The notes beneath the pieces are model-generated. The model searched no databases. It had not been told where the DNA came from and worked only from the letters and a program-made list of their open reading frames with translations. Below, piece by piece: positions 1-64,000 of a stretch of 64,000 nucleotides of DNA. Within the stretch, counting starts at the first letter, position 1. Each line of letters opens with the position of its first letter. The translations under genes and the position numbers were made by a program. This stretch comes from Tupaia tana (Eukaryota; Chordata; Mammalia; Scandentia; Tupaiidae): positions 13,653,149 through 13,717,148 of the forward strand of contig JAKSZU010000031.1 in NCBI GenBank assembly GCA_026018925.1, read 5' to 3'.

Positions 1-1622
1 GAGAGGAGGAAGGAGCCTCCCCCGGGAGCTGGGAGAGGAGAAAGGAGCCTCCCCCGGGAGCTGGGAGAGGAGGAAGGAGCCTCCCCCTGGGAGCTGGGAG
101 AGGAGGAAGGAGCCTCCCCCGGGAGCTGGGAGAGGAGGAAGGAGCCTGCCCCTGGGCCCCTGGGAGCTGGGAGAGGAGGAAGGAGCCTCCCCCGGGAGCT
201 GGGAGACGAGGAAGGAGCCTCCCCTGGGAGCTGGGAGAGGAGGAAGGAGCCTCCCCTGGGCCCCGGGAGCTGGGAGAGGAGGAAGGAGCCTCCCCCGGGA
301 GCTGGGAGAGGAGGAAGGAGCCTCCCCCGGGAGCTGGGAGAGGAGGAAGGAGCCTCCCCCGGGAGCTGGGAGAGGAGGAAGGAGCCTCCCCCGGGAGCTG
401 GGAGAGGAGGAAGGAGCCTCCCCCGGGAGCTGGGAGAGGAGGAAGGAGCCTCCCCCGGGAGCTGGGAGAGGAGGAAGGAGCCTCCCCCGGGAGCTGGGAG
501 AGGAGGAAGGAGCCTGCCCCTGGGCCCCTGGGAGCTGGGAGAGGAGGAAGGAGCCTCCCCTGGGGCCCTGGGAGCTGGGAGAGGAGGAAGGAGCCTCCCC
601 CTGGGAGCTGGGAGAGGAGGAAGGAGCCTCCCCCGGGAGCTGGGAGAGGAGGAAGGAGCCTCCCCTGGGGCCCTGGGAGCTGGGAGAGGAGGAAGGAGCC
701 TCCCCTGGGAGCTGGGAGAGGAGGAAGGAGCCTCCCCCGGGAGCTGGGAGAGGAGGAAGGAGCCTCCCCCGGGAGCTGGGAGAGGAGGAAGGAGCCTCCC
801 CCGGGAGCTGGGAGAGGAGGAAGGAGCCTCCCCCGGGAGCTGGGAGAGGAGGAAGGAGCCTCCCCCGGGAGCTGGGAGAGGAGGAAGGAGCCTCCCCCGG
901 GAGCTGGGAGAGGAGGAAGGAGCCTCCCCCGGGAGCTGGGAGAGGAGGAAGGAGCCTCCCCCGGGAGCTGGGAGAGGAGGAAGGAGCCTGCCCCTGGGCC
1001 CCTGGGAGCTGGGAGAGGAGGAAGGAGCCTCCCCTGGGGCCCTGGAGCTGGGAGAGGAGGAAGGAGCCTCCCCTGGGAGCTGGGAGAGGAGGAAGGAGCT
1101 CCCCTGGGGCCCTGGGAGCTGGGAGAGGAGGAAGGAGCCTCCCCTGGGGCCCTGGGAGCTGGGAGAGGAGGAAGGAGCCTCCCCTGGGGTCCCGGGAGCT
1201 GGGAGAGGAGGAAGGAGCCTCCCCTGGGAGCTGGGAGAGGAGGAAGGAGCCTCCCCCGGGAGCTGGGAGAGGAGGAAGGAGCCTCCCCTGGGAGCTGGGA
1301 GAGGAGGAAGGAGCCTCCCCTGGGGCCCTGGGAGCTGGGAGAGGAGGAAGGAGCCTCCCCTGGGGCCCTGGGAGCTGGGAGAGGAGGAAGGAGCCTCCCC
1401 TGGGGTCCCGGGAGCTGGGAGAGGAGGAAGGAGCCTCCCCTGGGAGCTGGGAGAGGAGGAAGGAGCCTCCCCCGGGAGCTGGGAGAGGAGGAAGGAGCCT
1501 CCCCCGGGAGCTGGGAGAGGAGGAAGGAGCCTGCCCCTGGGCCCCTGGGAGCTGGGAGAGGAGGAAGGAGCCTCCCCTGGGGCCCTGGGAGCTGGGAGAG
1601 GAGGAAGGAGCCTCCCCTGAGG
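1..1622 (+). repeat. 32-bp minisatellite inside a MaLR-like LTR (locus 1)
   Basis: About 48 tandem copies of a roughly 32-bp unit built from 'gggagctgggagaggagg', 'aaggagcctcccc' and a variable C/T run. Some units carry an extra 'tggggccct' and are 39-40 bp long. The array runs off the left edge of the window. The same unit recurs at 53517-54673 and 60823-61070. It resembles a single stretch of a MaLR-type LTR in which an 'agctggaagaggcaaggaag' type segment precedes 'ctcccctagagcctcc', so the array probably grew from that LTR segment. Confidence 0.9.
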
Positions 1623-1770
1623 CCTCTGGAGGAAGCAGGGCCCTGCCTCACCTGGACCTCAGATTTCTGGGCTCTAGGGCTGGGGGAGGACAAATACCTG
1701 TTGCTGAAAGCACTGGCCTGTGGTACATGCGTGTGACAGCCACAAAGCACTGTTTACGAGAGTGTAGAGA
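1623..1770 (+). mobile_element. 3' remnant of a MaLR-like LTR flanking minisatellite locus 1
   Basis: Directly after the array come 'cagggccctgcc', 'gacctcagatttctggg', 'acaaatacctgttgctgaa' and 'gtgacagccac', in the order expected for the 3' part of an MLT1-type ERVL-MaLR LTR. The segment after locus 3 (61071-61190) shows the same order. No retroviral coding sequence is present. The family name is from memory of the LTR consensus. Confidence 0.6.
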
Positions 1771-2028
1771 GCCTCTGCGCGGAGAGTAGGGAACAGCAGC
1801 AGGAGCCAGGAAATGGAAGGATTGTACGTGGTCGGGAACGCCCTGATGCGTTCCTGCAGAGAAAATGCGCCGTGAGTTCCCCAGCGCCCTGACAGCGGGT
1901 CAACGCCCCTTACCTGCGGTGTCTCGCCTCCCTTCACCGAAGTGCACACGGTCTGCAATTTTATGGCGCTAATTCCCTTAGTCGCCTTTTTGTTTATAGT
2001 CTCTACATTGGCGACTCTTTTTTTAAAT
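1771..2028. other. Single-copy stretch, nothing recognised
   Basis: Mixed-composition DNA between the LTR remnant and the first SINE. I see no coding potential or repeat structure. Confidence 0.5.
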
Positions 2029-2200
2029 AATTGTTTATTTAACTTTATTTATTCATTCATTTATTTTCATGTGACCAGAGGGAGACACAGAGGGAGAGAA
2101 GGAGAGCGAGAAAGCAAACCACCAGGGCCGGGACTCAAACCGTGGTCAGCCATGTGGGAGTGTCCAGTGCCTTAACCGCCACGCACCTGCTGGTCCCCAT
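2029..2200 (-). mobile_element. Short SINE, minus strand
   Basis: Full-length short form read in reverse: T-rich tail 'tttaactttatttattcat', then 'tgtgaccagagggagac', a GA-rich tract, the reverse B box 'gggactcaaacc', and the head ending 'cacctgctggtcccc'. Confidence 0.85.
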
Positions 2201-2225
2201 AGGCAACTTTAAAAAATACACCGTA

Positions 2226-2465
2226 CGGGGTACAGCAGGTGGTGTGATGCTTCCACATGGCCAATTGCAATTCGAGTCTCAGACCTTATGACGTCAAAAT
2301 CACACGGTGTGTGCGTGCGTGCCAAAAATCTGGAGAGGACGACGGAGGAGACGGGTTGTGGTGTGGCCGTCCTCCCCGGGGGGTGATTTCTCATGTTCCT
2401 TTTCTCTGTCTGTCTCACTCAGACAAACACACATCCCCAGTGACAAAACCCTAAAAATCAAAACA
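2226..2465 (+). mobile_element. Long SINE, decayed
   Basis: The head has lost part of the A-box region ('cagcaggtggtgtgatgctt'). A B-box relic 'aattcgagtctc' is followed by 'gtgtgcgtgcgtgcc', 'ggtgtggccgtcc' and 'ggggggtgatttctc'. The tail is 'aaaaccctaaaaatcaaa'. Confidence 0.75.
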
Positions 2466-2697
2466 AACACAAACCCCGTGTGCGTGTGTATAATATGTTC
2501 TCTGTGTACTTGGGTTTCTGTCTGTGCCATCAGGGCCCTCCTGTTCTCCACCCAAGAAAGAAACATCCCCCAGACTCTCACCCCATCGTCTTCCTCCCCA
2601 GGCAGGGCTAAATGTAGGCACACACATAAAAGGCTTGTCTTAGACGACTGGGGACGCCCTGCTCCTCAAAAGGCATCTTTGGTTTTTCTGTTTGTTT

Positions 2698-2862
2698 TTT
2701 AGATAATTTTGCTATAGGGCATGTGCGTTCACCAGAGAGACAGAGACAGAAAGCAAGAAATCACCTCCCAGGGGGGATGGCCACACCGCAATCCCTTCTC
2801 CTCCATTCTCCTCTCGGGATCTTGGGCACATACGCACACGCGCCCAGCGTGAGTTTCCTCCC
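2698..2862 (-). mobile_element. Long SINE, minus strand, tRNA head missing
   Basis: Reverse body is clear: 'gctatagggcatgtgcg', 'caggggggatggccac', 'ctcctctcgggatcttgg', 'cacacgcgcccagcgtgag'. The copy stops before the tRNA-like head, so it is 5'-truncated. Confidence 0.8.
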
Positions 2863-2906
2863 TCTCTCCTGCTCCAGAAGGGCTGGTATAAAATGAGCAT
2901 TTGGGG

Positions 2907-2979
2907 GACCAGCAGGGGGCGTGGTGTTTAAGGCGCTGGACTCCCACGTGGTTGGCTATGGTTCGAGTCCTGGACCTCG

Positions 2980-3029
<50 letters not shown>

Positions 3030-3095
3030 CTCGGGTGCATGTGACTTGTATCAAATTTTAAAAAATTGATACATAAAAAAGTAAATAATGCTTTA
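2907..3095 (+). mobile_element. Short SINE with expanded CT tract
   Basis: Head 'ggggaccagcagggggcgtg', A-box region 'gtttaaggcgctggac' and B box 'ggttcgagtcc'. The pyrimidine tract has expanded into about 45 bp of pure (CT)n at 2981-3028, followed by an A-rich tail. Confidence 0.85.
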
Positions 3096-3124
3096 AAAAG
3101 AAAATGAGCATTTTGTTTCATTTG

Positions 3125-3352
3125 GGTTTTTTGCCATCAGGTGCATGCATTGAGTGCAGAGAGACAGAGAGAGAATGAGGGTGAGCAGGCACCCTCCGGG
3201 GATTGCAATCCCTTCTCCTCCACTCTCCCGTCAGGATTTTGGGCACGCACACACAGTGTCTGCCGTGGTTTTCAACCCACCAGGTCTGGGACTTGAACCG
3301 TGATCAACCTCGTGGAAGTCCAGCGCCTTAACCACCACGCCACCTGCTGGCC
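3125..3352 (-). mobile_element. Long SINE, minus strand
   Basis: Reverse body with 'ccttctcctccactctcc' and 'ggcacgcacacacag'; reverse B-box region 'gggacttgaacc'; head ends 'cacctgctggccc'. The GC palindrome is reduced. Confidence 0.8.
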
Positions 3353-3829
3353 CGACACGAGTGTGTTGTACTGAGGGGAAATGAGGGTGCAGCCCCGTGT
3401 CGGTGTCCGTGAGCCCTCAGCGGCGTGCTGGAAGTCTCGCTCCCAAGGTGATGGTTGGAGGAGGTGAGGTCTCGGGGAGGTGACGAGGGCACAGGCGGGA
3501 AGAGGTGAACCCTGGAAGCTGGCCTCTTAGACACAGACTCGGACACCTCCCAGGAAGGCATGAGCCCGGCCCCAGGAGAGCTGGTGGGTTCTGATTGGCT
3601 CAGGTCAAAGCTACGTGCGGAGTGATAGGAGTCGAAGCCCTGGCCACGCTCGCGGCATTGCCCGAAAGGCACCTCCAGGGTTCTGAAGGACCATCTCGGA
3701 CACGCTGCAGACACAGCTCCCCGGCACCGTGTCCACCGCGCCCGGTGACGTGCCCGCCGCCCACAGCAAGACTCGGGGTCTTCTCCACAGCCCCAGCGCG
3801 GGGGACGTCCCATCTCACCCCGGGGCGAT
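3353..3829. other. Single-copy GC-rich stretch
   Basis: Overlapping frames occur on both strands with no recognisable domain and no consistent splice-site context. I see no gene or repeat. Confidence 0.4.
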
Positions 3830-4160
3830 TGGCAGCTACGGACACAGCTACAGCCCAGCGGTGTTTATGTCACAAATCGACGCCCGGAGAAGCAGAGAAC
3901 CCAACTCCGTACCTCCATCTGCATAAGAAAGACGGCTTCTGATATGCTAATGACCAGGGCAGAATCTTAACAAGGATGACAATTAAGAACAAATAATTAA
4001 ACGCTCACCTTTTTGGAAGCTTTGATCATCTGCCTCAAAGCCTTCAGCGGAGATAAACTGAGCAGGGAAGAAAGATGCTCCGTTTCTACATGGGGGCTGC
4101 TGCTGGTATGCTTCTGGGGATCTCTGTCTCTCGACGGAAGGAGACAGCAGGGACACGATC
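3830..4160. other. Candidate conserved non-coding element
   Basis: An AT-richer island in GC-rich surroundings with clustered factor-like motifs: 'gatatgctaatgacc' (POU/octamer-like), 'aacaaataattaaacg' (homeodomain-like), 'gctttgatcatctg' and 'cctcaaagcc' (TCF/LEF-like). It has no SINE insertion. Conservation is inferred from motif content only. Confidence 0.4.
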
Positions 4161-4209
4161 CATGATTCTGGGGTTAGGTGACCCCGATGGTACCTGATAC
4201 AGTGGTCAC

Positions 4210-5215
4210 CCACAGACGGGGAGAGGCGGGGGATGGAGGTGACAGTGCACAGTCTAGGGTGGTGACCTCACCTCTGCACCTCCCTAGCAGGGGGGAGGTG
4301 GGGACTGAGGTGACAGTGCACAGTCTAGGGTGGTGACCTCACCTCTGCACTCCATAGCAGGGGGGAGGTGGGGACTGAGGTGACAGTGCACAGTCTAGGG
4401 TGGTGACCTCACCTCTGCACTCCATAGCAGGGGGGAGGTGGGGACTGAGGTGACAGTGCACAGTCTAGGGTGGTGACCTCACCTCTGCCCCTCCATAGCA
4501 GGGGGGGAGGTGGGGACTGAGGTGACAGTGCACAGTCTAGGGTGGTGACCTCACCTCTGCCCCTCCATAGCAGGGGGGAGGTGCGGACTGAGGTGACAGT
4601 GCACAGTCTAGGGTGGTGACCTCACCTCTGCACTCCATAGCAGGGGGGAGGTGGGGACTGAGGTGACAGTGCACAGTCTAGGGTGGTGACCTCACCTCTG
4701 CACTCCATAGCAGGGGGGAGGTGGGGACTGAGGTGACAGTGCACAGTCTAGGGTGGTGACCTCACCTCTGCACTCCATAGCAGGGGGGAGGTGGGGGACT
4801 GAGGTGACAGTGCACAGTCTAGGGTGGTGACCTCACCTCTGCCCCTCCATAGCAGGGGGGAGGTGGGGACTGAGGTGACAGTGCACAGTCTAGGGTGGTG
4901 ACCTCACCTCTGCCCCTCCATAGCAGGGGGGAGGTGCGGACTGAGGTGACAGTGCACAGTCTAGGGTGGTGACCTCACCTCTGCCCCTCCATAGCAGGGG
5001 GGAGGTGGGGACTGAGGTGACAGTGCACAGTCTAGGGTGGTGACCTCACCTCTGCCCCTCCATAGCAGGGGGGAGGTGGGGACTGAGGTGACAGTGCACA
5101 GTCTAGGGTGGTGACCTCACCTCTGCACTCCATAGCAGGGGGGAGGTGGGGACTGAGGTGACAGTGCACAGTCTAGGGTGGTGACCTCACCTCTGCCCCT
5201 CCATAGCAGGAGGTG
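4210..5215 (+). repeat. 70-72-bp minisatellite, 14 copies
   Basis: The motif 'gacagtgcacagtctaggg' recurs 14 times, at 4241, 4312, 4382 and so on to 5160, spaced 70-72 bp. Each unit also has 'ggtgacctcacctctgc' and 'ccatagcaggggggaggtg'. Units differ mainly at 'gcac' versus 'gcccc' before 'tccatag'. High identity suggests recent homogenisation. Confidence 0.95.
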
Positions 5216-5640
5216 GGGCTATGTCTCATCCCAGGGTGAGGATTCGAGGTTGAGACGTGCAGTCTGTCCCTACGCAGGGTCAGGACAGAGGTCTCCTTGG
5301 CGTGGCAGGGTCCTGTCAGTGACAAAGGTCACGTCTTCATGGGGACGTGCCTCGTGGAGAGTCCGAGTTTCAGACTGCAGACAGAGTTGATGGCCAGACC
5401 CACGTGGGTCCCCATGTGGTTACTGTGGCCCAAGGTCCCTTCTCCGCTCAGAGAATGGTCAGATTAGAGGGCTCCTAGGCCATCGCAGGTTGACGACCGG
5501 GGACAAGGGTCACCTCTCGGGGTTCGCCATTTTTGAGCAGATCCGGGATCGGCACCGTGGGCAGTGGTCACGGGGCGGAATTCCGGCCAAGGACAAAGGT
5601 CATTTCTCAGCGTCACAGCCTCGGCGCTGGGTCAGCAGGC
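5216..5640. other. Degenerate spaced repeat with DR1-like motifs
   Basis: Four similar motifs occur: 'aggacagaggtc' near 5282, 'gtgacaaaggtca' at 5319, 'gggacaagggtca' at 5500 and 'aggacaaaggtca' at 5590. Each resembles a DR1 nuclear-receptor element. They may be relics of an older tandem repeat continuous with the 70-bp array. Confidence 0.4.
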
Positions 5641-6765
5641 CCATCTGGTGGCAGAGGGATCGCTAGGGACAGCCAGGGCAGAGCAGGGCCACAGGGCACA
5701 TGTGGAGTCCTGGCAGAGGGGTCTAACAGGCAGGTCCAGCCTGGGTGCAGTGGGAGCCCACGGGCTCCGGGAGCTCTGGGCTGGCCCTGCAGTTCACGCG
5801 TGTCCTCCAGAATGACCCGACTTGGAGAGGGACATCCCCGTTGGCCCTGCCACCCTGAGGCCACCAGACCGGATGGCAGTCGGGGACTTGCTCCCCGACC
5901 CCGAGTAGGCTATGGAGGAGACCCCTTACCTAGACACCCTGGGCTCCGACCCTGCCCTGACTCACGCGCGACACCGACGTCCTGATAGTCCTACTCAGCG
6001 CCTCGCTCTGGGGTGGCCCTGGTGGCCCCGTCCAGGCACCAGCTCCACCATGTCACCCCGTCCTGGTCCCCAAACCTGTCACCAGACACCGGGGTGCGTG
6101 CATGACCTCACACCTACCAGTCCTTCCGGCCTCTGGGTCGACCTGAGACGGCACTGGGCAGCCACAGACGCAGGCCGGGCCGCGAGCTCACGGTCGGGCG
6201 TGTGCACGGGTCTGGGTGGCGGTTCCATCGTCCCCACTGCAACCAGGACACCCTGGGGACTGCAAACCGGTCTCCCGGTCCTCGGCCCTCCAAGCAGACT
6301 GGCGCTATAGACCAGCTCACGCTCCCTGGGGAGGGGACGGCACCGGCACCGGCACCAGGACTTAGACCCCAGGACACCTCCTGGTGGCCGCCCAGGCTGC
6401 TCACCGGCCAGTCCCTTACCCGTTCCCCAGCCCGAGGACGAGGGCGGCTCTCCCGGGGGTCTGGCGTGCTGGAAGTCTCCGGATTCTCCCAGACCGGGAC
6501 CCACCCGGCCCTCTCGGCGTGAGGCACCGCTGCTGGCCCCAGGTCGCTGCCCGCGGTTTACGACGCGCTTGATCGGAGGGGACATCCCCGGGGGCTGCTC
6601 CCACCCTCCTGCCAGGGTGCCAGGCCGGGGACAGCCGCGGGTTCCTTAGGACATGCCCGGCCCTGGCAGGCCTCCCCCCGCCACGTGAGCACGGTGACCC
6701 GCAGGGCGAGGTCTCAGCCCTGCACTTTGCAGCTCCCCGGGCCCGCGGCCGCCCGGGTCACCCCG
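5641..6765. other. Single-copy GC-rich stretch
   Basis: About 1.1 kb of GC-rich, moderately CpG-rich DNA with open frames in several phases on both strands, as expected from composition alone. I find no recognisable protein domain or interspersed repeat. Confidence 0.4.
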
Positions 6766-7000
6766 CCAACACACTCGTCGCCGCCCTGAAAAAGCAGTTA
6801 GCTGTTCTCCGGTAACAACAGCAGCCTCTTAGGACGTTCGGAAAACAAATACGACACCCCGTTAAAAGGCGGACGACTCTCTCTCTCCCTCCACACCAGG
6901 AAAGGAGGTTTGGAAACGTGGAAGGCTGTTCATAACTGAGGGGCTTTATTTTAATATGGGAAAGTCTGACATGAACGCGAGTCGGGAAGGGTACCAGCGG
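6766..7000. other. Possible conserved non-coding element (weak)
   Basis: AT-richer patch: 'aaaaagcagttagctgtt', 'ccggtaacaacagcag', 'ggctttattttaatatggg'. It is not a recognised repeat. The case rests only on composition and should be tested by cross-species alignment. Confidence 0.25.
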
Positions 7001-7289
7001 CGGCCGGGGACCTGCCCGTCACGGTGGAGGCGGCGAGGGCCCGTGTTCCCCGGCTGCACAGAGGCGTTTCACTCCGTGTCCCCTGGCAGTTTCATGTGTG
7101 AAGGAACGGGGGAACGACATTCTCTTTGGTGTGACGCAGCGGACAACGCCGCGCCCGCGGCCAGCCCCAGCCCTCCGCCAGACGATGCCGTCGCTCCGAA
7201 CGGCCGTCAGAGCGCGTGGGCGCCTCCAGCGTACCCAGCGTGCCCCTGCCCTGCACGGCGTCCTTTTTATTACTTTGTAGAGTGGCTTT

Positions 7290-7498
7290 TGGGTTTTATT
7301 TTTGTGCATTTGTTAGAGGGTGAGTGTGGAGAGACAGAAATCACCCCCCGGGGGGGACGGCCACCCCGCCATCCCTTCTCCTCCACTCTCCTCTCGGATC
7401 TTGGGCATGAGTTTAAGCCGCCAGGTCTGGGACTCGAACCGCAGTGGATCATGCGGGAGTCCAGAGCGACAAGGCCATGACGCCACCAGCTGGCCCCG
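7290..7498 (-). mobile_element. Long SINE, minus strand
   Basis: Reverse body 'caccccccgggggggacgg', 'cttctcctccactctcctc', reverse B box 'gggactcgaacc', head ending 'gccaccagctggcccc'. The 'gctatagggc' end is degraded. Confidence 0.85.
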
Positions 7499-7945
7499 AG
7501 CTGCTGTCTATCGATAACCTGTGAGTTCTTTGACTTGCGTCCCTGGGGGTCAGAGAGGACGGGCTGGGGCAGGCAGCGGCCCCACAGTTAACCAGGAGGC
7601 TCTCCAAGGCAGTTCCACGTACGGAGGTTCTCGGAGCACACCTGGAGACTCCCTGTGTGCGCTGGGCACATGCCAGCCCACAATCCGGGGCCGTCTGAGG
7701 GCTGGGGCGGGGGTTGCAGAGTCGAGACCCCACCAGGGACATTGTCTCTGTTTCTGTCTCTCTCCCCCTCGTCATCTCACTCTTGGATGAGATAAACTTA
7801 CCCCACGCCTCACTGCCACGACTCATTCACTTGTCCTGAATGTACTACGCTCCCTGGCAGTCTGCACTGTGTCTATCTTGCTTAACATCTATCGTATTAA
7901 AAACAATAACAAGAACGAAAAAAGTACAGAAAAAACTTGAAAAGG
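7499..7945. other. Single-copy stretch, possible old SINE relic
   Basis: The CT-rich tract at 7740-7785 and 'gatgagataaactta' look like a decayed SINE end, but no B box or body motif is clear enough to call one. Confidence 0.3.
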
Positions 7946-8180
7946 TACCAGCAGATGGCATCATGGCTATGTCACTGGACTTCCCTGTAGTTGACTGCTA
8001 TTCGAGTCCCGGACCCGGTGGCTTAAACTCACGCCAGGCACGTGTGCGTGCGTGCCCAGGATCCCGAGAGGAGAATGGAGGAGAAGGGATTGCGGCGTGG
8101 CCATCCCCCATGGGGGGTGATTTCTCGCTTTCTGTGTCTCTCTCTGTCTTTCTGGCGAGCGCAAAAACCTCCAAAAAACC
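7946..8180 (+). mobile_element. Long SINE
   Basis: Head 'accagcagatggcatcatgg', A-box region 'ctatgtcactgg', B-box relic 'attcgagtcccgg', body 'gtgcgtgcgtgcccagg', 'gagaatggaggagaaggg', palindrome-derived 'ccatggggggtgattt', tail 'aaaaacctccaaaaaacc'. Confidence 0.9.
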
Positions 8181-8256
8181 AAAATCTATGGCATTAATGT
8201 TTCACATATGGACTGACACATGGTTTATATACAAAAAAATAAATAAATAAAGCCAT

Positions 8257-8365
8257 GGGGCCGCCAGGTGTGGGGGTGATTGAAGGGCTTGACTCCCACC
8301 TGGCCGATCCTGGTTCGCGTCCTGACCTGGCAGCTTGCTTTTTCACTTTCTTTTTCTTTTTTTTT
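8257..8365 (+). mobile_element. Short SINE, truncated 3'
   Basis: Head 'ggggccgccaggtgtggg', 'ggcttgactcccacctgg', 'ggttcgcgtcctgacctgg', then 'cttgctttttcactttc'. It runs into an oppositely oriented short SINE, forming an inverted pair. Confidence 0.75.
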
Positions 8366-8369
8366 TAAA

Positions 8370-8545
8370 GAATTATATTCAACTTTATTTACTTTTTTTA
8401 TTAATTTATTTATTTCAATTTTACCAGAGAGGGACAGAGTGTGAAAGAGAGAGAGAAAGAGAAAGCCAGTCACCAGGTCCGGGACTCAAACCAGTCAGCC
8501 ACGTGAGAGTCCAGCGCCTTCACCACCATGCCACCTGCCGGCCCC
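8370..8545 (-). mobile_element. Short SINE, minus strand
   Basis: Reverse tail 'caactttatttactttttt', 'caattttaccagagaggg', reverse B-box region 'gggactcaaacc', head 'ccacctgccggcccc'. Tail to tail with the element at 8257-8365. Confidence 0.85.
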
Positions 8546-8737
8546 GGTTCTGTTCTTTTTTAAATAACGCACACATTTTGTGAGCTTTTTGCAGACTCTG
8601 CTGTCATGTGGTCTATCTCAAAGAAGCCAAGGATTCCAAGAAAACGTGTGAGCGGGCGTTCCGGGGACCGGGATTTGTGTCCAGGGGCTGAAAGCGAATG
8701 AGCAGTTGGGGGTCGTAAAATCACATAAAATCACACG

Positions 8738-8878
8738 GAAGTTGGGGCTCTGGAGTCGCTCGTGGCTGACAGCAGTTCGAGCCCCAGGCCCAGAGGCTTT
8801 GCGTCTCACTTTCCCTCTCTGTTTCTCTCTCTGAAGAGTGCATGTGCCTTGTAGCAAATTTTAAAAATATTCATAATG
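8738..8878 (+). mobile_element. Short SINE, partial
   Basis: Decayed head, then 'gcagttcgagcccc', 'cgtctcactttccctctc', 'gtgcatgtgccttgtagc' and 'aaattttaaaaatattc'. The 'gtgcatgtgccttgtagca' end is shared with the long form. Confidence 0.65.
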
Positions 8879-8918
8879 ATGATAACATGAAATTAAAAAT
8901 TCTTAAGCAATTAATCTT

Positions 8919-9100
8919 GGGCTGGCAGGTGGCGTGGTGGTGAAGGGCACTGGACTCTCATATGGCCGACCATGGTTCAGGTCCCGGCCCTGGCAGCTTG
9001 TTTTCTCACTTTCTCTCCCTCTCTGTCTCTGTCTCTCTCCCTGGTGAGCACACGTGCCCTATAGTAAGTTGAAATAATAATAATAATAATAATAAATAGA
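8919..9100 (+). mobile_element. Short SINE with (AAT)n tail
   Basis: Head 'gggctggcaggtggcgtgg', 'aagggcactggactctc', 'ggttcaggtcccgg', CT tract, 'gagcacacgtgccctatag', then a tail that has become (AAT)8 at 9074-9099. Confidence 0.88.
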
Positions 9101-9394
9101 TGTTTTAAAATGACTGTTTGGGGAGGGAGCCATGGCTGCCCTCCCAGGGTCTGGCTGTGCCCTGTGAGATATGTCCCCAGGAGGCACAGAGGGGACGCGG
9201 CTGTCTTCCCAGCTAGGCGGACTCTCGGCACCCCGCTGGGCTGTGAGCTGTGGCCCCTCACAAGGGCCCCCAGGAAGGCTCACCTCCCTCCAAGTCATCT
9301 TTTGTTCTGCTCCGAGCTTGGGGGTGGTAAACCAGGGGCCTCTCGGGTTTCCAAAGGTCTTCCTTCAGGAAAATGGTCGCCCTTCTGTTTTTTT
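9101..9394. other. Single-copy stretch
   Basis: No repeat or coding feature is recognisable between two SINEs. Confidence 0.4.
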
Positions 9395-9506
9395 TAAAGA
9401 CTTATTTATTTGATTTCATCTATCACTATTATCATTTTTTAAATTTGCTACGAGCCCTGCGCACTCACCAAAGACACAGAGAGACTGGGAGAGAGGGGGA
9501 GAAGGC
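9395..9506 (-). mobile_element. SINE fragment, minus strand
   Basis: 'agacttatttatttgatttc', 'tttaaatttgctacgagccc', 'tgcgcactcaccaaagacac' match the reverse tail end of these SINEs. The head is missing where the next element begins. Confidence 0.55.
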
Positions 9507-9507
9507 G

Positions 9508-9582
9508 ACCCAGCAGACGGCATGGCAGTGAAGGCCAACCCGAGTTCAAGTCCCAGACCTGGCAGCTGGCTCTCTCACTTCC

Positions 9583-9618
<36 letters not shown>

Positions 9619-9665
9619 TCCTGATGAGCACACGTGCCCTATAGCACACATTAAAAAAATAATAA
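9508..9665 (+). mobile_element. Short SINE
   Basis: 'gacccagcagacggcatggc', B-box relic 'gagttcaagtcccagacctgg', CT tract, 'gagcacacgtgccctatagc', A-rich tail. Confidence 0.8.
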
Positions 9666-9704
9666 TGGTGATGATAAATAAAATGAAAGAAATACTTCTT
9701 TAAA

Positions 9705-9829
9705 GGAAGAAAGAAAGAGAAGAAAGAAAAAAGGAAAGAGAAAGAAAAAAGAAAAGGATAAAAGAAAAGAAGAAAGAAAGAGAAAAAGAAAAGAAAGAAG
9801 GGAAAAGAAAGAAAGAGAAAAAGAAAAAG

Positions 9830-9866
<37 letters not shown>

Positions 9867-9922
9867 AAGAAAGAAAGAAAGAAAGACAAAGAAAGAAAGG
9901 AAGAAAGGAAGAAAGGAAGAAA

Positions 9923-9980
<58 letters not shown>

Positions 9981-9982
9981 AA

Positions 9983-10042
<60 letters not shown>

Positions 10043-10170
10043 GAAAAAAAGAAAGAAAGGAAGGAAGGAAGGAAGGAAGGAAGGAAGGAAGGAAGAAAGG
10101 AAGGAAGAAAGAGAAAGAGAGAAAGAGAGAAAGAGAGAAAGAGAGAGAGAGAGAGAGAGGAAGAAAAGGA
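9705..10170 (+). repeat. Purine tract, (GAAA)n with (GGAA)n and (GA)n
   Basis: About 465 bp almost entirely purine on this strand. It joins directly to a reverse short-SINE head at 10165-10262, so it may be the expanded pyrimidine tract of that SINE. The 323-residue F/L/S-rich minus-strand frame here (9575-10546) is a product of the repeat. Confidence 0.9.
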
Positions 10171-10262
10171 AGTGAGAAACCGAGCTGCCAGGTGTGGGAC
10201 TTGAACTCCACGCTGGGTCAGTGAGAGCCCAGCACCTGAACCCCCACACCACGCTGGTGCCC
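10165..10262 (-). mobile_element. Short SINE head, minus strand
   Basis: 'agtgagaaaccgagctgccag', 'gtgtgggacttgaactcc', 'gagagcccagcacctgaacc', 'caccacgctggtgcccc'. The 3' part lies in, or has turned into, the adjoining purine tract. Confidence 0.75.
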
Positions 10263-10503
10263 TCTGGGCAGAGAAAGCGAGCGTTCTTGAGAGCCCACTC
10301 AGCAGCGTTACACGACTGGGCACAGGATTGGTGTCGAGGGGCACGGCTGAACGGGGCCTTGCGGGCGGCGTGGTCCCTGCTGACACAGGTCACCACTGGC
10401 TGTGGTCCACATGCAGGGAAGTGGCCCGGCTCGGTGTCCATGACACTTCTGTGACGGTAACGGACAGGGGACCAGATGAGTGTGGCTGAGAACACCCCGG
10501 GGG
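10263..10503. other. Single-copy stretch
   Basis: GC-rich DNA with nothing recognisable. Confidence 0.4.
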
Positions 10504-10757
10504 GGGACCAGCAGGTGGTGCAATCATTACCTCTCTGCACTCCCACGCAGTCAACTATGGTTCGAGTCCCGGACCCGGTGGCTTAAAACTCATGCCAGGC
10601 ATGTGCGTGTGCATGCCCGAGATCCTAGGAGGAGAACAGAGAAGGGTGTGGCCATCTCCCAGGGGGTGGGGGGCAATTTCTCACCTCCTGTCTCTCTCTT
10701 TCTCTGTCTCTCTCCAGTGAGTGCACACACCCTATAATGAAAATCTCTAAAAAAAAC
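10504..10757 (+). mobile_element. Long SINE
   Basis: Head 'gggaccagcaggtggtgc', B box 'ggttcgagtcccgg', 'gtgtgcatgcccgagatcc', palindrome relic 'cccagggggtggggggc', 'cacaccctataatgaaaatc', A-tail. Confidence 0.88.
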
Positions 10758-11299
10758 AAAACTCTGAGGCACAGCACACCTGACTCGGAGCCCTGCCCCA
10801 CTGGCCAGCTCTGCTCAGTTCTCCCTCTGAACCCCCAAAGCCACCCCTGCCCTGCGTCTTCCCAGCCCGGGACACGTAACCACGTACCCCCAGTGCCTTC
10901 TGAAACGACAAATCCAGCCAATATATGACTGGGGCCTGCAGAGGGCCCACGCGGGACAGGTCCCGGGTTCTTATCCCAGGACCTCCTGGCCCTGCCGGGG
11001 GCACCGTACCCTTGCCCCGGCAGGCCGAGAATTGCCCACAGCGCAACCGGAAACCCGGCCGCGGCCTCCCTCTCTCTCTCCCGGAAGAAAGGAATGAATA
11101 ACTTCTAGAAGCATACATAAATCGGGGCCAGGCACGGCTGCAGCTGTGAACCGTGACGCTCGGAGAGGGGCTCTGTGGGAAGGTTCCAGGTTTGCGTCCG
11201 GAGACTCCCCGCGGGCGCTGGGTACAAGCTTGACGCTAGGGTGTGTTCCTGCGCCAGGACCCTCTTAAAGGGCCCCCTGTAGATGTCTCTGTCTCTGTC
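10758..11299. other. Single-copy stretch with faint SINE-like segments
   Basis: 'ggtcccgggttcttatccc' near 10963 and 'gaaggttccaggtttgcgtcc' near 11180 may be decayed B-box regions. Neither carries a recognisable body, so no element is called. Confidence 0.35.
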
Positions 11300-11640
11300 T
11301 TTTTATTTTTTAAGGTTTTTACTGTACAGTGTGTGCGCTCACTGGGGAGACGAGAGATGCAAAGTGAGAGATCACCCCTCGGAGGGGATGGCCACGCTGC
11401 AGTCCCTTCTCCTCCGTTCTCCTCTTGCGATTTTGGGCACACACACATGCATGCTGTATAGATTCCTTTCTTTATTTATTTTCTTTCTTCTTTTTTTTTT
11501 TCTTCTTTCTATCTCTCTCTCTCTCTTTTTTTCTTTTTGAGAGAACCCAGTGTGAGTTTCAAGCCACCAGCTCTGGGACTCGAACCACAGTCAGCCATGT
11601 GGGAGTCCACTGCCCTAACCACCAGGCCACCTGCTGGCCC
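11300..11640 (-). mobile_element. Long SINE, minus strand, interrupted by a T/C-rich insert
   Basis: Reverse body at 11300-11458 ('ggaggggatggccacgctgc', 'ctcctctTgcgattttggg'). The head at 11548-11640 ('gtgagtttcaagccacc', 'gggactcgaacc', 'ccacctgctggccc') lies beyond about 90 bp of T/C-rich DNA that splits the element. Confidence 0.75.
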
Positions 11641-11711
11641 CTCTCTCTCTGTCTCTGACTCCCTCTAGCTCTCTCATTTATGGAAGAGATAAATAATTAA
11701 AGTAAATGAAT

Positions 11712-11955
11712 AAGGCTTGCCAGTCGCATGGTGATTAAGACAGCATGGTCTCACATGGTCTGGTGTGGGTCCCGGATCCTGGGGCTCCAGAACAACTCCG
11801 AGCTCATGTGGGTGTGTGCTCGAAATCCAGACAGGAAGGAGAGGTGGAGGAGAGGGGTTGCAGCACGGCCATCCCCCACGGGTGCTCTCCCACTTTCCCT
11901 CTCTCTCTCTTGCTCTCTGTCTCTGGGAAGCACATGTACTTTTCAGTAAAATCAG
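11712..11955 (+). mobile_element. Long SINE, decayed, tail continues as GATA array
   Basis: 'ggcttgccagtcgcatgg', 'gattaagacagcatgg', 'gtgtgtgctcgaaatcc', 'cacggccatcccccacggg', CT tract, 'gcacatgtacttttcag'. The A-rich tail leads straight into the GATA tetranucleotide array. Confidence 0.75.
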
Positions 11956-12062
11956 ATAGATGATAGATAGACAGACAGATGAGAGATACAGATAGGGAGA
12001 TAGATACTAGATAGATAGACAGACAGACACAGAGATACAGATAGGGAGATAGATAGAGAGAT

Positions 12063-12101
<39 letters not shown>

Positions 12102-12250
12102 TAGATAGATGATGATAGATGATCAATAGAGATAGATAGATAGATGATAGATAGATAGATAGATAGATAGGTAGATAGATAGATAGATAGAGATAGATGA
12201 TAGATAGATAATAGATATAGGTAGATCATAGATAGATAGATAGATGATAC

Positions 12251-12288
<38 letters not shown>

Positions 12289-12310
12289 GATAGATAGATA
12301 GATGATAGAT

Positions 12311-12361
<51 letters not shown>

Positions 12362-12573
12362 GATAGATAGATGATAGATAGATAGATGATAGATAGATAG
12401 ATGATAGATGATAGATAGATAGATGATAGATAGATGATAGATAGATAGATGATAGATGATAGATAGATAGATAGATAGATAGATAGAGATAGATGATAGA
12501 TAGATAGATAGATAGATAGAGATAGATGATAGATAGATGATAGATGATAGATAGATAGATAGATAGATGATAC

Positions 12574-12615
<42 letters not shown>

Positions 12616-12789
12616 GATAGATAGATGATAGATAGATAATAGATAGATAGATAGATATAGATAGATGATAGATAGATATAGATAGATGATAGATGATAGA
12701 TGATAGATAGATGATAGATAGATGGTGATAGATAGATATAGATAGATCATAGATAGATACAGATAGATAGATAGATGATAGGTAGATAA
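11952..12789 (+). repeat. (GATA)n / (GATGATA) tetranucleotide array, ~840 bp
   Basis: Almost uninterrupted 'gatagatagatagatgatag' units, with regular 'gatgat' slips and occasional 'acagacag' or 'gatacag' variants near the left end. The minus-strand IYLS-repeat frames here are translations of the repeat. Confidence 0.97.
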
Positions 12790-13097
12790 GAAGACTACAT
12801 GCCTACTTTACTCTGAGCGGGTTAATAACTGTTCATGTCCTGCTCTTTTCTCTGGTAAGAGAGCCCTCCCTTCCTCTGTCTGTGTTTTCATCCGTTTGTA
12901 GAAGGCGTCAGCTCTGGCAATGACCGATGACCTACGTGAGCACGTGCCGTCCTGCCTCTGCTCCATGCTCCACAGACCCAGGCCACCCTATTCATGATGA
13001 CATCCAATGGTGACCGATACTGTGGCATTTTGGAGACCATGTGGTGGACAGTCATGGGACCTGGTCAATCTTAGACACTAACACGCACATACATGTA
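12790..13097. other. Single-copy stretch
   Basis: About 300 bp of mixed-composition DNA between the GATA array and a SINE. Nothing recognisable. Confidence 0.4.
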
Positions 13098-13350
13098 GGA
13101 CCAGCAGGCGGCGTGGTGGGTAAGGCACTGGACTCCCGTGTGGCAGACCATGGTGTGAGTCCTGGACAGGTGGCTTGTAACTGATGCACGACGCGTGTGC
13201 GTGCGTGCCCAAAATCCCAAGGAGAGAATGGAGGAGAAGGGATTGTGGTGTGGCCATCCCCCCGGGAGGTGATTTCTCGCTCTCTGTCTCTCTGTCTCCC
13301 CACATGCGAGCACACGTGCCTTATGGCAAAAACCTTAAAAACACATATAT
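13098..13350 (+). mobile_element. Long SINE
   Basis: Head 'ggaccagcaggcggcgtgg', 'taaggcactggactccc', B-box relic 'ggtgtgagtcc', 'gtgcgtgcgtgcccaaaatc', 'gagaatggaggagaaggg', 'ccccccgggaggtgattt', tail 'ggcaaaaaccttaaaaac'. Confidence 0.9.
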
Positions 13351-13939
13351 ATACATGAAATGTCACAGGAAAGCGGGTTACGTGGGCTTAGAGTCAGTGC
13401 CCGAAGACTGACTGGTATACTCAGAACGTCACCGTCTGTGACCCCGTGAGAGGGCTGTCCCCACCAGGGCTACCATGGGGTACAATTTTGTCCAGGACAC
13501 ATCCCGAGAACACAAGGCACCAGCGCGTGGCCACCGGTGCCCGGGCCCTGGTCAGTCCTGGGAGCTGAGCGGTCACAGATAAACCAGCAGGGACAGCAGG
13601 GTTTGGGACCAACCTTCTGCTCTGCACACCAGGCCAGCGGGCGACGCCCACGGTAAGATGTCACATCGTCCAAGCGCACCGTCAGGGAGTCGGAGAGGCT
13701 CCAAAGTCCACCCCATTCTTATTCTGAAGGAGAAGTCTAATAGAGGTGGGGTGGCAGGAGACCCGCGGCAGGCGTGCCTAAACTGTGGTACGGGGAGGAG
13801 ACCTGGGGGCAAGGGGTCCCCTTAGTACATCATAAGCAGAGCTGGGAGACAGGACATTTGAAGGAGAAATGGATTGGGGTGGAAAGGAAAACTGTGTCCA
13901 CAGTCTACACAGCAATGTGGATTCTGACTCTATAGCTTG
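13351..13939. other. Single-copy stretch
   Basis: No recognisable gene or repeat between the SINE and the 43-bp minisatellite. Confidence 0.4.
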
Positions 13940-14716
13940 AGACCCAGGAGGGCGACGTGTGAGCTCCTGTCTGAGGACCCGAGACCAGGAGGGCGATGGT
14001 GTGAGCTCCAGGATGAGGACCCGAGACCAGGAGGGCGGTGCTGTGAGCTCCAGGATGAGGACCTGAGACCCAGGAGGGTGACGGTGTGAGCTCCAGGATG
14101 AGGACCCGAGACCCAGGAGGGCGGTGCTGTGAGCTCCTGTCTGAGGACCCGAGACCAGGAGGGCGACGGTGTGAGCTCCAGGATGAGGACCTGAGACCCA
14201 GGAGGGCGACGGTGTGAGCTCCAGGATGAGGACCTGAGACCAGGAGGGCGATGGTGTGAGGTCCAGGATGAGGACCCGAGACCAGGAGGGCGACGGTGTG
14301 AGCTCCTGTCTGAGGACCCGAGACCAGGAGGGCAATGGTGTGAGCTCCAGGATGAGGACCCGAGACCAGGAGGGCGATGGTGTGAGCTCCAGGATGAGGA
14401 CCTGAGACCAGGAGGGCGACGGTGTGAGCTCCAGGATGAGGACCCGAGACCAGGAGGGCGATGGTGTGAGCTCCAGGATGAGGACCCGAGACCCAGGAGG
14501 GCGATGGTGTGAGCTCCTGTCTGAGGACCCGAGACCAGGAGGGCGACGGTGTGAGCTCCAGGATGAGGACTCGAGACCCAGGAGGGCGACGGTGTGAGCT
14601 CCAGGATGAGGACCCGAGACCCAGGAGGGCGATGGTGTGAGCTCCAGGATGAGGACCCGAGACCCAGGAGGGCGACGGTGTGAGCTCCAGGATGAGGACC
14701 CGAGACCCAGGAGGGC
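13940..14716 (+). repeat. 42-43-bp minisatellite, about 18 copies
   Basis: Units combine 'caggagggcgatggtgtgag' with either 'ctccaggatgaggacc' or, in four units, 'ctcctgtctgaggacc'. The second type recurs every four to five units (near 13966, 14128, 14303 and 14514), a sign of multi-unit duplication. The 291- and 266-residue minus-strand frames are repeat translations. Confidence 0.95.
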
Positions 14717-14858
14717 CTGTCTTTTTCCAATCAGATGGACGACACCATCCTGCAGCGGACTGCAAGCCCCATATCCTCACCCGTGTTCTCTGCGTGTGTT
14801 AAACATGCACATTTCTGTGTTCCAGTAGCCATGTCATGTACTTTGCTATTTTATCTTA

Positions 14859-15083
14859 CAGAGATTTTTGCTATAGGGCACATGCACTTGCCAGAACTAC
14901 AGAAAGACAGAGTGTGAGAAATCCCCTGAGGGGGATGGCCACACCGCAATCCCTTCTCCTCCATTCTCCTCTCGGGATCTTGGGCACGCACGCACACGCG
15001 CCCGGCGTGAGTTTTATGTTTCCATGTCCGTGACCCCAACACAGTGGACTACGTGGGAGTCAAACACGCCACCTGCTGGACCC
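14859..15083 (-). mobile_element. Long SINE, minus strand
   Basis: 'gagatttttgctatagggc', 'gagggggatggccacacc', 'ctcctctcgggatcttggg', 'cacacgcgcccggcgtgag'. The head is rearranged ('tggactacgtgggagtc') but ends 'cacctgctggaccccg'. Confidence 0.85.
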
Positions 15084-15674
15084 CGTGTCCTGGCTTGCAA
15101 CGTTCACGCCCTCATGGACCTGCGTAGCCAGTCAGCACACAGACAAGCCTTGGTGACCACTAGCCAGGCTGTGGTGACCACTAGCCAGGCCGTGGTCTTA
15201 GGCCGTCTCAGCTACTCGGGGCTGAGGGTGCAGAGAGAAAGGGCGGGAAATTATACCCACAGGGCCTGCTTCCCTTGTCTTCATTACCCTGCACAAATAG
15301 ACTCTTTATTTTGCAAAAATCTATTGATTGAAGCCTGAGTCCCGGGCAATGGCCTTGCTGCAGTCTGTTAGGAGGATTAAATGATTAACTACCCATGGAG
15401 ACCCTGGTAGGGTTGTGCAACATGTAGATAAACGTGCTCTTCCGACGGCATTCCTCCGGTGGAGGGCAGCCAGTACGGCCTTCATGTCGGCGGGGGAGGG
15501 AAAGAGTCGCCCTCTGCATGCCCGGTAGCGACCTCACTGTCCTGTCAGCTCTCAGTGGGCGAGCGCGCCCTGACCACTTTCCCCATGCGTAGGCTGGCTT
15601 TGTGAAGTCCATCCTGGGAGACGCATACCTGCCACAGTCTCCCCCCCCCCCGCCCCTTAATTTTATTATTACTT
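15084..15674. other. Single-copy stretch with a small tandem duplication
   Basis: Includes two adjacent copies of 'ggtgaccactagccaggc' near 15160-15195. Otherwise no recognised feature. Confidence 0.4.
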
Positions 15675-15912
15675 TTTGGAGAGATTTTTGCTCTAGGGCA
15701 CATGCACTCACTGGAGAGACACAGAGAGACAGAGAGACTGAAAGGGAGAAATCACCCCCTGGGGGGATGGCCACGCCGCCATCCCTTCTCCTCCTCCTGG
15801 GATTTTGGGCACGTGCACACATGTGCCCAGCCTGAGTTTCAAGCCGCCATGTCCGGGACTCGAACCGTGGTTGGCCACGTGGGAGTCCAGTGCTTTCATT
15901 GGTACCCCACCT
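15675..15912 (-). mobile_element. Long SINE, minus strand (first of a stack of five)
   Basis: 'gagatttttgctctagggc', 'ctggggggatggccacgcc', reverse B box 'gggactcgaaccgtgg', head ending 'ggtaccccacctg'. Four more elements in the same orientation follow almost without gaps. Confidence 0.85.
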
Positions 15913-15934
15913 GTTTACCTCAAATTGTATTCTT

Positions 15935-16156
15935 ATTTATTTTTTAGTCTTTGTACAGGACACCTGTGCTCACCAGAGAGAGGCAGGGAGGGAAAGCGAA
16001 AAATCACCGTGCAGTCCCTGCTCCACTGTCCTCCTGGGATGGGGCACGCACACAGATGCACCCGGCGTGAGTTTCAAGGCGCCATGTCTGGGACTTAAGC
16101 CATGGATGGCTATGTGAAAGTCCAGCACCTTAACCACTAGGCTACCTGCTGGCCCC
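15935..16156 (-). mobile_element. Long SINE, minus strand (second of stack)
   Basis: 'tctttgtacaggacacctg', 'gggatggggcacgcacacag', 'cccggcgtgagtttcaagg', 'gggacttaagcc', head 'ggctacctgctggcccc'. The GC palindrome is lost. Confidence 0.82.
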
Positions 16157-16167
16157 AAATTGGATTA

Positions 16168-16412
16168 TTATTTTATTTTTCAGTCTCGTTACAGGGCACC
16201 TGTGCTAACGAGAGAGAGAGAGAGAGAGAGACAGAGAAGGGGTGAGAAATCACCCCCAGGGAGGGTGGACATGCTGTAATCCCTTCCCCTCCACGGACCT
16301 GTCAGGTTTTGAGCACGCATGCATACACGGTGGGGTAGTCCTCCAGCCGTCGGGTCTGGGATTCGAACCGTGCAGCCGGCCATGTCGTAACCACCGGGCC
16401 AGCTGTCGGCCC
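16168..16412 (-). mobile_element. Long SINE, minus strand (third of stack)
   Basis: 'tctcgttacagggcacctg', a (GA)n tract, 'cacccccagggagggtgg', reverse B box 'gggattcgaacc', head 'gccagctgtcggccc'. Confidence 0.8.
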
Positions 16413-16469
16413 TCGCTGCCTCTTTTTATATTCCACGATGCTCGCTCCACAGGCGCCCTTGGAGCACAG

Positions 16470-16615
16470 GCGCCCACACTGCATTCTCCTCCTGGGATTT
16501 AGGGCATGCATGCACATATGCCCACAGTGATTTTTCAACCTGCCGGGTCCAGGACCCAAACCATAGCCGCTCACGTGAGTCCAGTCCCTCCACTTCTACA
16601 CCACCTGTGGGCTCC
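16470..16615 (-). mobile_element. Long SINE, minus strand, 3' part missing (fourth of stack)
   Basis: Begins at 'ctgcattctcctcctggg', then 'gggcatgcatgcacatatgc', 'ccgggtccaggacccaaacc', head 'caccacctgtgggctcc'. Confidence 0.75.
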
Positions 16616-16637
16616 ATTAGAGGTTTCTTTGTTTTGA

Positions 16638-16891
16638 TTTTTTCCAGAGAGATTTTTGCTGTAAGGTACATGTGCTCGCCAGAGAGACAGAGAAAGACAG
16701 AAAGCAAGAAATCACCTCCCCCAGGGGGATGGCCACACCGCAATCTCTTCTCCTCCATTCTCCTCCTAGGATTTTGGGCATGCATGCATACATGCCCAGC
16801 ATGATTTTCAAGCTGCTGGGTCTGGGGCCCAAACCACAGTCCTTTGTGTGGGGGATCCAGCACCCTAACCACCATGCCACCTGCTGGCTCC
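16638..16891 (-). mobile_element. Long SINE, minus strand (fifth of stack)
   Basis: 'gagagatttttgctgtaagg', 'ccccagggggatggccacac', 'ctcctcctaggattttggg', 'ctgggtctggggcccaaacc', head 'gccacctgctggctcc'. Confidence 0.85.
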
Positions 16892-16954
16892 ATCACCTTC
16901 AACTGGTCTGACACATGGGGCGTCAGGGAAACACCAGAGTCTGAACAATTCAAA

Positions 16955-17380
16955 GAGGATAGATCGTGGCGTTACTCACGATCGCTAACACATGGAACCA
17001 ACGCAGATGTCCACAAACAGAGGAATGGATTGAAAAAATGTGGCACCTACACTCCAGGGAATACTACTCCTCCAGAATAATCAACAAGACCCCGGCATTT
17101 GCTAGAACGTGGTCGCATATGGAAGATTTATTGCTGAGCGAAGCAAGCCAGGCTGTGAAAGAGAAACACTGTATGTCTCCACTCCATATACACCCGAACG
17201 TCCGTACTCTTTGGTAGAGATGGAAAGACTGGATAAAAGCAGTGACAATTGTGGCGGACAGGAGACGCCGGTGAGGAGCGCTGCCGGGAGAGGGGGAGAG
17301 CGTAGGGAAGGAAGCGATGGAATGTACAAAAAATAAATAAATAAAAAGAATAAAATCTTGGAAATAAATAAATAAAAAGG
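16955..17380 (+). mobile_element. L1 3' end fragment
   Basis: Matches the order of a mammalian L1 3' UTR: 'ttactcacgatcgctaacac', 'cagatgtccacaaacagagg', 'aatggattgaaaaaatgtgg', 'gggaatactactcctcc', 'gctgagcgaagcaagccagg'. It ends in A-rich 'aaataaataaataaaaag'. No open reading frame of L1 is present; this is an old, mutated relic. Confidence 0.75.
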
Positions 17381-17384
17381 CCCC

Positions 17385-17688
17385 ACTTGCAACTGGGGCC
17401 GCCTTTGCAGGAGTGTTCTTGTTGGCAGGGTCCCAAGGCGGCACGGAGAATCACACGGTCAGAGCTGGCGAAGGTGAGGGCGTGTGTGTCCGTGAGGCCG
17501 TGTCTCCCTGTAAACCCCCAGGACTCAATCATGAAGGCCCCCGTCCTGATCCCCTTCACCCGAATCTCCTCCCAGACACCTCACTTTTCAGCGCTGTAGA
17601 TGGATTAAGTTCTCACCCTGTTAATCCCATCACAACCACGTCTCAAACCATGACGTTGCAGACGTCCTATTCAAACCCTAGCAGGAGT
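17385..17688 (-). mobile_element. MaLR-like LTR relic, minus strand
   Basis: Read in reverse it follows an MST/MLT1-type LTR: 'tcccaaggcggcacgg', 'aatcacacggtcagagc', 'ggactcaatcatgaaggccc', 'ctgatccccttcacccg', 'gattaagttctcaccc', 'attcaaaccctag'. It is heavily mutated with no coding sequence. The assignment is from memory. Confidence 0.45.
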
Positions 17689-17945
17689 GGGACCGGCAGC
17701 AGTTGGCGTAATGGCTGTGTCGCTGGACTCCCAAGTAGTCGACTGCGGTTCGAGTCCCAAACCTGGTGGTTTAAACTCACGCCGGGCGCATGGGCGTGCG
17801 TGCCCAAGATCCCGAGAGGAGAATGGAGGAGAAGGGATTGCGGCGTGGCCACCCCCCCTGGGGGGTGATTTCTGTCTCTCTGTCTCTCTCTGTCTCTCTG
17901 GTAAGTGCACGTGCCCTATAGCACTTAAAAGAAATTTAAAAAGAA
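17689..17945 (+). mobile_element. Long SINE
   Basis: Head 'cagcagttggcgtaatggc', 'gtgtcgctggactccc', B box 'ggttcgagtcc', 'gtgcgtgcccaagatcccg', 'gagaatggaggagaaggg', intact palindrome 'ccccccctggggggtgattt', 'gtgccctatagcac', A-rich tail. Confidence 0.93.
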
Positions 17946-17950
17946 AAAGA

Positions 17951-18137
17951 ATTATTTTCTTAATTTTATCCGCTATGAGTATTATTTTTAATTTGACCAG
18001 ACCCTGACAGAGAGAGAGAGGGAAAGTGAGAGAGAGAAAGGGAAAGTGAGAAAACAAGCCGCCAGGTCTGGGACTCGAACCGCAGTTGGCCATGTGGGAG
18101 TCCAGCGCACTCACCACCGTGCCACCTGCCGACCCCA
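17951..18137 (-). mobile_element. Short SINE, minus strand
   Basis: 'tttttaatttgaccagaccc', GA tract, 'aagccgccaggtctggg', reverse B box 'gggactcgaaccgcag', head 'gccacctgccgacccc'. Confidence 0.88.
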
Positions 18138-18578
18138 TGTGGAAAGAATCCCTCTGTGCCTACGTGCTTCCTGGCCGCACACGCGGAACAAGGGTCCCTG
18201 AACGCCCTGGTGTGCCAAAGGCCGGAGGGAACAGGAGGCAGGTCAGAGGTGACGGCAGATCTGCCCCGCACTCTGGCCCTCGCAAACCCAGCCGTGTCCT
18301 TACCCCGATACCCTGCTTCACAGTGACTCTACAGCTGCACCGTGACGTCATCATGCACCTCCCACCAACCACGGGCATTCAACTGAACGGAACTCCCAGC
18401 GCTCACCAGCAGGAACATCTGTCTACACCCTGCAGCGCTGCGGTCCTCGGGACAGGCACCTGCAAACCGCCCCAGCCTCCCACACGGTCTCTCGGCGTGC
18501 ATGCAGGAGCCGAACGCCCGAGTAACTGTCGGGGTTTGTCCAGGACCGCCCCGTGAACACCGCCTCACCTGCCTGAGG
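18138..18578. other. Single-copy GC-rich stretch
   Basis: No repeat. Short frames are open on both strands with no recognised domain. Confidence 0.4.
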
Positions 18579-18822
18579 GGGGCCAGCACCTGGCCTGGTG
18601 GCCAAGGCGCCCAACTCCCACATGGTCCACCACGGTTCGAATCCTAGACCTGGAGGCTTGACATTCAAGCCAGGCGCAGGTGCGTGCGTGCCCAAAATCT
18701 CAGGAGGAGACTGGAGGAGAAGGGATTGCGGCGTGGCCATCCCTCCTGGGGGTGATTGCTTACTTTCCCGCTCTCTGTCTTTCTCCAGCGAGCGCACGTG
18801 CCCGATGGCCAAAACCTGAAGT
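18579..18822 (+). mobile_element. Long SINE
   Basis: Head 'ggggccagcacctggcctgg', 'caaggcgcccaactccc', B box 'ggttcgaatcc', 'gtgcgtgcgtgcccaaaatc', 'ggaggagaagggattgcgg', 'cctcctgggggtgatt', tail 'gatggccaaaacctgaa'. Confidence 0.88.
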
Positions 18823-19079
18823 ACGAGGGAAGCGTTTGGCGAAAATGCAGAGCCATCCAGAGGGTGGTGGTTTGCACACAGACTGAGCACACGGCTGGAG
18901 TCGGAGCCTCTGGGGTGGCCAGGGCTGCAGCCGGCCCTCCAGAAGCACCCGCGGTCCATCCTGGGCCTTTCGTGCACCATCAGAGCTCGCGTTCAGGGCC
19001 CAGGACGCCAGTATCCACCGCAGCCCCGACCCAGGCTCCCGGGGGCGGCCGACACCTGTTCGGGATCCGTCCCCTGGAA
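18823..19079. other. Single-copy stretch
   Basis: GC-rich flank of the candidate regulatory block. Nothing recognised. Confidence 0.4.
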
Positions 19080-19740
19080 TGTCGGCACCGCCCCCACGCT
19101 GGCTGGCCCCCGGCTTTCCGTAATAGACGTAATTATCAGAAAATGCACCTTGCAATCAGCTCGGGCCGGCACCGGCCTGATTTTCCAGCAAGCCGGGCAG
19201 CTGTTTGGAAAGGTGCACCTCTAATCTCTGTCTCTCCACATGTGGAAGCAGATGAAAGTAATTTCGTGGCCTGCTGTCTCTCAGTAATTAGGCTGCCATG
19301 TAAAGGCTCTTTAGGCATCCGTTTGCAGCGGGGTACTCGCCGTGCATACGGAGTAATTAGGACCGGTGCTCCCCGGCGGAAGGTACACCTCATGCATTTT
19401 CCATGAGGCCCCTATTAGCATAACCTGGCGATCAAAGCCCACCGATCCCCCGTCTTCCTTTTCATGTAACGGGGCTGAAATTCCCCAGAAATATCAGCGT
19501 TGGAAGTCAGGGGCCGTAGTGATTTGTCTCAGCTGTAATTTGTTACGTTGCGGTCCCTTCTTTGTTTTCTCGCCTGGTAAAGACGGGGGACCGGCGGGGG
19601 GACCCCGCGACTCGCAAGCCGGTAGTTCTCCCTCCCCGACGAGGCGGGATTTAATATGCAGGGGGGGTCTGGGAGCCACAGCCGCTGTCAGACGCACAGC
19701 CCGAACCCCTTCATCTTATTAATTAGGAGGTCAGGGCACC
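19080..19740. other. Candidate conserved regulatory block (best in window)
   Basis: About 660 bp free of SINEs with repeated homeodomain-type cores in GC-rich surroundings: 'gacgtaattatcag', 'ctcagtaattaggctgcc', 'cggagtaattaggacc', 'cttattaattaggagg', 'cagctgtaatttgtt'. Also 'catgcattttccatgagg' and 'cacctctaatctctg'. The style matches vertebrate developmental enhancers. No long frame fits a protein. Conservation itself is inferred. Confidence 0.5.
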
Positions 19741-20010
19741 GCGTGGTCGGGCTCCGTCAGCCGACTCGACTCGCGTGCGCAGAGGACGGGCGCGGCGGGA
19801 AGACCTGCGAGGCGCTACCCCGAGCACACCTGCACCTGCTTGAGGCTTCCGGACCGTGGGGCGAGGGCCGGAGCGGGTCGCCCCGCGTGTCAGGAACTTG
19901 GCCCAGACGGAGCATCGCCGTGTGCTCCCGAGTTTCCAAACGTCGGGCCGAGTCGGCTGTTCTGCACCGCCAGACGGTCCACGGGTCGGGCGCTGTTGAA
20001 TGTGGCGTGC
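19560..20010. promoter_or_regulatory. CpG-rich segment beside the candidate regulatory block
   Basis: Dense CpG in single-copy sequence: 'gaccggcggggggaccccgcg', 'ccgactcgactcgcgtgcgc', 'gacgggcgcggcgggaag', 'gggtcgccccgcgtg'. It could be a small CpG island or enhancer-associated CpG cluster. No TATA, initiator or first exon is identifiable, so promoter function is unproven. Confidence 0.4.
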
Positions 20011-20125
20011 AAAAAAATTAACAACAGAAAGAAATGGAGCGTTTGAGTCACGAGGATGTCCGTGTTCATTCGGACAGCTCAACAGACAGAGACGGAAGCA
20101 ACTTTTTAAACGCCTGCCTGAGGTT
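20011..20125. other. Short single-copy spacer
   Basis: Nothing recognised before the next SINE. Confidence 0.4.
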
Positions 20126-20384
20126 TTTTCTCTTTTTTTCCAGTTTTTGCCCTAGGGCATGTGCACTCACCAGAGAGAGAGAGACAGAGACACAGAGGGA
20201 AAGTGAGAAATCAGTCCCCTGCGGGGACGGCCAGGCTGCAATCCCTTCTCCTCCATTTTCCTCCTGGGACCTTGGGCACGCACGCGCACGCACCCAGCGT
20301 GAGTTTCAAGCCTCCCAATTCAGGGGCTGTGGTCGGCCACATGAGAGTCCAGGGCCTTAACCACCCTGCCACCTGCTGGCCCCA
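20126..20384 (-). mobile_element. Long SINE, minus strand
   Basis: 'gtttttgccctagggcatg', 'cctgcggggacggccaggc', 'cttctcctccattttcctc', 'gcacccagcgtgagtttcaag', head 'gccacctgctggcccca'. Confidence 0.85.
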
Positions 20385-20400
20385 TGGCCTGTCACTCTTT

Positions 20401-20637
20401 CTGAGAGATTTCTGCTATAAAGTGTGTGTTTGCTGCAGAGACAGAGAGACAGAAAGTGAGAGATCACTCCCGGGGGGAAGGCCACGCCACAATCCTGTCT
20501 CCTCCGTTCTCCTCTCAGGATCTGGGGCATGCATGCACTTGCACCCAGCGTAAGTTTTAAGCCTTTGGGTCCAGGATTCGAACCATGGTCCACCATGTGG
20601 GAGTCCAGCATCTGAACCACCATGCCACCTGCCAGTC
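20401..20637 (-). mobile_element. Long SINE, minus strand
   Basis: 'gagatttctgctataaagtg', 'cactcccggggggaaggcc', 'ctcctctcaggatctggggc', reverse B box 'aggattcgaaccatgg', head 'gccacctgccagtc'. Stacked behind 20126-20384 in the same orientation. Confidence 0.85.
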
Positions 20638-20774
20638 TTACTGCCTGTCGTTGTTAGTGAGCAGTGGGTGAGCCAGGAGTACCTGCGGAGAAAACTTCTT
20701 TCTCACAAGCTCCCACACTTCTGCCCCGTGGGACAGGCCAGAGAGACTTTTTGGATATTGAGACGGTGATGAGG

Positions 20775-21135
20775 AGAGAGACCATTAACCCAATGCCCAC
20801 CACCAGGTGAATGGAAGAAGAGGATGTAATCGGTCCACACTGTGGAATATTACTCAGCCATGAAAAAGGAAGGGAGCTCCAACATGGGGCTCCACATGAA
20901 TGAGCCTTGAATACCCGATGCTCAGTGGAAAAAAAAAAAAAAACAGACAGAAAAGTTCACTGAGTGTAGAATCCCATGTGCATGAGATGCCCAGAACACC
21001 CAGTTCCATGCAGATGAGAAAGCAGGTTCACGGTTGCCAGGGGCACGGGAGGGGAAAGTGGGCAGTGACGGCTGATGGGGACAGAGCCATGGGATATTTT
21101 GGAATGAGTTAGAGATGGCAGTTGGACAACCGTGC
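20775..21135 (+). mobile_element. L1 3' UTR fragment (older L1M type)
   Basis: 'tgcccaccaccaggtgaatgg', 'actgtggaatattactcagcc', 'atgaaaaaggaagggagctcc', 'gttcacggttgccaggggcac', 'ggcagtgacggctgatgggg', 'tttggaatgagttagagatgg'. These follow the 3' UTR of old mammalian L1M subfamilies. A 15-base A run sits at 20929-20943. No coding region remains. Confidence 0.75.
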
Positions 21136-21181
21136 AGAGGTGAGAAATGCCCTCAGATGTCCACCAGAAAGTGGCGACATT

Positions 21182-21274
21182 GGGGCCGCGTGGTGGCTAA
21201 GACGGTGAGATCCCGCGAGGCCCGCTGCACAGTTCGAGTCCTGGATAGGGGTGGCTTCAGAAACACTCCAGACA
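21182..21274 (+). mobile_element. Long SINE, 5' half, interrupted by another SINE
   Basis: Head 'ggggccgcgtggtggctaag', 'gacggtgagatcccg', B box 'agttcgagtcctgg', 'ggcttcagaaacactcc'. Its body resumes at 21524, so the SINE at 21275-21523 inserted into it. Confidence 0.7.
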
Positions 21275-21523
21275 GGGCCAGCGATGGCGTAGTGGTTGAC
21301 GCACTAGACTTCCACATGGCGGACCGCAGTTCGAGTCCTGGACCCGGTGGGTTGAAGCTCACATTGAGCGTGTGTGCGGGCAAGGCCAAGATCCCAGGAG
21401 GAGAATGGAGGAGAAGGGACTGCGGTGTGGCCCTTGCCCCTGGGGGGTGATCTCTCACTTTCTCTCTCTGTCTCTCCAGCGAGCGCACACGCCCTGTAGC
21501 AAAGATCTCTGAAAGGAAAAGAG
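21275..21523 (+). mobile_element. Long SINE nested inside an older long SINE
   Basis: Full length: 'cagggccagcgatggcgtag', B box 'agttcgagtcctgg', 'gagaatggaggagaaggg', 'cccctggggggtgatctc', 'cgccctgtagcaaagatc'. It splits the element at 21182-21660. Confidence 0.85.
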
Positions 21524-21660
21524 ACACTGCAAACACATGGGCATGCATGACCAACATCCCAACCGGGGATGGAGAGACGGTGGTGTGAGCACGCCCCATG
21601 GGGACACGCTGTCTCTCTCTCTCCAGCAAATGCACACACCCTCTAGCAAATCATAATAAT
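21524..21660 (+). mobile_element. Long SINE, 3' half of the interrupted element
   Basis: 'catgggcatgcatgaccaac', 'ggatggagagacggtgg', 'gcccatggggacacgctg', 'cacaccctctagcaaatc', (ATA)n tail. Continues the copy begun at 21182. Confidence 0.7.
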
Positions 21661-21861
21661 AATCATTGAAAAGCTGGTAGCTAAGCGCCTGGTCCGACAG
21701 TCTTTGGGGAGTGGAAGTCCTCTCTGTTGAAGTCCTTGTGGACATACGTAGATATTTCTCGTGGACATAGATATTTCCTCCGGGGATTCTGCCTCCCATC
21801 AGTGTAATCTGTGGCCCGGGACGGAATCTAAGAGGGCAATGGAAAACCTTCCCTCTTGTTG

Positions 21862-22125
21862 GGGCCGACAGGTGGCACCGTGGTTGGGGCTCTGCATTCT
21901 GACATGGCCAGCTCTGGACTTGGAGTCCTGGAACCGATGGCTTGAAAACGTCGCTGTGGGTGTGTCTGCATGCGTGTGCACGGCCAAGTTCTCAAGAGGA
22001 GAGTGGAGAAGGGATTGAGGCATGGCCCCTCCCCTAGGGGATGCTCTCTCACTTTCTCTCTGTCTCTCTCTAGCAAGTGCACATGGTCTGGGGCAAAAAC
22101 AGAAAAAATAGAAAGGAAAAGGAAA
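21862..22125 (+). mobile_element. Long SINE, decayed
   Basis: 'ggggccgacaggtggcaccg', B-box relic 'ttggagtcctgg', 'tgcatgcgtgtgcacggcc', 'agtggagaagggattgagg', 'cccctaggggatgctctc', A-rich tail. Confidence 0.78.
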
Positions 22126-22470
22126 CTGTCCCGTCCCCTGTGGAGCTCAGTACGATGGGCGTCCATGGCTCCCTCCGTGACCGTGGGGACAGATCTCGTG
22201 GGCACTGTCTACCCATCTGCACCCCTAGGAGAGTGAGCACCAGCATCGGAGTGGCGGAGAGGAGGGGCAGGGCAGGGGTGTCTCTGCAGCTTCCAACGCG
22301 GCTGTGAGAACAACAGAGAGACGACTGAAGAGGGAAGGAAGGCTGAGTCGGCAAGGTCTGGCCACCTGGGGGTCGTGCACTGAGAGACCACCGCCACCAG
22401 CCCTAGGAGCCCTGGGGAGGGGGGTCCACGGGGGCAGAAGAGAGGAGTCAGGGGAGAGAGGGGTGGAGGA
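22126..22470. other. Single-copy GC-rich stretch
   Basis: Leads into the 37-bp minisatellite. No recognised gene or repeat. Confidence 0.4.
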
Positions 22471-23777
22471 TGGGAGGGTCCCCCGGGTAGACCGGGTGCC
22501 GAGTCGGTGGGGAGGGTCCCCGGGTAGACCAGGTGCCGAGTCGGTGGGGAGGGTCCCCGAGTAGACCGGGTGCCGAGTTCAGTGGGGAGTGTCCCCGGGT
22601 AGACCGGGTGCCGAGTCGGTGGGGAGTGTCCCCGGGTAGACCGGGTGCCGAGTCAGTGGGGAGGGTCCCCGGGTAGACCGGGTGCCGAGTCGGTGGGGAG
22701 GGTCCCCGGGTAGACCAGGTGCCGAGTCGGTGGGGAGGGTCCCCGAGTAGACCGGGTGCCGAGTTCAGTGGGGAGTGTCCCCGGGTAGACCGGGTGCCGA
22801 GTCGGTGGGGAGTGTCCCCGGGTAGACCGGGTGCCGAGTCAGTGGGGAGTGTCCCCGGGTAGACCGGGTGCCGAGTCAGTGGGGAGGGTCCCCCGGGTAG
22901 ACCGGGTGCCGAGGTCGGTGGGGAGGGTCCCCCGGGTAGACCGGGTGCAGAGTCAGTGGGGAGGGTCCCCGGGTAGACCGGGTGCCGAGTCAGTGGGGAG
23001 GGTCCCCGGGTAGACCGGGTGCCGAGTCAGTGGGGAGGGTCCCCGGGTAGACCGGGTGCCGAGTCAGTGGGGAGGGTCCCCGGGTAGACCGGGTGCCGAG
23101 TCAGTGGGGAGGGTCCCCGGGTAGACCGGGTGCCGAGTCAGTGGGGAGGGTCCCCCGGGTAGACCGGGTGCCCAGGTCGGTGGGGAGGGTCCCCGGGTAG
23201 ACGGGGTGCCGAGGTCGGTGGGGAGGGTCCCCCGGGTAGACCGGGTGCAGAGTCAGTGGGGAGGGTCCCCGGGTAGACCGGGTGCCGAGTCAGTGGGGAG
23301 GGTCCCCCGGGTAGACCGGGTGCCGAGTCAGTGGGGAGGGTCCCCGGGTAGACCGGGTGCCGAGTCAGTGGGGAGGGTCCCCGGGTAGACCGGGTGCCGA
23401 GTCAGTGGGGAGGGTCCCCGGGTAGACCGGGTGCCAAGGTCGGTGCGGAGGGTCCCCCGGGTAGACCGGGTGCCGAGTCGGTGGGGAGGGTCCCCGGGTA
23501 GACCGGGTGCCGAGTCGGTGGGGAGGGTCCCCGGGTAGACCGGGTGCCGAGTCAGTGGGGAGTGTCCCCGGGTAGACCGGGTGCCCAGGTCGGTGCGGAG
23601 GGTCCCCGGGTAGACCGGGTGCCGAGGTCGGTGCGGAGGGTCCCCGGGTAGACCGGGTGCCGAGTCAGTGGGGAGGGTCCCCCCGGGTAGACCGGGTGCC
23701 CAGGTCGGTGGGGACGGTCCCCGGGTAGACCAGGTGCCCAGGTCGGTGGGGAGGGTCCCCCGGGTAGACCGGGTGCG
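22471..23777 (+). repeat. 37-39-bp minisatellite with higher-order structure, ~34 copies
   Basis: Units combine 'gggtagaccgggtgccgag', 'tcagtggggagggtcccc' and single-base variants ('gaccagg', 'gtgcag', 'gtgccc', 'gagtgtcc', 'gaggtcgg'). The variant order around 22528-22660 recurs 186 bp later at 22714 (five units). A second block around 22907 recurs about 300 bp later near 23206 (eight units). Confidence 0.95.
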
Positions 23778-24439
23778 AGAGCTCCGTTGGAGAGCCTGAG
23801 AAGGGCCCTTACACGCAGAGTGGCAGCGCCAACCCGAGGCCGACGTGTGGAAATGTGTCCCCGTCCTTTCTCCGGCGGGGCAGCGTTCGGGGTTGGGCTG
23901 GAAAACGTCGTCCACTGTTTTCGAGCGTTTTGGTTTTGGCCACATCCGATTATTATTATTTTTTTCTTTCTAAATTGCGTTTTCCTTCACTTGTGACCCC
24001 ACGAGGACTCCCAGGGAAATGCAATCTCCCTGTCGGAGGCCGTCTGTTCTCTGCACCCAGAATTAAGTTGGCGGCCGGGCTGGCGTGGGCCACGGCGTGA
24101 CATCGTGCTGCTGCGGGGAAGGTCGGTGGCTTCCAGACTACAACAAGCTGGAGGCTGACCGGGAGGGATGGAGGGGTGCGCCTGGCAGCAGCCAGCCGGA
24201 CAAGAAGCGTCGCCGGGGGACTGAGAGACAGGGAGAGCGGCCCTCGTGCCTTGGCAAGGTCCGGGCCACGTACCCCACACGGGGAGAGCCACAGCCTCCT
24301 TCCTAAACACAGAGAAACGGGGAGTGTTAAACACAGGAAGGCCGGGGAAATATGTACTGTGGAAACGAACGCGCATCTTTCTTTTCTATCCGTCGGTGCA
24401 GCGAGCACTCTTCTGCACTAACTCTGTTTTCTGCTGCCT
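23778..24439. other. Single-copy stretch, possible weak conserved patch
   Basis: AT-richer patch at 23930-24080 ('ccgattattattattttt', 'ttaagttggcggccggg'), then GC-rich DNA. No repeat or coding feature is certain. Confidence 0.3.
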
Positions 24440-24600
24440 TTTTTTTTTTTTAAAGAGATTTTTGCTATAGGGCATATGAGCTCACTGGAGAGAGAGAGAA
24501 AGTGAGAAATCACCCCCCGGGGGTATGGCCATGCTGCCATCCCTTCTCCTCCATTCTCCTCCTGGGATCCTGGGCACACACATGTTCTTGGTGTGGGATC
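24440..24600 (-). mobile_element. Long SINE, minus strand, body part (outer of nested pair)
   Basis: T-run, 'gagatttttgctatagggc', 'caccccccgggggtatggcc', 'ctcctcctgggatcctggg'. The head is displaced to 24863-24959 by the element at 24608-24860. Confidence 0.78.
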
Positions 24601-24607
24601 TCTCTTC

Positions 24608-24860
24608 CTTTTTATTTTTTAAGAAAGATTTTTGCTATAGGGCACGTGTGCTCACCAGAGAGACAGAGACACAGAATGCGAGAAATCACCCCCCGGAGGG
24701 ATGGCCACACCGCAATCCCTTCTCCTCCATTCTCCTCTCAGGATCTTGGGCACGCACGCACACACGCCCGGTGTGAGTTTAAGCCACCGGGTCAGGGACT
24801 CAAACCGCAGTCGACCACGCAGAAGTCCGGCAACACAACCATCACGTCATCTGCTGGTCC
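24608..24860 (-). mobile_element. Long SINE, minus strand, nested
   Basis: 'agatttttgctatagggcac', 'ccccccggaggggatggcc', 'ctctcaggatcttgggcac', 'acacgcccggtgtgag', reverse B box 'gggactcaaaccgcag', head 'cgtcatctgctggtccc'. Confidence 0.88.
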
Positions 24861-24862
24861 CG

Positions 24863-24959
24863 TGCCGGGGTGATCTCCAAGCTGCCAAATGTGAGATTTG
24901 AACCGCGGTCGGCCGTGTGGGAGCCAGCGGCCTGAGCCCCCACGCTCCCTGCTGGCTCC
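24863..24959 (-). mobile_element. SINE head, minus strand (outer element resumed)
   Basis: 'gtgatctccaagctgcc', 'gagatttgaaccgcgg', 'gcctgagcccccacgctcc', 'ctgctggctcc'. Fits the missing head of the copy at 24440-24600. The junction words 'gggatctc' and 'gtgatctcc' may be the target-site duplication. Confidence 0.6.
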
Positions 24960-25009
24960 GTCCTGCAGACTTGTCTGAAGTCCTCTGGGGTAGCAGGTGG
25001 TAACAGTGG

Positions 25010-25160
25010 GACCAGCCGAGCTGCACGTCCTTCTCCTCCATGGTCCTCCTGGAGTGGGGTGCACACATGCCCACACACACACGCACACACACACACATGC
25101 ACACACACACACGTGCCTGGCATGATTTTCAAGCTGCTGCAGGAGCCCGCACAGTCAGCA
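25010..25160 (-). mobile_element. Long SINE, minus strand, partial, with (CA)n expansion
   Basis: 'ccttctcctccatggtcctcc', 'gggtgcacacatgcc', about 50 bp of (CA)n-rich sequence at 25072-25122, then 'cgtgcctggcatgattttcaag'. The head beyond is degraded. Confidence 0.65.
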
Positions 25161-25289
25161 GTGTGAACCCCGCCGCCCGAACCCCCGCATCATCAGCGTG
25201 CCCTGTGGGGAAAGGCGTGCACAGGCCGCAGGGATGGTGTGCGAGGCCCTGGGCGTGCGTGGGGGGTGTGCGATCTCCGGTGTGGGAGG
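25161..25289. other. Short single-copy spacer
   Basis: GC-rich; nothing recognised. Confidence 0.35.
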
Positions 25290-25620
25290 GCCGCCCGTCC
25301 GGGGGCGAAGCCCTGCGCTACTCCATTAGAAATCAATTAGTCCCCACCTGCGCAGGGACGCGCCGACCGTCCGAGTCTGTGCACGCCGCCGGATGCATTT
25401 ATAACCCCGAAATAAGGAGGCCCCCGGGACCCCGTCACATGCACACTGCGTAAAAAATGACCCTTGATTCTCGCAGGCTCCGCTTGAACCGTAATGCAGC
25501 AAACGTGTCTCTGGTAACCAGGAAGGCACCCCCCGCTCCCCATAGCCACGCACCCCGTGGCGGTGCTGCCACCCACGTGCCCGTCCGCTCTCTGTTCTCA
25601 GCCAACACTCGAGAGACATC
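25290..25620. other. Candidate conserved non-coding element
   Basis: 'ctactccattagaaatcaatt' begins an AT-rich motif group ('atcaattagtccc', 'gatgcatttataaccccg', 'gcgtaaaaaatgacccttg', 'accgtaatgcagcaaacg', 'ctctggtaaccagg') in otherwise GC-rich, SINE-free DNA. Conservation needs testing. Confidence 0.4.
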
Positions 25621-25649
25621 CTGCTCTGTTTTGTTTTGTTTTTCAGAGA

Positions 25650-25918
25650 GAGTTTTTTTTTTTTTTTTTTTTTGAGAGGTTTTCGCTATAGGGCGCGTGC
25701 GCTCGCCAGACAGACAGAGAGAGACAGAGAGACAGAAAGTGAGAAATCACCCCCCAGGGGGGATGGTCATGCCGCAATCCCTTCTCCTCCATTCTCCTCT
25801 CGGGATCCTGGGCACGCACGCACACGCACCCAGCATGAGTCTAAGCCACTGGGTCCGGGACGCGAACCGTGGTCGACTACATGGGAGTCCAGCGACATAG
25901 CCATGACGTCAACTGCTG
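25650..25918 (-). mobile_element. Long SINE, minus strand, young subfamily
   Basis: A run of about 24 T, then 'gaggttttcgctatagggcg', 'cgctcgccagacagacag', intact 'ccccccaggggggatgg', 'ctcctctcgggatcctggg', reverse B region 'gggacgcgaaccgtgg', head 'catgacgtcaactgctgg'. Confidence 0.92.
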
Positions 25919-26065
25919 GAGAATGGAGAAGGGATTGCAGCGTGGCCATCCCCGTTGAGGGGAGATTTCCCACTTTCCCTCTTTCTGTCTCTCTCTCTCT
26001 CTCTCTCTCTGTCTCCCTCTCCAGCAAGTGCACACATCTTAAAGGGAAAAAAACCTCTAAATTTT
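25919..26065 (+). mobile_element. Long SINE body without head, plus strand
   Basis: 'agaatggagaagggattgc', 'ggccatccccgttgagggg', a (CT)n tract, 'agcaagtgcacacatc', 'aaaaaacctctaaattttt'. It abuts the head of the minus-strand copy at base 25918, making a head-to-body inverted pair. Confidence 0.82.
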
Positions 26066-26164
26066 TTTCTGTTGTTTATTATTATTATTTTTTGAGCTCT
26101 CAGAAAAGTCACGATGTCTTTTTCTATCTTTTTCTGTGCAAAAAACGTGTCACTTTTCTGACAA

Positions 26165-26404
26165 CTCAGTCATCTGCCAGAGGGCACGTGTGCTCCGCAG
26201 AGACAGAGAGAGGGAAACCGAGACAGCACCCCCATGAGGCGTGGTCACACGGCAACCCCGTCTTCCCTGTCCCCCAGCTCTGCACCCCGCCGGGATCTGG
26301 GACATGCACACGCACGTGCCCACAATGTTCCCCAAGCCACAGGGGCCAGGACTCGACCCTGCAGTCCGCCAATGTGGGGTCCAGCCACGTCACCCCCGGC
26401 CGGG
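26165..26404 (-). mobile_element. Long SINE, minus strand, decayed
   Basis: 'gccagagggcacgtgtgc', 'cacccccatgaggcgtgg', 'gccgggatctgggacatgc', 'ggggccaggactcgacc', 'tccagccacgtcaccccc'. Box sequences are mutated. Confidence 0.7.
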
Positions 26405-26675
26405 TGTGAATCCTTTCTCCTTGGTGGTCTGCGGAAACAGGGGGATGCCCAGCCGGGGACATGCTGGTGACACTGGTGGTGGCAGAATGAACTGCCGTGC
26501 TGGAAGTCTTAGGCTGTCCACAGGTTCGAATCCCTGGGCTGGCATGATGACACGAGAGACGTGTGACTGGGGTCCCAAGATCCTGAAGAGGTGGGAGGCC
26601 AGGGAGAAGGCCCTGCCGAGGGTGGCTGTCTCGCTCACATGCACACGTCCTCGGTCATGAGTAACATACCCCGAG
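26405..26675. other. Single-copy or strongly decayed SINE-like DNA
   Basis: 'ccacaggttcgaatccctggg' near 26517 looks like a B box and 'ggtcccaagatcctgaag' near 26569 like long-SINE body, but most of the element is unrecognisable. Confidence 0.35.
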
Positions 26676-26850
26676 GGCTGCAGGGCGTGTGGCAGTTGAG
26701 GCACTGGACTCCCCCAGGGCTGACTGCGGTTCAAGTCCCAGAACTAGCAGCTTGCTTTCTCACTTTCCCTCTCTCTCTGCCTCTCTCTGGTCAAAGTTTG
26801 AAACTAGCAAGAATAAATCAAACTAAATAAATAATTCTTTAAACATAAGT
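26676..26850 (+). mobile_element. Short SINE
   Basis: 'gcagggcgtgtggcagttg', 'aggcactggactcccc', 'ggttcaagtcccagaac', 'cttgctttctcactttccc', 'ggtcaaagtttgaaact', tail 'aactaaataaataattc'. Confidence 0.85.
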
Positions 26851-26856
26851 AGAGGA

Positions 26857-27125
26857 GAGAACAGCAGATGGCATAGTGGTTACATCGCTGGACTCCCATG
26901 TAGTCGACTGTGGTTCGCGTCCCGGACCCGGTGGCTTAAACTCACACTGGGCACGTGTGCGTGCGTGCCTAAGACCCCGAGAGGAGAATGGAGGAGAAGG
27001 GATTGCGGCATGGCCATCCCCCCTGGGGAGTAAGTTCTCACTTTCCCTGTCTCTGTCTCTGTCTCTCTGGCAAATGCATGCACCCTAAGATGAAAACCAC
27101 TCAAGAAAATAAATAAATAAATAAA
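26857..27125 (+). mobile_element. Long SINE
   Basis: 'cagcagatggcatagtgg', 'ttacatcgctggactccc', 'ggttcgcgtcccggacccgg', 'gtgcgtgcgtgcctaagac', 'gagaatggaggagaaggg', 'ccccctggggagtaag', (AAAT)n tail. Confidence 0.9.
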
Positions 27126-27136
27126 ATACACTTCAT

Positions 27137-27395
27137 GGACCACCTGGAGGTGGGGAGGTTAAGGCACCTGGACCCCACATGGCTGACCGCAGGGTTCACA
27201 TCCTGTACCCGGCAGCTTGAGAAACACCCGGGTGCGTGTGAGAGCCCGAAGTCCCGAAAGGAGGCAGAGGGGGAGGGGTCGTGGTGCGGCGACGCCCCAC
27301 AGGGGGTGCTTCTCTGCTTTCTCTGTCTGGCTCTCTGTCTCTCTCCGGGGAGTCTGCACGCCCCCCGCCAAATTAAAAACGAAATGAAAGGAAAC
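27137..27395 (+). mobile_element. Long SINE, decayed
   Basis: 'ggaccacctggaggtgggg', 'gttaaggcacctggacccc', 'gaccgcagggttcacatcc', 'ggggaggggtcgtggtgcgg', 'cccacagggggtgcttctc', 'gcaaattaaaaacg' type tail. Stacked behind 26857 in the same orientation. Confidence 0.78.
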
Positions 27396-27511
27396 GCTGC
27401 TCGGTGACAAAGGGGGCCGTTCACGGGAACACCCGTGAGCATCAGTCCACACGTGGTCTGACGGGGGGCTTTTGGGAACACCCACGTGGAAACCCGATTC
27501 CTTTTAAAATA

Positions 27512-27757
27512 AAAAAAAAAAGGAGAGAGAGATTTTTGCTATAGGGCACGTGCGCTCTCCAGAGAGACAGAGACGGAGAGACAGAAAGAGAGAAATCCCG
27601 CCATGGTGCAGGGAGGAGGGGATGGCCACGCCGCAATCCCTCCCCTTCCAGTGTCCTCTCGGGATCGCGGGCACACACGTGCCATCCAGGACGTGAGACG
27701 TGGTTGATGACAGGGGAGTCCGGCCACGTACCCGCCAGGCCACCTGCCGGTCCTGGA
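27512..27757 (-). mobile_element. Long SINE, minus strand
   Basis: 'gagagatttttgctatagggc', 'ggaggggatggccacgcc', 'gtcctctcgggatcgcggg', head with degraded B box, 'aggccacctgccggtcctgg'. Confidence 0.82.
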
Positions 27758-28500
27758 AGGCCAGTTCTGAGACTGACGGGCCAGCCCGGGCCTGGGGGCG
27801 TGGGCGTGCTGTGTGTACGAGCACTTGTCTTCCCAGCGGGGGAAAGCCGGGAAGGGAACCCGCGTGCTGACGGCGGACCTCTTCTCAGGTGACCTGGGGC
27901 GTCCCGAGGACACGGAGATGCGTCTCAAGTGCACGCAGCAGCGCCCTCGGGAAGACGCCGGGTGTCCTGGGACGACGGTCACCCCGTGTGAGCAAGGCGC
28001 CCAGCGTGCGGGACCGGGTGACAGGGCTCGCTCCGCCCCGGGGGAGGAGAGGTTAGGCAGAAAGCCTCCGGTGGCCCGTGTTAGAGTCCTCACCTCCGTC
28101 CCTTCGGCACACGCAGCGCGGGCCCTCGATTCAGTGACGGCGCCGCCGTAAGAGGGACGCGTGGTCTAAGAGGGACGGACACGTGTTATGTGGGGAAGGT
28201 GTCAGAGGGTACCCGTGCCCGCTGCGGAGAGCTCGGGTTTAAGGAGAGAGGGAAGGGCTTCAGCGGGGAGTGCACAGCAGCGTGTGGGGAGCGTTTGCCG
28301 TTATCTGTAACGCACACGGGACGGGACGTGGTCGGCGGGGTCCCGGGCAGCAGGAGGCTCCCCATGGCAGCAGGCTGACGGCAAAGGTCCGACCGGCTTT
28401 GTTTCTCGGTCTTTCCATCGTCACGGCCAGTCCTTGGACCATCGCTTCTTCTTCACCTTCATCTGCTTAAAAGGAAAGGACGAACAAAACAAAGAAAGAG
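27758..28500. other. Single-copy CpG-rich stretch
   Basis: About 740 bp, GC-rich with many CpGs ('gctgacggcggacctc', 'gaagacgccgggtg', 'tcgctccgccccggg'). It might be a CpG cluster. No exon, promoter element or repeat can be supported. Confidence 0.4.
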
Positions 28501-28502
28501 AC

Positions 28503-28556
28503 AGGAAGGAAGGAAGGAAGGAAGGAAGGAAGGAAGGAAGGAAGGAAGGAAGAAGA
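28503..28556 (+). repeat. (GGAA)n microsatellite
   Basis: About 12 perfect 'ggaa' repeats immediately 5' of a long SINE. Together with the GAAA tract on the other side, the SINE is bracketed by purine microsatellites. Confidence 0.95.
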
Positions 28557-28793
28557 GGGACCAGCAGATGGCGTCATGGCTATGTCGCTGGACTCCCAAG
28601 TACTTATTGTGGTTTGAGTCCCAGACCCGGTGGCTAAAGCTCACGCCGGGCGTGTGTGCGTGCGTGCCCAAGATCCCGAGAGGAGAATGGAGGAGAAGGG
28701 ATTGTGGTGTGGCCATGCCCCCCTGGGGGTGATTTCTCGCTTTCTGTCTCTCTGGTGAGTGCACGCGCCCTATAGCAAAAATCTCTCTAAAAA

Positions 28794-28795
<2 letters not shown>
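28557..28795 (+). mobile_element. Long SINE between purine microsatellites
   Basis: 'gggaccagcagatggcgtc', 'ctatgtcgctggactccc', 'gtttgagtcccagacccgg', 'gtgcgtgcgtgcccaagatc', 'gagaatggaggagaaggg', 'cccccctgggggtgattt', 'cgccctatagcaaaaatc'. The A-tail continues as GAAA. Confidence 0.92.
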
Positions 28796-28852
<57 letters not shown>

Positions 28853-29130
28853 GAGGAAGACAGAAACAAAGAAAAAGAAGAAAGTAAAAAAAAGATGAAA
28901 CAGATAAAGAAGCAACAAAGAAAGAAAAAGAGCAGAGAAAGAAAGAGAAAAAAGAAAGAAGAAAGAAAGAAAGAAAGAAAAGAAGGAAGAAGGAAGAAAG
29001 AAAGAAAAGAAAAGAAAAGAAAAGAAAAAGAAAAGAAAAAGAAAAGAAAAGAAAAGAAAAGAAAAGAGAAAAAAAGAAAAGAAGGAAGGAAGGAAGGAAG
29101 AAGAAAGAAAGAAGAAAGAGAAAGAAAAAT
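28793..29130 (+). repeat. (GAAA)n / (GAAAA)n purine tract from a SINE tail
   Basis: About 340 bp of purine-only repeats, starting as (GAAA)16 at the SINE A-tail and becoming mixed 'aaagaaaagaaaag' and 'aaggaagg' downstream. F/L/S- or K/E-rich frames on both strands are repeat products. Confidence 0.93.
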
Positions 29131-29227
29131 TAGGAGGAGCCTCATAGCTGCTGCTCAGGGAGCGGACTGCACAGGGCCGACTTGATTTGAATTCTGACCC
29201 CAGAGTCTCGCAAAGCCCACCAGGCAG

Positions 29228-29487
29228 GGACCAGCAGGTGGCATGGTGGCTAAGGCACTGGACTTCCACCTGGCCAGCCGTTGCTCGAGTCCCGGCCCCG
29301 GCAGCTCGACAATCGCACCGGCACATGTGTGTGCGTGCCCAACATCCCAGAGGAGCATGGACAAGGGGGTGGCAGCATGGCCATCCTTCCTGGGGGGTGA
29401 TTCCTCTGTCTCTCCGTCTGTCCATTTCTCCAGCGAGTGCACGCGTCCTATAGCAAAAATCTCTCCAAAAAATAATAATAATACAAG
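29228..29487 (+). mobile_element. Long SINE
   Basis: 'gggaccagcaggtggcatgg', 'taaggcactggacttcc', B box 'gctcgagtcccgg', 'gtgtgcgtgcccaacatcc', 'cttcctggggggtgattc', 'cctatagcaaaaatctctcc', (AAT)n tail. Confidence 0.9.
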
Positions 29488-29489
29488 AT

Positions 29490-30250
29490 TAAAAACAGGC
29501 AGCTTGAAGACAGTTGGAAGAGTTTTTTTAAGTAGATTTTCTGGAGGTCTCTATTTTAAAATGACACTCACGGAGTAACTCCCCTCCCATTTTGAGCTGC
29601 AGGTAAGGAAGTCGGTCATCCGAAGGAAACGTTCGTGCGGTTAGCAGCTCTGGTTTAGACTTGCCTGGTTTTTCTGTTTTTGCTAAAGCTTTTATCGGCC
29701 AGCTCTGACCGGCGGGCTCGCCTGCCGGGGCTGCTTTCTCGCAACGTCCCGCGTTGTAACGGTGCGTCTGTCTGGGAATAAGTCACCGGAGCTCGGAGTT
29801 TGCAACCCGACCTCCCCCTCGCCGGGCGTGGGGAGCAGCTCTTCAGACAGCCTTGTCCTTAAAACACGCCCCATTTGTTTCCAACAAGGAGAGACAATGG
29901 TTTTGTAAATAAAAACGTGGTCAAAATGCTCAAGCCCTGCCAGACAGACGGGAGGAAAAGCAGAGATCCCAGCAAAAAGTCCGCCTGCCACCTGTCCGTC
30001 CACACGCACCGCCCGCTTCCTCGTCGTCTTTAAAAAGTAATCATAATAATACTCATATATTTCCCACTCACCCACTGGCTCTCGTGACAGCACACAAAAT
30101 GCATTTTCCCACCCAGAATGCAGTCCGAGCTATTACCATACGCGTTATCGTCCTCGGGTAATTTCACGTTTCTTAAACATTTCACGTCTTTCTCTTTTCC
30201 CGTCGCTTCGCTCGCTCTCAACATCTGCCATTTTCCACCTCGTCATCCTT
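29490..30250. other. Candidate conserved non-coding block
   Basis: About 760 bp without SINEs and with motif clusters: 'gtttagacttgcctggttt', 'caatggttttgtaaataaaaac', 'aagtaatcataataatactc', 'aaatgcattttcccacc', 'cgggtaatttcacgtttc', 'ctgccattttccacctcg'. The long AT-rich runs lack the A-tail or box structure of a retroposon. Conservation is inferred. Confidence 0.42.
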
Positions 30251-30259
30251 CTAAGATCA

Positions 30260-30510
30260 TTTTTTTTTTAGACTTGTTAGTTTTTTTCTTTTCTTTTTTT
30301 ATAGGGCACGTGCACTTGCCAAAGAGAGACAGAGAGAGAGGAAGTGAGAAATCACTGCCCCGGGGGAGCTGGCCACACCGCAATCCCTTCTCCACTCTCC
30401 TCTCGGAATTTGGGGCACACACACACACACACACACACCAGCAGGGTTTTCAATCTTCCGGGTCTGGGCCTTGAACCATGCAGTTGGCCATGTGAGACCC
30501 AGCCAGATTA
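30260..30510 (-). mobile_element. Long SINE, minus strand
   Basis: T-rich tail, 'tatagggcacgtgcacttgcc', 'ccccgggggagctggccac', 'ctctcctctcggaatttggg', (CA)n at 30417-30438, 'gggccttgaaccatg', truncated head. Confidence 0.85.
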
Positions 30511-30677
30511 AAGTCCTTAAAGTAACTGTTTACAGGTTATGGATCTACCCAGTCTTCTGAGGGGCAGAGAGGGCCCCTACAGGGTGTTCACACCGTGTCG
30601 CACCTGACACGGACAGGGAGGTGGCCCCGGGATCGATCCCATGGGGGCCTTTACCGCTGTCCTAAGAACCGTTGTTT
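30511..30677. other. Single-copy spacer
   Basis: Nothing certain. 'ccccgggatcgatcccatggg' near 30624 is partly palindromic. Confidence 0.35.
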
Positions 30678-30930
30678 GTTTCAGAAGGAGATTTTTGCTA
30701 TAAGGTGCATGTCCTCACTAGAGACAGAGACAGAGAGTGAGGAGTTATAGTGGGGATGGCCACGCCACAACTCCTTCTCCTCCATTCTCCGTGTGGGACT
30801 TTGGGCACGCACGCTCATGTGCCTGGCATGGGTTTCAAGATACCAGGTCGAGGACTAGAACCGCAATCAACCATGTGGGGGTCCAGCGACATAACCACCA
30901 CACCCACGCCTTCTGCTGAGCCCCCCCCAG
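30678..30930 (-). mobile_element. Long SINE, minus strand
   Basis: 'ggagatttttgctataaggtg', 'gtggggatggccacgccac', 'gtgggactttgggcacgcac', 'ctagaaccgcaatcaacc', 'gcgacataaccaccac'. The head is slightly altered at its end. Confidence 0.87.
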
Positions 30931-30941
30931 GACTGTTTTAT

Positions 30942-31130
30942 AGGGGCCAGTAGGTGGCGTGGCGGGTTAAGGAGGTGGCCTGCCACACGGGCCACCGTGG
31001 TCTGAGCCCTGGACCTGGTGGCTCTCTCTCTCTCTCTCTGTCTCTGTCTCTCTCTCTCTCCTCTGTCCAGTGACCATATGTGCCCCATTGCATATTAAAA
31101 ATAATAATAATAATAAATAGATAATTTGTA
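30942..31130 (+). mobile_element. Short SINE
   Basis: 'ggggccagtaggtggcgtgg', 'ggttaaggaggtggcc', 'ggtctgagccctggacctgg', (CT)n, 'catatgtgccccattgcat', (AAT)n tail. Tail to tail with the next element. Confidence 0.87.
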
Positions 31131-31132
31131 AG

Positions 31133-31282
31133 AAAAGAACACGCCGTGGGGCATGTGGGCTCACCAGAGAGAGACAGAGAGAGAGGGAATGTGAGAAAGC
31201 AAGTCTCCCAGTCCGGGGCTCGAACCGTGGTCAGCCATGTGAGAACCCAGAGCCGTAACCACCCTGCCGCCTGCCGGCCCCC
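31133..31282 (-). mobile_element. Short SINE, minus strand
   Basis: 'ggggcatgtgggctcacc', GA tract, 'gagaaagcaagtctccc', reverse B box 'gggctcgaaccgtgg', head 'gccgcctgccggccccc'. Confidence 0.85.
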
Positions 31283-31688
31283 GAGAACGGTTTCATAACA
31301 GCAAGCAGAGCTGGTAAAGCCGGGTGGCCCCAGCCACGGCGGCAGGGGCTGCTAAGACACCGCACGGCCGGCTGGGACCACACGGGACGCCCGTGTCTGA
31401 CGGATGCTCCGACCCGGAGGCCGGGTGGGGCGGGTGCCCTGTGGTTCCGGCCACTGGGGAGCCAGAGGACGGGGCGTTGAGCTCAGGCCTGGCTCCGGGA
31501 GCACGCGAGACCCAGCGTGAGGGGGTGCACCTGGGGGCCCGGCGGGGAGACTGAGGCCGGGCACGCAGGCAGGACGAGGCTCTGTCTGGGAGAGAGAAAT
31601 AAACGTTACTAAGTCAATACACTGGCTAGAAACCAGGGAGATGGTCGGGGCATCCGTGCTGCACCGCCAGCCTCAGGTAACGCAGGCG
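31283..31688. other. Single-copy GC-rich stretch
   Basis: Nothing recognised. 'gagagaaataaacgttac' near 31592 resembles an element end but has no head upstream. Confidence 0.35.
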
Positions 31689-32034
31689 AGAGAGACAGAG
31701 ACAGAGAGAGAGGGAGGGAGAGAGAGAGAGAGGGAGAGAGAGAGAGGAGGGAGGGAGGGAAGGGACGGGAGGGGAAGGCAGGGTGGGCGCATGGACGAGT
31801 GAAAGCAGGACGAAAGAAGAGGAAGAGGAAGGACGCAAGGCTGGAGGGAGACGGGAGCAGGTGAGGGAAGAAGAGAAGAGAGAGGAGAGGAGAGGAGAGG
31901 AGAGGAGAGGAGAGGAGAGGAGAGGAGAGGAGAGGAGAGGAGAGGAGAGGAGAGGAAGAAAAAAGAAAAGAAGAAAAGAAAAAAAAGAAAAGAAAAGAAA
32001 AGAAAAGAAAAGAAAAGAAAAGAAAAGAAAAGAA
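31689..32034 (+). repeat. Purine tract: (GA)n, (AGGAG)n, (GAAAA)n
   Basis: About 18 'gagag'-type pentamers at 31878-31955, then about 15 'aaaag' pentamers at 31958-32034, with GA-rich DNA upstream. It directly precedes a long SINE head at 32035. Confidence 0.93.
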
Positions 32035-32295
32035 GGGCCAGCAGGTGGCATGCTGCCTAAGGCAGCTGCATCCCACATGCCCAACCATACGGTTCAAGTC
32101 CTGGACCCGGCAGCTTGAAAACCATGCCGGTCCTGTGCGTGCGTGCCCCAAATCCTGCGAGGAGGGTGGAGGAGAAGGGGCTGGCAGCGTGGCCATCCCC
32201 CTATGGAGGGATTTCTCGTTTTCTCTTTTTCTTTTCTCTCTCTCGGTCTCTGTTTCTTGCTGTCAAGCACATGCACTGTATAGCTTTTGTTTTTT
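32035..32295 (+). mobile_element. Long SINE
   Basis: 'gggccagcaggtggcatgc', 'ggcagctgcatcccac', 'ggttcaagtcctggacccgg', 'gtgcgtgcgtgccccaaatc', 'gtggaggagaaggggctgg', 'ccccctatggagggattt', tail 'tgtatagcttttg'. Confidence 0.85.
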
Positions 32296-32660
32296 TAATA
32301 GGGAATTATTTAAACAGAATTATTTATCTACTTAGATCATTTATTTAATCCCGTTTACAGCATGCGGCCCGCGCGGCGGCTGAGCCGCAGAGTCTCATTT
32401 TGACAATCTCGACTTGCAGTCCAAGAAAGAGGAAAGAAAAGAAAAACGGCTTCATTATTTATGAGCGCCAACAAAACCGGGAGATTGTTGCTCGATTTGA
32501 AACACATGTTCGGTCGGACTCTCCGGCCGCTTGGCGCATGTCATTAGGCAAAGCTCGGGCTTCCGCAGCGAATTAATTCCGGTTTCCAGAGTCTTCGATC
32601 GGGCGCAATTTACAGCTGGGAGCGAAAGGAGCGATGTCCAGGATGAGAGAGTGACGCAGA
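32296..32660. other. Candidate conserved non-coding element
   Basis: AT-rich motifs with GC-rich interludes: 'gggaattatttaaacag', 'ttatctacttagatcattt', 'gcttcattatttatgagcgcc', 'catgtcattaggcaaagc', 'agcgaattaattccgg', 'gcgcaatttacagctggg'. No SINE or L1 structure. The density of TAATTA-like sites suggests an enhancer. Conservation is inferred. Confidence 0.45.
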
Positions 32661-32755
32661 CGCGGGGGACGAGGCCTCGGTGTGGGGTGTCGGCTCCCAC
32701 GGGACCATCAGCGTGCCCCGATGAGACCATGCTCTGTCTGTGTTTTTAAATCTTG

Positions 32756-32913
32756 TTAAAGAATTATTTTAACTTTATTTTTTTTTAATTTGACCCGAGA
32801 GGGACTAAGAGAGAGAGAGAAAGTGAGAAAGCAAGCTGCCAGGTCTGGGACTCGAACCGCAGTCGGCCACGTGGGCGTCCAGCAGCCTTAACCACCACGC
32901 CACCTGCCGGCCC
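32756..32913 (-). mobile_element. Short SINE, minus strand
   Basis: 'gaattattttaactttattt', 'taatttgacccgagaggg', GA tract, 'gggactcgaaccgcagtcgg', 'cacgccacctgccggcccc'. Nearly consensus. Confidence 0.92.
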
Positions 32914-33267
32914 CTCTTTTAAATTTTTGTAGTTGTTTAAGTTCCCTGGCTTTGCCCTGGTCGTGTTGGGGGGTGGAGAGAAATCGTTTCTCCACCCTAA
33001 CACAGAGAGACCTCAGCCAGCCCGGGTTTGAATTCACACATCGGGTCTGCATTTCCCTATGCAAAAACGCGTCGCGACGTTCCCCGAGACCCGACAGGTC
33101 AGGAAAACAGGGCTGGTGGCAGGGAGGAGCCCAAGCTACCATGACACACAGACCCAGGGGCTCCCGTGCCCCTCCAGCCCCACCCCGAGGGGGCTGTCCG
33201 TGGTGGTAGATGGCTCGGCTCCACGCAGACCTTCAGGGACCCAGGATGTTCCGGACGTGTCCACGCC
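32914..33267. other. Single-copy stretch
   Basis: No recognised gene or repeat. The last 12 bases form the 5' target duplication of the next SINE. Confidence 0.4.
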
Positions 33268-33541
33268 GGGGACCAGCAGTTGGCGTCATGGCTATGTCGC
33301 TGGACTCCCATGTAGTCGACCGCGGTTCGAGTCCCGGACCCACCCAGTGGCTTAAAACTCACGCTGGGTGCGTGTGCGTGCGTGCCCAAGATCCTGAGAG
33401 GAGAATGGAGGAGAAGGGATTGCGGCGTGGCCATCCCCCCTGGGGGGAGATTTCTCGCTTTCTGTCTCTCTGTCTTTCTCTGTCTGTCTGGCAAGCACAC
33501 ATGGCCTATAGCAAAAACCTCTCCAAAAATAAAGAAAAGAA
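33268..33541 (+). mobile_element. Long SINE, young, with target-site duplication
   Basis: 'gggaccagcagttggcgtc', 'ggctatgtcgctggactccc', B box 'ggttcgagtcccgg', 'gtgcgtgcgtgcccaagatc', intact 'ccccctggggggagattt', 'gcaaaaacctctcc'. It is flanked by 'gtgtccacgccg' (33257-33268) and 'gtgtccacgctg' (33542-33553), a 12-bp duplication with one mismatch. Confidence 0.95.
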
Positions 33542-33553
33542 GTGTCCACGCTG

Positions 33554-33822
33554 TCCTCTCTGTGTCCTTGGTGGGAGCTGGGTCTCCAGGGATGTCAGCA
33601 GAAAAGCAAAGGAAGGTACCTAAGGAAGGCCCAGCGTGACGCCCAGACATAGAAGGCACCATCGTCACCTCTTCGTCCCCAAATTCAGCCGCATAACCAG
33701 CCCCAACCCACCCTCAGAAGGACTGAGAAGCGTGGTCCAACTTCACGCTTGGCGGGGCAAAGATGGGCTGGACTGTGTGGACGGCAGGCGCCTCTGCTGC
33801 AGGGACGAATAATCAGATCGCT
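33554..33822. other. Single-copy stretch
   Basis: Nothing recognised. Confidence 0.4.
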
Positions 33823-34072
33823 ATGGGCCAGCAGGTCGTGTGGGGTTGGGGTAGCTGGATCCCACATGGCCGCCCGTGTGGTTCAAATCCCGGACATGGC
33901 AGCTTGCAGCACAAGCTGGTACGTGTGTGTGTGTGCTCAGAATCCCAAGAGGAGAATGGAGGAGAAGGGATTGTGGCATGGCCACCCCTCCGGGGGTGAT
34001 TTCTCATATTCCCCCTCTTTCTCTTTCTCTGGCAAGCACATACTCTATAGCAAATTTAAAAACAAACACAAA
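33823..34072 (+). mobile_element. Long SINE (first of a stack of three)
   Basis: 'gggccagcaggtcgtgtgg', 'gtagctggatcccacatgg', 'gtggttcaaatcccgg', 'gtgtgtgtgctcagaatccc', 'gagaatggaggagaaggg', 'cccctccgggggtgattt', 'tatagcaaatttaaaaac'. Confidence 0.88.
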
Positions 34073-34085
34073 ACTCTAAAAAGCC

Positions 34086-34331
34086 TCTGGGGCAGCAGGT
34101 GGCATGCTAATGAAGACATTAACTTCCATGTGGCCAACTGCACAGTTCGAGTCCCGGACCCAGTGGCTTGAAAAACACGCCGGGTGTGTGCACGCATGCC
34201 CGAAATACCAAGAGGACAGTGGAGAAAAAGGGACTGCGGTGTGGCCATCCCCCCGGGGAGAGATTTCGCACTCCCCTGCCCCCCCGTCTCGCTCTAGTCA
34301 GTACAGGGGGTAGCAAATCAGAAAGGAAAAT
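34086..34331 (+). mobile_element. Long SINE (second of stack)
   Basis: 'ggggcagcaggtggcatgc', B box 'agttcgagtcccgg', 'gtgcacgcatgcccgaaatac', 'ccccccggggagagatttc', tail 'gtagcaaatcagaaagg'. Confidence 0.86.
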
Positions 34332-34334
34332 GCA

Positions 34335-34595
34335 AGGCCAGCAGATGGTGTACCGGTTACATCTCTGGACCCTCATATGGCCGACTGCGGTTCAAGTCCC
34401 AGGCCCGGTGGTTTGAAACCCGCTCCAGGCATGTGCATGTGTGTGCCCAAGATTCCCAGAGGAGAATGGAGGAGAAAGGATTGCGGCATGGCCACCCCCC
34501 CGGGGGTGATTTCGCACTCTCCCTCTCGCTATCTCTGTATCTCTCTGACAAGCATAGACATCCTAAGGGAAAAAAATAAAAAAATAAATCCTCTA
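34335..34595 (+). mobile_element. Long SINE (third of stack)
   Basis: 'ggccagcagatggtgtacc', 'ggttacatctctggaccc', 'ggttcaagtcccaggcccgg', 'gtgtgtgcccaagattccc', 'cccccccgggggtgatttc', A-rich tail. Confidence 0.88.
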
Positions 34596-34607
34596 AAAAG
34601 GAAAAGA

Positions 34608-35045
34608 AAAGAGGCCACTTTGCACAAAACGTTTCATTTCTACCACTGTCAAACGGACAAAAAGACAAAATGCCACTTCATCTTCGCCGAGGGGACGCTC
34701 CGGATAAACGGCCCCTCTGCTTGCGTCCCAGGGCGAGACCGGGCCGCCGTGTGGCACAGGGAATTCACCTCCATCTTCATCAAAGCATGTCCTCGTACAG
34801 GTGAGGTGGCCCCGCGCCGGGAGGGCATCGGGAGATTAATGACAGCGTGGAGGGAAATGAAGCCGGCGTGCTGGCCGGCTCCGAGCCTCCCCTCGCCGTT
34901 ATTAGCCGTCGAGCTTAATCAAGGCAAGCAAGGTCCTCCTGGCCCAGGTGTCCCTCTGTGCTGCCCGCAGCCGCCAGGCCGGGGCTGCCCGCGACCATTT
35001 GTCAAGGCCTAATTGAAGACTCTTCGGTCCACCCGGCCAGTTACG
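34608..35045. other. Candidate conserved non-coding block
   Basis: Includes 'ttgcacaaaacgtttcattt', 'tcgggagattaatgacagcg', 'ccgttattagccgtcgagc', 'gagcttaatcaaggcaagc', 'ccatttgtcaaggcctaattg'. GC-rich sequence with evenly spaced TAAT cores, free of SINEs. Frames exist on both strands, but none shows a domain. Conservation is inferred. Confidence 0.45.
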
Positions 35046-35368
35046 CCAGAGCCAGCGTCCTCCCTACGAGGAGAGGGGGACGGCGGAAGCAGGGTGGAGG
35101 GGGCCCGAGTTGGGAAACCCGTCCTGTGTCTGCAGCTCCGATGACCAAGGGAACCCTCTCTCCCGTAAACGGCATGGTCGACGAGGTGCGCAGAGGGCCA
35201 GGTCGAGCAAGGTCCGGGATGGGACAGACCACATCTCGAACATGACGCATGGGTGCCCCGTCTGGGTTCTGGGCACGCCTGTGTGTGCACGGTGCCCCGG
35301 CTCCTGCTGCTCCCCCTTCAACCCCACCACTTAGACGCACGGTGAACCTCAGCCCGTGGGCGTCTAAG
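35046..35368. other. Single-copy GC-rich stretch
   Basis: Nothing recognised. Confidence 0.4.
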
Positions 35369-35552
35369 AGACCGGCAGATGCCGTGTGGTCACCTCGCTG
35401 GACTCCCACAGAGTTGAGTTGATTACGGTCCATGGCGTGGTGGCTAAGGTAAGTGGGTCCCATGTGCCTGATGTGTGTACACGCATGAAATCCAGAAAGA
35501 AGGGAGGAATGGAGAAGGGACTGTGGCGTGACCATGTCCCATGGAGGGGGTG

Positions 35553-35601
<49 letters not shown>

Positions 35602-35652
35602 CCTCTCTGATGAGCACATGCACCCTCTGACAAATTAAAACCAAACAAACGA
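35369..35652 (+). mobile_element. Long SINE with rearranged head and (CT)n expansion
   Basis: The head starts 'gaccggcagatgccgtgtgg', then a second head-like piece 'ggcgtggtggctaaggtaag' appears. 'gaatggagaagggactgtgg', 'cccatggagggggtgctg', about 50 bp of (CT)n at 35546-35597, 'gcaccctctgacaaatt'. It may be a chimera of two copies. Confidence 0.75.
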
Positions 35653-36471
35653 AAAGGTATGAAAGAAAAGTTTGGTTAAGCAGGTGGGACCGAAGGAAAA
35701 TTCTTGCGAGAAGCTAAAAGAGTTGGAACACGGCCCTGGAAAATGGCGGCCAGCGTGCTCCCGAGAGCGTGTGACGGCAAGCTGGACCCTGTCCCCTTCC
35801 AGCTGAAGACAGAACCCCAAAGCCCCCTTCCTGCCCTCCGCCCCAGACCTCACGACCCCTTCCTACCACACGGCCGACGACTCGCTGGGATGACCTGCCC
35901 CTGGGAATGCAAAGCTTCTTCCCACCCCAGAACCGAGCCACCCATTAGACGGTAACTGAAGGCCGTGGGTGAAGGCTGGCCAAACGGTGCACGGTAAAGA
36001 TGCCATCTCTGTGTACCCCGCCCTGGGCTAAGCTGTGAAGCCGTGAGGGGTGCCCAGATCCGACGCCGTCCCACACGCCGTCCTTCAGCAGAACGGACGT
36101 TGCCCGGAAGGACGAGCTCACGCGTGGGGGTTAGAGGCCCCCTGTGGGATCGCGCCCCGCACGTCCCGCTGACCTGCAGAGTCCCCGCTCCATGAGGGAC
36201 TTCCTCCTGGTTCATTCAGCCCCAATGCCTGCACAGGAGGAGACACAGACAACGTTACGCAAGACGGTGGGTCCCCAAACGTGAGTGCTTTCTCCGCCGC
36301 GGAGGGCGTGGGCCCCCAACCCTTCACCACGGGGTCCGTGGCCGTCTCTGTTCCAGTGACAGTCCTGGTTGGCAAAGGCAAATGGACGTGAAGACACCCA
36401 GACGCAAATCCCACGGACCCACACTCCTTCAGCCTCGAAACGCAGCAGGGAGTTCTCAATCAACTGAATGG
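35653..36471. other. Single-copy stretch
   Basis: About 820 bp with no interspersed repeat. 'ggaaaatggcggccagcg' near 35737 is compositionally notable (YY1-like 'aaaatggcgg') but isolated. No gene can be supported. Confidence 0.35.
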
Positions 36472-36720
36472 GGGCCGGCAGGTGCATACCACTTATGTCA
36501 TTGGACTCCCATGCGACCGACCGCGGTTCGAGTCCCAGACCCGGTGGTTCAAACTCACACCGTGCACGTGTGTGTGCGTGCCCAAGATCCTGAGAGGAGA
36601 ATGGAGGAGAAGGGATTGCGGCGTGGCCATCCCCCCTGGGGGGTGATTCTCGCTTTCTGTCTCTCTGCCTCTCTCCTGCAAGCACATGTGCCCTGTGACA
36701 AAATCTAATAAAATATAAAA
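36472..36720 (+). mobile_element. Long SINE
   Basis: 'ggggccggcaggtgcatacc', 'tgtcattggactccc', B box 'ggttcgagtcccagacccgg', 'gtgtgcgtgcccaagatcc', 'gagaatggaggagaaggg', intact 'cccccctggggggtgatt', A-rich tail. Confidence 0.92.
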
Positions 36721-37140
36721 TAGAGCAGGAAAGAGAGGGAGAGAAAGCAAGCAAAGACTCGAATAAATGAATAAAAGTAGTGCCCTGTCCTTGTGGTTCC
36801 TGGACACACCCTCCTGACGCCGTCTGCGGTTGTGCTCTCTGCTGGGGGGAGCATAAACGCTCGTCCGCTCTAAAAGGAGAGAGGGGAGAGGAATGGTTTG
36901 TGATGGCCACCGCTCGCCTCAAAAGCAAAAATCCGACTTTGCGTCGGAGGCCCACTTCTCTCCATTTCTCAGAGCATAATGCACGTGCCCCAGACGTGTC
37001 CACCGGCTGCCCCCTGCCACGTCTCTGGGACGTATCGGCACACCGTCCTGCTCACTAAGACACCCATCAGATAAAAGTGTGTTTGTGCAGCACTCAGCCA
37101 CTCTGCGATAATCACCACGGTGATCAGAAGTGAAAAGGCA
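36721..37140. other. Single-copy stretch, possible weak conserved patch
   Basis: 'ctcagagcataatgcacg', 'cccatcagataaaagtgtg' and 'cgataatcaccacggtgatc' are suggestive. The last includes a near-palindrome of 'atcaccacggtgat'. Not a known repeat. Confidence 0.3.
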
Positions 37141-37297
37141 GGGGCCGGCAGGCAGCGTGGTGGTTAAGGCTCTGGACTGCCACCTTGCTGACTGTGGTTT
37201 GAGTCCTGGGTCTGGCAGCTTGCCTTCTCTTTGTCTGTCCTTCTCTCTGTCTCCCTGGTGAGCACACGTACCCTATAGCAAATGAAAAATAATAACA
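37141..37297 (+). mobile_element. Short SINE
   Basis: 'ggggccggcaggcagcgtgg', 'gttaaggctctggactgcc', 'ggtttgagtcctggg', 'gtgagcacacgtaccctatag', short A-rich tail. Followed in the same orientation by a long SINE. Confidence 0.88.
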
Positions 37298-37299
37298 CG

Positions 37300-37552
37300 G
37301 CACCAGCAGATGGCATAATAGTTATGTTGTTGGACTCCTATGTAGTCGACCATGGTTCGAGTCCCAGACCCGGAGGCTTAAAACATGCCAGATGTGCGTG
37401 CGTGCCCAAGATCCTGAGAGGAGAATGGAGGAGAAGGGATTGCAGTGTGGCCATCCCCCCTGGGGGGTGATTTCTCACTTTCTGCCTCTTTCTACCGCTT
37501 GGTGAGAGCATGCACCCTATAGCAAAAATTATAAAAAAAAAAAAAAAAGAAG
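37300..37552 (+). mobile_element. Long SINE
   Basis: 'ggcaccagcagatggcataa', 'tatgttgttggactcc', B box 'ggttcgagtcccagacccgg', 'gtgcgtgcgtgcccaagatc', intact 'ccccccctggggggtgattt' context, 'caccctatagcaaaaatt', A-tail of 16. Confidence 0.92.
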
Positions 37553-37699
37553 AAAAATAAAATGTTTCATTTTTTAAAAAACCAACTCTTAAAAAAAAGA
37601 AAAAAGTTAGAAGACAGCGCGTGCAGTTCCTCGGAGTGTAAGCAGCACACAGGTGTCGCCGGAGGCCGGCTCCCTGGCGACTGGACCCCCGGTCTCCGA
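37553..37699. other. Single-copy spacer
   Basis: A-rich then GC-rich; nothing recognised. Confidence 0.35.
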
Positions 37700-37965
37700 G
37701 GCACCCTCTCCGCCTTGGCGCCAGGCTAACTCCATCCCCCGAGACGGCCGCAGGGCCATTCCAGCGCGGGCGCTATTAGGAAATTAAACTTCATAAGCAA
37801 TCTGCCAAGGCCCTGTGCGACGCGTTTGAGAGAAGAATTGTTCCATTTATCTTCTCCTCCAGGACGCATCGTGAGACAGAGCCTTTGAATAAAACTCATT
37901 TCATTAGGGCACCTTGGTATGCAGGGGGACAGCCTGCATGCCCGGCCCGGGGCCCAGCCCATCAC
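37700..37965. other. Candidate conserved non-coding element
   Basis: 'ggcgctattaggaaattaaac', 'cttcataagcaatctgcc', 'gagaagaattgttccatttatc', 'ataaaactcatttcattaggg'. A compact AT-rich core with SOX-like ('attgtt') and homeodomain-like sites between GC-rich flanks. Conservation is inferred. Confidence 0.45.
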
Positions 37966-38144
37966 TCTGCGCTGCCCGCCGCTGCCCGCTGCGTCCCGTC
38001 CAGGGCCTGCGGGGAGGGAGCCGGTCGGCAGCACGGTCCACCATGTCCCCACCCGGAGACGGCCGGCCCGGAAGGTCTGTGTGTTAAAGCCTCGGGACTC
38101 AGGCGGGCAACGTCCCAGTCTCCCGTCGCTGGTTTCCGTTTCTT
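37966..38144. other. GC-rich single-copy spacer
   Basis: Nothing recognised. Confidence 0.35.
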
Positions 38145-38390
38145 CGTTTTTAGGGCTTTTGTTTTTTTGCCGTGTGCCACATGAGCTCGTCGGAGAGAGA
38201 GTTGGAGAGAGGGAAAGTGGGAAGTCACCCCCAGGGGGGATGGCCACGCCGCAGCCCCTTCTCCTCCATCCTCCTCTCGGGATTTTGGGCATGCGTGCAC
38301 ACGCGCCTGAGAGCTTGTCCACCAGCCGGGTCCAGGACTCAAACCTGCAGTTGGCCATGTGGGACCCCGCGGCCACCTGGCTGGCCCCAA
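38145..38390 (-). mobile_element. Long SINE, minus strand
   Basis: 'tttttttgccgtgtgccac', 'cccaggggggatggccacg', 'ctcctctcgggattttggg', 'ccgggtccaggactcaaacc', head 'ggccacctggctggcccc'. Confidence 0.87.
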
Positions 38391-38426
38391 CAGTGGTTCT
38401 GAAAAATAAATAAATAGATACACAGA

Positions 38427-38674
38427 GGCCAGCAGGTGACATAGTGCTTAAGGCGCTGGACTCCCATGTAGCCATCCCAGGACCGACAGCTTGAAACTCA
38501 CACCGGGCACATGTGCGTGCGTGCCCAAGATCCCAAGAGGAGAATGGAGGAGAAGGGACTGCGGCGTGGCCATCCCCCCGGGGGGTGATTTCTCGCTTTC
38601 TGTCTCTCTGTCTCTCTCTGCCTGGTGAGCGCACACGCCCTATAGCGAAAACCTCTCCAAAAAAATTTTAAAAA
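38427..38674 (+). mobile_element. Long SINE lacking the B box
   Basis: 'aggccagcaggtgacatag', 'ttaaggcgctggactccc', then a small deletion removes 'ggttcgagtcc'. Body intact: 'gtgcgtgcgtgcccaagatc', 'ccccccggggggtgattt', 'cacacgccctatagcg'. The pol III promoter would be inactive. Confidence 0.9.
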
Positions 38675-38684
38675 GGTATTTATT

Positions 38685-38926
38685 GGAGCCAGCAGGTGGT
38701 GTGGGGTTTAAGGTACTGGACTCCCACTTGGCTGACTGTGGTTCAAGTCCCACACCTGGTAGCTTGCTTTCTCATTTTCTCTCTTTTTGCTTCTTTCTCT
38801 CTCTCTCTTTGTCTGTCTCTGGTGAACATAGCGAACTTGCAAATTTAATTTTAAATTTAACTTGCAAGTTTGCAAATGTTTAATTTTCTGCTATAGCAAA
38901 TTTTAAAATAGTGAATAACGACCTGG
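38685..38926 (+). mobile_element. Short SINE with palindromic A/T insert near the tail
   Basis: 'ggagccagcaggtggtgtgg', 'ttaaggtactggactccc', 'ggttcaagtccc', CT tract. The 3' part holds an inverted repeat of 'aacttgcaaatttaa' around 38831-38872 before 'gctatagcaaattttaa'. Confidence 0.85.
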
Positions 38927-38930
38927 GACC

Positions 38931-39022
38931 AGCAGGTGGCATAGTGGTTACACCACTGGATTCCCACACAGTTCACCACGGTTCAAATCCCACACCCGGT
39001 GACTTAAGACTCATGCTGGGCG
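38931..39022 (+). mobile_element. Long SINE, 5' part, split by a nested short SINE
   Basis: 'gggaccagcaggtggcatag', 'ggttacaccactggattccc', 'ggttcaaatcccacacccgg', then 'aagactcatgctgggcg' at 39006-39022, the 5' copy of the nested element's target duplication. Confidence 0.9.
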
Positions 39023-39229
39023 GGGCCGGCAGGTGGCGTGGTGGTTAAGAGTGCTGGACTCCCACATGGCCAATCGTGGCTCGAGTCCTGGACCTGGTGG
39101 TTTGCTTTCTCACTTTCTATCTCTCTTTCTCTCTCTCTGCTGCTCTCTGATCAAATTAAAATACGTAAATAAATAAAGTTAAATAAAGTAATTATTTAAA
39201 AAAAGAAGAGTTATTTAACAAAAGAAAAT
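39023..39229 (+). mobile_element. Short SINE nested in a long SINE, with target-site duplication
   Basis: 'ggggccggcaggtggcgtgg', 'ggttaagagtgctggactcc', 'ggctcgagtcctggacctgg', CT tract, 'gatcaaattaaaatacg', long A/T tail. Flanked by 'aagactcatgctgggcg' and 'aaaactcatgccgggcg' (39230-39246), 15 of 17 identical. Confidence 0.93.
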
Positions 39230-39412
39230 AAAACTCATGCCGGGCGCGTGTGCCTGCCTGCCCAAAATCCGAGAGGAGAATGGAGGTGAAGGGATTGCGG
39301 CGTAGCCATCTCCCCAGGGAGGGGGGTTGATTTCTCGCTTTCTGTCTCTCTGTCTCTATGTCCTATAGCAAACATTGCTCTCAAAATTAATAAATAAATA
39401 AATAATAAAAGA
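39230..39412 (+). mobile_element. Long SINE, 3' part of the split element
   Basis: Resumes with the second duplication copy, then 'gtgcctgcctgcccaaaatcc', 'gagaatggaggtgaaggg', 'agggaggggggttgattt', 'tatgtcctatagcaaac', (AAAT)n tail. Confidence 0.9.
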
Positions 39413-39417
39413 AAGTA

Positions 39418-39680
39418 ACTTTTTTTAAGAGGTTTTTGCTATAGGGCGCGTGCGCTCGCCAGAAAGAAAGAGAGAGACAGAGAGACAGAAAGCGAGAAAT
39501 CAACCCCCCGGGGGAATGGCCACGCCGCAATCCCTTCTCCTCCATTCTCCTCTCGGGATCTTGGGCACGCACGCACACGCGCCCGGCGTGAGTTTTAAGC
39601 CACCGGGTCTAGGACGCGAACTGTGGTCGACTACGTGGGAGTCCAGCGACATAGCCATTATGCTAACTGCTGGTCCCGAA
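39418..39680 (-). mobile_element. Long SINE, minus strand, young, with target duplication
   Basis: 'aggtttttgctatagggcg', 'cgtgcgctcgccagaaag', 'ccccccgggggaatggcc', 'ctcctctcgggatcttggg', 'cacacgcgcccggcgtgag', head 'gctaactgctggtcccg'. Flanks 'aaagtaacttttt' and 'aaagtaattttta' fit a duplication. Confidence 0.93.
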
Positions 39681-39689
39681 ATAAAGTAA

Positions 39690-39865
39690 TTTTTAAAGAA
39701 TTATTTTATTTAACTTTCTTCATTCACTTTCATTTGATCAAAAAGGGACAGAGAGAGCGAGAGAGAGAGGAAAAGTGAGAAGGCAAGCCACCGGGTCCAG
39801 GACTCGAACCACAGGCGGCCGTGGGGAATCCAGTGCCTTAACCACCAGGCCACCCGCCAGCCCCC
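39690..39865 (-). mobile_element. Short SINE, minus strand
   Basis: 'agaattattttatttaactt', 'catttgatcaaaaaggg', GA tract, 'caccgggtccaggactcg', 'aggccacccgccagcccc'. Confidence 0.88.
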
Positions 39866-39879
39866 AGATGAAGTCATTC

Positions 39880-40330
39880 TTGACAATATCATCATAATAA
39901 TGAAGTATCGTGTACTGGAACAAGGGGCTGCGTCTCCACGTCTCCACCGCATCCCCAGAGGCCCGGGGAAGCCTCTCCGCTGGGAAAACTCAGCACCGAG
40001 CCCCGGGGCCCGGCTCTGCCGAGCCGTTTCCTCGGTGGGAGCAGCCCCTTCGCCCTCGTATGAATTTACAGCCGCTGAAGGGAGGGCCGTGTAAGCACTT
40101 TGTAAATCAGCTCCCTGCTCCCCGCCGTAGAAGGCTTTTCCAAACACTTCGGTAATTAATCAAATCCAGAGGGTACCCAGGCCACAGTTTGGGGGGGGAA
40201 AAAAAACAATTTACAATCGCTGTCAAAAAGAAAAAAGAAAAAGCCCCACGCGTCTGGGGCCTCCTCGGGGGGAGGGGGGGGACTCTGCCGAAGTAACATG
40301 ACCGGTTCTAAATCGATCACGCTAAGTCCC
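39880..40330. other. Candidate conserved non-coding block
   Basis: 'caatatcatcataataatgaag', 'cctcgtatgaatttacagccg', 'ggccgtgtaagcactttgtaaa', 'cggtaattaatcaaatccag', 'aaacaatttacaatcgctg'. SINE-free, AT-rich cores in GC-rich DNA, TAATTA present. No coding signal. Conservation is inferred. Confidence 0.45.
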
Positions 40331-40399
40331 GGAGGGGGCTCGAGAGGAAATCAGGGTGCCATGTTTTCCCCCTGAATCAAAGCCCTCTTCTTCTCGTTT

Positions 40400-40620
40400 A
40401 AAAAAAATAATTTTGTCAGAGGGTGACTGTGCTCGTTGGAGAGAGACAGAGATAGGAGAGAGAGAAAGTGAGAAATCACCCTCGGGGGAGGCGGCCACAC
40501 GGCAATCCCTTCTCCTCTGGTCTCCTCGTGGGATTTGGGGCACACGCACCGGGAGTGTTTTCAAGCTGCCGGGGCTGGGATTTGAACACCGGGTTCTCAT
40601 AATCCACATTGTCCACGTGG
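40400..40620 (-). mobile_element. Long SINE, minus strand, decayed
   Basis: 'tttgtcagagggtgactgtgc', GA tract, 'cctcgggggaggcggccac', 'ctcctcgtgggatttgggg', 'gctgggatttgaacacc'. The head end is damaged. Confidence 0.75.
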
Positions 40621-40714
40621 CCTCTGAAGACCACGCATCTCCCTGTCTCTGTCTGGGGAGTGCATGGACCCTTGGACACATTTTGTGAACAGACAGGAAG
40701 TAAGAATCTTGGAC

Positions 40715-40950
40715 TGGCCCTACAATGTATCACTAAAGTGTTGTGTGTGAAAAAACAGATCCCACACCACCAGCCCCAGTTCAAGCCCCGGTCCCGGCGA
40801 CTTGAAAAACATGCCAGGCACACGTGCATACATGCTCCACATCCTAACAGGGTGAACAATGGAGAAAACAGAATTTCAGCATGACCATGTCGTACTGGGG
40901 AAGGTTTCCCTCTCACTCCCCCTCTCTAATGCCTCAGAAATAAACAAGAA
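40715..40950 (+). mobile_element. Long SINE, strongly decayed
   Basis: 'cagttcaagccccggtccc', 'aaaaacatgccaggcacacg', 'tacatgctccacatcctaac', 'gaacaatggagaaaacag', 'tcgtactggggaaggtttc'. The order follows the long form, but every block is mutated. Confidence 0.6.
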
Positions 40951-40954
40951 TCTG

Positions 40955-41224
40955 AACCAGCAGTTGGTGTAATGGCTATGTCGCTGGACTCCCACGTAGT
41001 CGGCCGCAGTTCTCGTCCCGGACCCGGTGGCTTGAAGCTCACACTGGGCGCGTGTGCGTGCGTGCCCAAGATCCCGAGAGGAGAATGGAGGAGAAGGGAT
41101 TGCGGCGTGGCCATCCCCCCTAGGGGGTGATTTCTCGCTTTCTGTCTCTCTGTCTCTCTGTCTCTGTCTTTCTGGTGAGTGCACGCGCCCTATAGCAAAA
41201 ACCTCTCCAAAAAAAAAGAAAAAG
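40955..41224 (+). mobile_element. Long SINE, young
   Basis: 'gaaccagcagttggtgtaatgg', 'ctatgtcgctggactccc', B box damaged to 'agttctcgtcccgg', 'gtgcgtgcgtgcccaagatc', 'gagaatggaggagaaggg', 'cccctagggggtgattt', 'gcaaaaacctctcc', A-tail. Confidence 0.93.
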
Positions 41225-41534
41225 GAACAGAAAGGGTGTATGGGCGCTTTCTGTCCCTGTCCGTCCTTGGGGAGTGAAATGAGGTTTCTGGGTGCATTTG
41301 AAATCACAGATCCTAAGTCCAGAGCCACAGGGAAGGTCCACGTCGGACCAGTCTGGGCTGGTTTCTTCCTTTTATTCGTTTGCTTTTTACAACTTTATTT
41401 CAACACAGCTATGCTTACAGAAATACAGTCATATGGGGTCACAGACTGCAGTTTTAGTTTAACGTAGCCCACACAATTTGGACCAAAAACCTGGCACGTG
41501 GCTTAAGATTTTTTTTTAAAAATTGCAATCTGCT
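41225..41534. other. Single-copy stretch, perhaps an old L1-type relic
   Basis: 'caactttatttcaacacagc' and 'acagaaatacagtcatatggg' resemble degraded interspersed-repeat DNA, but no family can be named. Confidence 0.3.
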
Positions 41535-41798
41535 TATTATTACTATTAGAGAGATTTTGGTGGAAGGTAGGGCAGGTGTGTTTGCAAGAGAGACAGAGAG
41601 AAACAGAGAGACAGAAAGCGAGAATTCACCCCCCCGGAGGGGATGGCCACAATCCCTTGTCCTCCATTCTCCTCTCGGGATCTTGGGCACGCACGCACAC
41701 GCGCCTGGTGTGAGTTTAAGCCACCGGGTCCAGGACTTGAACCGCCGTCAGTCATGTAGGAGTCTAATGATGTAACCACTATGCCATCTGCTGGCCCC
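41535..41798 (-). mobile_element. Long SINE, minus strand
   Basis: 'agagagattttggtggaagg', 'cccccccggaggggatgg', 'ctcctctcgggatcttggg', 'cacacgcgcctggtgtgag', 'gtccaggacttgaaccg', head 'atgccatctgctggcccc'. Confidence 0.9.
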
Positions 41799-41862
41799 AA
41801 CCATTGGCTTATTTTTATCTATTACAGATGCATAAAAATGTCTTTATCCAAAGCTGCTAAAA

Positions 41863-42012
41863 AGGGACCAACAGACAGCGTCATGGTTCCGTCGCGAGAC
41901 TCCCACGTAGCCAACAGTGGTTCGAGTCCTGGACCTGGCAGCTTGCTTGTTCCCTTTCACTCTCTCTCTCTGTGTCTCTCTCTAGTCAAATTAAATAAGT
42001 AATTCTTTAACA
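41863..42012 (+). mobile_element. Short SINE
   Basis: 'gggaccaacagacagcgtc', 'ccgtcgcgagactcccac', B box 'ggttcgagtcctggacctgg', CT tract, 'agtcaaattaaataagtaatt'. Its head resembles the long young subfamily ('gcgtcatggt'). Confidence 0.87.
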
Positions 42013-42059
42013 AAGAGAGAGAGAGAGGCGAGAGAGAGAGAGAGAGACAGAGAGAGGAG

Positions 42060-42328
42060 CCCCGCAGATGGCATAGTGGTTACATCACTGGACTCCCACA
42101 TGGTCAACTGTGGTTCAAGTCCCCAACCTGGGGGCTTGGAGATTACATGGGGCACGTGTGCATGCATGCATGCGTGCCCAAGATCTGAGGAGAATGGAGG
42201 AGAAGGGCCTGCGGCATGGCCGTCCCCCCGAGGGGTGATTTCTCGCTTTCCCTCTCGCTGTCTCCGTGTCGGACTCTCTGTGGCAAGCACATGTGCCCTA
42301 TGGCAAAAATCTCTATTAAAAAAACAGA
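42060..42328 (+). mobile_element. Long SINE
   Basis: 'ccgcagatggcatagtgg', 'ttacatcactggactccc', 'ggttcaagtcccc', 'gcatgcatgcgtgcccaag', 'gagaatggaggagaaggg', 'ccccccgaggggtgattt', 'gccctatggcaaaaatc'. Confidence 0.9.
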
Positions 42329-43460
42329 GAGAGAGCGAGAGCGAACGCCCCGGACGGCTCACCTCCCCTGCCCCACGTGAAGACGCGGTGAGCAGGTGCA
42401 CGCGGGAACCAGGAACGAAGGCGAGCCTGCCCCGCCTGGCCTCGGACTTGCAGTAACTGTGCATGGTGATGAGCTGCTCGGGCCGGGGCGCTTTGTCACG
42501 GCTAAACCGTGACCGTGTTGGCACGGGGTCCCTGTCCACGTCGCCGTCCTTGGGCTGTGCCGTCCTGCCCCTGCCGGACACACGCCGCGCCTACAAATCC
42601 ATCCACTTGAACGTGCTCCTCTCGAATCCGCACGCCGGGACTCTGTCCTGGTGCACACCCAAAGTCACACACGTGTGCACACACACACACACATGTACGC
42701 ACACGTTAGAAGGAAGCAGGAAACGGCAGCTGGAAACACTGACAGGTCTGTGGCGGGTAATTGCTGAGCGAGCGCTGCACACCGAAACCCTCTCCCCCGT
42801 AATGCAGGCTGACAGCTCCGTGTTCCCGGCATTGTCCGCCACGCCATGGACCCACGCGAGGGCGGGCGGCTGCTGAGCGTGGCCCAGCGGGCACTGACCG
42901 CGTCTGACGCGCGGTTTCTGGCTCCCGCGTGGCAGGTGCGGGGTGCAGGCCGATGCACGGGCTCTCTCCCCCCAGAAAAGCGAGCGTGCCTCATCCCTGA
43001 TGCTCAGCCAGGCCTCGGCCAGCCGGCATGAGCCCCAGCGTGTCCGAGCGGACCTTGTGCCTGTCCACACACCCCGGCAAGTCTGCACCGAACTGTCCTC
43101 GCTGCCCTGGGACAGTCCCAGGGCTGGAGGAAGCGCAGGCTTGGCGTTGGGAGCGAGGAGGCGGACAGCTCGCCCACGTCCCACGGATCGGAACCCATCC
43201 TGCCCTGGGGCCGGCCCTGCTCCACCCTCCTCCTCACACCCAGGCTGAGCCCGGTTTCCGGGAATTTCAGGGGTGCTCCGGGGCCGGCAGTGAGGAGGGA
43301 GACCCCACAGGCCACGCTGATAAAGACCGAGGTCACGCCAGAACGTGCCCTCGTGTTCCAGAGACAGGCAGACCAGGGCGACGAGAGTGCCGCCCACGCT
43401 GGTGTCCCTCCATTGCTGCAGGAGCAATTGCAAAGAGAAGGGCTTAAAACAACACCCTTG
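42329..43460. other. Single-copy GC-rich stretch
   Basis: About 1.1 kb, GC- and CpG-rich, with a short (CA)n at 42677-42694. Long frames exist on both strands (up to 302 residues, minus), but overlapping frames, no domain and no splice-site context argue against coding. No interspersed repeat is seen. Confidence 0.4.
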
Positions 43461-43621
43461 CGGCCAGGAGGAGGTGCCTAAGGCACTGGACTCCCACACG
43501 GCCGACTGCGGTTCACGTCCCGGACCTGGCGACTGGCTTTCTCACATTCTCTCTCTCTCTCTATCTGTCTCTCTCTGGTCAAATCTTAAAAAAATAATAA
43601 TAATAAATAAAGTTGAATAAC
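43461..43621 (+). mobile_element. Short SINE
   Basis: 'ggccaggaggaggtgcctaag', 'gcactggactcccacacgg', 'ggttcacgtcccggacctgg', CT tract, 'ggtcaaatcttaaaaaaat', (AAT)n tail. Confidence 0.87.
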
Positions 43622-43631
43622 ATGTTTCTTT

Positions 43632-43652
43632 TATATATATATATATATATAC
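43632..43652. repeat. (AT)n microsatellite
   Basis: Ten 'at' repeats between two short SINEs of the same orientation. Confidence 0.9.
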
Positions 43653-43657
43653 CCCAT

Positions 43658-43838
43658 TGGGGCCAGCTGGTGGCATGGCGGTTAAGGTGCTGGACTCCCA
43701 CATAGAATACAGCAGTTTGAGGCCCAGGCCAGGTGGTTTGCTTTCTCATTTTCCCTCTCTCTCTCTCTCTCTCTGTCTCTGTCTCTGTGATCAAATTAAA
43801 TAATAATAATAATAAATTATTTAAAAAAAAAAAAAAGA
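43658..43838 (+). mobile_element. Short SINE
   Basis: 'ggggccagctggtggcatgg', 'ggttaaggtgctggactccc', degraded B box 'cagtttgaggccc', (CT)n, 'gatcaaattaaataat', (AAT)n and poly-A. Confidence 0.9.
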
Positions 43839-43920
43839 AAAACATAGAAAAACACCTCATGACTTTTCTGGTGACCCACCAGGTAAGATGGACATTTAAA
43901 TCGGTAAACCTTGAATAAAG

Positions 43921-44215
43921 CAAATGACCTGCCAGAGTGTGGTGGGCCGCGTCTAATCAGTTGACGGCCTTCATTGCAATTCTTGCCATCCTCCAGGGAG
44001 AAAGAAATCTGCCTTGGCTCTGTCTTCAGCTTCGAGCGGCACTATGAACCTTTTTGTCCGGCTCCAGCTTGCTGGCCTACAGTGCAGATGTCAGAGAGGC
44101 CAGCCTTCCCCACGGCCAAAGCCAATGTACATGTATGTGTGTGCATGCGTGCGTGTGCATTCATATTGTGGATATATAGTAAAGAGACGGAGAGGACAGC
44201 GATAGATGCTCGCGA
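43921..44215 (+). mobile_element. Old mammalian interspersed repeat, family not assigned
   Basis: 'ctgccagagtgtggtgggcc', 'gtctaatcagttgacggcc', 'ccagcttgctggcctacag' and 'tgcagatgtcagagaggccag' follow the order of a repeat I recognise across placental genomes (a segment like 'tccaatcagttgaaggcc' leading to 'ctgcagat'). I cannot name the family with confidence. No coding sequence is present. Confidence 0.4.
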
Positions 44216-44245
44216 TGGTTTAGGTCCAGGATGGATGTAGAAGGG

Positions 44246-44345
44246 ACGTCAGCAAGTTTGTGGGGTGTCGGTTAAAGCGACGGGATCCCACGTGGCCGAC
44301 GGCAAAACGCTAATCCTGGCCTGGCAGCTCCAAACTCACAAAAAC
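44246..44345 (+). mobile_element. SINE head, split by later insertion
   Basis: 'cagcaagtttgtggggtgtc', 'ggttaaagcgacgggatccc', 'gacggcaaaacgctaatcc', 'ctggcagctccaaactcac'. The long-SINE body that fits this head lies at 44690-44868. Confidence 0.65.
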
Positions 44346-44431
44346 AGAACGGTACTATTTTTGCCTGGACCAATATGCACTGCATTTATGCTGGGAAGGT
44401 TCATTTTGTACGCGGTAAAGATGAACAGTAA

Positions 44432-44640
44432 CAGGGCTAGCAAATGGCGTGGTGGTGAAGGCACTGGATTCCCATGGGACTGGCCAGGGTTCAAATCCTG
44501 GACCTGGTGCCATACGTTCCCACTTTCCTTCTCCCTCTCTCTCTCGTGAGCACATGTGCCATATAGCAAATTTTTAAATAATAATAAAAAATAAAAGTAA
44601 ATAATTAAAAAGAAATAAGTAAACAGTAACCGGGTGTAAA
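44432..44640 (+). mobile_element. Short SINE, nested
   Basis: 'acagggctagcaaatggcg', 'gtgaaggcactggattccc', 'ggttcaaatcctggacctgg', 'gtgagcacatgtgccatatagc', long A/T tail. 'gaacagtaac' before it and 'aaacagtaac' at 44622 suggest the target duplication. Confidence 0.85.
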
Positions 44641-44689
44641 AAAAAAAAAAAAAAAAGGATCATTTAAAAATTAAATTAAATTTTAGAAA

Positions 44690-44868
44690 CACACCAGGCA
44701 CACGTGCGTGTATGCCCAACATCCTGAAAGGAAGGACAGACGGAGGAACAAGGGCTGCATGTGTCTGTCCCTGCTGGGGGAGCTTTTCTTGCTTTCCCTC
44801 TGTCTCAGGGTCTCTTTCTCCCTGTCTCTCTAGCAAGTACAGTCTAGTAAATTAAAAAAAAAAAAAAA
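44690..44868 (+). mobile_element. Long SINE body (continuation of 44246)
   Basis: 'aacacaccaggcacacgtgcg', 'gtatgcccaacatcctg', 'gctgggggagcttttcttgc', CT tract, 'tagcaagtacagtctag', A-tail. It lacks its own head. Confidence 0.75.
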
Positions 44869-44875
44869 AGTGAAA

Positions 44876-45177
44876 AAATGGAGTTAAGGTATGAATTTAT
44901 CCTGGTGCAAAAATGAATGGCATGGAGGCATAGTTTTCCATAATAGGCTCTCTGAGACCCTGCTGATAGCCTAGGGTCCTGTCTCTGCGAGGAGTCCCAG
45001 CACACGCAGGGACACCCAGGTGCAGAGGGAGCCACCTGCGCGGGCCGGCAGGAGGGCGTGGGTGTTCTTCAGCAACGTGCGGACGAACGGAATTCAGGCT
45101 CGAGCTGCTTTTGGTGCAAAACAATTTTGAAATCGATGCATAGTTTTCCCCATAAAACACATCTTCCATAAAGCTTT
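44876..45177 (-). repeat. Unassigned interspersed repeat, minus strand
   Basis: 'tgaatttatcctggtgcaaa', 'ggaggcatagttttccataa' and, further on, 'gcttttggtgcaaaacaatt', 'gaaatcgatgcatagttttcc'. The reverse complement of these words appears at 59165-59290 ('aactatgcatggatttcc', 'catcgcaccaaaacgaac'). The motif occurs twice within this copy, about 190 bp apart. Confidence 0.5.
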
Positions 45178-45247
<70 letters not shown>

Positions 45248-45395
45248 ATAGGGCACATGCTTTCACTGGAGAGAGACAGAGACAGAGGGAGAGAGAAGGA
45301 AAATGAGAAATCACTCCCCCCTCCAGGGGAGATGACCATCCTTCGCTTTCATTCCCCTCCCTATTTGGGGGACGCATATGCGCCCGGCATAAATT
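45178..45395 (-). mobile_element. Long SINE, minus strand, with (TTTC)n(T)n tail, split
   Basis: A 66-bp (TTTC)n/T run (expanded A-tail), 'ttgctatagggcacatgc', GA tract, 'ctccaggggagatgacc', 'atgcgcccggcataaattt'. A short SINE then interrupts, and no head is found beyond it. Confidence 0.82.
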
Positions 45396-45586
45396 TATTT
45401 TTTTAATATTTATTTTCATTTTATTTGTTCATTCATTTATTTTTTAATTTGACCAGAGATAAACACACACAGAGAGAGAGAGAGAGAGAGAGTGAGAAAG
45501 CAAGCCACCAGGTCTGGGACTCGAACCATGCTCAGTCATGTGTAGACATCCAGTGCCTTAAACACCACGCCACCCACTGGTCCCCA
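45396..45586 (-). mobile_element. Short SINE, minus strand, nested
   Basis: 'tttattttcattttatttg', 'tttttaatttgaccagag', GA tract, 'gggactcgaaccatgc', 'cgccacccactggtcccc'. Flanks 'ggcataaattt' and 'ggcatgaattt' look like an 11-bp target duplication with one mismatch. Confidence 0.9.
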
Positions 45587-45624
45587 GGCATGAATTTTTT
45601 TTTCTTTTGAAAATTTACTGGTTT

Positions 45625-45895
45625 TTTTTTTTTTTTTTTTTTTTTTACATTTAGCAACTGTACATCTTCACAGTGTATTACCTGGGTTTTTTTCCAACAC
45701 GCATATAGTGCATATTAATCAAGTCGAAGCTATTACCATGTATATGACCGTGGATGGGTGGCTGTTCATTGCCGTGTCTATTAAATGCTCCGTTTGTGTA
45801 TTTTGTCCTATCACCCCCTGGTTTGCACCCCCATCACCTCCCTCCTCCCACCTGTCTGTGGTATCTGTACTTGTGCTTCTTGGGAACAGACGTTC
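45625..45895 (-). mobile_element. L1 3' end relic, minus strand
   Basis: 'acatttagcaactgtacatc', 'agtgcatattaatcaagtcg', 'tgtattttgtcctatcaccc' and a C-rich 'cccccatcacctccctcc' follow the antisense order of a mammalian L1 3' UTR. Strongly diverged. Confidence 0.45.
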
Positions 45896-45897
45896 GC

Positions 45898-45930
<33 letters not shown>
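45898..45930. repeat. (CA)n microsatellite
   Basis: About 15 'ac' repeats between the L1 relic and a SINE. Confidence 0.95.
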
Positions 45931-45933
<3 letters not shown>

Positions 45934-45934
45934 T

Positions 45935-46078
45935 ACAGTACATATGTACTCGCCAGAAAAAAAAAAAAAAAAAAAAAAAACAACAGAGAGAAAGATCAGA
46001 AATGTGAGAACGCAAGCCGCCAGGTCCGGGATTCGAACCATCCCAGGGCCTCGACCACTACACCCGCTGCTGGCCCCA
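45935..46078 (-). mobile_element. SINE, minus strand, with internal A-run
   Basis: 'cagtacatatgtactcgccag', an unusual run of about 22 A where a GA tract is expected, 'caagccgccaggtccggg', reverse B box 'gggattcgaaccatcc', head 'cccgctgctggcccc'. Confidence 0.78.
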
Positions 46079-46109
46079 ACATTCTGTATATATCAGCCAG
46101 GGAAAACTG

Positions 46110-46197
46110 GAGTGATTTACAGGTTGCCAGGCCCCAGACTCGAACTGCCGATTCAGCCATGTGGGATCCAGTTACCTCGGCTCCATACCACTTGAAG
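46110..46197 (-). mobile_element. SINE head fragment, minus strand
   Basis: 'tttacaggttgccaggcccc', 'agactcgaactgccg', 'catgtgggatccagttacc'. Only the head region is recognisable. Confidence 0.6.
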
Positions 46198-46206
46198 ACC
46201 CATCTG

Positions 46207-46460
46207 TAATTTTTTTTGTTTTTTTAAGAGAGAGATTTTTTTGCTATGGGGCATGTGAGCTCTCTAGAAAGACAGAAGGAGACAGAGACAGAAAGCAAGA
46301 AGTCACTCCCAGAGGGGATGGCCACGCCACAATCCCTTCTCCATTCTCCTCTCGGGATCTTGGGCACGCGCACACACGCGCCCAGCATGAGCTTAAGCCA
46401 CCGGGTCCGGGACGCGAACCACAGTCGACTACGTGGGAGTCCAGCAACATAGCCTTCCAA
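46207..46460 (-). mobile_element. Long SINE, minus strand
   Basis: 'agagagatttttttgctatgg', 'cccagaggggatggccacg', 'ttctcctctcgggatcttgg', 'cacacgcgcccagcatgag', 'gggacgcgaaccacagtcg', head ends 'agcaacatagcc'. Confidence 0.88.
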
Positions 46461-46521
46461 CCCCCATCATGGAAAAGTGAAAAAGTACCTCTACGAGGGC
46501 CTGCAGGAACTCTGTGGAAGG

Positions 46522-46731
46522 TAGGATCAGTGGATGGCGTAAAGGTTATAGGGCTGGACTCCCACAAAGTCGACTGCGGTTCAAGTCCTGGACCTGGAGG
46601 GTTAAAATTCACAATGGGCATGGGTGAATCTTAACCCCTGGGGGGTGATTTCTTGCTCTCTGTCTCTGCCTCTCTCTGTCTTTCTGGCGAGTGCACGTGC
46701 CCTATAACAAAACCTTTACAAAAAAAAAGGA
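46522..46731 (+). mobile_element. Long SINE with internal deletion
   Basis: 'ggatcagtggatggcgtaaag', 'ctggactcccacaaagtcg', 'ggttcaagtcctggacctgg', then the 'gtgcgtgcgtgccc...gagaagggattg' segment is missing and it resumes at 'cccctggggggtgatttc', 'gtgccctataacaaaacc'. Confidence 0.85.
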
Positions 46732-47469
46732 GAAGACTTTTGAGAGTGAGGGAAGACGGAGCCTTTGCAGGTCAGTGTGAGAGGGAGGGAGGGAGGGAGA
46801 TGGCAAATCTACGTGAGACCACTGCCCCGGGGAGACTTGGCCAGGGGGCGAGGCCGGGCCAGCCGAGACCAGGACTCAGGCTGCCCTGGGACTCGGTATC
46901 CGCCCGGGAGGGCCTGGGGTCGGGGATCGCCGCCTTCCCCTGACGGCCCGAGGCTGGGTCTTGCCGTGTGTCGTGCCCTGTCCCCAGCCCACAGGTGGCG
47001 TTGTCCCGAGGGCTCCCGTCTCCCGTCCAGGGGCCCCATCCCGGTCTCCCCCGAGCGCTGCACTCTGCGTGTGTACAAGACACCTGCTCGCTCCCGCCCC
47101 TCAAGTCCACTGTCCCCCCGACGGAGCTGCCCGGCGAGTCCCACGTGTCCGGCCTGAAGCGTGGCGTGCCCCGGAGAGCCGTGCACACGCTGCCCCACGC
47201 GTGTTCTAGCCCCCACCTCCCCTCCGCCCACGGGCTCTTCCTGGGCTTGATCCGGTCTCTGGGCAGCGGCCGTCAGCGTCCGCCAGAGCCTCAGGCAACA
47301 CCCGATCAAGTTCCCGTCGCTTCTTGAACCTTTTACGGCGGGGCCTTCCCGGCACCTGGGCTCGCTCTCGGAGGAGCCAGCCGGGACTGGACGCAGCTCC
47401 TGAAAAAGACACACAGCAGCCAGACGCCAGGAAGGCTGCCATCGGGGTCACGCACCCGCTCCCCGTGAA
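46732..47469. other. Single-copy GC-rich stretch
   Basis: Nothing recognised. Frames are open on both strands from composition. Confidence 0.4.
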
Positions 47470-47690
47470 CAAAGCGTGCCTGTGCGAACGCGGCCGCTGT
47501 GGTGCCACGTGCCTTTTAAACCCACCCTTGAGAGGCGTCGTCGGGGCTGACAATAAAGAATGGCCTTCCGGGCTCTGCACAAGGGCAGGCGGGAGGAACA
47601 GAGCTGTCCTTTCATGCAGAAGATTACCGGCCACACTTAATGGGCTCGCGGGACACGGGGTTTCCATAATGGACGGGCAGGGCGGGGCTG
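47470..47690. other. Candidate conserved non-coding element (weak)
   Basis: 'gtgccttttaaacccaccc', 'gctgacaataaagaatggcc', 'cctttcatgcagaagattacc', 'cacacttaatgggctcgc', 'tttccataatggacgggc'. AT-rich words in GC-rich single-copy DNA beside the 18-bp minisatellite. Confidence 0.35.
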
Positions 47691-47824
47691 CAGGCCCAGG
47701 GAAGCCGACACGTGGACCCAGGACAGGCCCCTGCCGGGACGACCGGGAGCAGGGCCCATCCAGACGAGATCGGGGACAAGGGGTGGCTGAATACATCCGA
47801 TGTGCAAGGCCCACCTGGCTGCGT

Positions 47825-48935
47825 GACACCGCCGTCCTCCCCGACGCCGCCATCGCTGACACCGCCATCCTCCCCAACGCCGCCGTCCTCCCCAACATCA
47901 CCATCGCTGACACCGCCATCCCATCCAACACCGCCGTCCTCCCCAACACCACCATCTCCCCCAACACCGCCATCCTCCCCGACACCACCATCCTCCCCAA
48001 CCCCGCCATCACTGACACCACCATCCTCCCCAACACTGCCATCCTCCCCAACACTGCCATCCTCCCCGACACCACCATCCTCCCCAACACCACCATCACT
48101 GACACCACCATCCTCCCCAACACTGCCATCCTCCCCAACACCACTGTCCTCCCCAACACCACCATCCTCCCCAACACTGCCATCCTCCCCAACACCGCCA
48201 TCCTCCCCGACACCACCATCCTCCCTGACACCACCGTCCTCCCCAACCCTGCCGTCCTCCCCAACACCACCATCCTCCCCAACACCGCCATCACTGACAC
48301 CGCCGTCCTCCCCGACCCCGCCATCACTGACACTGCCATCCTGTCCAACATCATCATCCTCCCCAACACCACCATCCTATCCAACCCCGCCGTTCTCCCC
48401 AACCCCGCCATCACTGACACCGCCATCCTGTCCAACACCACCGTCCTCCCCAACACCGCCATCCTCCCAAACACCGCCATCCTCCCGAACACCGCCGTCC
48501 TCCCCAACACCGCCGTCCTCCCAAACACCGCCATCCTCCCGAACACCGCCATCCTCCTGAACACCGCCGTCCTCCCCAACACCGCCGTCCTCCCTGACCC
48601 CGCCATCCTGTCCAACACCACCATCCTCCCCAACACCGCCATCCTCCCAAACACCGCCATCCTCCCGAACACCGCCATCCTCCTGAACACCGCCGTCCTC
48701 CCCAACACCGCCATCCTCCCCAACACCGCCATCGGTGACAGTGCCATCCTCCCCAACACCGCCGTCCTCTCCAATCCCACTGTCTTCCCCAAACCACTGT
48801 CCTCTCCAATACTACCGTCCTCTCCTCTCCAACACCACTGTCCTGTCCAACGCCACCTTCCTGTTCAATACCTCCTTGTCTCCCACCGTGCTGTCCTGTC
48901 CACACTGCCGTCCTCTCCAACACTGCCGTCTGTGA
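47825..48935 (+). repeat. 18-bp minisatellite, about 60 copies
   Basis: Units are variants of 'ccccaacaccgccatcct' (18 bp), with 'gacacc', 'actgac' and 'gtcctc' versions. A run of units beginning 'gccatcctgtccaac' at 48422 recurs exactly 180 bp later at 48602, a ten-unit duplication. Units decay after about 48780. Because 18 is a multiple of 3, no frame shift arises and frames stay open on both strands. Confidence 0.96.
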
Positions 48936-49477
48936 CAGAGAACCCACTTCCACTCCTCCCTGCACCTGGTCTGAACGCTCCCCTGTGTCTTCTATGTCTC
49001 TTCCTTTCCTCCTCCTGTTTGTGAAAACCCGCGAAAGCTCTCAGCAGTGGCCCGGCATGGAAACACTGGTTTAGCGTGGACACCGTGGAGACTGAGCCCA
49101 GCTATGTTTACGAAACGACGTTCCTCATAGGGTGACTTTAGGTCTAGGTTTCCAGACGGCCATGACACAAAGGGAAAGCCATCCACGCCGAGCCCAGACA
49201 GAGGCAGCGTGTCTTCTCCCAGAGAGGACAAGGGCTCCCTCCTGGGACTTCATTGGAGCACATACGGTGGGTCCCATGTGTCTGAGAAGGTCAGTGTGTT
49301 GGAAATAGGGTGTTTTCCGAGGCCATCCGTCAGGATGAGGTCAGCTCACGGTAGTCCTCTCTGTAAGTGTCTGAGGAACCCCTGTATCGTCCCCCGAACT
49401 GGCTGCACTCGTCCACGTCCTACCAGCCGTGTGGGACAGCTCCCTTGTCACTGAGCGCCCGCCAGCACTGGTCACCC
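48936..49477. other. Single-copy stretch
   Basis: 'cgaaacgacgttcctcatagg' and neighbours are single copy. Nothing recognised. Confidence 0.4.
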
Positions 49478-49846
49478 TTTAGTTTTTGTCCTTGGCCGTT
49501 CTGACTGGGCTTAGGTGGCATCTCGTGGAGGTCTTGATTTTCACCTCCCTGACGATGAGGGACGTGGAGTAGGTCATCCCTTACGATGAGGGACGTGGAG
49601 TGCTTTCTCATACGCTGTTTGGCTGTTTGTACGTGTCCCTTGGGGAGTTGTCTGTCCAGCTCATTGGCGCATCTTTTGGTTGGGCTCATTTTGTATATGC
49701 ATTTTTTCGAGGTGAGCGGCTTGAGTTCCCTGTACATCATGGTTATCAGTCCCTCACCTGAGGCAAAGTTTGCAAATATTTTCTCTCATTGTGACGGTTG
49801 TCACTCTAATCACTGTGTGCTTTGCGGTGCAGAAGGTCTTCACCCT
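49478..49846 (-). mobile_element. L1 3' UTR fragment, minus strand
   Basis: Antisense L1 order: 'ccttggccgttctgactgg', 'gaggtcttgattttcacctcc', 'ctcatacgctgtttggctg', 'ggcgcatcttttggttgg', 'tttgcaaatattttctctc', 'gctttgcggtgcagaagg'. A 33-bp tandem duplication around 'acgatgagggacgtggag' lies at 49551-49602. No coding sequence remains. Confidence 0.85.
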
Positions 49847-49847
49847 T

Positions 49848-50111
49848 GGGAACCAGCGTTAGCGTCATGGCTATGTTGCTGGACTCTCACGTAGTTGACA
49901 GCGGTTCACGTCCTGGACCCGGTGGCTTAAAACTCACGCCGGGCGTGTGTGCGTGCCCAAGATCCCGAGAGGAGAATGGAGGAGAAGGGATTGCGGTGTG
50001 ACCATTCCCCCTGGGGGGTGATTTCTCACTTTCTGTCTCTATGTCTCTCTCTGTCTGTCCAGCAAGTGCACGCGCCCTAGAACAAAAACCTCTCAAAAAA
50101 AAAAAAAAAAA
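49848..50111 (+). mobile_element. Long SINE
   Basis: 'gggaaccagcgttagcgtc', 'ctatgttgctggactctc', 'ggttcacgtcctggacccgg', 'gtgtgcgtgcccaagatccc', intact 'cccctggggggtgattt', 'gcgccctagaac', poly-A of 19. It sits at the end of the L1 fragment. Confidence 0.92.
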
Positions 50112-50112
50112 C

Positions 50113-50278
50113 TTTTGTATTTATTTATAATTTAATTTGGTTTAGGGCACATGCGCACAGCAAAGAGAGACAGAGAGAGAGAGAAAGTGAGAAAGCAAGC
50201 CCCAGGTCCGGGACTTGAACTGCGGCCAGCCATGTGGGTGCCCACGGCCTTTAACCACCACGCCAGCTGCCGGCCCCC
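50113..50278 (-). mobile_element. Short SINE, minus strand
   Basis: 'atttatttataatttaattt', 'ggtttagggcacatgcgcac', GA tract, 'caggtccgggacttgaac', 'cgccagctgccggccccc'. The 'gggcacatgcgcac' word shows the short form can share the long-form 3' box. Confidence 0.88.
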
Positions 50279-51051
50279 ACGGAGCTCCTTACGTGATCTG
50301 AGACGCTGTGAACTCCAGGAGCCCTGGCAATGACCCTCTCACACCACGTGTTCGGAACACACGGCACGTCCCCGTGTGCGCGGGGTGACGGCAGTTCCAC
50401 GGGTGAGAGACGGGACGGACACCGGGTCCCCGAGCTACAATGAATGGCCCACTCCTACGTGAACACCCCGGCCCCGGCACCCGCCCCAAGGCAGCCCGAG
50501 TGGACACGCCTGCCGGGAGGCGTCTGAGGGCTCCGGCCCGTGGTCTCTGGACCCGTCAACACGGCCGAGTCCGACAGCGTGAGGCGGGATGGACTGACGG
50601 GTCCCTCCAGCGGGGCAGGGCGTACCTGAGGGTCCTCAAGAGCCGTGTGACTTCCTGGCCGTTCACCGGGAGCCCATGAAGACACAGGAAGGCGTGGGGT
50701 GGGCGGTCCCCACCAGCACCCTGGGGAGCACACGGAAGAGTGTGGGTTCGATCCCAGCGTCGGGAGCTCCGGCAGGTGCACGCAGAACACAGGCAGCTCC
50801 GTGTCCAGCCCCACGAGGACACACGTGAGTGGCCCGGCCAGCCTCCCGCAGGGCTCTCCCTACTGCAGGTGCAGCCCGCCTCCACTCCTCCGCTGCATGC
50901 TTCCCAGGCCCCGGGCTTCCCTCTTCTGCCTCTTCCCTCAGCATTCGGGGCCGGGACGTTTGGGGCATGTTCGTGGATCAGTGTCCCACACAAAAAGGTC
51001 AAGGCAACACTGTCCTTCTCCATGTCACACCCACAAGTCATCCATCACTGT
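50279..51051. other. Single-copy GC-rich stretch
   Basis: 'gtgtgggttcgatcccagcg' near 50741 is a possible B-box relic. Otherwise no repeat or gene is recognised over about 770 bp. Confidence 0.35.
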
Positions 51052-51292
51052 GGTCCAGCATGGCGTAGTGGTTCATGTGCTGGTGGACCACGGTTCGAGT
51101 CCCGGACCCAGCAGCTTGAGAATCACACCGGGTGCGTGTGCGTGCGTGCCCAAGATCCCGAGAGGAGAATGGAGGAGAAGGAACTGCAGGATGGCCATCC
51201 CCCTGGGGGGCGATTTCCCACTTTCTGTCTCTCTCTGTCTCTCCAGTGAGCACACGCGCCCTATAGCAAAAACCTCTGTAAAACTAAAGGAG
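51052..51292 (+). mobile_element. Long SINE
   Basis: 'ggtccagcatggcgtagtgg', B box 'ggttcgagtcccgg', 'gtgcgtgcgtgcccaagatc', 'gagaatggaggagaagga', 'ccccctggggggcgattt', 'gcgccctatagcaaaaacc'. Slight deletion in the anticodon-like region. Confidence 0.92.
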
Positions 51293-51612
51293 GAAGAAGC
51301 CACCTGGGGCCCAGACCTGCGACAGCCGTTCGTCTGAGCGGACAGCTGTGGCTCCCCCCCGCCCGCTCTTTCTCGGCCGTGGACGGCAGACGGCGTCCCC
51401 TGGCATCCGGCGTGGGGGCGGGCACAGGTGTGTGTGTGTGGTCTCCCCAGACCCACCGTGAAATCCACCCCGGGCCACGCTCCCGGCGTACCCAAAGTCC
51501 AGGCCACTCGGGACCGTGAACGGGCCCTGTGCTCCGCCCAGGGGTTTCCCTGGGAAGGAACACGGCCAAGAAGTGTGCAGGGACGGAGTCGTGCCCTCCG
51601 CGAAGTCACACC
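51293..51612. other. Single-copy stretch
   Basis: GC-rich; nothing recognised. Confidence 0.35.
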
Positions 51613-52000
51613 AGAGTTTCGTGTGTACGTGTGCGCATCTGTGCGCGTGTGTGTGCCTGGGCGTGTCTCTCTGTGTGTGCGTGTCCGTGTCTGTGTGCGC
51701 GTCCATGTGCATTTGTGTGTGCCCGTGCGTGTCTCTCTCTGGGTGTGTGCATCCGTGTGTGTATGTGAGCCTGTGTGTGTGTCTATGTATGTGCACGTGT
51801 GTGTCCATATGCGCGTCCGTGTGTGTGTGCCCATGTGTATCTCTCTGTCCGTGTACGTATCCACGTGTGTGTACATGTGCCTGTGCATGTCTCTCTGTGT
51901 GTGCATGTCCATGTCCATGTGTGTGTGCATGTGCCCGTGCATGTCTCTCTGTGTGTGCATGTCCGTGTCCATGTGCGTGTGCGTGTCCACATGTGATGTT
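51613..52000 (+). repeat. GT-rich tract with 54-bp cryptic repeat
   Basis: About 390 bp of alternating 'gtgtgtgcatgtccatgtg' type sequence. A 54-bp period is seen between the two copies of 'gcatgtctctctgtgtgtgc' at 51885 and 51939. Cysteine/valine-rich frames (plus) and histidine/threonine-rich frames (minus) are repeat products. Confidence 0.9.
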
Positions 52001-52029
52001 TTCTCACCCGAGTGTGCCGGGTGGCAGAA

Positions 52030-52400
52030 GTAAAACCAAAATGAATCTGCAAGTTTCAGGACAAGCATTTTATTCATTTCCTGCCCCTAGGAAAGGGGGG
52101 ACCCCACGGTCCCCCACAGCCCCCCACGGCCCCCGACGGCTCAAGCTTGGGGACGAGGGCCGCCCGGGCGAGCTGGGCCTGGCTTTGTTACTTGCGGGGA
52201 GGGGACGAGTTCAAAGACGCGCCTCCGCCGTGCCCCTTGTTCCCCTCAGCCCCCTCAGAACCGTCATTTAATGATTTTATTAGAAAAACATGGCTGTGCT
52301 TACGAGCGCCCGCCCCCCGAGCGGGAGGGCAGTGTTTTCGCTGGCCTGAGCCTCTGTGTGTTTTAATAACGGGCCGCTCGCAGCTCTAAGCCCACAAAGA
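52030..52400. other. Candidate conserved non-coding element
   Basis: 'ttcaggacaagcattttattc', 'gaaccgtcatttaatgatttt', 'tgattttattagaaaaacatgg', 'tgtgtgttttaataacgggcc'. AT-rich cores in GC-rich single-copy DNA. On the minus strand two 'aataaa' words occur, so the end of an unseen transcript is an alternative reading. Confidence 0.4.
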
Positions 52401-52645
52401 CACGCAGCAGGAAGGGGGCTCGGGGCCCTGCACCACAGAAAGGGGCCCTTGGAGCCCAGGGCAGGACCCGCACAATCCTCTCCCCTGCCTCCGCCCCGGC
52501 CTCACCCTTCCACCCTCCCCCGGGTCTGGGGAAGACAGGGCGGGAGAAGCATGTCCTCCCAGCCTCCGAGAGGAACGAACGGGATCCACCTGCCTGACTG
52601 CATTTCTCCTGCAGAGCAGCGAAAAGACCCAGGGCTGGAGGCTGC
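52401..52645. other. Single-copy spacer
   Basis: Nothing recognised. Confidence 0.35.
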
Positions 52646-52832
52646 TTCTTCTTTTTCCCTTTTTTCCTTTTTTTGCTCTTTTGCTGTTAGGAGCCTGTGC
52701 TCACCGGAAAGACACAGCGGGAGAAGGGAGTGAGTAACAAATCACCCCGGGGAGGCCACACCACCAGCTCCTGTCCCCCTGCTCCTCTGTAGATTCGGGC
52801 ACGCACGCACATGCGCCCGGTGTGCTTTTCTC
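52646..52832 (-). mobile_element. Long SINE, minus strand, head missing
   Basis: 'tttttttgctcttttgctg', 'gagcctgtgctcaccgg', 'caccccggggaggccacac', 'gattcgggcacgcacgcac', 'atgcgcccggtgtgc'. Truncated where the next SINE begins. Confidence 0.75.
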
Positions 52833-52846
52833 TTTTCTTCTTCTTA

Positions 52847-53070
52847 CTTTTTTAGAGAGATGTTTGCTCTAGGATGTGTGCACTCGCCGGAAAGACAGAG
52901 AGAGAAAGAAAGTAAGAAATCGCCCCCCGGGGGCAAGGCCACGCCACAATCCCTTCTCCTCCATTCTCCGCTCGGGATCCTGACTTTCAAGACACAGGGT
53001 CCAGGACTTGAACCGCAGTCGACTACGGGAGTCAAGCAGGCGTAACCACTGCACCATCTGCAGGTCTCCT
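52847..53070 (-). mobile_element. Long SINE, minus strand
   Basis: 'agagagatgtttgctctagg', 'cgccccccgggggcaagg', 'ctccattctccgctcgggatc', an internal deletion removes the 'cacgcacgcacacg' block, then 'gtccaggacttgaaccgcag' and 'gcaccatctgcagg'. Confidence 0.87.
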
Positions 53071-53149
53071 GCCTGGGGGGGGTGGCCAGGCAGCCACACG
53101 CTGAACTGGAACCACACACTGGCCACACAGGACCCAGTCACCCCAACTC

Positions 53150-53516
53150 CATCACCGCTGTCCCCAGGCAGCTGTTCTGACACCTCAACGTCACGTCTAG
53201 TGCTTCCCGGAGGCCAAACTGGAGCCCCTGTCCCTACTCAACGCTCAGCGTGGAGTCCTGACGCCACCGGATCTCGGAACGGGCCTCATGTAGACAGAGG
53301 GTCTGTGCAGACACTGTGAGTGAAGGTGACGTTGTACAGGACTTGAGAGACAGAGAGGAGGCACAGACAGAGGAGGAGCCACGTGGGGACCTAACTGCAG
53401 TGACCGGGGTCCCTGTGAGAGAGCAGAGAGGAGGCACAGACAGAGGAGGAGCCACGTGAGACGGAGGCAGAGACGGGAGTGACGGGTCCACAAGCCAAGG
53501 GACGCCTGGGGCCTCC
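53150..53516 (+). mobile_element. MaLR-like LTR, 5' part (locus 2)
   Basis: 'gaggaggcacagacagagg', 'gaggagccacgtgagacgg', 'ggcagagacgggagtgacgg' and 'ccacaagccaagggacgcc' match an MLT1-type ERVL-MaLR LTR and the flank of locus 3. A 73-bp tandem duplication within it repeats 'gaggaggcacagacagagg' at 53355 and 53428. No retroviral gene is present. Confidence 0.65.
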
Positions 53517-54673
53517 CCCTGGGAGAGGAGGAAAGCTTCCCCCTGGGAAGAGGAGGAAGGAGCCTCCCCTGGGGCCCCGGGAGCTGGGAGAGGTGGGAGA
53601 GGAGGAAGGAGCCTCCCCTCCCCCGGGGCCCTGGGAGCTGGGAGAGGAGGAAGGAGCCTCCCCTGGGGCCCCGGGAGCTGGGAGAGGAGGAAGGAGCCTC
53701 CCCGGGAGCTGGGAGAGGAGGAAGGAGCCTCCCCCGGGAGCTGGGAGAGGAGGAAGGAGCCTCCCCTGGGAGCTGGGAGAGGAGGAAGGAGCCTCCCCAG
53801 GGAGCTGGGCGAGGAGGAAGGAGCCTCCCCCCGGGAGCTGGGAGAGGAGGAAGGAGCCTCCCCTGGGGCCCTGGGAGCCCTCCCCCGGGAGCTGGGAGAG
53901 GAGGAAGGAGCCTCCCCCGGGAGCTGGGAGAGGAGGAAGGAGCCTCCCCTGGGCCCTGGGAGCTGGGAGAGGAGGAAGGAGCCTCCCCCGGGAGCTGGGA
54001 GAGGAGGAAGGAGCCTCCCCCGGGAGCTGGGAGAGGAGGAAGGAGCTCCCCCGGGAGCTGGGAGAGGAGGAAGGAGCCTCCCCCGGGAGCTGGGAGAGGA
54101 GGAAGGAGCCTCCCCCGGGAGCTGGGAGCGGAGGAAGGAGCCTCCCCCGGGAGCTGGGAGAGGAGGAAGGAGCCTCCCCCGGGAGCTGGGAGAGGAGGAA
54201 GGAGCCTTCCCTGGGGCCCTGGGAGCTGGGAGAGGAGGAAGGAGCCTCCCCCGGGAGCTGGGAGAGGAGGAAGGAGCCTCCCCCCTGGGAGCTGGGAGAG
54301 GAGGAAGGAGCCTGGGAGAGGAGGAAGGAGCCTCCCCGGGAGCTGGGAGAGGAGGAAGGAGCCTCCCCCGGGAGCTGGGAGAGGAGGAAGGAGCCTCCCC
54401 CGGGAGCCCTGGGAGAGGAGGAAGGAGCCTCCCCTGGGAGCTGGGAGAGGAGGAAGGAGCCTCCCCCGGGAGCTGGGAGAGGAGGAAGGAGCCTCCCCCC
54501 TGGGAGAGGAGGGGAGCTGGGAGGGAGAGGAGGAAGGAGCCTGGGAGAGGAGGAAGGAGCCTCCCCTGGGAGCTGGGAGAGGAGGAAGGAGCCTCCCCCC
54601 CTGGGAGCTGGGAGAGGAGGAAGGAGCCTCCCCCGGGAGCTGGGAGAGGAGGAAGGAGCCTCCCCTGGGAGCT
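53517..54673 (+). repeat. 32-bp minisatellite inside a MaLR-like LTR (locus 2)
   Basis: About 34 copies of the same unit as locus 1 ('gggagctgggagaggagg' plus 'aaggagcctcccc'), with length variants. Long frames of PGxWERRKEPP type (plus) and SFLLSQLPG type (minus) are repeat translations. LTR-like sequence lies on its 5' side; the 3' LTR part is poorly preserved. Confidence 0.95.
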
Positions 54674-54897
54674 GAAGGGCGTGTTACTGGCCGGGGGCGT
54701 CCTTCCTGACACCATGGGCACGGCCTCGCTCACGCACAGGCGGGCTGGGGCAGGACACGACTGACACGGCCTAAAATACCATGACGGTCATGTGGGAATC
54801 GCGGTCCACCCTGGGGACGCCAGACATGTGCGGGGCCCACGGCCCACAGGCAGGGCGAGACCCGACGCGTGACGTTCCCATTGCTGCTCCTTGCCGC

Positions 54898-55985
54898 CTG
54901 GGTCTCTCTGTCCTCTCTGTACCCCTCTCTCTGGCTCGACAACTGCGTCTCATGTCTCTCTGTCTCCTTGTCAGCATCTCTGTCAATCTCTCTTCTCTGC
55001 ATGTCTCTCTGGCCGTCTCTGTAGTGCTCTTTGTCGCTCTATCTCTCTGTCTCTCTATCTCTTCTCCCTCTCTTTTTCCATCTCTCTGTTTATATCTGTC
55101 TCTGTTTATCTCTCCACCTCCTTCTCGCTGTCTCTCAATATCTCTTATCTCTCCTCTGTGTCTCTCTGTCTCTGTGGTGCTCTTTGTCTCTCTCTCTGTC
55201 TCTCTCTCATTTCTCTTCTCCCTCTCTTTTAACATCTCTCTGTTTATCTGCATCTCTCTAAATCTGTCTCTGTTGATCTCTCCACCTCCTTCTCTCTATC
55301 CCTCAATCTCTCTCCTCTCTGTCTCTCTGGCTGTCTGTATTTGGCACCCTCTTCATCTTCCTCTCTCAATATCTCTCTCTCTCTACCTGTCATACCTCTT
55401 CTCCCTCTCATGTCTCTCTCTTTATCTCCATGTCTCCACCCTATCCCTGTCTCTCTGTCTCTGTCTCATCTCTATCTGTATCTCTCACTTCATGGCTTAA
55501 CAGCTCTCTCTTCTGTGTGTCTCTCTGGCTGTCTCTTTTTCCCTTTCCCAATATCTCCCTGTCTCCCCCATCTCTCATATTCACTGTCTTCTCCCTCTTT
55601 TTCTGTCTCTGTTTATCTCTGTCTCTCTATTTCTCCTCTCTCTGTCTCTATCTCTTATAAGTCTGTCTCCTCTCTATCTCTCAACATCCCCCTCTTCTCC
55701 CTGTCTCTCCACATTATCTCTGTCTCTGTTTATCTCCAGTCTCTCTCTGTGTCTCTCACTCTCTCTCTAACATCTCTCTCTTCTGTGCGTGTCTCTCTGT
55801 CCATCTTTCCCTTTTCCAATATCTCCCTGTCTCTCTCCATCTCTCACATGGCTCTCTTCTCTCTGTCTCTCTGTCTTCCTCTTTCCCACTGTCTCTCTGT
55901 GTCTCTGTATCAGATCTTCTCTCCTCCCTCTTTCTCTGTCTCTCTCACCGTCACCTAGTCTCTCTCATGTCTCCGTCTCCCCGTC
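54898..55985 (+). repeat. 1.1-kb pyrimidine-rich tract (CT-rich, 'tctctctgtctct')
   Basis: Almost purine-free on this strand apart from regular G and A ('tctctctgtctctctgg', 'cctctctgtctctgtttatc'). Loose larger blocks recur, for example 'tctctgtctctgtttatctc'. Frames of up to 239 residues rich in S/L are repeat products. Confidence 0.93.
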
Positions 55986-56470
55986 CCTAGGCTCTCAGTC
56001 CTAGCCCGCCCCTGACCGTCCCACAGCCAACCACAGGCCCTTGGTCAGGGCCTCCCAATGGCGCAGCTGAAGACGGGGTTACGCGGGGATAGCGCGCTCA
56101 CACTCACGCTCACACGGCCCGCCCCGCGTCTTCCGGCACCGGCACTGCCGGGCCACACGCGTGTGCAGGCTCGGGGTGCTCAGGGCCGGCCGCATGTCAG
56201 AAACGCCGATGAGATGCCTGGGGCTGCCTCGCTCTTCATGCTGCTCTTCATCCCCCCAACGGCGGCCGGTGGGCCCCGATCACGCCATCTGCCCCGTCCC
56301 CCACGTCCCTCGTCATCCTCGGTGTTCAGTCACAGGGACGGCGCGTGCACGCGGGGAGACCAGTCCCCAGTCCAGCCCGCGCCGTGCAAGCTCTTGGTCC
56401 TCCCGCGGGAGCCGGGGGCCAGCTGTCAGCCGCTTCTTACCGACACGCGTGGCTTTAACACAAACACGGT
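55986..56470. other. Single-copy GC-rich stretch
   Basis: Nothing recognised. CpG moderate. Confidence 0.35.
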
Positions 56471-56627
56471 GGGCCGGCAGGGCGCGTGGGGGTGAAGGCG
56501 CTGGACTCCCACATGGCCGGCCACAGCTCGAGTCCCGGACCTGGTGGCTTGCTTTCTCACTGTCCCTCTCTCTCTGTCTGTCTCTGGTCAAATTAAATAG
56601 TAATAATAATAATAATGATGATGATGA
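56471..56627 (+). mobile_element. Short SINE
   Basis: 'gggccggcagggcgcgtgg', 'gaaggcgctggactccc', B box 'gctcgagtcccggacctgg', 'cttgctttctcactgtccc', 'ggtcaaattaaatagt', (AAT)n(GAT)n tail. Confidence 0.92.
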
Positions 56628-56780
56628 CGGACCAGCAGGTGGCATGGTGTTTGAGGATGCTGGACTCCCACATGGCCGACAGTGGTTCGAGTCCCAGACC
56701 TGGCAGCTTGCTTTCTCACGTTCCAGCTCTCGCTCTCGCTCTGTCCCTCTCTGGTCAAAATAAAAATAAATAACTAACAT
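56628..56780 (+). mobile_element. Short SINE
   Basis: 'ggaccagcaggtggcatgg', 'gaggatgctggactccc', B box 'ggttcgagtcccagacctgg', 'cttgctttctcacgttcc', 'ggtcaaaataaaaataaat'. Stacked directly behind 56471 in the same orientation. Confidence 0.92.
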
Positions 56781-57170
56781 TGAAAATAATAATATTAAAT
56801 ATGATAAAGTTAAATACAACCATTCTTTTTTAACACATCACAAACAAAGTGAAATAAAATCATTCTCTAAAAATGTTTGGAAAGAGAAAGAGAAGGAAAG
56901 GGACAGGGACCCTGGCTGGTGTCTCTGTGGACTCCTCTGTGGACTCGGACAGCCATGGGAGACGGCCACATGGAGACAGAGACCACACGCAGCGGGGGCT
57001 CCCGGTGGCCGGCCGTGCCAGTGCCACGTCTCGGGCCTCCGTCCGGCTCCCCAGGATGAGGACGGCTCGAAGTGCAGGAGGAAGACAGGAAGTGTCCGGA
57101 TGGAGGTGAGGCTCCCGTGTCCTATCAGGGCATCGGGAAACTCACGACGGCTTTTTCTGTGTCTCAATAC
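56781..57170. other. Single-copy stretch, A/T-rich then GC-rich
   Basis: The first 90 bp may be SINE tail material. Nothing else recognised. Confidence 0.35.
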
Positions 57171-57326
57171 AAAGAGGGGTCGTGGCAGGACCACAGAGGG
57201 GGGTCGTGGCAGGACCACAGAGAGGGGTCGTGGCAGGACCACAGAGAGGGGTCGTGGCAGGACCACAGAGAAAGATCATGGAAGGACCACAGAGCGGGGT
57301 TGTGGCTGGACCACAGAGAGGGGTCA
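57171..57326 (+). repeat. 24-bp minisatellite, 6-7 copies
   Basis: Units of 'ggggtcgtggcaggaccac' plus 'agaga' repeat from 57175, diverging in the last two copies. Confidence 0.92.
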
Positions 57327-57466
57327 GGGCTGGGCTCTGCGAGTCTGCAGGCGGCTCCTGACGCAGACCAGAGGCTGAGCCACTGCAGGATAAAATACGG
57401 AGGAGAAGAGGACAGGCAGAGGGGAGGAGTGGGAAGGAGGAGGAAGACAGAGGAAAAGAATGACCA
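57327..57466. other. Single-copy spacer
   Basis: Nothing recognised. Confidence 0.35.
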
Positions 57467-57704
57467 GTGTTGTGGGGGCTCGGGCAGCTGGATCCCACGT
57501 GGCTGACTGCACAGTTCGAAGCCAGGACTCGGCAGCTTGGAAAACATGCCGTGTGCACGTGCACGCCCAAAATCCCAAGAGGAGGTGGGATGGAGAAGGG
57601 ATTGCCGCAGGCCATCCTCCCTAGAGGGTGCTTTCTCCCTTTCTCTCTCTCTCTTTCTGGCAAGTGCATGCAAATTCTAGCAAGAATTAAAATGACTAAA
57701 GAGA
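57467..57704 (+). mobile_element. Long SINE
   Basis: 'gtgggggctcgggcagctgg', 'cagttcgaagccaggactcgg', 'gtgcacgcccaaaatcccaag', 'gggatggagaagggattgcc', 'ccctagagggtgctttc', 'aattctagcaagaatt'. Confidence 0.82.
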
Positions 57705-57705
57705 G

Positions 57706-57936
57706 AGAATTGAAGAAGCATTACTCTAAAAGCCAAAGATTGGAAACAACCTAGTTTCACGAGCCCATGAGTGCATAGAGAGATTGTAGCCTTTCCATAG
57801 TGGAATACTATACAGCCATGAAAAAGCACGTCTCCACAGAGGTGAGGCTCGAAAACACACTGAGCGGAAGAAGTCAGGTACAAAGGACTGCTGCACTGGG
57901 TATGGTCGCATTTACATTCATATTCTTTAAAGAACT
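57706..57936 (+). mobile_element. L1 3' UTR fragment
   Basis: 'agccaaagattggaaacaacc', 'ccatgagtgcatagagag', 'ccatagtggaatactatacagcc', 'gaggctcgaaaacacactgagcg', 'gaagtcaggtacaaaggac'. Typical order for the end of an old mammalian L1. No coding sequence. Confidence 0.85.
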
Positions 57937-58029
57937 GGGACCAGCGGATGGCGGAATGGTTATAGTGTTGGACTCCCATATGGACAGTGGTTCGAGTCCC
58001 ATACCTGGTGGTTTAAAACTCAAGCGGTG
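57937..58029 (+). mobile_element. Long SINE, 5' part, split by a young SINE
   Basis: 'gggaccagcggatggcgg', 'gttatagtgttggactccc', 'ggttcgagtcccatacctgg', ending in 'aaaactcaagcggtg' (58015-58029), the first copy of the nested element's target duplication. Confidence 0.93.
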
Positions 58030-58301
58030 GGAACCAGCAGTTAGCGTAATGGCTATGTCGCTGGACTCCCACGTGGTCGACCGCGGTTCGAGTCTCGGAC
58101 CCGGTGGCTTACAACTCACGCCGGGCGCGTGTGCGTGCGTACCCAGGATCCCAAGAGGAGAATGGAGGAGAAGGGATTGCGGCGTGACCGTCCCCCCTGG
58201 GGAGTGATTTCTCGCTTTCTGTCTCTCTGTCTCTGTCTGTCTGTCTGGCGAGCGCACGCGCCCTATAGCAAAAAACCTCTCCAAAAAAAAAAAAAAAAAA
58301 A
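58030..58301 (+). mobile_element. Long SINE, young, nested, perfect 15-bp target duplication
   Basis: 'ggaaccagcagttagcgtaa', A box 'tagcgtaatgg' (58042-58052), B box region 'ggttcgagtct' (58085-58095), 'gtgcgtgcgtacccaggatc', 'ccccctggggagtgattt', 'cgccctatagcaaaaaacc', A-tail of about 23. Flanked by two identical 'aaaactcaagcggtg' copies (58015-58029, 58302-58316). Confidence 0.97.
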
Positions 58302-58489
58302 AAAACTCAAGCGGTGTGTGTGTGTGTGTGTGTGTGTGTGTGCCCAAGATCCCAAGAGGAGAACAGAGAAGAAGGGATTGCAGTGTGGGGAGTGATTTGT
58401 CTCTTTCTGTCTCGCTGTCTCTGTCCCTCTTTCCAGTGAGTTCATGTGCCCTGTACCAAAAATCTCTTTTTTAAAAAAAAAATTATTCA
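58302..58489 (+). mobile_element. Long SINE, 3' part of the split element, with (GT)n
   Basis: Resumes after the second duplication copy with (GT)13 where 'gtgtgcgtgcgtgcc' is expected, then 'gtgcccaagatcccaagagg', 'ggagtgatttgtctctttc', 'gccctgtaccaaaaatc', A-tail ending 'aattattcat'. Confidence 0.92.
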
Positions 58490-58502
58490 TGGGACCAGCA
58501 GT

Positions 58503-58513
58503 TAGCGTAATGG
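58503..58513 (+). promoter_or_regulatory. Pol III A box of the young SINE
   Basis: 'tagcgtaatgg' fits the tRNA-type A box (TRGYNNARNNG). It lies 12 bp from the element start, where type-2 pol III promoters place it. Confidence 0.75.
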
Positions 58514-58545
58514 CTATGTCGCTGGACTCCCACGTGGTCGACCGC

Positions 58546-58556
58546 GGTTCGAGTCC
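58546..58556 (+). promoter_or_regulatory. Pol III B box of the young SINE
   Basis: 'ggttcgagtcc' is a perfect match to the tRNA-type B box (GGTTCGANTCC), 32 bp after the A box. With the A box it suggests this copy could still be transcribed. Confidence 0.85.
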
Positions 58557-58769
58557 CGGACCCGGCGGCTTAAACTCACGCCGGGCGCGTGTGTGTGCGT
58601 GCCCAAGATCCCGAGAGGAGAATGGAGGAGAAGGGATTGCGGCGTGGCCATGCCCCCTGGGGGGTGATTTCTCGCTTTCTATCTCTCTGACTCTCTCTGT
58701 CTGTCTGGCGAGCGCACGCGCCCTATAGCAAAAAAAACTCTCCAAAAAAAGAAAAAAAAAATTATTCAT

Positions 58770-58951
58770 TACATTTTATCTGTCATTATTATTATTATTA
58801 TCATTATTGTTATTATTATTATGTTTTCATTCCTATAGGGCATGCATGCTCACCGGAGAGAAAGAGAAAGCAAGCGGCCAGGTCTGGGACTCGAACTGCA
58901 GTCCACCATGTGGGAGTGCAGCGCCTTACCCCTCACGCTCTGTGTGGGTCC
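58770..58951 (-). mobile_element. Short SINE, minus strand, with (ATT)n tail
   Basis: (ATT)n-rich tail at 58782-58825, 'cctatagggcatgcatgc', 'gagaaagcaagcggccagg', 'gggactcgaactgcag', 'tgtgtgggtccc'. Confidence 0.85.
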
Positions 58952-58954
58952 CTA

Positions 58955-59150
58955 CATTAATATACTGCATGTAATACCAGCCTACGGAGGTCTATACAGA
59001 GAAAAGAGATGAGAATTTGGTAACGGACCTCGGCGACAGGAAGGGGCGGATTGCGGAGCGACGGCGTAACGGATATGGGGTCTGCTTCCCAGTGACGAAA
59101 ACCTTCTGGAATGTGATAGTCACGATTGTCCAAAACAGTCAGTAGGAGAA
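58955..59150 (+). mobile_element. L1 3' UTR fragment
   Basis: 'gcgtaacggatatggggtctgc', 'cccagtgacgaaaaccttctgg', 'aatgtgatagtcacgattgtcc' follow the L1M 3' UTR order ('gggtacggggtttc', 'gatgaaaatgttctgg', 'gatggttgcac'). Confidence 0.7.
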
Positions 59151-59159
59151 ATCTTCAAA

Positions 59160-59290
59160 ACGTTCAGGATAAAAACTGTGTGTCAGGAAAAAACTATGCA
59201 TGGATTTCCAAAAAACAAACAAGAAAACATCGCACCAAAACGAACTCAGACGTCCCTTCCACGCTCCTACAAACTCGGGCAAGCTGCCTC
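59160..59290 (+). repeat. Unassigned interspersed repeat, plus strand
   Basis: 'aaaaaactatgcatggatttcc', 'catcgcaccaaaacgaactc', 'cccttccacgctcctacaaac'. Reverse-complement relative of 44876-45177. It follows directly after an L1 end, so it might be an unrecognised L1 3' terminus or a separate element. Confidence 0.45.
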
Positions 59291-59610
59291 GTATCTTAAA
59301 AACCGCCAGTCACGGCGTGGCGAGGCATGTGGGTCCCACCGCGCACGGACACAGAATCAATTTAAGATTGTTAAGGAGCAGGAAGGCTTTTCCGCTTGAG
59401 AGTGTAATTAATGAGGTCATTAGGACACATTAGCCCGCGTTCTCCATAACAACTCAGATCACCCACAGAACGCCTCTCATGTTCCTCCATCCATAACCAG
59501 AAACAAGATACGCTGTAAGGGGGGGGGGGGGGGAACAGCACCGTGAAGGCTTCCACAAATGCACTTTCACCGCCCGCCCGGCAGACAGCATCTTGCTCTC
59601 ACCAGGACTT
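59291..59610. other. Candidate conserved non-coding element
   Basis: 'gaatcaatttaagattgtt', 'gagtgtaattaatgaggtcatt', 'cattaggacacattagccc', 'tccataacaactcagatcac'. TAATTA and related cores in SINE-free DNA, like the block at 19080-19740. A run of 16 G sits at 59519-59534. Confidence 0.45.
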
Positions 59611-59861
59611 TATTTTTTATTTTTTATTTTTTTTTGGAGAGGTTTTTGCTATAGGGCGCGTGCGCTCGCCAGAAAGACAGAGAGACAGAAAGTGAGAAAT
59701 CACCCCCCGGGGGGATGGCCACACTGCAATCCCTTCTCCATTCTCCTCTCGGGATCTTGGGCACGCATACACACACACCCGGCGTGAATTTTAAGCCACC
59801 GGGTCTGGCACTCGAACCACCAAGTCCAGAGACGTAGCCATCACACCAACTGGTGGTCCCT
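59611..59861 (-). mobile_element. Long SINE, minus strand, young
   Basis: T-rich tail, 'gaggtttttgctatagggcg', 'cgtgcgctcgccagaaag', intact 'ccccccggggggatggcc', 'ctcctctcgggatcttggg', small deletion near the B box, head 'caccaactggtggtccc'. Confidence 0.92.
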
Positions 59862-59924
59862 CAGTGACACTTTAAATGACCCTAAAGATGGAGTCTCCAA
59901 GGCTGATAGGAGCCATGTGTCCCC

Positions 59925-60120
59925 GTCAGTGTGTTAACCCAGGTCACGCACCTGGGGCTTGAACATCACACCGGGCGCGTGTGTGTGCGTGCCCAAGATC
60001 CCAGGAGGAGAAGCGGCTGCACCGTGGCCGTCCCCTGGGGGATGATTCCCCACTTTCTGTCTCTGTCTCTGTCTCTCTGGAGAGCACACCGCCTTACAGG
60101 AAAAATCCCTGAAAACTCAG
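59925..60120 (+). mobile_element. Long SINE, head truncated
   Basis: 'acctggggcttgaacatcac', 'gtgtgtgcgtgcccaagatc', 'gtggccgtcccctgggggatg', 'cagagcacaccgccttacag' type end, A-rich tail. No A or B box. Confidence 0.82.
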
Positions 60121-60620
60121 GAGAACCCTAGCGGACCGGGCAGACACGCCTTAGGACGCGGCTCCTCCGCATGGCTGCTCCTGAACCCCTCCTTAGCCAG
60201 AAACGGCACTGGCAGCGTGCGCTGGGAGGACGCCTCCCCGGCTGAGGCCGCCAGAGTCCCTGCCGCCCACTCCTCTGGGAGGCTCGGTACCAGGCAGACG
60301 AGCCCCGGACACGCCCTGCCCCTCAGGGTAGGGGTAGGAGAAAAGGATCAAACCTGCATTTCGCGTGACCTCAACGTGCCCTTTCCCCAGCCTCATCTAA
60401 CACACCCTTCGGGGAGGGGGCCCCCTTGGGCGGTGATGGTGACATCCCTGTACCGGCACCGCCTGCCTGACACTCGCCACCTCGCCGGGAGGACGGGGGC
60501 TCCATCTCACACGCACACCACCACGAACCAGGGGGTGGGGACCCGGACACGGGGTGACTGCACACATCCGTCCTCCAAGCTCCCCACACCTACATCCCTG
60601 CCCCTGCAGACGTGGCCTCA
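60121..60620. other. Single-copy GC-rich stretch
   Basis: Nothing recognised over about 500 bp. Confidence 0.4.
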
Positions 60621-60822
60621 CTTGCAAAACTAGAGACTTGGCAGATGGGATGAAGTGAAGAATCCGATCCTGAGACGGGCTCATCCTGGACTAGGGGGAC
60701 CTCAGTGCAGTGAGCAGGGTCCCCATGAGAGACCGAAGGGGAGACACAGACACGGAGGAGGAGCCACATGGAGACGGGGCAGAGACTGGAGGGACGCGGC
60801 CACAAGCCAAGGGACGCCTGGA
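60621..60822 (+). mobile_element. MaLR-like LTR, 5' part (locus 3)
   Basis: 'gatgggatgaagtgaagaatcc', 'gagacgggctcatcctgg', 'gggtccccatgagagacc', 'cagacacggaggaggagcc', 'gcggccacaagccaagggac' follow an MLT1-type ERVL-MaLR LTR in order and match locus 2. It leads directly into the minisatellite. No retroviral gene is present. Confidence 0.75.
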
Positions 60823-61070
60823 GCCCCTGGGAGAGGAGGAAGGAGGGGAGCTGGGAGAGGAGGAAGGAGCCTCCCCCCCCGGGAGCTGGGAGAGGAGGAA
60901 GGAGCCTCCCCTGGGAGCTGGGAGCTGGGAGAGGAGGAAGGAGCCTCCCCTGGGAGCTGAGAGAGGAGGAAGGAGCCTCCCCTGGGCCCTGGGAGCTGGG
61001 AGCTGGGAGAGGAGGAAGGAGCCTCCCCCCCCTGGGAGCTGGGAGAGGAGGAAGGAGCCTCCCTGGCCCT
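60823..61070 (+). repeat. 32-bp minisatellite inside a MaLR-like LTR (locus 3)
   Basis: About 7 copies of the unit seen at loci 1 and 2, with variants such as a doubled 'gggagctgggagctggg'. It is the shortest of the three arrays and the best preserved on both flanks, so it shows most clearly where in the LTR the array arose. Confidence 0.95.
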
Positions 61071-61230
61071 CAGGACGGAGCACGGCCCTGCCACCCCGGA
61101 GCTCAGACGGTGGGCTCCAGGGCTTGGAGCAGAGACATCTGTTGCTTAAAGCCCCTAGAGTGTGGCTGTTTCTCCCGGCATCCCCAGGCCCGCCCTGGAG
61201 TGTCCCCGTAGACACCGGGTGGGCTCCACT
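61071..61230 (+). mobile_element. MaLR-like LTR, 3' part (locus 3)
   Basis: 'gacggagcacggccctgcc', 'ggagctcagacggtgggc', 'ccagggcttggagcagag', 'catctgttgcttaaagcccc', 'gtgtggctgtttctcccgg' match the LTR 3' part and the flank after locus 1. Confidence 0.7.
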
Positions 61231-61334
61231 ATAGCCAGCGGATGGGGCCTCCCCAGTGTGCAGCCTGCCTCCAGCTTCTGCCTGGTCCCCGGGATGGCAT
61301 TTCTTCGTGGAGGGAGGCAGAACCCTCGGCCCAG

Positions 61335-61614
61335 CAGTCCCATTCTAGCCAGTGGGCCATCCGAGTGAGAGGGCATGTGCACTCTGTGGGGAGAGACACA
61401 GAGAAAGAGAGAGACAGAAGGAAAGCAAGAACACACGCCCCATGGAGCATGGCCGTGCCACAATCCGCTCTCCTCCATCTGTCCCTCCTTTGGGGATTTT
61501 GGCCACACAATCACACACCCAGTGTGTTTTCAAACCACCAGGTCCAGGACTAGAACCGTGAGGCCCACCACGTGGGATCCAGTTGCCTCAACCACTACGC
61601 CACCGGTCGGCCGG
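61335..61614 (-). mobile_element. Long SINE, minus strand
   Basis: 'gagagggcatgtgcactc', 'cccatggagcatggccgtg', 'ctcctccatctgtccctcc', 'gattttggccacacaatcac', 'ccaggactagaaccgtg', head 'gccaccggtcggccgg'. Confidence 0.85.
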
Positions 61615-61637
61615 CTAGTGGCTTTTAAAGATGTACA

Positions 61638-61704
61638 CAGAGGGCCCGGAGGCGGCACGCTGGTCACGGTGGTGGACGCCCACGTGACCAGTCCCACTCC
61701 GGAT
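61638..61704 (+). mobile_element. SINE head fragment
   Basis: 'gagggcccggaggcggcacgc', 'ggtggtggacgcccacgtg', 'accagtcccactcc'. Only the first half of a head is left before an opposite-strand SINE. Confidence 0.55.
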
Positions 61705-61705
61705 T

Positions 61706-61931
61706 TATCAGTAAATAAATCAGAGAGAGACAGACAGTGAGAGGGGAAGTGAGAAATCACCCCCTGGGGTATGGCCACACCGCAAGCTCTTCTCCATTAT
61801 CCTCTCAGGATTTGGGGTACGCACACACACACATACCTAGTGTGACTTTCAAACCACCGGGTGCGGGACTTGAACCGTGGTCAGCCAGGTGGGAATCCAG
61901 CACCTTAACCTCCACACCGCCTGCTGGCCCC
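61706..61931 (-). mobile_element. Long SINE, minus strand, tail truncated
   Basis: 'tcagagagagacagacag', 'ccctggggtatggccacac', 'atcctctcaggatttggggt', 'cctagtgtgactttcaaacc', 'gggacttgaaccgtgg', head 'caccgcctgctggcccc'. Confidence 0.88.
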
Positions 61932-62234
61932 AAAAGTCCATTATATTTTCTGCTTCGAAGGCATAATTGGGTGTCAGGCGAGTTCAGCGTTGGTGCCAGA
62001 CCTCAGACTGATCAATGCACATGACGTGTTTCCCCCAAAGCCACGTTCCGCCTTTAAAATACGAACTGAACACCCCTAACCCAGAAACCCACCACGTGTA
62101 ACGTCCACAGTCAGAGCCGTTCGGAGCTCGGAAATGCACTACGGGTCGGACCCTCCACACCCTTCCGGACGTGGGAGTCTGGAGTTACGTATGTAGGTTT
62201 TCAATATCAAGGACATCTTTCTATATTTACATTA
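61932..62234. other. Single-copy stretch
   Basis: 'ccattatattttctgcttcg' and neighbours are single copy. Nothing recognised. Confidence 0.35.
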
Positions 62235-62482
62235 TATATATATTTTTAATGTCATAGACACACACGTGCTCATCAGACACAGACGGGAGTGAAGCCGTGG
62301 GGAGGAAGCACCCCCTCATGGGGCATGGTCACCCCACAATCCCTTCTCTACCTCTTCTTCTTTCAGAGATATTGACCACCACATGCACACGTGCCTGGCG
62401 TGGTTTTTACACCGCCAGGTGCAGGACTAGAACTGGGAGGCCGACCACGTGGGATCCAGCCACCTTCACCACCACACCATGG
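62235..62482 (-). mobile_element. Long SINE, minus strand, decayed
   Basis: 'cacgtgctcatcagacacag', 'ccctcatggggcatggtc', 'acatgcacacgtgcctggcg', 'ggactagaactgggaggcc', head 'accaccacaccatgg'. Confidence 0.75.
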
Positions 62483-62768
62483 AAGGCCGGCCAAGTACCC
62501 TGAGGTTAGGAGTACCTGTGTATGTGAAACGGAAGTGAATTTGGTCTCTAGACCCGGGACCCATCCGGGAGATACCTTACGACGTAGGTGCCAATGTCGC
62601 AGCATCCGGGAGAAAAGTTTTCCACCCGAACCTGTTCTAATCCCAACCATTCCGCTAAGTGCTTGCCATAATAAATACTGGACAATAAATGCTGTGGCAA
62701 TCATCACCCCGATTCGCTCCAGCTGGCCTCATTTGTACAGGTAACTTGGACATTCGAAAGCAAAAACC
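62483..62768. other. Unassigned stretch
   Basis: 'ggagataccttacgacgtagg', 'gcttgccataataaatactgg', 'acaataaatgctgtggcaatc'. It may be an old dispersed repeat, but I cannot identify it. Confidence 0.3.
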
Positions 62769-63018
62769 AGGCCCACAGATGACATAGCAGTTACATGGCC
62801 AACCGTAGTTCAAGTCCCAGACCCGGTGGTTTAAACTCATGCGGGGTGCATGTGTGTGCGTGCCCAAGATCCCAAGAGGAGAATGGAGGAGAAGGGATTG
62901 CGGTGTGGCCATCCCCCCGGGGGTGATTCTCACTTTCAGCTTCACTCTATCTCTGTCTCTGTCTCTGTCACTCTCTCTCCCCAGCAAGTGCACATGCCTA
63001 AGGCAAACATCTCTACAA
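62769..63018 (+). mobile_element. Long SINE, A-box region deleted
   Basis: 'ggcccacagatgacatagc', 'agttacatggccaaccg' (the 'gctggactccca' segment is lost), 'agttcaagtcccagacccgg', 'gtgtgcgtgcccaagatccc', 'ccccccgggggtgattctc', 'gcctaaggcaaacatc'. Confidence 0.88.
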
Positions 63019-63107
63019 AGGGACTGGCAAGTAGCGTGGTGGTTAAGGGCGCTGGACTCCCACATGACTGACAGCTGTTCGAGTCCCGAACCTGGTGGCT
63101 TTCTCTC

Positions 63108-63149
<42 letters not shown>

Positions 63150-63206
63150 ATCAAATTGAAAATAAATAAATAAAGTTAAATAAAAATAATTCTTAAAAAA
63201 AAAATA
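63019..63206 (+). mobile_element. Short SINE with expanded (CT)n
   Basis: 'gggactggcaagtagcgtgg', 'taagggcgctggactccc', B box 'tgttcgagtcccg', about 50 bp of (CT)n at 63098-63148, 'aatcaaattgaaaataaat', A-tail. Confidence 0.92.
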
Positions 63207-63211
63207 ACCTT

Positions 63212-63407
63212 AGGGCCCAGCAGATGGGACGGTGGTTAAGGGCAGTGGAGTCCCACATGGCCAGGCAAAGTTCGAGTCCTGGCCTGGTGGCTTTGCTTTC
63301 TCACTTTCCTTCTCTTTCTCTCACTCTGTCCCTCTATGGTCAAATGAAAACAATAAACAAATAAATTAAATTAAATTAAATTATTCTTTAAGGTAAAAAA
63401 AAAAACA
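63212..63407 (+). mobile_element. Short SINE
   Basis: 'agggcccagcagatggg', 'taagggcagtggagtccc', B box 'agttcgagtcctgg', 'ctttctcactttccttctc', 'ggtcaaatgaaaacaa', (AAATT)n and poly-A tail. Third of three same-strand SINEs. Confidence 0.9.
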
Positions 63408-63760
63408 TGCTGATCCCTAAGCTGGTCACGGAGGGATCCTTCCATGGAAAAATTGGGTCTGTGTTTCATACCGTTGAACTTTTGAAGAAAACAAAGAGAC
63501 GAAACTGTGATTTTCTTACCCCAAAAGGTTCCTAAAAGTTAACCCATTGAGGAATTTGAAACAAAGTCTCTATGATTTTTAAGTAAATGGCATTTTAAGC
63601 AAGTGACGCGAAGATACCGAGGGAGAGACCCTGTTAACTGCAAGTCACGCGCAAGAGAAAAATCCCGGCGAGCTGAAGTGCCCTTCAGAAACGGCATTCG
63701 GCCGTCCGCGTGGTAGTTTTCTTTATTCCGAGCAACTCAAAGGTTACACAAAAGAAATGA
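63408..63760. other. Single-copy AT-richer stretch, possible conserved element
   Basis: 'ccgttgaacttttgaagaaaac', 'gtctctatgatttttaagtaaa', 'ttttctttattccgagcaac', 'aggttacacaaaagaaatg'. Not a known repeat. The minus-strand 'aataaa' near 63721 would also fit a transcript end entering from the right. Confidence 0.3.
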
Positions 63761-64000
63761 AAATAAGTCACCCTGTGGGGCGGGGGGAGCCCGTGCAGCG
63801 GGACGTGAGGGCTCGGGCGGTACGGATGACGGTCATCTGTCCCTCCTTCTCACTCCGATGCCTTGAACACAGGGATGCCTGTGGAATCAAACGCAAGTTC
63901 CTTTTAACCGCCGCTTCAGGAACAGTTGTTGTGGAAGCTGCTCTGCGGGTGCATGTTCTGCGTGCGTGTGTGTGGGCATGGGCGTGTACGTGTGTGCACG
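63761..64000. other. Single-copy stretch ending in GT-rich DNA
   Basis: The last 45 bp are GT-rich ('gcgtgtgtgtgggcatggg'), perhaps the edge of a repeat beyond the window. Confidence 0.35.

Follow-up and report, generated by a model that had tools for sequence, protein, structure and literature searches.

Three minisatellite arrays in LTR copies of Tupaia tana look like members of a regional family

The arrays and the adjoining LTR pieces

Three tandem arrays of a 32-bp unit lie in the window, by which we mean the whole stretch of 64,000 nucleotides that was analysed (C442:13653149-13717148, on a contig of 14,120,996 bp). The arrays and the LTR pieces beside them are all given on the + strand. 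The window holds the 3' part of array A1 at 1..1617, array A2 at 53525..54674 and array A3 at 60833..61070, with 47, 34 and 7 cores when these stretches are cut at the core. The whole of A1 measures about 2.45 kb, of which about 0.8 kb lies ahead of the window, and has 72-74 cores, depending on which of two ways of cutting is used. In the output of Tandem Repeats Finder the 32-bp unit occupies 1-1617, 53669-54674 and 60846-60995; a row of 45-bp period (53544-53687) falls in A2, and rows of longer period extend A3 to 61070. Both procedures confirm that one unit makes up the three arrays, as the first-pass annotation had claimed; its size range of 7 to at least 48 units also holds and becomes 7 to about 74 once A1 is read beyond the window. 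Throughout the window arrays the letters of the unit core are nearly constant and length changes fall mostly at one junction, so that most units measure 31-36 or 39-41 bp.

Diverged copies of one old, retrovirus-like LTR, which we take to be MaLR-like, lie beside the arrays. The 5' piece beside A2 (53385..53509) aligns over about 127 bp with 60695-60821 in the 5' piece beside A3 (60604..60822), with a score of 151 against 37 for the best shuffle (n=300). Similarly, the 3' piece beside A1 (1628..1711) aligns over about 80 bp with the 3' piece beside A3 (61073..61152), scoring 58 against 33 (n=300). Each alignment beats 300 of 300 shuffles, which bears out the earlier claim of matching LTR sequence 3' of the first array and 5' of the second. 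At ungapped columns these flanks differ by 12.9% (A2/A3) and 21.2% (A1/A3), and the mean core distance between window arrays is 1.1-2.4% with four short units and each array's last unit excluded. Among 30 other loci, 10 have a 3' flank related to that of A3. For A2, the flank alignments of the window and of the locus set revealed no recognisable LTR sequence 3' of the array. Searching the window with profiles of the 5' and 3' pieces returned the three known places and no further LTR copy (all other matches had E values of at least 0.79).

Outside the aligned LTR pieces, the tested window flanks have just two things in common. One is a dispersed SINE-like repeat; the other, beside A1 and A2, is a match of 16 bp barely above shuffles (27 vs 26). 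The SINE-like repeat has dozens of matches, about 66-89% identical, across the whole window. The 5' flank of A2 also contains a direct duplication (53344-53385 and 53416-53458; 43 columns, 97.7% identity).

Other minisatellites are present in the window. Two of them, at 22472-23776 (37-bp unit) and 13939-14716 (42-bp unit), are single-locus genome-wide by exact pattern (13/13 and 6/6 matches). Further arrays are found at 4229-5210 (71-bp units), 47826-48774 (18-bp) and 57169-57325 (24-bp). Hairpin folding was considered as a driver of expansion of the 32-bp unit and rejected: eight sequences (two unit forms and two runs, on both strands) fold no better than shuffles, with z from -0.08 to +3.07.

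Distribution of the unit and the LTR

The source genome that was searched comprises 2.95 Gb. It contains 766 exact copies of a 27-mer taken from the unit, and among the matches listed 100 of 100 are on C442; 577 of the 766 fall in the fetched loci and the window, the other 189 having no individual placement. Two 39-mers representing the 40-bp unit forms have 45/45 and 39/39 exact matches on this contig, at 12.44-13.94 Mb. The same unit is thereby found at no fewer than 37 array places, of which 29 were read and 8 were located (near 12.445, 12.458, 12.561, 12.911, 13.178, 13.385, 13.388 and 13.602 Mb). They span about 2 Mb near one end of the contig, the outermost array read being at 11.93 Mb. 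The arrays read have 7-74 cores (median 19) and lie in both orientations, 16 one way and 13 the other, in otherwise unrelated surroundings; their 32-bp unit is accompanied by 39-41-bp variants. A locus with three units (L035) and a single-unit copy (L014) were read as well. Searches with the unit in viral and prokaryotic contig collections (viral_contigs and genome_contigs) gave no match. The idea that the minisatellite was born three times, in an LTR that expands in general, does not fit a unit with this many array places, all of which, where located, are on a single contig.

The 5' LTR piece beside A3, used as a genome query, has at least 42 matches: at least 32 on C442 (11.93-13.94 Mb) and at least 10 on seven other contigs. 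These counts are lower bounds, since 40 of 49 candidates were scored. Two of the C442 matches belong to one copy, which leaves 31 LTR places on this contig. Twenty-seven are expanded, three have a single unit (12244572, 12244995 and 13112709) and one is broken off before the segment (13235053). The copies at 13112709 and 12244572 have a single unit behind the same 5' flank, meaning that the unit corresponds to a segment inside the LTR. At one locus (L009, C442:12243942-12245076), 1.2 kb contain three related LTR pieces, of which one is expanded and the other two have a single unit. On other contigs, none of the 10 copies that were scored and read is expanded. A 20-mer of the segment, taken from the copy on contig C297, has 15 matches in 15 separate places on 9 contigs, none of them on C442, and even the closest two are at least about 200 kb apart. 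Hence, among these copies, expansion follows the region and not the LTR family, and the suggestion that the LTR is expansion-prone as such is not supported by the copies elsewhere. Counting units per LTR copy, as had been proposed, does reveal both single-unit and expanded copies; among the copies scored, the expanded ones are on C442 (27/31 vs 0/10) instead of being scattered. The 3' LTR piece beside A3, as a genome query, matched only itself.

Flanks beyond the LTR

Flanks were compared over 0.8-1.4 kb in 465 locus pairs. Homology running out from the array edge passes the LTR in a single pair, L028/L032 (C442:13306577 and 13288849), which is 95-97% identical on both sides, over 1372 bp 5' and 911 bp 3'; this pair is a local duplication. 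In no other pair is such homology longer than 239 bp 5' or 101 bp 3'. Some 5' homology exists in 430 of the 465 pairs, with a median of 108.5 bp, and some 3' homology in 56. The flank is related to at least three other loci in 31/31 cases on the 5' side and in 16/31 on the 3' side, counts that favour the 5' side because most loci were found through it. L009 and L014 have 69 bp of another 3' continuation in common.

Common DNA beyond the LTR had been named as a sign that the window loci are duplicates of one event. Nothing of this kind is found among the three in the flanks compared, apart from the dispersed SINE-like repeat and the marginal 16-bp match. The comparison of flanks supports the view that the window arrays are not segmental duplications of one another and that they lie inside copies of one LTR.

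A candidate pseudoautosomal region

Several gene-like matches suggest where this region belongs. The search of the genome for the Maf domain gave one match, at C442:13186791, which we take to be ASMTL-like, on the assumption that in mammals the Maf domain marks ASMTL. Sulfatase exons are grouped at 12.27-12.50 Mb, and more of them occur at 9.69 and 9.76 Mb. The CD99 family is matched by an exon at 12.69 Mb and at one other place, on C1197. Presumably, then, the markers are STS-like at 9.7, ARS-like at 12.27-12.50, CD99-like at 12.69 and ASMTL-like at 13.19 Mb. STS, ARS, CD99 and ASMTL follow one another in this order at the tip of the human X short arm. Since the marker order is the same, the arrays are probably in a pseudoautosomal region (PAR); marker order is what suggests that the array region is the pseudoautosomal tip of X. 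PF16360, sought for GTPBP6, has no match in the genome. The last 10 kb of the contig contain no telomere repeats and have 36% G+C.

Homogeneous units in divergent flanks

The core consensus at 25 columns is identical in 29 of 29 arrays, part of these columns being conditioned by the picking of arrays with a 16-base core (up to three mismatches). Units were called with at most two mismatches in 9 of the 25 columns; the consensus left out units under 28 bp and, in arrays with more than four usable units, the outer ones. Eleven columns past the junction, which were not used for picking, agree equally well among arrays. Mean distances are 0-9.5% within arrays and 3.7% between arrays (435 pairs, with the three-unit locus L035 included, whose units give a differing consensus). 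The 5' flanks are much less alike: identity is 85.1% among C442 copies (405 pairs), 77.9% among off-contig copies (45) and 79.1% in mixed pairs (290), both sets having been found with a C442 query. For the C442 set, L034 and L035 were dropped because of low scores and the L028/L032 pair was excluded, while L014 was kept.

If arrays had been apart for as long as their flanks, they should differ at several core columns, so their identity argues against independent births. At the flank rate, 25 sites without a difference would have a probability of 0.03 for A2/A3 and 0.003 for A1/A3. The two commonest unit types are found in 27 and 24 of the 29 arrays, yet 145 of 181 types are private, each to a single array, a pattern consistent with spread and later turnover within loci. 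The extent to which arrays share the rarer types shows no clear fall with distance (110 of 1000 permutations were as extreme), so they give no sign of short-range conversion. At the edges of some arrays, the outermost units are of other types than those inside. The unit lacks a C that stands in 6 of 10 off-contig copies; in A1, a C occupies this site in the outermost 5' unit but not in the inner ones.

Hypothesis

The three window arrays look like members of a regional family, formed by one repeat that spread between LTRs, and not like three births. Our preferred reading, to which we assign a probability of about 0.6, is that one LTR segment expanded in the region and that recombination copied it into other LTRs, giving a minisatellite family of many loci. 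The first expansion would have occurred, through misalignment, in an LTR copy whose short direct repeats were spaced by about 32 and 41 bp. Misalignment between short direct repeats has been proposed for some arrays derived from transposable elements, according to the portion of that report available to us (PMC3389668). Breaks in other LTRs of the region may then have been repaired from an array-bearing LTR, by ectopic gene conversion or one-sided copying, and such repair would carry the array into the recipients. Unequal exchange could afterwards have altered array sizes and produced the private variants. The single-unit copy L014 has repeats of a suitable kind: CCCTGG recurs 32 bp apart, CCTGGAGCC 41 bp apart and GGAGCC 29 bp apart, and the 32- and 41-bp spacings are close to the two unit lengths. 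L014 could, on the other hand, be a contracted array instead of a starting form. The other two single-unit copies on C442 have no direct repeats between 28 and 45 bp, and among the off-contig copies repeats of at least 6 bp are found at 32 bp in 0 of 10 and at 41 bp in 1 of 10. The greater likeness of C442 flanks (85.1%) than of off-contig flanks (77.9%) counts against our reading, because it means that the LTR copies may not be independent.

Other explanations deserve consideration. Each LTR copy of the region might have expanded alone, with the likeness of the units coming simply from common LTR sequence. The direct repeats of L014, the private status of most unit types (145/181) and the other window minisatellites, two of them single-locus, as though the region favoured expansion, would all agree with this. 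We nevertheless consider it unlikely, given that one core consensus in 29 of 29 arrays is hard to match with 5' flanks about 15% different, that the chances of seeing no core difference are as low as those given above for A2/A3 and A1/A3, and that some outermost units are unlike the inner types. We are about equally sceptical of another possibility, namely that an LTR piece and its array moved jointly into new, non-homologous sites of the region, the LTR copies being local copies of this cassette. It would account for the closer likeness of flanks on C442, for the 3' LTR piece being recognisable in only 16 of 31 loci and for the shortness of the common 5' sequence (see above). Flank divergence far exceeds unit divergence, however, and three C442 LTR places have a single unit.

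Segmental duplication of one expanded LTR is represented by L028/L032, with its 95-97% identity for 0.9-1.4 kb on both sides, but as a general explanation it is highly improbable when homology ends so close to the array in the other 464 of 465 pairs. The earlier alternative of one expanded LTR copied to several places was thus closer to the evidence as regards copying; copying as a large block is what the short flank homology speaks against, save in that one pair. Finally, the unit might be kept constant by its function, if it attracts meiotic break or axis proteins and selection or drive spreads it. A probably pseudoautosomal place and a near-invariant core beside a variable junction would suit such a function, and the mouse has a 31-bp PAR minisatellite that gathers proteins of the break machinery, as the accessible parts of two reports describe (PMC11039559, PMC10666023). 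Copying alone accounts for the constancy of the unit, though, and we regard functional constancy as very unlikely. Recombinational copying between LTRs remains our preferred reading.

Implications of the hypothesis

Minisatellites inside LTRs have precedents. In mouse, Ms6-hm and Hm-2 lie in MaLR LTRs (Kelly 1994, as cited in the available section of PMC9659126); the likeness is in a minisatellite expanded inside the LTR of a MaLR-type element, and the difference is that two loci are named in that section, against 29 arrays read and 8 located here, all of one unit and in one region. At 16q24.1 (FOXF1), a human minisatellite with a 33-bp unit and variable size is flanked by MLT1D ERVL-MaLR sequence, according to the text available (PMC4411736). 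Its unit is another one, it is described there for one human locus and some non-syntenic loci in other species, and that text, unlike what we see here, describes no regional family. The accessible part of a survey of human tandem repeats derived from transposable elements reports one repeat at several loci of one element, with no obvious genomic hotspot, in contrast to arrays located only in about 2 Mb of C442 (PMC3389668).

The other comparison is with mouse mo-2, which has a 31-bp unit in tandem arrays in the PAR (a location that for our arrays is inferred). The sections of the reports available to us place mo-2 also at the termini of chromosomes 4, 9 and 13 and give experimental evidence for its meiotic role; the arrays here were compared with it by description (PMC11039559, PMC10666023). 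Mouse mo-2 is reported to gather REC114, MEI4, ANKRD31 and IHO1 and to remodel the PAR axis. In human PAR1, many motif-rich double-strand break (DSB) peaks are minisatellite-like; as far as the available part of that study goes, they resemble our arrays as tandem repeats tied to recombination in a PAR, and differ in having periods of 4-101 bases and PRDM9 motifs and in not being one unit in many LTRs (PMC4102438). Similar roles to that of mo-2 have been raised for repeats or satellites in or near the PAR of human and apes, in the portions of two further papers at hand (PMC9575207, PMC11168930). By analogy, such a meiotic role is possible for the arrays described here. It is doubtful that they are a full counterpart of mo-2, that is, a PAR minisatellite drawn from an LTR that would mark the PAR for meiotic breaks and spread through the repair of naive LTRs.

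No regional family of one unit in LTR copies of a probable PAR was found in open-access titles and the openings of abstracts, a scope that takes in little of the subscription literature. LTR-born minisatellites and the mouse PAR minisatellite are already known; their combination appears new to the part of the open-access literature that was searched.

One unit in dozens of places, within different LTR copies wherever it was read, is a natural record of a repeat passing between dispersed elements. If the region is indeed one PAR, as is probable, the family shows how a PAR can gain a common repeat. The family also makes it possible to test whether transposable elements repeatedly give rise to mo-2-like PAR minisatellites in mammals.
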